The position numbers and the translations under genes are program-made. The notes below the pieces were generated by a model. The model searched no databases and had not been told where the DNA came from. It saw only the letters and a program-made list of their open reading frames with translations. 32,217 bases of DNA, from NCBI GenBank assembly GCA_947165345.1, contig CAMVAA010000011.1, positions 1-32,217 of the forward strand, written 5' to 3'. This document shows, piece by piece, positions 1-32,217 of the stretch. How positions within the stretch are numbered: the stretch's first letter is position 1; every line of letters begins with the position of its first letter. The DNA comes from an uncultured Bacteroidales bacterium (lineage in GTDB: Bacteria; Bacteroidota; Bacteroidia; Bacteroidales; P3).

Positions 1-464
1 CCGAATATGGCCAGCAGCCACGAGAACTTGGTAACCAACGCTCCAAGGGCAAAGATGAATATGAATCTCAGCACAATGGCACCGAAAATACCCCAAAATA
101 GAACCCTGTGATAGTACTCTTTCTTTATGCCGAAACTCACAAAAATCATTATCATCACGAAGATGTTGTCTATCGAAAGGCTCTCCTCAAGGAAGTAACC
201 GGCCAAAAACTGCGACGCTGTCTCGTGGCGGTACGCATTCAACTCCGCCAGCGATGCAAATTCCTCCACACTCTTGCCATGCACCCACTCGGCGTGGAAA
301 AATAGCAGAGCCGCAAACGCCATCGCCAGTCCTATCCACATGCCTGTCTGCAAAGCCGCCTCCTTGACACTGACTACATGGTCTTTCTTGTGGAACACGA
401 AAAGGTCCAGTACCAGCATCACCAGTACGAAGACCATGAAAATGACAAAGAAAAGATTGTTCAT
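1..464 (-). CDS. TerC-family integral membrane protein (partial, C-terminus outside window)
   Basis: This gene is missing from the ORF track because it runs off the left edge. Reading the minus strand from ATG at 464 gives about 154 residues without a stop, beginning MNNLFFVIFMVFVLVMLVLD. Hydrophobic segments lie near residues 3-24, 40-56, 100-115 and 124-150. The segment GYFLEESLSIDNIFVM matches the conserved acidic membrane motif of the TerC/Alx family (Ex(n)DN in a helix), which is linked to metal (manganese, tellurite) handling and to metalation of exported proteins. Full-length Alx-type proteins are around 300 residues, so roughly half is missing. The gene is divergent from the chromate-transporter pair with only 52 nt between start codons. 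No yybP-ykoY-like riboswitch fits in that gap. Family assignment is from remembered motifs; the substrate is unknown. Confidence 0.85.
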   Translation of the reverse strand, partial: MNNLFFVIFMVFVLVMLVLDLFVFHKKDHVVSVKEAALQTGMWIGLAMAFAALLFFHAEWVHGKSVEEFASLAELNAYRHETASQFLAGYFLEESLSIDNIFVMIMIFVSFGIKKEYYHRVLFWGIFGAIVLRFIFIFALGALVTKFSWLLAIF

Positions 465-516
465 CTGTATACTTTTTATCCTTTTTTCCTGTTATTACCG
501 TACACTAACGGATTAT

Positions 517-1059
517 ATGGCCAAATATTGTGAACTATTCTGGAGTTTTTTCAAGGCCGGCACATTCACTGTCGGCGGCGGCTATGCCATGATACCGCTT
601 CTCCAGCGGGAACTTGTTGACCGTCACCGATGGCTCGACGAGTCGCTCTTCCTCGATTGTGTCGCTCTCTCTCAGGCCATGCCGGGTGTCTTCGCCGTGA
701 ATATGGCTTGCATCGTAGGCTACCGTCTGCGCGGTGTTCGCGGGGCTGCCGTCGCCACGCTGGGCAACATCATCATGCCCATCGCATTCATCCTCCTTCT
801 CGCCGTCTTCTTCCGCTCCTTTCGCGAAAACCCCATCGTCTCATCCGTGTTCAAAGGGCTGCGCCCTGCCGTCGTGGCTCTCATAGCTGCTCCCGTCTTC
901 AACATGACCCGCTCTGCCAAGGTCTCATGGTCCAACTGCTGGATACCAATCTTGTCGGCGCTGCTCATCTGGCTCCTCGGCGTCAGCCCTGTGCTCGTCA
1001 TCCTCGCCGCAGTCCTGCTTGGACTGGCTTTCTCTAAATCAAACCGCCACACCTCATGA
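517..1059 (+). CDS. chrA: Chromate transporter (CHR family), first half-size subunit
   Basis: A protein of 180 residues starting at ATG 517; the longer track ORF (from 274) runs back over the divergent TerC gene and is not credible. The N-terminus FFKAGTFTVGGGYAMIPLLQ contains the CHR-family FxxG...GGGYxMxP signature, followed by ALSQAMPGVFAVNMACIVGY, the conserved Q/PG segment. About five to six hydrophobic segments follow. CHR proteins move anions such as chromate (with sulfate as likely competitor) across the inner membrane. Short CHR proteins of about 180-200 residues normally occur as pairs that work together, and here the stop overlaps the ATG of the second half (ATGA at 1056-1059), suggesting translational coupling. 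The actual substrate in this organism is not established. Confidence 0.9.
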   Translation: MAKYCELFWSFFKAGTFTVGGGYAMIPLLQRELVDRHRWLDESLFLDCVALSQAMPGVFAVNMACIVGYRLRGVRGAAVATLGNIIMPIAFILLLAVFFRSFRENPIVSSVFKGLRPAVVALIAAPVFNMTRSAKVSWSNCWIPILSALLIWLLGVSPVLVILAAVLLGLAFSKSNRHTS

Positions 1060-1643
1060 TCCTCTGGCAGCTCTTCTACACATTCCTTCTTGTCGGCGCC
1101 TTTACCTTCGGCGGCGGCTACTCCATGATAGCCCTCATCCAAGACCAAGTCGTCGACCACTGGCACTGGATGTCTACCGGCGAGTTCGCCGACCTCGTCG
1201 CCGTGAGCCAGTTCACACCCGGCCCCGTCGGCATCAACACCGCCACCTACGCAGGCTATACTGCCGCCGTCAATGCTGGATACCCCGTCTGGGTGGGCAT
1301 TGCCGGTTCGCTGACCGCCTCCCTGGCTGTCATTGCCATTCCCGTAGCCCTGGTCTTGCTCGTGGGCCGTCTACTCATGGACCATATCACCGACCGTCGT
1401 GTCGAAACCGTCATGCGCATAGTCCGACTGACGGTCGTCGGCCTCATCGCCGCCGCCGCTCTCTCGCTCGTCAACACCGAGACATTCGGCTCCATCGACT
1501 CTCCAGCCCAGCTCATCACCTCCATCCTCATCTTCGCCGCCGTGTTCATCCTGGCTCTCAAGAAAAAAGCAAGCCCCATACTCCTTATCGTCGCGTCCGG
1601 CGTTGTCGGCCTCCTCGTCTACGGTGTCCTGCCCTCAATCTGA
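1056..1643 (+). CDS. chrA: Chromate transporter (CHR family), second half-size subunit
   Basis: A protein of 195 residues, ATG at 1056 inside the stop region of the preceding gene. It repeats the CHR motif set: LVGAFTFGGGYSMIALIQ near the N-terminus and AVSQFTPGPVGINTATYAGY near residues 50-70, followed by several hydrophobic helices up to the C-terminus. It is homologous to the first subunit but clearly diverged, as expected for short-chain CHR pairs in which the two halves have opposite membrane orientation and form a heterodimer. The pair equals one long-chain ChrA. Downstream lies a 127-nt spacer holding a C-rich repeat and the priA promoter. I see no terminator with a U-tract after this gene. 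Confidence 0.9.
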   Translation: MILWQLFYTFLLVGAFTFGGGYSMIALIQDQVVDHWHWMSTGEFADLVAVSQFTPGPVGINTATYAGYTAAVNAGYPVWVGIAGSLTASLAVIAIPVALVLLVGRLLMDHITDRRVETVMRIVRLTVVGLIAAAALSLVNTETFGSIDSPAQLITSILIFAAVFILALKKKASPILLIVASGVVGLLVYGVLPSI

Positions 1644-1656
1644 TTTCGCATGCCAC

Positions 1657-1689
1657 CCTCTCTACCCCCTCTCTACCCCTTCTCTACCC
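1657..1689. repeat. 33-bp C/T-rich repeat, copy 1 (G-rich on the minus strand)
   Basis: Three tandem CTCTACCC-type units form a 33-bp tract that is present, base for base, a second time at 14635-14667. On the minus strand the units read as GGG-TAGAGA blocks; with the flanking GGG there are four G-runs (3, 4, 5 and 3 G) separated by 6-7 nt, which fits a G-quadruplex pattern. It lies between the chrA pair and the priA promoter. Confidence 0.8.
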
Positions 1690-1753
1690 TAAAGCAGTAC
1701 CCGGGCAACAAATCGCCCACCGCTTTTTTACATCGGTTATCAATATTTTTTGC

Positions 1754-1761
1754 TATCTTTG
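1754..1761 (+). promoter_or_regulatory. Putative Bacteroidota -7 promoter box for priA
   Basis: TATCTTTG is an exact match to the Bacteroidota -7 consensus TAnnTTTG. It ends only 9 nt before the ATG of priA at 1771, so the transcript would have a leader of a few bases or none. The -33 element is weak (no clean TTTG at the usual spacing of about 17-23 nt). Confidence 0.65.
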
Positions 1762-1770
1762 CACACCGTA

Positions 1771-4233
1771 ATGGACGATTCCGTGACATATTATGCCGAC
1801 GTGCTCTTGCCGCTCCATCTGCCTGGCACCTACACCTATAGGGTCCCCCGCGACCTCCAAGAGGCCGTCGTCCCCGGCGTGAGGGTCGTCGTCCAGTTCG
1901 GCCAAAAACGCATTTACTCCGCCATCGTCCGTCGCGTCCATACCACCCAACCGCCCTGGCGCTCCAAATACATCATGGCCGTCCTCGACGACAGCCCCGT
2001 CGTCTCCGAACAACACATGCTTTTCTGGGAGTGGATGGCTGGCTACTACATGTGCTGCCCCGGCGACGTCATGCAGGTCGCCCTGCCCGCCGGCATGAAG
2101 CTGGCCAGCGAATCGACCATTTCAATCCATCCCGACTTCGACGGCGAACTCGGAAGGCTCACCAAGTACGAGCGCATGGTCGTCGAACTGCTGGCGCAAC
2201 ATTCGGCAATGAAACTGGACGACATCAGCCGCGCCCTTGGCATTCAAAAGATTATGCCTCTCATCCGCGGCATGATCGACCGCAGTATTGTAATCATGGA
2301 GGAAGAACTTCGGGAGCGTTTCGTGCCCCGTAAGTCCACCTACCTCAAACTGGCCCCTCAGTACAGCGACGAGCAGGCTCTAAAAAGCCTTTTCGACGAC
2401 CTGGAGCGCAAGAAGCGCGTTAAGCAGGTCGAATTCCTCATCACCTTCATCCAGCAGTCCTCCTTCGGCCGTAAAGCCGTGGCCAAGCGTGCTTTACCAC
2501 AGGTTTCCGCCATGCAGACCCTGCTGAAAAACGGGGTCCTCATCCAGGAAGAACACATCGAAAGCCGGCTGGTCAGCTACTCTGCCGACGACTTGACTCC
2601 GGTCTCCTCCATCGTCCTCAACGACGAACAGCAGCGCGCGTTCGACGCTATCTCGGCCCCTGACGCGCCGAGGACGTTCCTCCTGCACGGCGTCACCTCG
2701 AGCGGCAAGACCGAAGTCTACATCAAACTGATAGACCGCGAGATACGCGCCGGACACCAGGTCCTGTTCCTCCTGCCAGAAATCGCCTTGACGGCTCAGG
2801 TAATCAATCGTCTCCGTCGCTATTTTGGCGACAAGGTCGGTGTCTACCACTCCCGTTTCTCGTCAAGCCAACGGGTCGAGGTGTGGCGGCGCACCGCCTC
2901 TCGCGACGATAGCCGCTTCCAAATCCTCCTCGGAGCCCGAAGCGCTCTCTTTCTGCCTTTCACTGACCTCTCTCTTGTCATCGTCGACGAGGAGCACGAC
3001 TCGTCCTATAAGCAGTTCGACCCAGCCCCACGCTACCAGGCTCGCGACTCCGCCGTCTACCTTGCCTCGCTTTGGAACGCAAAGTGCCTGCTCGGAAGCG
3101 CCACACCAAGCGTCGAAAGTTACCACAACGCACTTGTCGGTAAGTACGGTCTCGCCACCATGTCAAATCGTTACGGTGGCTACTCTCTACCTTTGGTTGA
3201 AATTGTGGACATGAAAGCCGCCCTCCAAAACAAGGAAACCAAGGGAAACTTCAGCACCGTTATGCTTTCAGCCATAAGCGATGCTTTAAGTAAGAGGCAG
3301 CAAGTCATTCTGTTTCAAAACCGTCGCGGCTTCTCTCTTCGACTCGAATGCGACGACTGCCACCACATCCCGCAGTGCATACACTGCGATGTGTCGCTGG
3401 TCTACCACAAAGCCACATCCTCCCTGCGTTGCCACTACTGCGGCTATTCCATTCCGGTCCCCTCCGAGTGCCCGGCATGCCACTCCACCCATCTCCGCAT
3501 GACCGGCATCGGGACCGAAAGGGTAGAGGAGGACCTGCAAATTCTGTTCCCCGACGCACGCGTGGCAAGGATGGACCTCGACAGCACCATGCAGAAGAAC
3601 CAGTACACGGAACTGCTAAACGACTTCGCCGAGCACCGGATCGACATCCTCGTCGGCACCCAGATGGTCACCAAAGGACTCGACTTCGAGAACGTCTCTG
3701 TCGTCGGCATCGTCAACGCGGACAACATCATCAACTACCCCAACTTCCGTGCCTACGAACGCGCTTTCCAGCAGATGACGCAGGTCAGCGGCCGCGCCGG
3801 CCGCCATCAGGACAGCGGACGGGTGATAATCCAGACCTTCAACCCAGGCCACCAGATTCTTCAGAATGTCGTCGACGCCGACTACCTGGCCATGTATCGC
3901 GACCAGGACAACGAACGCCGCGTCTTCCGCTATCCGCCTTATTTCAAGCTGATTGAGATAACCCTCAAACACAAGGACCAGAACTGCGTGAACGATGCCG
4001 CCGATTGGCTTGCAACCCAGATGAGGGCCACCTTCGGCAACCGTGTCTTGGGACCTGAGTATCCGCTCGTGAGCCGCATCCGCGCACTCTACCTGAAGAC
4101 CGTCATCCTGCGCTTCGAACGCTCCGAAGCCATCGCCGACGCAAAACGGATAATACTCCTGATGGCCGACAAACTGCACGAACAGCCCGACTGGAAAGGC
4201 GTCATCGTCCAGTTCGACGTAGACCCGTATTGA
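1771..4233 (+). CDS. priA: Primosomal protein N' (replication restart helicase PriA)
   Basis: An 820-residue helicase that recognises stalled or collapsed replication forks and reloads the replisome. I chose ATG 1771 rather than the TTG at 1750 in the track because the TTG lies inside the promoter box and YADVLLPLHLPGTYTYRVP is the usual PriA N-terminus. Order of parts: N-terminal 3' DNA-binding domain and winged helix (to about 290), Walker A GVTSSGKTEVY near residue 306, DEEH box in IVDEEHDSSYKQ near 405, and a zinc-binding insertion with paired cysteines (CDDC, CIHC, CHYC, CPAC) at about 526-573. The C-terminal helicase lobe contains TQMVTKGLDF and QVSGRAGR. Its stop is separated by one base from the stop of the convergent aroC, so transcripts of the two must overlap or end inside each other. 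Confidence 0.98.
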   Translation: MDDSVTYYADVLLPLHLPGTYTYRVPRDLQEAVVPGVRVVVQFGQKRIYSAIVRRVHTTQPPWRSKYIMAVLDDSPVVSEQHMLFWEWMAGYYMCCPGDVMQVALPAGMKLASESTISIHPDFDGELGRLTKYERMVVELLAQHSAMKLDDISRALGIQKIMPLIRGMIDRSIVIMEEELRERFVPRKSTYLKLAPQYSDEQALKSLFDDLERKKRVKQVEFLITFIQQSSFGRKAVAKRALPQVSAMQTLLKNGVLIQEEHIESRLVSYSADDLTPVSSIVLNDEQQRAFDAISAPDAPRTFLLHGVTSSGKTEVYIKLIDREIRAGHQVLFLLPEIALTAQVINRLRRYFGDKVGVYHSRFSSSQRVEVWRRTASRDDSRFQILLGARSALFLPFTDLSLVIVDEEHDSSYKQFDPAPRYQARDSAVYLASLWNAKCLLGSATPSVESYHNALVGKYGLATMSNRYGGYSLPLVEIVDMKAALQNKETKGNFSTVMLSAISDALSKRQQVILFQNRRGFSLRLECDDCHHIPQCIHCDVSLVYHKATSSLRCHYCGYSIPVPSECPACHSTHLRMTGIGTERVEEDLQILFPDARVARMDLDSTMQKNQYTELLNDFAEHRIDILVGTQMVTKGLDFENVSVVGIVNADNIINYPNFRAYERAFQQMTQVSGRAGRHQDSGRVIIQTFNPGHQILQNVVDADYLAMYRDQDNERRVFRYPPYFKLIEITLKHKDQNCVNDAADWLATQMRATFGNRVLGPEYPLVSRIRALYLKTVILRFERSEAIADAKRIILLMADKLHEQPDWKGVIVQFDVDPY

Positions 4234-4234
4234 A

Positions 4235-5143
4235 CTATAGGATATAATTGACTATGCACAGCGCCGCCATTGCCTCCACAATGACGGGGGTGCGCTGCAC
4301 CTGGCACAGGTCGTGGCGGCCTTTGATGTCCAGCAGCTTCAACTCGCCGTTCTCGCACAGGCATTCCACAGCCTGCGGCAACGTCGCCACCGGGTGGAAC
4401 GCCACCCTGAACTCGACGGGCATTCCGTTGCTTATTCCGCCTTGCACGCCGCCGCAATGGTTGGTCACGGTTCCTCCGCCGGGCAGCCAGCGGTCTATAT
4501 ATTCCGACCCGCTCATCAGCGCCGCACCGAATCCCGCGCCCATCTCGAAGCCTATGGCCGACGGTATGCTCATCATGGCCGATGCCAGCTGTGCGTTCAG
4601 TTTCCCGAACAGGGGCTCTCCCACACCGGCCGCCAGGCCTTCTATCCGGCACCGCACCACTCCGCCGCAGGTGTCTCCTTCTTTCTGCTCGCCGGTCTCC
4701 GCCACCTCGGCGTGTATGGTGATCCCCTCGAGCAGCTGCCGCGCTATGGCGCCGGCCACCACCCTCGCCGCCGTCTCCCTGGCCGAAGCCCGTCCGCCGC
4801 CGCGGTGGTCGCGCAGCCCGTATTTTACAAAGTAGGTATAGTCCGCGTGCCCAGGCCTGAAGCAGTGTTCCAGTACGTCGTAGTCCTTGCTGCGCGCGTT
4901 GCTGTTGGCTATAACGAAAGCTATCGGCGTGCCCAGCGTGACGCCGTCCTTCACCCCCGACAGCCACTCTATCTTGTCCTCCTCCTGCCGCGGCGCACCC
5001 TGGCTGCGGCGCGACATGTCGGCCCTTATGGCGTCCATGTCTATCTTCACACCCGACGGACATCCGTCTATTACAGCACCTACGGCGAGTCCGTGCGACT
5101 CGCCGTAGGTCGTAATCTTGAATCGTGTTCCGTACGTGTTCAC
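4235..5143 (-). CDS. aroC: Chorismate synthase, unusually short
   Basis: Catalyses the last shikimate step, EPSP to chorismate, using reduced FMN. The protein has 302 residues and starts with GTG at 5143, which overlaps the TGA of the upstream FKBP gene (GTGA). Visible signatures: GESHG near residue 14, RPGHADYTY and RDHRGGGRASARET near 95-125, GGIQ-type GGVQGGISNG, and KGRHDLC near the C-terminus. The usual bacterial length is about 350-365 residues. The shortfall is mainly in the middle: after the ITIHAEVAETGE segment the reading frame goes straight to EGDTCGGVV, so the stretch that normally carries a CPDP-type sequence and a helix before the KGEGDS-type motif is absent. The frame is intact, so this is a compact form and not a frameshift. 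Last gene of the buk-FKBP-aroC run. Confidence 0.95.
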   Translation of the reverse strand: MNTYGTRFKITTYGESHGLAVGAVIDGCPSGVKIDMDAIRADMSRRSQGAPRQEEDKIEWLSGVKDGVTLGTPIAFVIANSNARSKDYDVLEHCFRPGHADYTYFVKYGLRDHRGGGRASARETAARVVAGAIARQLLEGITIHAEVAETGEQKEGDTCGGVVRCRIEGLAAGVGEPLFGKLNAQLASAMMSIPSAIGFEMGAGFGAALMSGSEYIDRWLPGGGTVTNHCGGVQGGISNGMPVEFRVAFHPVATLPQAVECLCENGELKLLDIKGRHDLCQVQRTPVIVEAMAALCIVNYIL

Positions 5144-5940
5144 TTAGGGTTGATTTCTAAGAGTTCCACCTCGAAAATCAACGCCGAACCCGGCGGTATC
5201 GCCCCGGCCGGCTGTTCGCCGTAGCCGAGGTTGTACGGCAGGTAGAGCATATACTTCGACCCTTCGTCCATAAGCTGCAGACCTTCCGTCCAGCCGGGAA
5301 TGACCTGGTTCAGGGCAAAGGTGATGGGCTCACCGCGATCCACACTGCTGTCGAACTTCGTGCCGTCAATCAGCGTCCCCGTGTAGTGCACCTTCACACG
5401 GTCCGTGGCCTTGGGCTTTTTGCCGTTGCCCTCCTTTATCATGCGGTACTTCAAACCGCTGGCGGTGGTGTACACCGACTTGTTTTTCCCAACCTCGTCC
5501 AGGTATTTGCGGCCCGCTTCTATGTTCCTCTCCACGCCCGCGCGCTGGCGGCGTTCGAAGTTCTCCTGGAAGCGTTGCAGCAGCGGACGGGCCTGATGGT
5601 CTTTTATGAGGCTGTGCCCTTCGGCATAGTCTATCATGGCCTGGCCGGCAATCTTGCCGTCGATGCCAAGCCCCTGCCGCTCCCACTGCATGTACACGTC
5701 TCGCCCTATGGCGTACGATGCCGAGTCGTTGAAAGTCGACGGTGTGGCGGGAGCAGTCTTCTTCTTGAGCTCGGCCAACTCTTTCTGCACACGCTCGTAT
5801 GCGTCGGCCTTCGCCTTCATGTCGTTGTATTGCTGCTCGCTCATCGTGGCCTTACCCCTCTTGATCTTCACCTCTTGGGCGGTGGCCATGCAAGTGCTCA
5901 CCGCCAAGATGACGGTGAGCATAATGGTCGTTCTCTTCAT
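5140..5940 (-). CDS. Secreted FKBP-type peptidyl-prolyl cis-trans isomerase
   Basis: A 266-residue protein with an N-terminal signal peptide (MKRTTIMLTVILAVSTCMATAQ, cleavage after about residue 21), then a charged coiled-coil region, an FKBP N-terminal dimerisation-type domain (about 50-150, with SYAIGRDVYMQW) and a C-terminal FKBP domain (about 160-262) containing VKVHYTGTLIDGTKFDSS, IPGWTEGLQLM and YGEQPAGAIPPGSALIFEVELL. It is an FkpA/Mip-like folding helper acting in the periplasm or at the outer membrane. It sits 18 nt downstream of buk and overlaps aroC by 4 nt, so the three genes are probably co-transcribed. No functional link between the three products is obvious. Confidence 0.95.
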   Translation of the reverse strand: MKRTTIMLTVILAVSTCMATAQEVKIKRGKATMSEQQYNDMKAKADAYERVQKELAELKKKTAPATPSTFNDSASYAIGRDVYMQWERQGLGIDGKIAGQAMIDYAEGHSLIKDHQARPLLQRFQENFERRQRAGVERNIEAGRKYLDEVGKNKSVYTTASGLKYRMIKEGNGKKPKATDRVKVHYTGTLIDGTKFDSSVDRGEPITFALNQVIPGWTEGLQLMDEGSKYMLYLPYNLGYGEQPAGAIPPGSALIFEVELLEINPK

Positions 5941-5958
5941 CGTTGCGATGGTGGTGGT

Positions 5959-7050
5959 TTATTTATATTCCTTCACTTGTACTCCGTCGAGAACCTCTTT
6001 TCCGCAGATGGCCAGAGCCAGCATCTCGTTCTCGCCTTTGTAGACCTTCACCGGTGCAATCCAGCCCACGCGCTCCTCAATCATGGCCATCCAGGGCTTG
6101 CTGTAGGCTATGCCGCCCGTAAGCAGGATGGCGTCCACCTTGCCGTTCACCACGGCGGCCAGACGGCTTATCTCCATCGACACCTGGTATGTAAAAGCGT
6201 CAACCAGCAGCTGGCACTTCTTGTCGCCGGCCAGGGCACGCTTCTCAACCTCGTATGCGTCGTTGGTGCCAAGGTAGGCCACAAAGCCGCCCTCTGCTGT
6301 CACCATCTTCTTCAGCTGTGCTTCGGTGTACTTGCCGCTGCATGCCACCTCGATCAGCTTCGAAGCGTTGATACTGCCGCAGCGGGTGGGGGAGAAGGCA
6401 CCGAGACCGCACAGGGCACGGTTGACTTCCACGCAGCGTCCGTGCTGGTGCACACCGACGCTCACGCCGCCGCCCATGTGGGCGATGATGAGGTTCATGT
6501 CCTCATAGTGCTTGCCCAGCTCGCGGGCATAGAGCTTCGCCGTCATCTTCTGGTTCAGGCAGTGCCAGATGACGCCCTCGTGCGACGGATCGAGGTCGAA
6601 GACGGGATGACCGCTAATCTTGGCATACTCCGGACGCTCGTCCACAATGCCGGGGTCGGCGATATATGCACACTCAAGACCAATTTCCGATGCTATGGCA
6701 TCGCTTATCAGGGCACCAAGATTGCAGGCGTGCTTACCCTGGATACCAGCGTGGCATTCCTCTTTCATCAGGTCGTTGACACGGTAGCAGCCGCTCTCGC
6801 ACGGGCGCGTCAGGCCGCCTCGGCCCATGACCACGGCTATCTCGTCGGTCCCAACGCCATGGCGCTTCACCATGTCCAGTATAGCTCCCTTGCGGTACTC
6901 AAACTGGTCCGCCACTTCCTTGAACTTCTGTATCTCCTCGATAGGGTGGGAGAGGTTCTCGGTAAAGACTTCATTCTCGCCGTCATAGATGGCAGCCTTG
7001 GTCGATGTGGCACCGGGGTTGATTACCAATGTGTATTTTCTTGTGCTCAT
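5959..7050 (-). CDS. buk: Butyrate kinase
   Basis: A 363-residue member of the acetate/butyrate kinase (ASKHA) family. It opens with YTLVINPGATSTKAAIY (phosphate loop 1) and contains MGRGGLTRP near residue 80, IAHMGGGVSVGVHQHGRC near 190-205 and AILLTGGIAYSKPW near 310, all typical of Buk. It converts butyryl phosphate and ADP to butyrate and ATP (or related branched acyl phosphates) in fermentation. The usual partner, phosphate butyryltransferase (ptb), is not next to it: upstream is only a promoter and the terminator of the exbD gene. Start ATG 7050 is preceded by a good TAnnTTTG promoter with a leader of about 35-40 nt. Length agrees with the family (about 350-360). Confidence 0.97.
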   Translation of the reverse strand: MSTRKYTLVINPGATSTKAAIYDGENEVFTENLSHPIEEIQKFKEVADQFEYRKGAILDMVKRHGVGTDEIAVVMGRGGLTRPCESGCYRVNDLMKEECHAGIQGKHACNLGALISDAIASEIGLECAYIADPGIVDERPEYAKISGHPVFDLDPSHEGVIWHCLNQKMTAKLYARELGKHYEDMNLIIAHMGGGVSVGVHQHGRCVEVNRALCGLGAFSPTRCGSINASKLIEVACSGKYTEAQLKKMVTAEGGFVAYLGTNDAYEVEKRALAGDKKCQLLVDAFTYQVSMEISRLAAVVNGKVDAILLTGGIAYSKPWMAMIEERVGWIAPVKVYKGENEMLALAICGKEVLDGVQVKEYK

Positions 7051-7090
7051 TGTATTGTATTTTATTGTTATTATTCAAAGTTTGACGGTG

Positions 7091-7123
7091 CAAAGATAAG
7101 AAAAAAAAATGAATTGCGTCCAA
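7091..7123 (-). promoter_or_regulatory. Promoter of buk-FKBP-aroC
   Basis: On the minus strand TATCTTTG (7098-7091) is an exact -7 box. A TTGG -33 element lies at 7123-7120, about 21 nt upstream, with a run of T between. Leader to the buk ATG is about 35-40 nt. Confidence 0.7.
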
Positions 7124-7189
7124 TTTTTTTTCAACATCCACATGACACTCTCCCGCCCACTGCCGGCAGCCATTTCCAACCCCCGTTTT

Positions 7190-7236
7190 TCGGGCATAAA
7201 AAACAAAGAGGCCGTCCTGTTCTTCAGGACGGCCTC
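7190..7236 (-). terminator. Rho-independent terminator of the exbB-exbD cluster
   Basis: A perfect 12-bp stem (GAGGCCGTCCTG / CAGGACGGCCTC, 7208-7219 with 7225-7236) with a 5-nt loop. On the minus strand the stem is followed by TTTGTTTTTTATG, a U-rich tail. It begins about 40 nt after the stop of the last exbD gene. Confidence 0.9.
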
Positions 7237-7277
7237 CTCGGTTCTTTTAAGAGTCTATCGGGTGTTTCCCAGAAGGT

Positions 7278-7748
7278 TTACTTCCTCCCGCCTTTGCTGG
7301 CGTTGTAGAATATCTTCAGGGCACCAGCCTGACGCAGCTCCTGTTTGATGTCCGAAATCAAACCCATACGCACCTGCTTGTCGGCCTTTATGGCCGTCGT
7401 CAGGAACGGACGGTCTGCCTCGGGGCGGGCCGAACGTTCCAACTCGCAGAACTGCATGATATCGCCGATTTCGGCTATCTGGTCGTTGAGCTGGATACGG
7501 GGTTCTGTACCGTACTTCTTCTGCTGGTCCTGCAGAGGGACACCGACATTAATGTAGCTCACAAGGCTTTTCTTCTCCAGCTTGGTCACTTCGCTTCCCT
7601 GCGGAGGTATGATTTTCACATACAATGTGCTCTCGCGCATGGTGGTGATGACCATGAAGAAGAACAGGAGCATGAAGATAATGTCACTCATCGAGCCCAT
7701 GTTCAGTTCGGGCGTCTCTTTTGCTTTCTTACCTGTGAATCGTGCCAT
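7278..7748 (-). CDS. exbD: ExbD/TolR-family biopolymer transport protein (second copy)
   Basis: A 156-residue protein with the ExbD layout: short cytoplasmic N-terminus ending in ELNMGSMSDIIFMLLFFFMV, where the Asp at the start of the single membrane helix (about residues 20-40) is the proton-coupling residue in this family, followed by a periplasmic domain of about 110 residues. It forms the plug of the ExbB-ExbD proton channel that energises TonB-dependent outer-membrane transporters. The start codon overlaps the stop of the preceding exbD by one base (TAATG). Two different ExbD proteins in tandem are usual in Bacteroidota. It is the last gene before a strong terminator. Confidence 0.93.
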   Translation of the reverse strand: MARFTGKKAKETPELNMGSMSDIIFMLLFFFMVITTMRESTLYVKIIPPQGSEVTKLEKKSLVSYINVGVPLQDQQKKYGTEPRIQLNDQIAEIGDIMQFCELERSARPEADRPFLTTAIKADKQVRMGLISDIKQELRQAGALKIFYNASKGGRK

Positions 7749-8317
7749 TATTTACCTCCAATCTTTGTGGGCTCGGCTTCCGATATGGCCACCGGGATGG
7801 CCTGCTCTATAGCTTCGCGCTGTTCTTCATTAACATCGGCAAACTTCTTGCCAAATCGTGCGGTGGCGAATTCGTCGCGCATCTCTTTGATAGCTGCAGT
7901 GAGCTCGTTCTGCACCTGCAGGTACATGTCGTAGGATGTGCCGCGGTCGTTACGCAGCGAGATGACGCCCTGCGATACATCGACAGTCCCAAGCAACGGG
8001 ATATCGACAGGCTTCTTCTCCGGCAGATTGGGGAGATTGTTGGGGTTGCCGAGGAATTCCTTGGCCCTGTCCTTCAGGTCCTCAATCCGGCCGTACTCGT
8101 TGTTGTAGAGCAACCGGTCGTCTTTGTTGACAAGCACGACAAAGATATTGCGCTCACGAACGTCAGGCGCTTCCGCATCCTCCGGCAGGGGAGGCGGCAG
8201 CTTACGCGCTATACCCATATCTGTATTGATGTTGGAGACCATCAGGAAGAAGGCCAGCAACAGGAACGAGATATCGGACATAGAGCCTGTGTTGAGTCCG
8301 GGAGTTTTTCTTGCCAT
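7748..8317 (-). CDS. exbD: ExbD/TolR-family biopolymer transport protein (first copy)
   Basis: A 189-residue ExbD-like protein. The N-terminus carries NTGSMSDISFLLLAFFLMVS, the single membrane helix with the conserved Asp at its entry. The periplasmic part is longer than in the second copy and has a proline-rich start (KLPPPLPEDAE) and a charged C-terminal stretch. The divergence from its neighbour suggests a heteromeric ExbD pair. It lies 6 nt after the membrane protein gene 8794-8324 and overlaps the next exbD by 1 nt, so the cluster is one transcription unit. Confidence 0.92.
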   Translation of the reverse strand: MARKTPGLNTGSMSDISFLLLAFFLMVSNINTDMGIARKLPPPLPEDAEAPDVRERNIFVVLVNKDDRLLYNNEYGRIEDLKDRAKEFLGNPNNLPNLPEKKPVDIPLLGTVDVSQGVISLRNDRGTSYDMYLQVQNELTAAIKEMRDEFATARFGKKFADVNEEQREAIEQAIPVAISEAEPTKIGGK

Positions 8318-8323
8318 AGTCAG

Positions 8324-8794
8324 TTACTTTTTAAGTGATTTGGCAATCTCGGTGTATACAATCGAGACCGCGGCGACTATCACGAGGATGTAGACCACGA
8401 TACACGCAGCACCTATCAGCTTCGAGGTGCCTTCCGAGACGTCATGTTTTTCCATCAGAGCCTGGCTCACATCGGTGCCCGACGAGAGCACAAAGGCCAG
8501 CACGCACACCACCACCACGGCCACAACAAGACCGAGGAATTTCTTCCAGTAGCCTTTGTCTTCGCGGAAACGGTTTGCAAGCTTGACACACAGGAATGCG
8601 ACGATGGCAATCACAGACACCGCCACAAGGCAGAGCAGGATATAGAATGTCGCATCGAAAAGGCCGTTGGCTTTCACGGCCGAGAGTTCTTTGGTATCAC
8701 CGTTGTTCATGGCAAAGATGACGCTGAGCACTGCACACAGCACTGCCACGCCCAAGCCACACCAGGTGATAAGTTTATCAGTCTTTTCTTTCAT
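8324..8794 (-). CDS. Conserved four-helix membrane protein of the ExbB-ExbD cluster, function unknown
   Basis: A 156-residue protein that I cannot assign to a characterised family. It has four likely membrane helices at about residues 9-28, 47-70, 84-103 and 127-148 (for example FYILLCLVAVSVIAIVAFLC). Between helices 1 and 2 is a short polar loop of about 20 residues, and helix 2 is followed by a basic stretch (KLANRFREDKGYWKK). It sits between the ExbB-like gene (57-nt gap) and the first exbD (6-nt gap). From memory, similar small membrane proteins occur at this place in other Bacteroidota exbB-exbD clusters, which suggests an accessory part of the proton channel; that role is inference. Confidence 0.8.
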   Translation of the reverse strand: MKEKTDKLITWCGLGVAVLCAVLSVIFAMNNGDTKELSAVKANGLFDATFYILLCLVAVSVIAIVAFLCVKLANRFREDKGYWKKFLGLVVAVVVVCVLAFVLSSGTDVSQALMEKHDVSEGTSKLIGAACIVVYILVIVAAVSIVYTEIAKSLKK

Positions 8795-8851
8795 TGTGGT
8801 TGTTCTTTTTTAGGTTATTATTGGTGTTCACCGTTCAAAAGAGGGCAACCA

Positions 8852-9673
8852 TTATTTGTGGTACTTCACGAGGATATCCATGAAGCTGATGCTGCCGTCT
8901 TCCATCTGGTCGACGAGGCTCTCGATCTTGGTGAGGATGTAGTTGTAGAAAATCTGAAGGATGATAGCGGTGATCAGACCGAAGATGGTCGTCAACAGAG
9001 CAACCTTCATACCACCAGCCACAACAGTCGGGCTGATATCACCGGCGGTCTCGATGTCATCGAAGGCCTGAACCATTCCGACCACAGTGCCGAGGAAACC
9101 GAACGAAGGAGCCAGTGCGATGAACAGGGCAATCCAGGTAAGGTTGTTCTCGAGGCGGGCCATCTGCACACCACCATAGCTGGTGACGGCCTTCTCAACA
9201 TTGTCCAGACCCTGATCAATACGGTCAAGACCCTGCACGAATATGCTGGCCACGGGGCCACGGGTGTTGGCGCAAAGCTCGCGGGCACCTTTCCAGTCAC
9301 CCTTCTTGGCATTCTCTTCGATGCCGTCGAGCAGGTTCTTCACGTTGGTAGTGGCCATGTTGAGGTAAAGAATACGCTCGATGATGAGAGCCATACCGAA
9401 AATAAGGCAGAGGAGCACAGGGGTCATCCAGCCGGCACCACCCTGTATGTACTTCTCTTTCAGCATCTGATGGAACGACTTGGTGTCATCGTTCTCGGCG
9501 ACGGTCTCCTCAACGGGAGCCTCTTCTGCCTCGGCGACAGTGGCGGCGGCCTCGTCGGTGGCGGTTACCTGTTCGGTGGCTTCAGCAGCGGCGACATCCT
9601 GTGCCTTCACGTCGTTGAAGTTGGCAAATGTCAACAGTCCTACTATTGACATCAAAGCGATTACTTTTTTCAT
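8852..9673 (-). CDS. exbB: MotA/TolQ/ExbB-family proton channel protein
   Basis: A 273-residue protein. A signal-peptide-like N-terminus (MKKVIALMSIVGLLTFANFNDVKA) is followed by an Ala/Glu/Val-rich low-complexity linker (about 25-62), a form common in Bacteroidota ExbB. Then come three membrane helices: MTPVLLCLIFGMALIIERIL (about 82-101), APSFGFLGTVVGMVQAF (about 188-205) and KVALLTTIFGLITAIILQIF (about 222-242). The GFLGTVVGMVQAF and TTIFGLITAI segments are hallmarks of the family. With ExbD it converts proton-motive force into movement of TonB for outer-membrane uptake. First gene of the four-gene cluster; it has its own strong promoter 65-90 nt upstream. Confidence 0.95.
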   Translation of the reverse strand: MKKVIALMSIVGLLTFANFNDVKAQDVAAAEATEQVTATDEAAATVAEAEEAPVEETVAENDDTKSFHQMLKEKYIQGGAGWMTPVLLCLIFGMALIIERILYLNMATTNVKNLLDGIEENAKKGDWKGARELCANTRGPVASIFVQGLDRIDQGLDNVEKAVTSYGGVQMARLENNLTWIALFIALAPSFGFLGTVVGMVQAFDDIETAGDISPTVVAGGMKVALLTTIFGLITAIILQIFYNYILTKIESLVDQMEDGSISFMDILVKYHK

Positions 9674-9736
9674 GATGTTTTTAGTGTGTTGATTATTAAT
9701 TTATTGTTTATATCTCTCGTTATTCTTAATATTTTG

Positions 9737-9765
9737 CAAATATACACATTTTTTCATAAACCAAA
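9737..9765 (-). promoter_or_regulatory. Promoter of the exbB-exbD cluster
   Basis: Minus-strand TATATTTG (9744-9737) matches the -7 consensus, and TTTG at 9765-9762 matches the -33 element with a 17-nt spacer. This is one of the best promoters in the window. It starts just after the stop of the polyprenyl synthase gene, leaving a leader of about 60 nt. Confidence 0.8.
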
Positions 9766-9773
9766 GAAAAATA

Positions 9774-10757
9774 TCATTTTTTTCTTCCGTCAAGGGCCGT
9801 CACAAGTTCCCGCAACGGTTTTTTCAGATTTTCTTCGGCGTCTATCATGTCCAGGCTGCGCTTCGCCGCCACAAACTCGGCGTCGACATTCTTTTCCACT
9901 TCGGCCTTAAGCCCAATGCTGTCATATATCTCCATCACTCTGCGCACCTTCTCCTCCTCGTCCATATTGTCCTTCGAGGAGAAATATCCTGTCAGGGCTG
10001 ACCGCTTTGTGTCGTCACACATAGTCAAGGCTGTCAGAAGAAGGAAACTTATCTTGTTGTCGCGTATGTCCTGACCTGTCTTTTTACCGAATACGGCCGT
10101 GTCGCCATAGCCGTCAAGCAGGTCGTCCTGCATCTGGAACGCCAGTCCAAGGTGGATGCCGAAGTCATAAAGACGGCTTATGTCTTCTACCGGTGCATCG
10201 GCATAAAGAGCGCCAATCTTCAGCGCTCCAGCTAGCAGCACGGCGGTCTTCTGGCGTATCATATCCAGATAGTCTGCCAAGCTCACGTCCGCAAGGCCTC
10301 GCCGTTCGAAATTCATGTCTTTCTGCTGCCCTTCGCACACTTCTATGGCTGTCTCCACAAAACACTGCAGTATTTCTCTCAGCTGCGTTGTCGGCTGTCG
10401 CAGGAAATAACGCCAGGCAATGGCGAACATCGTGTCTCCGCTCAGCACCGCCGTGTTCTCGTCCCACTTGGTGTATACCGTGGGTTTTCCGCGGCGCAAC
10501 GGCGAGCGGTCCATGAGGTCGTCGTGTAAAAGGGTGAAGTTGTGGAACGTCTCGATGCCGAGGGCTGCATCCTTCACTGTCTCGATGTCGCCGCCGAAGA
10601 GCGAATTGGCAGCTAGTAGTAGGGTAGGGCGGATCCGTTTCCCACCAAGACGCAGAGTGTAGTCTATCGGCTCGTAGAGTTCATGCGGTTCGCTCACGAA
10701 GTTTTCCCGGTCGAAAATCCCGTTAACCGTCTCTATGTATTCTGCAAGATTTGTCAT
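9774..10757 (-). CDS. Polyprenyl (trans-isoprenyl) diphosphate synthase
   Basis: A 327-residue class I prenyl transferase. Landmarks: GGKRIRP near residue 38, the first Asp-rich motif DDLMD at 79-83 followed by RRGKPT, and the second Asp-rich motif DDLLD near 210 preceded by FQMQ. It joins isopentenyl diphosphate to allylic primers. The first Asp-rich motif has no two-residue insertion and is preceded by FTLLH, so chain length (C15 to C20 or longer) cannot be settled by eye; farnesyl or geranylgeranyl diphosphate synthase is most likely. It lies 31 nt after the TPR gene, probably co-transcribed. The precursor-forming gene dxs is nearby at 15794-17680 but on the other strand. Confidence 0.93.
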   Translation of the reverse strand: MTNLAEYIETVNGIFDRENFVSEPHELYEPIDYTLRLGGKRIRPTLLLAANSLFGGDIETVKDAALGIETFHNFTLLHDDLMDRSPLRRGKPTVYTKWDENTAVLSGDTMFAIAWRYFLRQPTTQLREILQCFVETAIEVCEGQQKDMNFERRGLADVSLADYLDMIRQKTAVLLAGALKIGALYADAPVEDISRLYDFGIHLGLAFQMQDDLLDGYGDTAVFGKKTGQDIRDNKISFLLLTALTMCDDTKRSALTGYFSSKDNMDEEEKVRRVMEIYDSIGLKAEVEKNVDAEFVAAKRSLDMIDAEENLKKPLRELVTALDGRKK

Positions 10758-10788
10758 GTCAAACTCCTTTTCTTATTTATATAGTCGG

Positions 10789-11898
10789 TCAGTATGTCAC
10801 CGAATGTTGCGTACACCACTGTCTCGCGTTCTGGTGGCCGAGGCGGGCGGCACGGCGATAGTTGGCTTTCTCTTTAGCCTGTTGTCCCTGGCGTCCATAG
10901 AGTTCGGCTATGGCGCAGTATGTCTCTGCGTCGCTGCCGTCTATGCCCACCGCCTTTTGATAATAATGTATAGCTTTCGGGTACAGCCGTTGCTCGGCAT
11001 ATGTACGGCCTATAAGACGGTAAGCCTCCGATAGGCCTGGGGCGATACGTATTGCATGGCGGTACTGCTCCACGGCATTGTCAAACTCGCCACGCTCGAA
11101 GTATATGTCACCCATACGGTTGTATGCGTTCACATAGCCACTGTCGATCGACACGACATTCTGCAAACATTCTATAGCACCTGCCGTCTCGCCTTTGAGT
11201 TTGTATGCCCACCCAAGGGCATAGAGCAGCTTCACCGACTTGCGGTGTTTTTTGAGACCTTTCCGAAGGGTACTAATGGCTAAATCATGGTTGTTTCGAT
11301 AGCAGTAGAGGCTGCCAAGATCGAAACAGGCGTCGGTATTGTCCGGTTCAAGCTTGAGGGCTTCGCGGAAGGCCTTTATAGCCTCGTTGTCGTCTCCACG
11401 TCGGTATCGTACTATACCGTCTATGTTGTGCGGACGGGCTGCCCCAGGGTCTGCTGCGAGGGCTTTGCGTACCCAGATGGCTGCATTGGTGTAGTTACCC
11501 TGCTCGCAGTAGACCAATGCCAGTGTGCCCATGGCTGAGGCCTGTAGCCCGTTTTCTGTATCCAAAGCCAGTTCAAGGGCTTTCTCGGCGGCACTCCGGG
11601 CATCGTCCCATCTGCGCCGTTCTGTAAGGCAAGCGGCAAGGTGCGCCATGGCCTCGGCACCTGAGTCGGCAGCGGCAAGCCATCGTATGGCCTCGTCATA
11701 GCGTTCCTCTCCCTCGAGGAGCACTCCGAGGCGCAATCGGGCCTCGGCGCTCGTGTCCGACGCCTGGCGATAGTAGCCTTCGGCCAACTCCGAGAGCCCC
11801 TTTGTCTCGGCCGCCACACCTTTGGCAACAAGCCCCTGGGCTTTCGCAGTCAAGGTCGCCATCACTACAAGGACAAGGATTGCTCCGCGTTTGAACAT
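10789..11898 (-). CDS. Secreted tetratricopeptide-repeat (TPR) protein
   Basis: I place the start at ATG 11898, giving 369 residues, because this begins with a signal peptide (MFKRGAILVLVVMATLTAKAQ); the track ORF from 12048 runs over the 3' end of hppA. The mature part is made of about nine TPR units, recognisable by repeated A..G..Y....Y..A...Y..A motifs, e.g. AYNRMGDIYFERGEFDNAVE and AYRLIGRTYAEQRLYPKAIH. TPR arrays are protein-binding scaffolds; the partner is unknown. The protein is likely periplasmic or surface-attached. A strong hairpin ends 13 nt upstream of the start codon, which may reduce transcription coming from hppA. The polyprenyl synthase follows after 31 nt. Confidence 0.9.
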   Translation of the reverse strand: MFKRGAILVLVVMATLTAKAQGLVAKGVAAETKGLSELAEGYYRQASDTSAEARLRLGVLLEGEERYDEAIRWLAAADSGAEAMAHLAACLTERRRWDDARSAAEKALELALDTENGLQASAMGTLALVYCEQGNYTNAAIWVRKALAADPGAARPHNIDGIVRYRRGDDNEAIKAFREALKLEPDNTDACFDLGSLYCYRNNHDLAISTLRKGLKKHRKSVKLLYALGWAYKLKGETAGAIECLQNVVSIDSGYVNAYNRMGDIYFERGEFDNAVEQYRHAIRIAPGLSEAYRLIGRTYAEQRLYPKAIHYYQKAVGIDGSDAETYCAIAELYGRQGQQAKEKANYRRAARLGHQNARQWCTQHSVTY

Positions 11899-11906
11899 GT
11901 CTCTCA

Positions 11907-11944
11907 AAACGACGGTCCCACACTGTTTATTGTGCGGGACCGTC
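11907..11944 (-). terminator. Hairpin between hppA and the TPR gene (terminator or attenuator)
   Basis: A 13-bp stem (11911-11923 with 11932-11944, one G-U pair) and an 8-nt loop, followed on the minus strand by GTTTTGAG. It starts 29 nt after the hppA stop and ends 13 nt before the TPR ATG. The T-run is short (4), so termination may be partial. On the plus strand it is followed by ATTATTTTT. Confidence 0.7.
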
Positions 11945-11972
11945 ATTATTTTTACCGTTCGTGCCAATGTTT

Positions 11973-14393
11973 CTATTTGATACGCATCTTGTAGAACGAG
12001 CGGTACACGAAGATGAGGGCTATCACAAGGAACACCACTCCAACCCACGGGGCAGCCTTCTGGAAGCTTGCGCTGATGGCTATCTCCATGGCCAGCACTC
12101 CGAAGAGTGTCGTAAACTTGATAATGGGGTTCAGGGCCACCGATGACGTGTCTTTGAATGGGTCTCCGACCGTGTCACCAACCACCGAAGCGTCATGCAG
12201 CGGGGTTCCCTTGGCCTGCATATCCACCTCTACCACCTTCTTAGCATTGTCCCATGCACCGCCGGCGTTGGCCATAAAGACGGCCTGGAAGAGTCCGAAG
12301 ACGGCAATTGAAATCAGGTAGCTGATGAACAGGCAGACGGCGTTCTGGCCTCCAATACTCTCGGGGCTTGACAGGCAGGCGAAGGCAAGCGCAAAGCAGA
12401 AAATGGCGATGAAGATATTAATCATGCCCTTCTGTGCGTAGTTGGTGCAGATTTTCACCACTTCCTGACTCTTCTCAATGTCAGCCTTCTTGGGTGCATT
12501 GGGGTCGAGCTTGATATTGTCCTTGATATACTCCACAGCGCGGTTGGCACCAGTGGTGACAGCCTGCATCGAAGCTCCGGTGAACCAGTAGATAACACAT
12601 CCACCGAGTATGAAGCCCAGTATCGAGTAGGGGTTAAGCAGGTTGAGGATGCTCTCGGGCTCTATGCCGAGGGTCTTCTGTATCATAAGGATAAGCGAGA
12701 ATATCATCGTCGTGGCCCCCACTACGGCCGTACCGATAAGCACCGGCTTGGCAGTAGCCTTGAAAGTGTTGCCGGCGCCGTCGTTGGCCTCCAGATAGTA
12801 CTTAGCCTTCTCGAAGTCGGGCTTGAAGCCGAACTCGCTTTCGACCTCCTTGGTAGTCTTCTCCACGTCGTCCTCGATGAGCGAAAGCTCATAGACACTC
12901 TGCGCGTTGTCAGTCACGGGACCATAACTGTCGACAGCGATGGTCACAGGTCCCATACCCAGCATTCCGAAGGCCACCAGGCCGAAGGCGAAGATGCTAT
13001 AGTAGGCACCGAAGACGGGCTCTATATTGAAGGCCGTGGAGGCGAAGTAGGCGATAACCATCAGGACGAAGAAGACAACGCCCGTCCAGAAGCCGCCCAT
13101 ATTTCCGGCCACCAATCCACTGAGGATATTCAAACTGGCACCGCCTTGCTCCGAGGCCTTGACGACTTCCTTGACATGTTTCGACGTGGGCGAGGTGAAG
13201 AGCTTTGTGAACTCGGGAATCAGCGCTGCTCCAAGGGTGCCACACGAAATGATGATACTCAGTGCAAGCCATAGGTTGTGCATGTCGTGTCCGGCCACCT
13301 CGGTCACATTTCCGAGGATGAACCACGATGCGCAGAAGGTCCCAATGATGCTCAGAATGGAGGTAATCCACACAAGCGAAGTCAGCGGCTGCTCAAAGTT
13401 GATGTCGTCGGCTTTGCTGTAGCGGGCCTTGGCAATGGCACCGTTGACATAGTACGCCAGCACCGAAGCCAGGATACCAAGTATACGCATGACGAAAATC
13501 CACACCAGCAGTTTGACCTGCATCGAGGGGTCGGGGACGGCAAGAAGGATGAAGCTCACAAGTGCCACACCGGTGACGCCGTAGGTCTCGAAGCCGTCGG
13601 CCGTGGGTCCAATGCTGTCGCCAGCGTTGTCACCCGTGCAGTCAGCAATGACACCGGGGTTGCGGGGATCGTCCTCGCCAATCTTGAAGACCACCTTCAT
13701 CAGGTCGCTTCCGATATCGGCAATCTTGGTGAAGATACCGCCGGCGATACGCAAGGCCGAAGCTCCGAGGCTCTCACCGATGGCGAAGCCGATAAAGCAG
13801 CTTCCAGCCAGATTCTCAGGCATGAAGAGCAGGATGATAAGCATCAGCACCAGCTCGACACAAATCAGCACGATACCAATCGACATGCCGGCGCGGAGCG
13901 GTATGTTCAGCAGGTCGAGCGGACGGCGGCGCAACGAGGCAAAAGCCATGCGGGCATTGGCGTAAGTGTTCATACGCACACCGAACCAGGCCACTCCATA
14001 GCTGCCCAGTATTCCGACCACGGTCCATCCGAGAATCAGCGCCACAGCACCGCCACTCATGTGGCTCAACACTCCGAAATACAGCGCTATGGCAGCGCCG
14101 ATGAAAACGAAGAGCAGCAACAGAAACTTGCCCTGCTGCTTGAGGTAGGTGGAACAGGTTTTGAATATGACATTGCCTATTTCAAGCATCGATTTGTGGG
14201 CTTTCAACCGGCGCACCTTGTTGAACTGCCAGAAGCCGAACAACAGGCCGAGCACCACGACGGCAAATCCCCAGTAGAGAATCGACGCATCTTCCGAAGC
14301 GGCAAATCCTCTCGGCATTTCGAGGTCTGCTTCGCTGGCAAAAGCCAAAAATGGCGTTGCCAACGCAAGAAGGGTAGTTGCTAATTTCTTCAT
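11973..14393 (-). CDS. hppA: Membrane-bound ion-pumping pyrophosphatase, divergent type
   Basis: An 806-residue pump that uses pyrophosphate hydrolysis to move H+ or Na+ across the inner membrane. About 16 hydrophobic helices are visible. Signature region: GGIFTKIADIGSDLM, then EDDPRNPGVIAD, then DCTGDNAGDSIGPTADGFETY. Compared with the canonical family (DVGADLVGKVE...VIADNVGDNVGD) the DX7KXE motif is shortened and its Glu is not present, while the Asp-rich parts are kept. At the position that separates K+-dependent (GNTTAA) from K+-independent (GNTTKA) enzymes the sequence is GNTFKA, pointing to K+ independence. The protein opens with a signal-peptide-like segment (MKKLATTLLALATPFLAFAS), making it longer than the usual 670-770. 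Na+ versus H+ specificity cannot be decided by eye. It has a strong own promoter. Confidence 0.95.
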   Translation of the reverse strand: MKKLATTLLALATPFLAFASEADLEMPRGFAASEDASILYWGFAVVVLGLLFGFWQFNKVRRLKAHKSMLEIGNVIFKTCSTYLKQQGKFLLLLFVFIGAAIALYFGVLSHMSGGAVALILGWTVVGILGSYGVAWFGVRMNTYANARMAFASLRRRPLDLLNIPLRAGMSIGIVLICVELVLMLIILLFMPENLAGSCFIGFAIGESLGASALRIAGGIFTKIADIGSDLMKVVFKIGEDDPRNPGVIADCTGDNAGDSIGPTADGFETYGVTGVALVSFILLAVPDPSMQVKLLVWIFVMRILGILASVLAYYVNGAIAKARYSKADDINFEQPLTSLVWITSILSIIGTFCASWFILGNVTEVAGHDMHNLWLALSIIISCGTLGAALIPEFTKLFTSPTSKHVKEVVKASEQGGASLNILSGLVAGNMGGFWTGVVFFVLMVIAYFASTAFNIEPVFGAYYSIFAFGLVAFGMLGMGPVTIAVDSYGPVTDNAQSVYELSLIEDDVEKTTKEVESEFGFKPDFEKAKYYLEANDGAGNTFKATAKPVLIGTAVVGATTMIFSLILMIQKTLGIEPESILNLLNPYSILGFILGGCVIYWFTGASMQAVTTGANRAVEYIKDNIKLDPNAPKKADIEKSQEVVKICTNYAQKGMINIFIAIFCFALAFACLSSPESIGGQNAVCLFISYLISIAVFGLFQAVFMANAGGAWDNAKKVVEVDMQAKGTPLHDASVVGDTVGDPFKDTSSVALNPIIKFTTLFGVLAMEIAISASFQKAAPWVGVVFLVIALIFVYRSFYKMRIK

Positions 14394-14435
14394 ACTATGT
14401 GTTTTTGTTTATTTAGGCTACTCAAAAATGGCATA

Positions 14436-14466
14436 CAAATGTAACGCTTTTTTTTATTTCGGCAAA
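14436..14466 (-). promoter_or_regulatory. Promoter of hppA
   Basis: Minus-strand TACATTTG (14443-14436) matches the -7 consensus. A TTTG -33 element lies at 14466-14463 with a 19-nt spacer. Leader to the hppA ATG is roughly 35-40 nt. Confidence 0.75.
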
Positions 14467-14634
14467 AAAAAGTCCATCTTTAACCGTTTTATCCCCCCGG
14501 CCGGCACGCCTGTCCGTTTTTTTTCATCTTTTCTGCCGAGCCCCTCTGTGCCCGGGGGTGGTCTTGTCGGTGGTGTCGCTGTGTCTCTTGGTTTCCGGCC
14601 GTTCGTCGATGCACCCGGTCGGGTGTGCCCGGCT

Positions 14635-14667
14635 CCTCTCTACCCCCTCTCTACCCCTTCTCTACCC
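14635..14667. repeat. 33-bp C/T-rich repeat, copy 2
   Basis: Identical over 33 bp to 1657-1689. On the minus strand it shows G-runs of 5, 4 and 5 spaced by TAGAGA, with a fourth run of only two G. It lies in the intergenic region upstream of the secreted-protein/dxs genes. Confidence 0.8.
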
Positions 14668-14807
14668 CCAACCACCGTTCCGGAGGGCCAAAATCCGACA
14701 TCCTCCCCGTCCACGTTCCATCTCGGCCTCACACCCGCTTTTTCACTGTTTTACATTATTTTTATCGCATTGCAAAATAAAACATCACAAGGCGCGTTTC
14801 ATATCTT

Positions 14808-15788
14808 GTGACAAAACTTGCAAAAAAAATAGCACTACTGGTTCTGCTCTCCGTCGCCTCCACGGCGTCGGCACAGGACAAAGCCTTGATGCAGCAGCAT
14901 CAGGAGCGACTCTCCGCTCTACTCGCCAAGGTGGCGACCGCTCCGACCGACAACGAGCGCTACCTGGCCTCCGAAGAGGCTGTCCAGGTGCTGGCCCAGG
15001 CTCTCGAAGAAGAAGAGTCCGAGCGCTGGTCCTGGCAGCTGCCTCGGGTGGCATCGGTCCTCACGTCGCCCGACAAGCAGTTCCGCATTTTCTCATGGGC
15101 CGTCGTGCGCGACAACGGCGAGTACGAGTGTTTCGGCGCCGTGCAGTTCTACAACGACCGCGAGGAACAGTATGAATACCAACTCCTTAACGACAAAAGC
15201 GAGGAAATTATGAACCGCGAAGAGTCGGTCCTCTCCGCCGGCCAGTGGTTCGGCGCCGTCTACCAGGAGCTGATACAGACCTCCCACGCCGGCCGCACCT
15301 ACTACACGCTGCTCGGCTGGAACGGCGTCGACGCCCTCACGGACCGCAAGGTCATCGAGCCGGTGACCATGCGCGGCGGACAGCCGCAGTTCGGCGCACC
15401 GCTCTTCCGCCGCGAACGCAACCTCCGACGCGTGGTCCTCGAATACACCAACGACGCCATGGTCAACCTCGGCTACGGCGAGCAGTTCGTCGAAGAGGTC
15501 TCCCACGACCGCGTCAAGGTGAAAGGCACCAACCGCTACCGCACCGTCGAAAAACGCAAAACACACAAAGAGAAGATGATAATCTTCGACGAGGTCGAGC
15601 CTCAAGTCCCTGGCATGGAAGGCCTCTTCCAATACTATGTGCCGTCGGGCGTCGAACTGGCCTACGCCTTCATCGACGGCAAGTGGGAACTCCGCAGCGG
15701 CGCTCAGGGCCGTCTGGACGACAAACGCCTCAACAAGCCATTCGAACCGCTGCCCAAGAGCGACCCCGCCTACAACTTCATCAAGTGA
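14808..15788 (+). CDS. Secreted protein of unknown function upstream of dxs
   Basis: A 326-residue protein starting with GTG at 14808. The N-terminus MTKLAKKIALLVLLSVASTASAQD is a typical signal peptide with cleavage after about residue 22. The mature protein is rich in charged residues and aromatic amino acids, with an N-terminal helical stretch (about 25-85, LMQQHQERLSALLAK and QALEEEESERW) and a mixed beta-like region with motifs such as FRIFSWAVVRDNGEYECFGA, TYYTLLGWNGVD and DPAYNFIK at the end. I do not recognise a named family; from memory, similar uncharacterised proteins occur in other Bacteroidales. The stop lies 5 nt before the dxs ATG, so the two are almost certainly co-transcribed. 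No start codon other than this GTG gives an intact signal peptide. Confidence 0.85.
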   Translation: MTKLAKKIALLVLLSVASTASAQDKALMQQHQERLSALLAKVATAPTDNERYLASEEAVQVLAQALEEEESERWSWQLPRVASVLTSPDKQFRIFSWAVVRDNGEYECFGAVQFYNDREEQYEYQLLNDKSEEIMNREESVLSAGQWFGAVYQELIQTSHAGRTYYTLLGWNGVDALTDRKVIEPVTMRGGQPQFGAPLFRRERNLRRVVLEYTNDAMVNLGYGEQFVEEVSHDRVKVKGTNRYRTVEKRKTHKEKMIIFDEVEPQVPGMEGLFQYYVPSGVELAYAFIDGKWELRSGAQGRLDDKRLNKPFEPLPKSDPAYNFIK

Positions 15789-15793
15789 AAGAG

Positions 15794-17680
15794 ATGCTAC
15801 TGAGTGACATACATACCCCCGACGACCTGCGTCGCCAACCCCTCGATCAGCTGCAACCCATTGCCGGTCAGCTGCGCGACTACATCATAGACACCCTCGC
15901 CACACACCCCGGCCACCTCGCCTCAAGCCTCGGCACCGTGGAGCTCACCGTGGCGCTGCACTACGTCTTCAACACCCCCGACGATAAAGTCGTCTGGGAC
16001 GTGGGCCATCAAGCCTACGCACACAAGATTCTGACGGGTAGGGGAGAGCGCTTCTCCACCATCCGCACCTACGGCGGCCTCAGCGGCTTCCCTCGGCGCG
16101 ACGAAAGCGTCTACGACGCCTTCGGCACCGGCCACAGCTCCACATCCATCTCGGCCGCACTGGGCATGGCCACCGCCTCCAAGCTGCAGGGCAACACCTC
16201 CCGAAACCACATCGCCGTCATCGGCGACGGTGCACTCACGGGCGGCGAAGCCTTCGAGGCCCTCAACAACGTGGGTTGCTCGCGCGCTAATATCCTTATT
16301 ATTCTCAACGACAACGGCATCTCCATCGACGAGGCCGTGGGCGGCCTCGACAGCTACCTCACGCGCATCACCTCGTCGCGGAAATACAACCGACTGAAAG
16401 AGCAGGTCTGGCAACGGCTCGACGGCACCGACGGCCGCAAGCGTCACAGCCATTCCATCGGATTCTTCCAGCGGCTCACCTCCATGGCCAAAACCATGGC
16501 CCTCGGCAGCAGCAACCTGTTCGAGAGCCTGGGCATCAGGTACTTCGGCCCCATCGACGGACACAACATCGACCAACTGGTCGACATGCTGCGCCGCATG
16601 AAGGAACTGGACGGCCCCAAGCTGCTCCACGTCGTCACCGTCAAAGGCAAAGGCCTGCGTCAGGCCGAGGAAAACCCCGTGGCCTACCACGCCCCCGGAC
16701 GCTACGACATCCGCACCGGCGACCAAATCAAATCCTCCTGCGACGGCGGAGCGCTTAAATATCAGGACGTTTTCGGCCACACCATCACCGAGCTGGCACG
16801 CGCCAACAAAGCCATCGTGGGCATCACGCCCGCCATGCTCACCGGCTGCTCCCTGTCTATAATGAAAGAAGCCATGCCCGAGCGGGTCTTCGATGTGGGC
16901 ATCGCCGAACAGCACGCCGTCACCTTCGCCGCCGGGCTCGCCGCACAGGGCATGGTGCCGTTCTGCAACATCTACTCGTCGTTCGCTCAGCGGGCCTACG
17001 ACCAAATCATCCACGACGTGGCGCTGCAGCGTCTGCCCGTGGTGCTCTGCCTGGACCGCGCCGGCCTCGTCGGCGAGGACGGCGCCACACACCACGGCGT
17101 CTTCGACCTGGCCGCACTGCGCCCCATCCCAGACCTCATCGTGAGCGCCCCCATGGACGACCACGAGCTCCGCAACCTCATGTACACAGCCCAGCTGCCC
17201 GGCCACGGACCCTTCGTAATACGCTATCCGCGAGGCAAAAGCGTCTTCAGCGACTGGCAGTCGGCCATGCACGCCGTCACGATAGGGGAGGGGCGCCAAC
17301 TGCGCGAAGGCAGCGACGTGGCTATCCTGAGCCTCGGCCACCCGGGCAACGACGCCCTTCTGGCCGCCGACGAGCTTCAGCGTCAGGGCGTTTCAGCTGC
17401 CGTCTACGACCTGCGTTTCCTCAAACCACTGGACACCGCCATGTTGGACCGCGTGGCCGCCGCCGGATTCCGGCGCATCGTGACCGTCGAAGACGGCGTC
17501 CGCGCCGGTGGCTTCGGCGAAGCCGTCGTCGAACATTTCGCTCAGCACCATCCGCAGGCCGCCGCTCGCACGGTCATTCTCGCCGTGCCTGACCGGTTCA
17601 TCGCTCACGGCACCGTCCCTCAGCTAAAACGCGAATGCCGCATCAACGTCGACGCCATCCTCGAAGCCGCACTCCAATAA
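15794..17680 (+). CDS. dxs: 1-deoxy-D-xylulose-5-phosphate synthase
   Basis: A 628-residue thiamine diphosphate enzyme that condenses pyruvate and glyceraldehyde 3-phosphate, the first step of the MEP isoprenoid pathway. I use ATG 15794 (a GTG at 15785, overlapping the previous stop, is a possible alternative); the track start at 15245 lies inside the preceding gene. Landmarks: WDVGHQAYAHKILTGR with the catalytic His near residue 70, the ThDP/Mg motif GDGALTGGEAFEALNN near 144-160, FDVGIAEQHAVTFAAGLA with the catalytic Glu near 370, and DRAGLVGEDGATHHGVFD near 425. Length agrees with the family (620-640). Its product feeds isopentenyl diphosphate to prenyl synthases such as the one at 9774-10757. 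Tandem palindromic repeats begin 2 nt after the stop. Confidence 0.98.
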   Translation: MLLSDIHTPDDLRRQPLDQLQPIAGQLRDYIIDTLATHPGHLASSLGTVELTVALHYVFNTPDDKVVWDVGHQAYAHKILTGRGERFSTIRTYGGLSGFPRRDESVYDAFGTGHSSTSISAALGMATASKLQGNTSRNHIAVIGDGALTGGEAFEALNNVGCSRANILIILNDNGISIDEAVGGLDSYLTRITSSRKYNRLKEQVWQRLDGTDGRKRHSHSIGFFQRLTSMAKTMALGSSNLFESLGIRYFGPIDGHNIDQLVDMLRRMKELDGPKLLHVVTVKGKGLRQAEENPVAYHAPGRYDIRTGDQIKSSCDGGALKYQDVFGHTITELARANKAIVGITPAMLTGCSLSIMKEAMPERVFDVGIAEQHAVTFAAGLAAQGMVPFCNIYSSFAQRAYDQIIHDVALQRLPVVLCLDRAGLVGEDGATHHGVFDLAALRPIPDLIVSAPMDDHELRNLMYTAQLPGHGPFVIRYPRGKSVFSDWQSAMHAVTIGEGRQLREGSDVAILSLGHPGNDALLAADELQRQGVSAAVYDLRFLKPLDTAMLDRVAAAGFRRIVTVEDGVRAGGFGEAVVEHFAQHHPQAAARTVILAVPDRFIAHGTVPQLKRECRINVDAILEAALQ

Positions 17681-17682
17681 AA

Positions 17683-17860
17683 AGCAATCATCTTATTGTC
17701 AAAACCCAAACCATGTAGGGGTTTCATCTTAATAGCAATCCATCTGATTGTCAAAGCCCAAACCCCGAAGGGGTTTCATTTTAATAGCAATCCATCTGAT
17801 TGTCAAACCCCAAACCCTGTAGGGGTTTCATCTTAATAGCAATCATCTGATTCGCTTAAT
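17683..17860. repeat. Tandem ~52-bp palindromic repeats (three full copies and one partial)
   Basis: Copies at 17683-17733, 17734-17785, 17786-17837 and a 23-nt remnant at 17838-17860. Each full copy runs AGCAATC...ATTGTCAAA...CCCAAACC...GGGGTTTCAT.TTAAT. The middle is a small hairpin: in copy 2 AAACCCCGAAGGGGTTT is a perfect 7-bp stem with a GAA loop, and copies 1 and 3 keep a shorter stem with a TGTA-type loop. There are no unique spacers, so this is not a CRISPR array. It resembles short dispersed palindromic (REP-like) elements and may help end the dxs transcript. Confidence 0.85.
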
Positions 17861-18058
17861 CACACCGACCCTTTCCCCACGACCCCAATCCACCCAATAT
17901 CGGGGTTATGTTAAATAGAAATATTTCACACACCCTCATTCTCCCTCCCCGAAAAAAAATCCGCAGGGCTCGCTCCTTCAAAACCCTGCGGAAAAATAAC
18001 TCTTAACTTATAACTCATAACCCATAACCCATAACCAATAACCCTTAACTCATAACTC
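17861..18058. other. Rest of the gap between convergent dxs and thioesterase genes
   Basis: Between the palindromic repeats and the thioesterase stop. It holds a short C-rich stretch, the minus-strand terminator at 17951-17991 and most of the heptamer tract at 18002-18071. No coding potential was seen. Confidence 0.7.
17951..17991 (-). terminator. Rho-independent terminator of argS-thioesterase
   Basis: An 8-bp stem CCGCAGGG / CCCTGCGG (17961-17968 with 17984-17991) with a 15-nt loop. Read on the minus strand it is followed by ATTTTTTTT. It lies about 70 nt beyond the thioesterase stop, past the heptamer tract. Confidence 0.85.
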
Positions 18059-18071
18059 TTAACTCATAACT
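18002..18071. repeat. Heptanucleotide tandem repeat, ten units
   Basis: Ten consecutive 7-bp units of the form NNTAAC(T/C), mainly CATAACC, CATAACT and CTTAACT, with no phase break over 70 bp. It has no G on the plus strand. Its right end overlaps the last codons of the thioesterase gene, and the TAA stop at 18061-18059 is part of a repeat unit. Confidence 0.9.
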
Positions 18072-18790
18072 CTGATCTTCGCCAGCGCGCTGAGCCCCGT
18101 GCTGTTGGTCACCTGGGCGCTGTACGTGCTCTCGTCGTCGCGCCGCACATACACCGCCACCGTGTCGCCCGGTTTGGTCTCGTGCTGGAAATTGAGTTCT
18201 ACCGAGAACGGCCGCGTCTCGTCGAATCCCTGCTCGTGGAGCGCGTCGAAAATCCACTTTATGTACTCCGAGTTGTTGACGTGGTTGGTGTGGTCTATCA
18301 TCGAATGGCGTGTCGTCATGCTGAAAGCCCTGTCCTCGTCGGTGAACGGCGCCACTCTCAGCCTGTCGAGGCTCTGGCGCTCTGTGGCGCACTCGTCGAC
18401 CACGGTATAGGCTTGTATGTGGTCCTTCAGCCGCACAGCGCGGCGCTGGGTGTAGTCTATCAAGGTCCAGTACGACGTGCCGCGCAGCAGCTCTTTCCCC
18501 TCGGCGTCGAACATCGAGTAGTCGCGGAAGGCGAACAGTCCGTCGTTGCCGCGCGCCCATGTGTTGAGCTCTACGGGTTCGAAGGCTCGCGGACGGCGAA
18601 GCAGCTCGTAGTACGACCTGACGATGACCCACGCCAGGTTATTGTCGATGAGGCTGTTGAACCCCACTCCGAGTTTGTTGGCATGGTATTCCGAAACCTC
18701 TTGGCAGAGTCTGACCGCCGCCCACGTGTGCATCACGTCGGCAGAGTCGCAGAGGTACGACGGTATGTCGTTGTGTATCGTGTGTTTCAT
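18059..18790 (-). CDS. Acyl-ACP thioesterase (FatA/FatB-like, double hot-dog)
   Basis: A 243-residue protein of the bacterial acyl-ACP thioesterase family. It has two hot-dog halves: the first (about 1-130) with LGVGFNSLIDNNLAWVIVR and RGTSYWTLIDYTQRRAVRL, the second (about 150-240) with HSMIDHTNHVNNSEYIKWIF, which contains the conserved D.N.H.NN..Y pattern of the active half. It releases free fatty acids from acyl-ACP in the cytoplasm; no signal peptide is present. The start lies 4 nt after the argS stop, so the two genes are one unit. The last residues (RVMS) and the stop codon are encoded by the heptamer repeat. Chain-length preference is not predictable here. Confidence 0.9.
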   Translation of the reverse strand: MKHTIHNDIPSYLCDSADVMHTWAAVRLCQEVSEYHANKLGVGFNSLIDNNLAWVIVRSYYELLRRPRAFEPVELNTWARGNDGLFAFRDYSMFDAEGKELLRGTSYWTLIDYTQRRAVRLKDHIQAYTVVDECATERQSLDRLRVAPFTDEDRAFSMTTRHSMIDHTNHVNNSEYIKWIFDALHEQGFDETRPFSVELNFQHETKPGDTVAVYVRRDDESTYSAQVTNSTGLSALAKIRVMS

Positions 18791-18794
18791 TGTC

Positions 18795-20585
18795 TTACAT
18801 GCGTTCCGGCACTTCTATGCCGAGTATATTCATGGTGTTCTTCAAAGCCTGTGCCACGGCGGCGCACAGGGCCACCCTGAAGGCCTTGATGTCGGGGTTG
18901 GCTTCGCGCAGTATCGGCGTGTCCTGGTAGAAGCTGTTGAAGGCCTTGGCGAGGTCGTAGGCATAGTTGGCCACCATGGCGGGGCTGTAGGCCTCGGCGG
19001 CGGCGCGTATCGTGTCGGGCAGGGTGTGGAGGGTGGTGAGCACTCCCCTCTCCTTCTCGCCAAGCACCACGCCCTCGAGGGCTGCGGGGTTCCATTCCGT
19101 GACGTCGCCGGCCTTGCGCACTATGCTGCGTATGCGGGCATGCGTGTACTGGATGAAGGGGCCCGTGTTGCCGTTGAAGTCGATACTCTCGGCCGGGTTG
19201 AAGAGCATGTTCTTCGTCGGGTCCACCTTCAGTATGAAGTACTTCAGCGCACCGAGGGCGAGGATGTGGTAGAGGTGGCGCTGCTCGTCGGCCGGCAGCT
19301 CGTCGTTCTTGCCGTGCTCGCGGCTCATCTCCTCCGCGGTGCGCTCCATCTCGTCCACAAGGTCGTCGGCGTCCACCACGGTGCCCTCGCGCGACTTCAT
19401 CTTGCCGTTGGGCAGCTCCACCATGCCGTAGCTCAGGTGGTAGACCTTGTCGGCCCACGGGAAGCCGAGCTTCCCGAGTATGAGTTTCAGCACCTTGAAG
19501 TGGTAGTTCTGCTCGTTGCCGACCACGTAGATGAGCTGGTCGGCCTGGAAGTCGTTGTGGCGCAGCAGGGCGGTCCCGAGGTCCTGGGTCATGTATACGC
19601 TGGTGCCGTCGCGGCGGAGCAGGAGCTTTTGGTCAAGCCCGTCGCCCGTAAGGTCGCACCACACCGAACCGTCGTCCTTGCGGTACAGCACTCCGAGGTC
19701 GAGCCCCTTCTGCACCAGCTCTTTGCCGAGCAGATAGGCCTGCGACTCGTAGTATATCTTGTCGAAGTGGATGCCGAGGCGGTTGTAGGTCTCGTCGAAG
19801 CCGGCATAGACCCACCCGTTCATGGTCTCCCACAGGCGGCGCACCTCCGGGTCGCCTTCCTCCCAGCGTTTGAGCATCTGCTGGGCCTCGACCATGAGGG
19901 GGGCTTCGCGCTTGGCCTGCTCCTCGTCCATACCGTTGTCGGTGAGCTGTTTGACCTCTTCTTTATAGTGCTTGTCGAACTCCACATAGTATTTGCCCAC
20001 AAGGTGGTCGCCTTTCACTCCGGTCGTTTCGGGGGTCTCCCCGTTGCCGTAGCGCTGCCAGGCGAGCATACTCTTGCAGATGTGGATGCCGCGGTCGTTG
20101 ACGAGGTTCACCATCTTCACATTGGCCCCTGCGGCCGAGAGCAGCTGGCTCACCGACCACCCCAACAGGTTGTTGCGTATATGCCCCAGGTGGAGCGGCT
20201 TGTTGGTGTTCGGGCTGCTGTATTCTATCACCACGGGCTTGGCGTTCTCGTCGGCCGCTGTCAGGCCGAACGTACTCTCCCCTGCCCTGTCGTGCAGGAA
20301 GGCAAGCCAGTAGCGGTCGGCAATCTCCAGGTTAAGGAACCCTTTGACCGTGTTGAACGACGCCACCTCCGGCAGCCGCGCCTGCAGGGCGGCGCCGATC
20401 TCGTTGCCCACCGCCTCGGGGCTCTTGCGGGCCTGTTTCACGTACGGGAACACCACGAGGGTGTAGTCGCCTTTGAATTCGCGCCGCGTGCCCTGCAGCG
20501 TGATGTCGGCCGGCGTTGATTGTATGCCATAGAGCTCTTCTAAGGTTTCAGCAATGGCGGCTGAAAGTCTGTCTGTTATATTCAT
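18795..20585 (-). CDS. argS: Arginyl-tRNA synthetase
   Basis: A 596-residue class I synthetase that charges tRNA-Arg. N-terminal additional domain (about 1-110), then the HIGH-type motif within SSPNTNKPLHLGHIRNN near residue 125-140 (HLGH form, normal for ArgS). The KMSKS-type loop is GKMKSREGTVV near 395, and the C-terminal DALR anticodon-binding domain (about 470-596) includes YTHARIRSI and YAYDLAKAFNSFY and ends in the usual MNILGIEVPERM. Length and motif order agree with the family. First gene of a two-gene unit with the thioesterase; promoter 35-65 nt upstream. Confidence 0.98.
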   Translation of the reverse strand: MNITDRLSAAIAETLEELYGIQSTPADITLQGTRREFKGDYTLVVFPYVKQARKSPEAVGNEIGAALQARLPEVASFNTVKGFLNLEIADRYWLAFLHDRAGESTFGLTAADENAKPVVIEYSSPNTNKPLHLGHIRNNLLGWSVSQLLSAAGANVKMVNLVNDRGIHICKSMLAWQRYGNGETPETTGVKGDHLVGKYYVEFDKHYKEEVKQLTDNGMDEEQAKREAPLMVEAQQMLKRWEEGDPEVRRLWETMNGWVYAGFDETYNRLGIHFDKIYYESQAYLLGKELVQKGLDLGVLYRKDDGSVWCDLTGDGLDQKLLLRRDGTSVYMTQDLGTALLRHNDFQADQLIYVVGNEQNYHFKVLKLILGKLGFPWADKVYHLSYGMVELPNGKMKSREGTVVDADDLVDEMERTAEEMSREHGKNDELPADEQRHLYHILALGALKYFILKVDPTKNMLFNPAESIDFNGNTGPFIQYTHARIRSIVRKAGDVTEWNPAALEGVVLGEKERGVLTTLHTLPDTIRAAAEAYSPAMVANYAYDLAKAFNSFYQDTPILREANPDIKAFRVALCAAVAQALKNTMNILGIEVPERM

Positions 20586-20618
20586 CTATATATATTTTTA
20601 TCCCTTTTTGCGAAGATG

Positions 20619-20652
20619 CAAATTTACATATTTTTTCCGAAACGGCGACAAA
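20619..20652 (-). promoter_or_regulatory. Promoter of argS-thioesterase
   Basis: Minus-strand TAAATTTG (20626-20619) matches the -7 box; TTTG of the -33 element lies at 20652-20649 with a 22-nt spacer. It faces the tpiA promoter in a 178-nt divergent gap. Confidence 0.7.
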
Positions 20653-20678
20653 ATGTGGCAAAAAAGGTATACGAAGAA

Positions 20679-20686
20679 TATTTTTG
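20679..20686 (+). promoter_or_regulatory. Possible -7 box for tpiA
   Basis: TATTTTTG fits TAnnTTTG. No good -33 element was found at the usual spacing. The leader to the tpiA ATG would be about 70 nt. Confidence 0.45.
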
Positions 20687-20763
20687 AAGCCCGGGTACAA
20701 TAAAAGACGTCATCGGTGCGTTGTTAGCACAGAATTGATAAAAACACCCAAAACCATTACAAA

Positions 20764-21525
20764 ATGAGAAAACATATTGTGGCCGGCAACTGGAAGATGA
20801 ACATGACGTTCTCCGAGGCCGATGAACTGCTCGACGAACTGATGTCCGAGCTTGAGAAAGTGACCCTTCCGCGCGATACGCAGGTGATTGTTTGCCCACC
20901 ATTCCCTTATATCGAGATGGCAAGCGACTATGCCAACGACAGCTATTTCACTGTGGGCGCGCAGGACGTCAGCGAGCATGAAAAAGGCGCCTACACCGGC
21001 GAGGTGAGTGCCGCCATGCTGGAAAGCTGCGAGATAGACTACTGCATTGTTGGACACTCGGAGCGCCGCGCCTACCACGGCGAGACCGACGCTCAGGTGG
21101 CCGCCAAGGTGGACCAGCTCCTTGCCCACAACCTGAAGCCCATCGTCTGCGTCGGCGAGGTGCTGGAAGAGCGCGAAAGCGGCCGGCAGCAGGAAGTGGT
21201 GAAACGCCAAGTCGAAGGCGGCCTCTTCCACCTCGACGCCAACCAGATACAGCAGGTCGTGATTGCCTATGAGCCCGTCTGGGCCATCGGCACCGGCAAG
21301 ACGGCCACACCCGACCAGGCCCAGGAGATGCACGCCTTCATCCGCTCCCTGCTGAAAGAGAAATACGGCGCCGCTGTGGCCGACGAGATCAGCATCCTCT
21401 ACGGCGGTAGCTGCAAACCGTCCAATGCCAAGGAGCTGTTCAGCAATCCCGACGTGGACGGCGGCCTGATAGGCGGTGCCTCGCTCAAAGCCGGCGACTT
21501 CATGGGCATTGTCACCAGCTTCTGA
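20764..21525 (+). CDS. tpiA: Triose-phosphate isomerase
   Basis: A 253-residue TIM barrel converting dihydroxyacetone phosphate and glyceraldehyde 3-phosphate. Conserved sites: AGNWKMN with the substrate-binding Asn and Lys (about residues 9 and 11), IVGHSERR with the electrophilic His near 98, YEPVWAIGTGKTATP with the catalytic Glu near 170, and the phosphate-binding ends LYGGSCKP and GGLIGGASL. Length agrees with the family. ATG 20764 gives the standard MRKHIVAGNWKMN start. The LolE-like permease gene follows after 79 nt on the same strand. Its product glyceraldehyde 3-phosphate is a substrate of Dxs encoded nearby. Confidence 0.99.
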   Translation: MRKHIVAGNWKMNMTFSEADELLDELMSELEKVTLPRDTQVIVCPPFPYIEMASDYANDSYFTVGAQDVSEHEKGAYTGEVSAAMLESCEIDYCIVGHSERRAYHGETDAQVAAKVDQLLAHNLKPIVCVGEVLEERESGRQQEVVKRQVEGGLFHLDANQIQQVVIAYEPVWAIGTGKTATPDQAQEMHAFIRSLLKEKYGAAVADEISILYGGSCKPSNAKELFSNPDVDGGLIGGASLKAGDFMGIVTSF

Positions 21526-21604
21526 ACGCATCTATGACAGACAGTGCCAGCCGTGTGAGTCCTCGCCCATACGCTGGCACTTGTTGTATGACCAGACAGA
21601 CTCC

Positions 21605-22819
21605 ATGTCGTTCGAACAGTTTGTAGCCAAGCGTTTCATGCCCCGTCGTGGCAACGACAGCGGCTTCTCGGGCCCACTGTCTCGGATTGCTGTGGCCGCC
21701 ATCGCCCTCGCCATCCTGGTGATGGTCATGGCCGTGAACATCCTCCACGGATTCCAGCACCATATCGCAGAGAAGGTGTCGGCATTCGGAAGTCACATCA
21801 CCGTCGAAAGCTACGCCGGCGGTCAAGGCTACGAGGGCGAGTTCCCCATCGTGGCAGACAGCCTCACGTGGAACACGCTCGCCGCCACGGAGGGCGTAAA
21901 GCACGTGCAGTGCTATGCCACCAAAGGCGGTATGGTGAAGACCGAGGACCAAATCTACGGCATTCTGCTGCGCGGTCTCAGCCCCGGCTACGACACCTCC
22001 TTCTACGCCACCTGCCTGAAAGATGGACACCTGCCCGTCGAAGACAACCAAGTGCTCGTCTCCGCCACCATAGCCTCGCGGCTGAAGCTGCACACTGGCG
22101 ACAAGATGCGCACCTACTTCTGGCAAGGCGACAACTACCGCGCTCGCGCCTTCACCGTGTCTGGCATCTACAGCACCGACCTCTCAGAGGTCGACGACCA
22201 TTGCGTCCTCGGCACCCTGCATACCGTCCAGCGGCTCAACGACTGGGACGACAACCAGGTCGGCGGCTACGAACTCCTCATCCACGACATGGACCGCCTG
22301 GATGCCGTCACGGCCAGTGTCCGCGCCGCCATGCCCTACCACCTCGGCATACACAACGTCGTCGAGGCCAACCCCGCCCTCTTCGCATGGCTGGACCTCC
22401 TGAACAGCAACATCACACTCATTCTCGCCATCATGTGTGTCGTATGCGCCGTGGCCATCGTCTCGGCAATGCTCATCATGATCTTCGAGAAGCGCAGCAC
22501 CATCGGCCTGCTCAAAGCCCTCGGCGCAAGCTCCAAGTCCGTCCGTAAGATATTCATCATCAAAGGCATTGAGGTCATCCTCAAAGGCATCCTCATCGGC
22601 GACATCCTCGCGCTGGCCCTGAGCCTCGTACAGCTGAAATGGCAGCCTGTCAGACTCGACCCCGAAAGCTACTCCATGTCCCACGTCCCCGTCGAAATCG
22701 ACCCCCTCGTCTACGCCGCCGTCAGCATCGGCGTCGCCGTCCTCTGTCTCGCCGCACTCCTCCTCCCCGCCTCATACATCGCCAAAACCTCCCCCTCACT
22801 CACCACCCGCGAACAATAG
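21605..22819 (+). CDS. ABC transporter permease, LolE/FtsX-like
   Basis: A 404-residue protein from ATG 21605 (MSFEQFVAKRFM); the track start at 21476 lies inside tpiA. Layout: one N-terminal membrane helix (about 20-45, IAVAAIALAILVMVMAVNIL), a large periplasmic MacB/LolE-type domain (about 46-265), and three C-terminal helices (about 272-300, 320-345 and 368-393) that form the FtsX domain. This fits the inner-membrane lipoprotein-releasing complex (Lol) permeases, which extract lipoproteins for delivery to the outer membrane. No ATPase (LolD) or second permease lies in the window, so the partner must be elsewhere. Third-position C usage is very high. The stop is immediately followed by a 117-nt stretch without G. 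Confidence 0.9.
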   Translation: MSFEQFVAKRFMPRRGNDSGFSGPLSRIAVAAIALAILVMVMAVNILHGFQHHIAEKVSAFGSHITVESYAGGQGYEGEFPIVADSLTWNTLAATEGVKHVQCYATKGGMVKTEDQIYGILLRGLSPGYDTSFYATCLKDGHLPVEDNQVLVSATIASRLKLHTGDKMRTYFWQGDNYRARAFTVSGIYSTDLSEVDDHCVLGTLHTVQRLNDWDDNQVGGYELLIHDMDRLDAVTASVRAAMPYHLGIHNVVEANPALFAWLDLLNSNITLILAIMCVVCAVAIVSAMLIMIFEKRSTIGLLKALGASSKSVRKIFIIKGIEVILKGILIGDILALALSLVQLKWQPVRLDPESYSMSHVPVEIDPLVYAAVSIGVAVLCLAALLLPASYIAKTSPSLTTREQ

Positions 22820-22866
22820 CCCCACCACTCCCCCCCCAAACCCCAACCCAAAAACCCCAACCCCCC

Positions 22867-22901
22867 AACCCTAACACCTAAACCTTAAACCCTACCCCTT
22901 A
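22867..22901. repeat. Heptanucleotide tandem repeat upstream of the histidine kinase
   Basis: Five 7-bp units all ending in TA: AACCCTA, ACACCTA, AACCTTA, AACCCTA, CCCCTTA. It lies inside the G-free region 22820-22936 and runs into the place where the kinase gene should begin. Confidence 0.75.
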
Positions 22902-24406
22902 AACAACCCCTCAAACTCCTAATCCTCCTCCTCACCGTCGCCCTCGCCCTCCTCGCCCTGTGGCAGGGTCAGACCGTCGCCGACCAGGTCCGCCAGAGCG
23001 AAGAGGCCAAAGTGCGCCTTTGGGCCGCCGCCATCGAACAGCGCAGCAATATGGTTGGTGCCACCCAGCGCTTCTTCGCACAGGCCACCCTCGACGAGCA
23101 GCGCAAAATGAAACTCTACACCGACATACTCCAGTCCTTCAACGACCCTGACCTCTCTGCCGACCTCCGCTTCAGCCTCGCCTACGTAAACTACATCGTC
23201 GACAGCAGCCACACCCCCATCATCATCACCACCGCCAAAGACTCCGTCATCACCGTCCCTCAAGAACTCGCAGGACAGAAACTCAGCGGACAGCTCCTCC
23301 AGGAATACAGCGTCAACAAGCCCTACACCTACAACCTCTGGGGCATGCCCATGACACTCTACTATAAAGAGTCCGAGAACTACACCCAGCTCCGCGATGT
23401 CCTCGACAGCTTCGTCGGCTCCTTCCTCTCCGACATCACACAGAACTCCGTCCTCGTACCCGTCGCCATCGTCGACAGCTCCCGCACACAGCTCCTCGCC
23501 TTCGGCAACCTCGACTCCTCACAGTTCGACACCGAGGCCAAACTCGCCGACCTACTCCAGAGCATGGCCAGCCACAACGACCCCATCCAGCTCACCCTCC
23601 GCGACCGCCCCATCTTCGTCTACTACTCCCCCACCCCTCTCCTCCGCTCCCTCCGCTGGCTCCCTATCTTCTACATCTTCATCGCCGCCGTCCTCCTCCT
23701 CGTCAGCTACTACCTCTTCCGCACCTCCCGCACCATGGAGCAGAACCGCATCTGGGTCGGCCTCGCCAAAGAAACCGCCCACCAGCTCGGCACTCCCCTC
23801 TCCTCCCTCCTCGCCTGGACCGAATACCTACGCGGCAAACAATTCACCGACGAATACGCCTCCGAAGTCGAAAAAGACCTCCACCGCCTCGAGACCGTCG
23901 CTCACCGCTTCTCCAAGATAGGCTCCCTCCCAGAACTCAAAGACCAGGACGTCCGCGCCGCCACCCTCGACGCCGTCCAGTACCTCCAGAGCCGCTCCCC
24001 TCGCCGCGTCCGCTTCGTCGTCTCCTTCCCAGACGACCAGCAGTTCACCGCTCCCCTCAACAGCTACCTCTTCCAGTGGGTAATAGAGAACCTCTGCCGC
24101 AACGCCATCGACGCAATGGACGGCAACCCCGCCGACGGCGACCGCCAGAGCGTCGTCTCCATCGTCGCCTCTCAGGACGCACGCAACATCTACATCGACG
24201 TCTCCGACACCGGCCGCGGAATGACGCCCGCCGTCCAGCGACACATCTTCGACTCCGGCTTCTCCACCAAAAACCGCGGCTGGGGCCTCGGCCTCCCACT
24301 CGCACAGCGCATCATAAACCAATACCACCGCGGGAAGCTATACCTCAAATACTCCCTCCCCGGCCAAGGCTCCACCTTCCGCATCGTCCTGAAGAAGAAA
24401 ACCTGA
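22898..24406 (+). CDS. Membrane sensor histidine kinase (start codon not canonical)
   Basis: The track begins at GTG 23012, but the frame is open upstream to 22889 and encodes KQPLKLLILLLTVALALLAL, a convincing N-terminal membrane helix, so the gene must begin earlier. I set the start at the CTT at 22898, directly before AAA CAA; this is inference, because no ATG, GTG or TTG exists between 22820 and 22936. From there the protein has about 502 residues: helix 1 (about 5-24), a periplasmic sensor region, helix 2 (about 250-272, WLPIFYIFIAAVLLLVSYYLF), then the phospho-acceptor segment ETAHQLGTPLSSLLAW with its His near 292, N-box NLCRNAIDAM, DTGRGM and GWGLGLPLAQRI of the ATPase domain. No clear HAMP motif and no response regulator nearby. 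Third codon positions are almost all C. Confidence 0.85.
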   Translation, partial: LKQPLKLLILLLTVALALLALWQGQTVADQVRQSEEAKVRLWAAAIEQRSNMVGATQRFFAQATLDEQRKMKLYTDILQSFNDPDLSADLRFSLAYVNYIVDSSHTPIIITTAKDSVITVPQELAGQKLSGQLLQEYSVNKPYTYNLWGMPMTLYYKESENYTQLRDVLDSFVGSFLSDITQNSVLVPVAIVDSSRTQLLAFGNLDSSQFDTEAKLADLLQSMASHNDPIQLTLRDRPIFVYYSPTPLLRSLRWLPIFYIFIAAVLLLVSYYLFRTSRTMEQNRIWVGLAKETAHQLGTPLSSLLAWTEYLRGKQFTDEYASEVEKDLHRLETVAHRFSKIGSLPELKDQDVRAATLDAVQYLQSRSPRRVRFVVSFPDDQQFTAPLNSYLFQWVIENLCRNAIDAMDGNPADGDRQSVVSIVASQDARNIYIDVSDTGRGMTPAVQRHIFDSGFSTKNRGWGLGLPLAQRIINQYHRGKLYLKYSLPGQGSTFRIVLKKKT

Positions 24407-24428
24407 TCCCTCCCCCACCAAGACTCCA

Positions 24429-24456
24429 CCACTTACCACTTAACACTTACCACTCC
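24429..24456. repeat. Short heptanucleotide repeat after the histidine kinase
   Basis: Four 7-bp units: CCACTTA, CCACTTA, ACACTTA, CCACTCC. Located 23-50 nt after the kinase stop; like the other heptamer tracts it has no G on the plus strand. Confidence 0.6.
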
Positions 24457-24540
24457 CTCCCGCAGCCCTCCGGTCCCTGTCGGTCATTAATCCATTATTC
24501 ACAGGCAGCGTAATATTTTTCTTAATTATAAATAAATTTG

Positions 24541-24548
24541 TATATTTG
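24541..24548 (+). promoter_or_regulatory. -7 promoter box for the lipoprotein-DUF5723-der genes
   Basis: TATATTTG, an exact TAnnTTTG match, in an AT-rich stretch; a T-rich run (TTTTTC) lies about 20 nt upstream as a weak -33 element. The leader to the lipoprotein ATG is about 75 nt. Confidence 0.7.
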
Positions 24549-24626
24549 CACTATTGGAAGCATCGCCTAAACCGATGCAATACATTAACACTCAATCTAA
24601 TCACAAAACCAAAAACAATATACAGT

Positions 24627-26000
24627 ATGATGAAAAAGATTATCCCCTCCCTGCTCATCTTGGCCGGAGCGGCTATGTTTTCGTCTTGTGGTCTCGACGA
24701 ATTGACCGACATAGCGAAAAACCCCATCCATGTCCGTGGCGAGGCTGACCCCAACTTCGGTCTCCCACTCGTATCCGGACAGGTGCGTCTCGACGAGCTG
24801 TTAGGCATGTTGGGAACCAGCGGCCTTGGTATGGACGAGTACATCAACCAGGACTCGAACACCATCACCCTGAAATACGACATCGACCTGAACGACACCA
24901 TCGAGGCTGGTTCGATGATAAGCGGAAGCGTATCCTCCACGTCGCCGGCGCCAGCCCCCATCCATCGCCCGGCCACCAAGCCCGGCATTGCGACCAAGGG
25001 TATGATAGACCTGAACGATACTGTTATCACGTATCCGCTGGACATCACCTTCTTCAACGACATCGACCACGAAGCCGTGAAGCCCGGCAACCTGGCCATT
25101 GAGTACCTCTGGCTCGACTTCGACGCCACCATTCTGGGCGACTGCCCCGACAACGTCCGCACGCAGATCGAGACGATGGTGAGATGCAGAATCGACCAGA
25201 TACAAATCAAATACACTACCCTGAACGGTAACATCTGCACCTACCACGATGCAGGCCTCGACGCCCTGTCCATCCCCATCAACAACATCCTCACCCCCGA
25301 AGGCAACACCATCCCCCACCAGCACATGAACCTGGCGGAAATCATAGACTCCATGCCCACCCATATCGAGATGTCGTTCAGAATCACCTTCTCGGTCGAC
25401 GAGAGCATCTACGGTACCACGTGGGACGAAATCATGAACTTCCCCGCCATGATGGACTCCATCGGCCTTACCGAGCTCTACTACTCCGGCAACGTGCACG
25501 TGGAGATGCCGCTGTCCATCAAGATCGGCAACCTCCCCTTCAACTTCCCTGTCAACCTGCCCGAAGGCACCGTGCCCGACATCAACGCCATGCTTGACAG
25601 CATCGCCAACGGTCTGGACATCAACATACAGAACTCGAGCCTCTTCCTCGCCCTCGAAAACCACATGCCCCTCGACCTCAACATCTCGGCCCGCCTCAAG
25701 AACGACGCCGGATACCTGGGTGGCAACATCTTCAGCGGCAAGGTACTCGGCGCCCCGGTCGACGCAATGGGCAACGTCTCCGGCGTGGCGGACACCGTAC
25801 TGAAAGCCACCGTCAACAGCGAAACCCTCGACCACCTGGCCCGCGCCACGGAACTCGAGGTCAAACTCGACCTCGGCACCTCGCGTGACCCGCTGGGCAA
25901 CGCACAGTTCGTGAGAATCAACAAGGACGACTTCCTCAAGATAAAGATGTTCGCCAACCTGCATGTGGGAGTCAATGCCGATATCATTGTTAAAGAATAA
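24627..26000 (+). CDS. Putative outer-membrane or periplasmic lipoprotein, unknown function
   Basis: From ATG 24627 (a second ATG follows directly at 24630) the protein has 457 residues. The N-terminus MMKKIIPSLLILAGAAMFSSC ends in a lipobox-like FSSC, so Cys 21 is probably lipidated. The mature part has many Asp, Asn and Ile and long stretches of beta-type alternation, e.g. MPLSIKIGNLPFNFPVNLPEG and LDLNISARLKNDAGYLGG; no enzyme motif was recognised. The track start at 24546 lies inside the promoter leader. It is followed after 18 nt by the barrel-like gene, so the two are probably expressed and perhaps act together at the outer membrane; this pairing is inference. Confidence 0.85.
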   Translation: MMKKIIPSLLILAGAAMFSSCGLDELTDIAKNPIHVRGEADPNFGLPLVSGQVRLDELLGMLGTSGLGMDEYINQDSNTITLKYDIDLNDTIEAGSMISGSVSSTSPAPAPIHRPATKPGIATKGMIDLNDTVITYPLDITFFNDIDHEAVKPGNLAIEYLWLDFDATILGDCPDNVRTQIETMVRCRIDQIQIKYTTLNGNICTYHDAGLDALSIPINNILTPEGNTIPHQHMNLAEIIDSMPTHIEMSFRITFSVDESIYGTTWDEIMNFPAMMDSIGLTELYYSGNVHVEMPLSIKIGNLPFNFPVNLPEGTVPDINAMLDSIANGLDINIQNSSLFLALENHMPLDLNISARLKNDAGYLGGNIFSGKVLGAPVDAMGNVSGVADTVLKATVNSETLDHLARATELEVKLDLGTSRDPLGNAQFVRINKDDFLKIKMFANLHVGVNADIIVKE

Positions 26001-26003
26001 GCC

Positions 26004-26010
26004 AAGGAGG
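26004..26010 (+). promoter_or_regulatory. Perfect Shine-Dalgarno sequence before the DUF5723-like gene
   Basis: AAGGAGG, 8 nt upstream of ATG 26019. The other gene starts I examined in this window do not show such a site, in keeping with the general lack of Shine-Dalgarno use in Bacteroidota. Confidence 0.7.
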
Positions 26011-26018
26011 ACACCATC

Positions 26019-27527
26019 ATGAAAAACAAGACCCTTATCATAGTAGCCTTCGCCCTCCTCGCTTCAGGTGTGGCACACGGTCAGTTCAACGAGACCAACA
26101 ACCTCTTCTACCACACCTTCCGCACCCCGCAGAGCAACCGCCTCAACCCGGCGTTCTTCCCGAACAAGAACACCTTCTACATGAACATACTCTCCCTCGA
26201 CGTGCAGTTTGGCTCCCCGCTCGCCATAGGTGACATAATCAAGCCCGAAACACAAAGTGACGGGAGCAAAATCAACGTCGTCGACATCACCGGTATGCTC
26301 GACCAGCTGACGATAGAGAATCGCTTCCGCTTCGGATTGGACGTGGACCTCTTGAACATCGGTTTCAAGGTCCACAACACCTTCTTCAACGTGGGCGCCC
26401 GATTGAACACCGACATCAACATCGGTTTGCCGATAGACGTCATCAACTTCTTACGCCAGGGCAATGTCCGCACGGTTAACGGTGTGGATGTGCCTGTCGA
26501 GGAGACTGTGCTTGCCGGAAGCAACATCTTCAATGCCCAGATGTTCGGCGAGTTCAGCCTCGGAGCCGGCCATCACTTCGAAGCCCTCAACCTCACCGTC
26601 GGCGCACGCGCGAAGCTGCTCTACGGCATCATGAACCTCAACCTCGACAACACACGCGTCGTCGTCAACACCTACGGTGACAACTTCGACCGCGTCAAAC
26701 TCGACGCTTACTACGAAGTTCAGGCCGCGTCGGTAGTGCCCTTCAACACGGAAGACGACAAGCTCAGCATCGCCATGCCCGGCATCAGTGACATCCTCAG
26801 CTTCAAGAACGCCAACATGGGACTTGCTTTCGACGTCGGAGCCAAGTACGACATGGGCCCCTTCTCGTTCAGCGTGGCCATCCTCGACATCAGCCCCGGA
26901 ATCCACTGGAAGAACAACGTAGGCACAATAACCCCGCAGAACGGACACGACACCATGACGCTGACCGGCGTGAATGTCAGCGACGTCTTCAACGGTGGCG
27001 AGATGAACACCGACACCCTCGTCGCCAGCCTGAAGGAATTCGTCGAAAACCTCAAGCCCAAGTTCAACCTCGGCGGCGACTACTGGTACAGCATTCCCAC
27101 CCGCATCAACGTCGGCGCCAGCTACAGCTTTGCCAAGATGTTCCGCGCCGGCTTCCTCTTCCACGGCCAGCTCGACAAAGGCCTCCTCCCCAAGAAAATC
27201 ACTACCGCCGACGGCAATGTCATAACCCCGGAGAACACCTTCCGCTGGAACTCCACCTTCTCGTTCGGCGTCAACGTCTTCAACTGGATGGAAGTCATCG
27301 CCGCCTCCTCCATCGTCTCCGACGGAGTCAGCAAGTTCAACTTCGTCGACAACTGCCTGAACCCCGGCGTCGGCATCATCCTCACCCCCGCCACCGTCCT
27401 TCAGCTCTACGTGATGGCAGACTACGTCAGCAGCCTGTACGTCACCAAAGCCAAAGCCGCCAACCTCAAATTCGGCCTGAACGTCCTCATCGGAAACGGC
27501 GGAGGAAAACGCGTATCGAGAAACTAA
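26019..27527 (+). CDS. DUF5723-like outer-membrane beta-barrel protein
   Basis: A 502-residue protein with signal peptide MKNKTLIIVAFALLASGVAHGQ. The mature part starts FNETNNLFYHTFRTPQSNRLNPAFFP, a pattern I associate with Bacteroidota DUF5723 proteins: a short plug-like start followed by many amphipathic beta strands with aromatic residues (FRFGLDVDLLNIGFKV, LNLTVGARAKLLYG, RINVGASYSFAKMFRAG), and a C-terminal strand LKFGLNVLIG. Most likely an outer-membrane barrel; substrate unknown. The start is preceded by AAGGAGG at 26004-26010, 8 nt from ATG, a full Shine-Dalgarno sequence that is rare in this phylum. It follows the lipoprotein gene by 18 nt and precedes der by 10 nt. Confidence 0.85.
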   Translation: MKNKTLIIVAFALLASGVAHGQFNETNNLFYHTFRTPQSNRLNPAFFPNKNTFYMNILSLDVQFGSPLAIGDIIKPETQSDGSKINVVDITGMLDQLTIENRFRFGLDVDLLNIGFKVHNTFFNVGARLNTDINIGLPIDVINFLRQGNVRTVNGVDVPVEETVLAGSNIFNAQMFGEFSLGAGHHFEALNLTVGARAKLLYGIMNLNLDNTRVVVNTYGDNFDRVKLDAYYEVQAASVVPFNTEDDKLSIAMPGISDILSFKNANMGLAFDVGAKYDMGPFSFSVAILDISPGIHWKNNVGTITPQNGHDTMTLTGVNVSDVFNGGEMNTDTLVASLKEFVENLKPKFNLGGDYWYSIPTRINVGASYSFAKMFRAGFLFHGQLDKGLLPKKITTADGNVITPENTFRWNSTFSFGVNVFNWMEVIAASSIVSDGVSKFNFVDNCLNPGVGIILTPATVLQLYVMADYVSSLYVTKAKAANLKFGLNVLIGNGGGKRVSRN

Positions 27528-27537
27528 CAACTACTGA

Positions 27538-28842
27538 ATGAACATAATCGCAATCGTAGGCCGCCCCAACGTGGGCAAGTCCACCCTCTTCAACCGCCTC
27601 ACCCAGTCCCGCGACGCAATAGTCGACCCCACCAGCGGCGTCACCCGCGACCGCCAGTACGGCCACTCGGACTGGAACGGGAAGCACTTCTCCATCATAG
27701 ACACCGGAGGCTACGTGATGGGTGGCGACGACCAATTCGAAGAGGAAATCCGCAAACAGGTGGCCCTTGCCGTCGACGAAGCCGACGTAATACTCTTCCT
27801 CTGCGACGCCCGCGAAGGGCTCACCCCGATGGACGAAGACGTGGCCGACATGCTCCGCCGCTGTCCCAAACCCGTCGTGCTGGCTGTGAACAAGGTGGAC
27901 AACTCCGCCCAGATGGAGACCCTTCCGGAATTCTACAGCCTCGGCCTCGGCGACCCCTACCCTATCGCCGGCATCACAGGCAGCGGCACCGGCGACCTGC
28001 TGGACGCCCTCGTCAAAGACTTCGCCGAAGGCGAGGAGAACCCGACAGACGGACTGCCGCGAATAGCCGTCGTGGGGCGCCCCAATGTCGGCAAGAGCTC
28101 CTTCATAAACACCATCACCGGCCAGCAGCGCTCCGTCGTGACCCCCATAGCCGGCACCACCCGCGACTCCATCTACACCCGGTACAACCTCTTCGGATTC
28201 GACTTCAACTTCGTCGACACCGCCGGACTGCGCCGCAAGAGCAAGGTGTCGGAGGACATCGAGTTCTACTCCGTCATGCGGTCGGTACGCGCCATCGAGG
28301 CCGCCGACGTGTGCATACTCATGCTCGACGCCAGCCAGGGGCTCGAACAGCAGGACCTGAACATCTTCTCCCTCGCCCAGCGCAACCACAAGGGCATCGT
28401 CGTCGTCGTCAACAAATGGGACCTCGTGGATAAGGACAACAACACCCACCGCGACTTCGAGAACCTCATCCGCGAACGCATAGCCCCTTTCAGCGACGTT
28501 CCCATCATCTTCACGTCGGTCATCAACAAACAGCGCATCTTCAAGGTCCTCGAGACCGCGCGACAGGTCTACCAAGCCCGCAGCCGGCACATCTCCACCG
28601 CCGAGCTCAACGACAAGCTGCTCCCCATCGTGAAAGAGCAGAACCCGCCGCCCTCGGTAAAAGGTAAATGGGTGAAGATAAAATACATCACCCAGCTCCC
28701 CACCCCCTACCCCCAGTTCGTATTCTTCTGCAACCTGCCGCAGTACGTACGCGACCCCTACAAACGCTTCGTGGAGAACCGCATGCGCGAGCTGTGGGAC
28801 TTCAACGGGGTCCCCATGTCGATTTTCTTCAGGGCCAAGTGA
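27538..28842 (+). CDS. der: Ribosome-assembly GTPase Der (EngA)
   Basis: A 434-residue protein with two GTPase domains in tandem, the mark of Der. First domain: [14 protein letters not shown] at about 7-20, DTGG near 50-53, NKVD near 118. Second domain: [14 protein letters not shown] near 180, DTAGL near 227, NKWD near 294. A KH-like C-terminal domain follows (about 350-434) with [20 protein letters not shown]. Der acts late in 50S subunit assembly and is essential in most bacteria. Length agrees with the family (about 435-490). The gene follows the barrel gene by only 10 nt, so part of its expression depends on the upstream promoter; no internal promoter box was seen. Confidence 0.99.
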
Positions 28843-28903
28843 GGGGAGTGGCATGTTTTTTGCGATAGACAGAACAAAGACAAACAAACAAAAATAGCAA
28901 GCA

Positions 28904-29212
28904 ATGAAAGTAACAGAACAGAATTTCGACGAGCTGCTCGGCCAGAGCCTCCCCGTCATGGTTGATTTCGGCGCCACGTGGTGCGGTCCCTGCAAAGCCC
29001 TTGCGCCTCGCGTAGAAGAGGTGGAAAAAGAATTCGAAGGACGCGCCGTTGTCGGCACCGCCGACGTTGACGAGTGCTCCGACCTCGCCGCCCGCTTCCG
29101 TATCCGCAACGTGCCCACCGTGCTCTTCTTCAAAGGCGGTGAGCTGAAAGACAAATGCGTAGGCCTGGTGGCCAAGGAGACCCTCACCGAGAAGCTCAAC
29201 GCACTGCTTTAG
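28904..29212 (+). CDS. trxA: Thioredoxin
   Basis: A 102-residue thioredoxin with active site WCGPCK at residues 26-31 (Cys 27 and Cys 30), the preceding MVDFGATW strand, and cis-Pro in RNVPTVLFFKGG near 70. No signal peptide, so cytoplasmic disulfide reductase, the electron donor for enzymes such as ribonucleotide or methionine sulfoxide reductases. It lies 61 nt after der, and its TAG stop overlaps the GTG start of the DUF58 gene by one base (TAGTG). No consensus promoter was found in the gap. Confidence 0.98.
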   Translation: MKVTEQNFDELLGQSLPVMVDFGATWCGPCKALAPRVEEVEKEFEGRAVVGTADVDECSDLAARFRIRNVPTVLFFKGGELKDKCVGLVAKETLTEKLNALL

Positions 29213-30138
29213 TGGACCAATCACAGATTTCGCGCTACAAATCGCTGGACTTTTATGCCCGCCAGGTGGTAGAAGGATTCATCACCGGCAGGCATAAAAG
29301 TCCTTTTCACGGTTTCTCGGTGGAGTTCTCCGACTATCGGCAGTACAACCCCGGGGAGAGTACGCGCAACATAGACTGGCACCTCTATGGTCGTACGGAC
29401 CGCCTGTATGTGAAGCAGTTCGAGGAGGAGACCAACCTACGGTGCCAGATTCTTCTCGACCAGAGCAGCTCGATGCTCTTTCCGCTGGAGGGGCACGGCT
29501 ACATAGAGCGGCCGAACAAGCTCACCTTTTCGGCCTATGCCGCCGCCGTGCTGATAGAGTTGCTGCACCGCCAACGCGACGCCTTCGGGCTGACGCTTTT
29601 CTCGTCGACAATCGACGAGCAGACGCCCTGCCGCAGCAACGGCGTCCACCAGCAGCACCTACTGGGTGTGCTTGACGGCCTTCTGCAACCCGTGGACAAG
29701 AACCACAGGCCCCAGCGGACCACCTCCATCGCCCCCACCCTTCACCTCGCTGCCGAGCAGCTGCACCGCCGGTCGCTGGTGGTCATCTTCACCGACGCCT
29801 TTGTGAAAGAGGGGGAGCACGAGGAGCTCTTCGACGCGCTGCGCCACATGAGGCACAACCGCCACGAGGTGGTCATCTTCCACACGTTCCACCGCTCGCA
29901 CGAGCTGCAGCTCGACTACGGCTCGCAGCCGCACCGTTTCATAGACTTGGAAAGCGGGCGTGAGCTGCGTCTGCATCCGCAGCAGGTGGCCGAGGCTTAC
30001 CGCGCCGAGATGGAGCGGCAGCAGCAGGAGCTGCAGCGGCGTGCCATACAATACGGCATAGACTATGTCCCGGTGGATGTGGAACAAGGATTTCACCAGA
30101 TAATACTGCCCTTCCTGCTTCGGCGGAGCAAGATGTGA
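29212..30138 (+). CDS. DUF58-family protein with von Willebrand A-like fold
   Basis: From GTG 29212 the protein has 308 residues; the track start at 29155 lies inside trxA. It contains the DUF58 core FSDYRQYNPGESTRNIDWHL near residues 37-62 followed by QILLDQSSSML near 80, which is the DxSxS metal-site motif of vWA domains. The rest keeps the vWA alternation of strands and helices (RSLVVIFTDAFVKEG near 185, HEVVIFHTF near 220). DUF58 proteins usually lie with MoxR-type AAA+ ATPases and are thought to help assembly or metal insertion, but no MoxR gene is in this window. No membrane helix. Convergent with corA, 11 nt between stops. Confidence 0.92.
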   Translation: MDQSQISRYKSLDFYARQVVEGFITGRHKSPFHGFSVEFSDYRQYNPGESTRNIDWHLYGRTDRLYVKQFEEETNLRCQILLDQSSSMLFPLEGHGYIERPNKLTFSAYAAAVLIELLHRQRDAFGLTLFSSTIDEQTPCRSNGVHQQHLLGVLDGLLQPVDKNHRPQRTTSIAPTLHLAAEQLHRRSLVVIFTDAFVKEGEHEELFDALRHMRHNRHEVVIFHTFHRSHELQLDYGSQPHRFIDLESGRELRLHPQQVAEAYRAEMERQQQELQRRAIQYGIDYVPVDVEQGFHQIILPFLLRRSKM

Positions 30139-30149
30139 GGGGGTGGTGA

Positions 30150-31079
30150 CTACCGCCGCGTCATGCGGCGGAAATAGAATATCAGGAGCACCATCAAGAA
30201 GACCAGTGCGCCGAGAATGACCCAGAAGGCCGTGGTGTTGGCCAGGAAGGGGAAGTCGACATTCATTCCGAAGAAACCAGTCACCAGCGTCAGCGGGAGC
30301 ATGATGGTGTTGAAATAGGTCAGCACCCGCATGATGTCGTTGGTGCGGTTGGTCAGCAAGGAGTCGAAGGTGTGGGAGAGGCCTTCGATGAGTTCGCCGA
30401 AGTCCTCGATGGAGTCGAACATCTTCTGATATTGGTCGAGGATATTGCCCCAGTAGTCTTCCATGTCTATCAGCTCGGGGTCGACAAAGCCCTTGATGCC
30501 GCCGCTTTCGAACATGTGGAGGACCCGCAGTTGCGGGCGGAACGTGGTGTTGAGCAGAATCACATTGCGGCGGGTGACGGAGATCTGCTCGATGATGGAG
30601 CGGGCGCGGCGGTTGAAGATGTCGTAGTTGATGAGGTCCACTTCGGCGCCGACACGCTGCACGAGGGTGTTGGTTTCGAGCATGAGTCGGTTGAGGATGT
30701 TGTAGAGGAGCTGGTCGCTGGTGGACATCATGGCGATGGTGTCTTCGTCGCCGTCGGCGAGGTCGTCCTGAATCTCGTCGAAGAACTTCTTCACCACCCA
30801 GTGGGCCTTGCCGACGGTGATGATGTAGTCGCGGCCCCAGAAAATCTTCACCTCGCGGATGCGGATGAATTTGTTGCCTTTGTCGAAATAGGGGAAGTGG
30901 AGAATAAGGAAATAGTAGTCGTCGTATTCGTCTATCTTGGGACGCTGGTTCACGCTGCGGCAGTCCTCGATGTCGAGGGGGTGGAAATGGAACTCGTTGA
31001 GCAGGACACCGTAGTCAGATTCGCTCGGATTGGTAATGTCGAGCCATCTAAGCGCCTTGAACTGGATTGTTTCTATCAT
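30150..31079 (-). CDS. corA: CorA-family divalent metal ion transporter
   Basis: A 309-residue protein with a large cytoplasmic N-terminal funnel domain (about 1-245) and two C-terminal membrane helices: the first (about 250-272, FNTIMLPLTLVTGFFGMN) ends in the GMN selectivity motif, the second (about 282-303) is AFWVILGALVFLMVLLIFYF and is followed by a basic tail (RRMTRR). This is the standard CorA design for Mg2+ (also Co2+/Ni2+) uptake as a pentamer. Start ATG 31079, with a TATCTTTG box about 80 nt upstream. The 3' end encodes a GC-rich hairpin, but it has no U-tract, so it is not a clear terminator. Confidence 0.97.
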   Translation of the reverse strand: MIETIQFKALRWLDITNPSESDYGVLLNEFHFHPLDIEDCRSVNQRPKIDEYDDYYFLILHFPYFDKGNKFIRIREVKIFWGRDYIITVGKAHWVVKKFFDEIQDDLADGDEDTIAMMSTSDQLLYNILNRLMLETNTLVQRVGAEVDLINYDIFNRRARSIIEQISVTRRNVILLNTTFRPQLRVLHMFESGGIKGFVDPELIDMEDYWGNILDQYQKMFDSIEDFGELIEGLSHTFDSLLTNRTNDIMRVLTYFNTIMLPLTLVTGFFGMNVDFPFLANTTAFWVILGALVFLMVLLIFYFRRMTRR

Positions 31080-31158
31080 TTCCTGGCCTCCTTGAATTTG
31101 TGGTTGAGTGACTGACAGGCAGTGTACTACATCTTATATTCCTCTCTTTTTGACCCTG

Positions 31159-31166
31159 CAAAGATA
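31159..31166 (-). promoter_or_regulatory. -7 promoter box for corA
   Basis: Minus-strand TATCTTTG, exact consensus; the -33 element is weak. Leader about 75 nt. Confidence 0.65.
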
Positions 31167-31236
31167 CATATTTTTTTTGATTGTCGCCACAGAAACGACA
31201 AAAATATCCGATGCGCCGGCCTCGGTTTTCTTTTTT

Positions 31237-31269
31237 TTTGCGGAGGATGGGATTTTATTCTTATATTTG
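31237..31269 (+). promoter_or_regulatory. Promoter of the right-end secreted-protein gene
   Basis: TTTG (31237-31240) and TATATTTG (31262-31269) with a 21-nt spacer, a good Bacteroidota promoter. The leader is about 90 nt to ATG 31362, or about 25 nt to the in-frame ATG at 31296. Confidence 0.75.
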
Positions 31270-31361
31270 CAGTGTTAAACACAAACCTGAACGCTATGAA
31301 TAATAACAATAAGACACTCACATGCAGGGGGTTGTATCTGGACAGGATTTATAATACGCGT

Positions 31362-32217
31362 ATGAAACGTTTAGTTATATACATCATTTTAATGTACAGT
31401 GCTTTATGCCATGGATTGCTGGCACAAGATACGATTCCGGAGTACTATCAATATTACTATTATCAGTGGGTGGACGACAGCAGTGCGGTCTGCACGCATG
31501 ATGGGTGGGATTGTTACAGAGATTTTTGGCGTCACTCTGCCACATACCCACATCCGAATCCATATATAAATGTGGGTTATACTGAGGCAACCGAAGAAAA
31601 AGCCTATCTGTATAATACAACCGACACCTTGGAAATCATAGGTCTCGCCATGATGGCAGACGATGGTCGGTATAATCGCAATCACGACATTTCGTACGAC
31701 AGTATAATGGCATTGGACACCTTTCCTTACTCATTATGCATTTATAAACCAGCACCCGATGGAGAAATGAGGCTGCTACAATGTCTTCCTGTGGATTTAA
31801 GTGTCGAAAAATGGTATATGCATGTTAGAGGGATGGCCTTGGGAATGGTGCCGCCCAGCGATTTCGGCAGCGATATTTATTTTCCGGTATATGAAGTATA
31901 TTTCGACTCTTCGTTTAAGCTGACTGACTCTTTCTATGTTTCGCTCAGACGTGCCCATGAGTATGGTAATCCCGGCATTATACATTTCTGGGCAATGGAA
32001 CTGACTGAATCCCACTGGAATTACTTATATGACCAAGAAGAAACTCACAGAATGCCCATTTCAAAATATAAACTAAGGCTGTTCCCACCTGACTACAACA
32101 CATGGTACAGCGGGGAATTCTATGGTGCTGCATACGTGATGCCGATAGTGCGGAGGGCGGGGGACACTTGTCCGGAGGTGAGGGAGTTGAGGTACAGCGT
32201 GCTGGCGCAGGACGGGG
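31362..32217 (+). CDS. Large secreted protein of unknown function (partial, C-terminus outside window)
   Basis: Absent from the ORF track because it has no stop before the window edge. From ATG 31362 the frame stays open for 285 codons. The N-terminus MKRLVIYIILMYSALCHGLL followed by AQD is a signal peptide; an in-frame ATG at 31296 would add 22 residues (MNNNNKTLTCRGLYLDRIYN...) that do not look like a signal and are less likely. The mature part has many Tyr, Trp and Asp. The last codons (DTCPEVRELRYSVLAQDG) resemble the start of a fibronectin-III-like repeat with a CPEV lead-in, as I recall from large Bacteroidales surface or type IX-secreted proteins; this is inference. Codon use is clearly more AT-rich than in neighbours up to about 32130, then turns G-rich. 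Confidence 0.8.
   Translation, partial: MKRLVIYIILMYSALCHGLLAQDTIPEYYQYYYYQWVDDSSAVCTHDGWDCYRDFWRHSATYPHPNPYINVGYTEATEEKAYLYNTTDTLEIIGLAMMADDGRYNRNHDISYDSIMALDTFPYSLCIYKPAPDGEMRLLQCLPVDLSVEKWYMHVRGMALGMVPPSDFGSDIYFPVYEVYFDSSFKLTDSFYVSLRRAHEYGNPGIIHFWAMELTESHWNYLYDQEETHRMPISKYKLRLFPPDYNTWYSGEFYGAAYVMPIVRRAGDTCPEVRELRYSVLAQDG

Follow-up and report, generated by a model that had tools for sequence, protein, structure and literature searches.

The gene for a sensor histidine kinase in an uncultured, gut-type Bacteroidales bacterium was found to have no canonical start codon at the position where its close relatives start, and that position is covered by the last unit of a G-free tandem array. The reading that we prefer, and that we hold from sequence comparison with about even confidence, is that the array recently absorbed the start codon and that synthesis of the full-length kinase in this lineage would be very weak or absent. 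The window, by which we mean the whole stretch of DNA that was analyzed, comprises positions 1-32,217 and constitutes the 32-kb contig CAMVAA010000011.1 of assembly GCA_947165345.1.

Permease and Kinase Genes

The features of the region are listed below with their coordinates in the window and their strand.

21605-22819, plus: LolC/E-like (FtsX/MacB-type) ABC transporter permease gene (Pfam FtsX, MacB_PCD)
22820-22936, plus: G-free stretch, consisting of an intergenic repeat and the first 13 conserved kinase codons
22820-22844 and 22847-22871, minus: two G-quadruplex motifs at the level of the pattern (regular-expression match only)
22833-22904, plus: decayed tandem array with a period of 7/14 nt (CCCCAAACCCCAAC; CCTAAACCTTAAAC), from TRF
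22886-22888, plus: TAA, the last in-frame stop upstream of the kinase frame
22898-22900, plus: CTT, the codon opposite the start (ATG or TTG) of close relatives
22898-24406, plus: sensor histidine kinase, otherwise intact (HATPase_c, hydropathy, translation)
22922-22924, plus: ATC, kinase codon 9, a candidate weak start from the sequence
23012-23014, plus: GTG, the first canonical in-frame start, from which the product would have no first membrane helix

The permease open reading frame was listed from GTG 21476 and ends with the TAG stop at 22817-22819; its likely start is ATG 21605. The NCBIfam model lolCE matches the permease with an E value of 1e-48, yet the match falls under the cut-off of the model. 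The kinase frame is open from 22889, as the preliminary description of this DNA had stated, to the TGA at 24404-24406, and its first canonical start is GTG 23012, followed by ATG 23051. The product has a Pfam match to HATPase_c (E = 4.8e-18), an H-box-like sequence (HQLGTPLSS, found by eye in the translation), and two membrane helices, from hydropathy, that flank an extracytoplasmic region. The ATPase domain, the H-box, and the two helices together identify it as a sensor histidine kinase. The first helix, which had also been proposed from the sequence, is strongly hydrophobic (mean Kyte-Doolittle value of 2.37 over 19 residues). Matches in the PDB are confined to the kinase core and do not inform the N-terminus. 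No second full copy of the kinase was listed for the genome, and the other match shown from the same genome is weak (E = 1e-6).

Composition of the G-Free Stretch

The plus strand was confirmed to have no G, and no ATG, GTG, or TTG, at exactly 22820-22936. This run of 117 nt is the longest of its kind in the window; the runner-up (82 nt, 17992-18073) is also a period-7 array. When the window was simulated 100 times with a first-order Markov model, the longest G-free run had a mean length of 31.6 nt and a maximum of 49 nt, which rules out a chance origin. The 117-nt stretch had been treated as a single object, and this holds for the absence of G throughout; in its makeup the stretch is an array of approximately 78 nt of intergenic repeat joined to 39 nt of ordinary, conserved coding sequence.

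Up to 22936, the G-free coding bases specify a portion of KQPLKLLILLLT, and they do so with codons poor in G. The probability that kinase codons 2-13 have no G is ~0.05 by the codon usage of the kinase gene itself and ~0.0002 by the usage averaged over the sampled genes, and codon usage suggests that the coding part of the stretch is G-free mainly through codon choice.

In the remainder of the stretch, TRF reported repeats at 22833-22884 and 22877-22904, each with a period of 14. Across 22820-22910, the identity at a lag of 14 was 0.69, a value that was matched by 0 of 2000 shuffles, and the lag of 7 gave P = 0.005. The final units of the array are CCTAAAC CTTAAAC CCTACCC CTTAAAC, the last of which (22898-22904) lies over the site of the start codon. 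The array therefore reaches the aligned kinase start position, where there is no canonical start. An ungapped search of 22780-22960 gave no inverted or further repeats, and a search of 22600-23200 against Rfam at gathering scores gave no known RNA element.

Relatives of the Kinase

At E <= 1e-100, the kinase was detected in 107 of 120 genomes from the genus, this genome counted. The public matches include a contig of 'Candidatus Colimorpha pelethequi', and the other named matches are mostly rumen Bacteroidales MAGs. The closest relative that was compared is 76% identical in the kinase protein. Close relatives begin with MKQRLKLI(V) or MKQKLKLI, and in a gap-free alignment their ATG lies opposite CTT 22898, which supports the earlier suggestion that CTT AAA CAA was once an MKQ start. 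All 105 distinct N-termini of relatives have, in the open frame, a canonical start ahead of the first helix, and the window sequence alone lacks one; at the aligned codon itself, relatives carry a canonical start where the window sequence has CTT. ATG is the start closest to the aligned position in 85 of these N-termini, GTG in 11, and TTG in 9. Twenty-eight of the 105 were inspected, among them those with arrays and most of those whose start is GTG, TTG, or distant, and the inspected N-termini whose nearest start was internal had another start further upstream.

Kinase codons 2-41 are 60-78% identical to those of the relatives, with the fewest changes at the second position and the most at the third. 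This coding-type pattern of substitution means that translation of the N-terminus lasted through most of the period since these lineages diverged and either ended recently or continues.

A kinase of 464 residues could be initiated at GTG 23012, with the first helix gone and both localization and signaling altered. This codon is a canonical start, a gene caller reports the open reading frame that begins with it, and the catalytic domain would be complete. However, all of the relatives start upstream, and none begins at the residue encoded by GTG 23012, which the preliminary description had offered as a possibility. At the codon opposite GTG 23012, 21 of 43 relatives have GTG too, and the others have ATA, ATT, ATC, or another valine codon. 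The structure predicted around GTG 23012 is strong (-20.0 kcal/mol, vs a mean of -8.9 for the starts of the 43 relatives), and the sensor region of a protein without the first helix would probably be cytoplasmic. We consider this start very unlikely to be the one in use.

The junction between the permease and kinase genes in some relatives is often a 4-nt overlap. Other relatives have a gap of about 46-79 nt that contains heptad arrays of varying unit and strand, and such gap arrays were found in L003, L004, L033, L034, L041, and L044. The units of four of them are as follows.

L004: gagttat
L033: ctaattt
L034: aaaattg
L044: tatcaac-like

A G-free array directly abuts the TTG or GTG start in L243 and L246. 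TTG is the aligned codon in L003 and L041, each with an ATG further upstream, and it is the sole start in L243. Across species of the genus, the permease-kinase gap thus holds unrelated heptad arrays (L004, L033, L034, L044, L243, and L246), and arrays have therefore been gained repeatedly at this site or their units turn over quickly. By this comparison, the window seems to continue the series of arrays near the start by one step.

The permease and kinase genes of the window lie in one frame with only TAG 22817 and TAA 22886 between them, and readthrough of the permease stop and of the following TAA would give a permease-kinase fusion. Two readthrough events would be required, however, the linker would consist of repeat sequence, and in the relatives the two genes remain separate, each with a start of its own. 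A fusion of this kind is extremely improbable.

Heptad Arrays in the Genome

G-free intergenic arrays (C-free on the other strand) with 7-bp units such as AACTCTT, AACCCAT, AATTTTC, and AAACCTT are plentiful in this genome and reach a maximum of 313 nt. Examples are listed here.

Window: 17992-18073 and 24428-24454
L093: 3493-3805
L102: 3519-3788
L091: 8526-8790
L095: 1209-1388

A count over 793 kb of this genome gave 61 runs of 60 nt or more that have no G on one strand or the other, and the best lag is 7 or 14 in 46 of them. The relative G023 has 36 such runs, G-free or C-free, in 1.08 Mb. The units CTTAAAC/CCTAAAC of the kinase gap recur at L091 8526-8790 and L100 10479-10552, and the unit class is therefore shared with other loci of the genome. 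With a period of 7/14, an intergenic location, and unit classes found elsewhere in the genome, the array upstream of the kinase belongs with the G-free heptad arrays of the genus. The units that contain TTAA give stops in all frames of both strands, since a length of 7 is not divisible by 3.

In 867 kb of this genome, 9 G-free runs extend up to the G of a start codon with at least 100 open codons behind it, and in 1.08 Mb of G023 there are 17; these are mixed sets, in which A-rich leaders qualify as well as heptad arrays. One start-touching run has the CTTAAAC unit of the kinase gap (L100 10479-10552, ccttaaaccttaaacctta followed by ATG). Heptad arrays often abut start codons, and therefore a start can be expected to be lost to one of them now and then.

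Quality of the Local Sequence

The main rival to start loss is a local sequence error or a strain mixture, in which the true genome would have a canonical start and one or two of the assembled bases would be wrong. The assembly is a draft of 124 contigs that is 74% complete, and the array is a stretch of low complexity. Two contigs of this genome (C7 and C18) begin with approximately 50 nt of nearly pure G (L093 1-51 and L103 1-50). Long G runs at contig starts are presumably a sign of two-color Illumina artifacts, and these two are probably a sequencing artifact that was built into the assembly. If the true start were TTG, one missing base would suffice. Against an error, the stretch lies inside a 32-kb contig, the array is shorter than the usual read, and the missing base would fall outside of any homopolymer. 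False G calls alone cannot turn ATG into CTT, which on the minus strand needs T to G plus C to A. An error or a mixture of strains is judged to be unlikely.

Proposed Loss of the Start Codon

In the preferred reading, the stretch is one of the heptameric, G-free intergenic repeats of the genus and is located between the LolC/E-like permease and kinase genes. The array would have grown into, or been homogenized across, the kinase start, whose place would now be inside a CTTAAAC unit. A TTG start in front of AAAC could become a CTTAAAC unit by the loss of one G (CCCTTGAAAC to CCCTTAAAC), and an ATG could do so by two substitutions. Slippage or homogenization with the neighboring unit is a plausible route. 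The array is degenerate, and we infer the step from a repeat unit to the lost start. As the kinase gene is otherwise intact, the loss would be recent compared with the split from the known relatives; an intact downstream frame is equally expected from a functional non-AUG start.

The full-length kinase might be made at a low level from a non-AUG start, either ATC 22922 or CTT 22898, with the help of an unstructured, G-free leader. The predicted folding energy is 0.0 around both codons, vs the mean of -8.9 for the starts of 43 relatives, and low structure favors initiation in Bacteroidota, a group devoid of Shine-Dalgarno sites (PMC6847099). The conserved N-terminus is also consistent with such a start, and ATC 22922 is the sole codon one base away from ATG between the opening of the frame and the middle of the first helix. 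In Flavobacterium johnsoniae, adenines at positions 0, -3, -6, -12, and -13 favor initiation (PMC6847099). The sequence at CTT 22898 has none of these adenines and the codon is two bases away from ATG, and efficient initiation there is predicted to be unlikely for these two reasons. Initiation at ATC would keep most of the helix but drop the two lysines that precede it. Natural non-AUG starts do exist, an example being the AUU of Escherichia coli infC, which would be a precedent for the use of ATC 22922; however, an ATC start is not conserved in the relatives. Such a start, with a non-AUG codon kept in that role, was found neither among the 105 distinct N-termini of relatives nor in any other sampled gene. 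In the reconstructed histories of 61,358 ancestral AUG starts of bacteria, two changed to CUG and one to AUU (PMC5622118). Switches to non-NUG starts are very rare by these numbers, and the loss of the start is therefore favored over a tolerated switch. We regard low-level synthesis from ATC 22922 or CTT 22898 as distinctly unlikely.

The start codons of 216 non-overlapping, ortholog-like pairs from sampled stretches of this genome and G023 were scanned for losses; some of the pairs are off-frame open reading frames, and the real genes are fewer. The scan flagged 21 of the 216 pairs, and by eye the kinase alone has a conserved N-terminus without a canonical start. The other flagged pairs are off-frame open reading frames or have a canonical start near that of the relative. 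With no second case recognized in the sampled pairs, which cover part of the genome, a genome-wide use of non-canonical starts is unsupported.

The interpretation in the preliminary description, with its three outcomes (a non-AUG start, destruction of the start by repeat expansion, and initiation at GTG 23012), is partly supported. The gap arrays of the relatives and the arrays that end at starts elsewhere make repeat expansion the best supported of the three, and a working non-AUG start of the kinase is improbable.

Comparison with Known Repeats and Start Switches

Direct repeats of the heptamer TAACTGA have been described from marine Beggiatoaceae, Cyanobacteria, and five Bacteroidetes; they are intergenic, and many of them lie immediately 5' of start codons, over the expected ribosome-binding region. 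A role in translation was proposed as a hypothesis (PMC4679880). The arrays reported here are likewise intergenic tandem arrays of 7-nt units in the same kind of place. Unlike the TAACTGA repeats, their units are G-free, varied (AACTCTT, AATTTTC, AACCCAT, and AAACCTT classes), and found in both orientations, and one array appears to have replaced the start codon itself. The kinase array contains no G and was not assigned to the TAACTGA repeats.

Long simple sequence repeats of prokaryotes, heptamers among them, are the subject of PMC4692102, which describes G-quadruplex-forming heptamers in Xanthomonas and Nostoc. The arrays of this genome resemble those heptamers in their period of 7, their mostly intergenic location, and a G-rich complementary strand with two quadruplex-like patterns (at the level of the pattern), but the units are different.

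The kinase resembles the start-codon switches of PMC5622118 in that an ancestral NUG start would have been replaced in one lineage. In contrast to those switches, CTT is not a recognized start and coincides with a repeat unit, which looks like a loss. A literature search for the loss of start codons to tandem repeats found nothing.

Significance of the Arrays

If the sequence is right, the kinase gene is a clear natural case of a simple-repeat array that erased the start codon of a regulatory gene. The relatives and the window would then form a graded series, from no array, to an array near the start, to an array touching a GTG or TTG start, to a start that is gone. The case would further suggest that uncultured gut Bacteroidales have many heptad arrays at translation starts, and the effect of these on expression is directly testable. 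For annotation, gene callers would start the kinase at GTG 23012 and give a protein without the first helix.

Across the genus, G-free heptad arrays that are gained, are lost, or slip next to starts might constitute a tunable or switchable control of translation; the kinase would then be in an off or low state, or would use a non-AUG start in a G-free leader without structure. We consider this extension highly doubtful.

Other Repeats and Regions

A second class of repeats, with the 11-bp unit CCCTCTCTACC, was found in the window at 1656-1689 and 14635-14669 and also at L101 9798-9891 and L094 17389-17446. The window contains, in addition, a tandem array of a 52-bp unit at 17683-17852 (3.3 copies, 90% alike). 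The region L175 997-17478 of this genome and L143 2091-16384 of G023 are 85-98% identical even in off-frame translations, which is well above the usual level; either a mobile element common to both genomes or a misplaced contig may be the cause.
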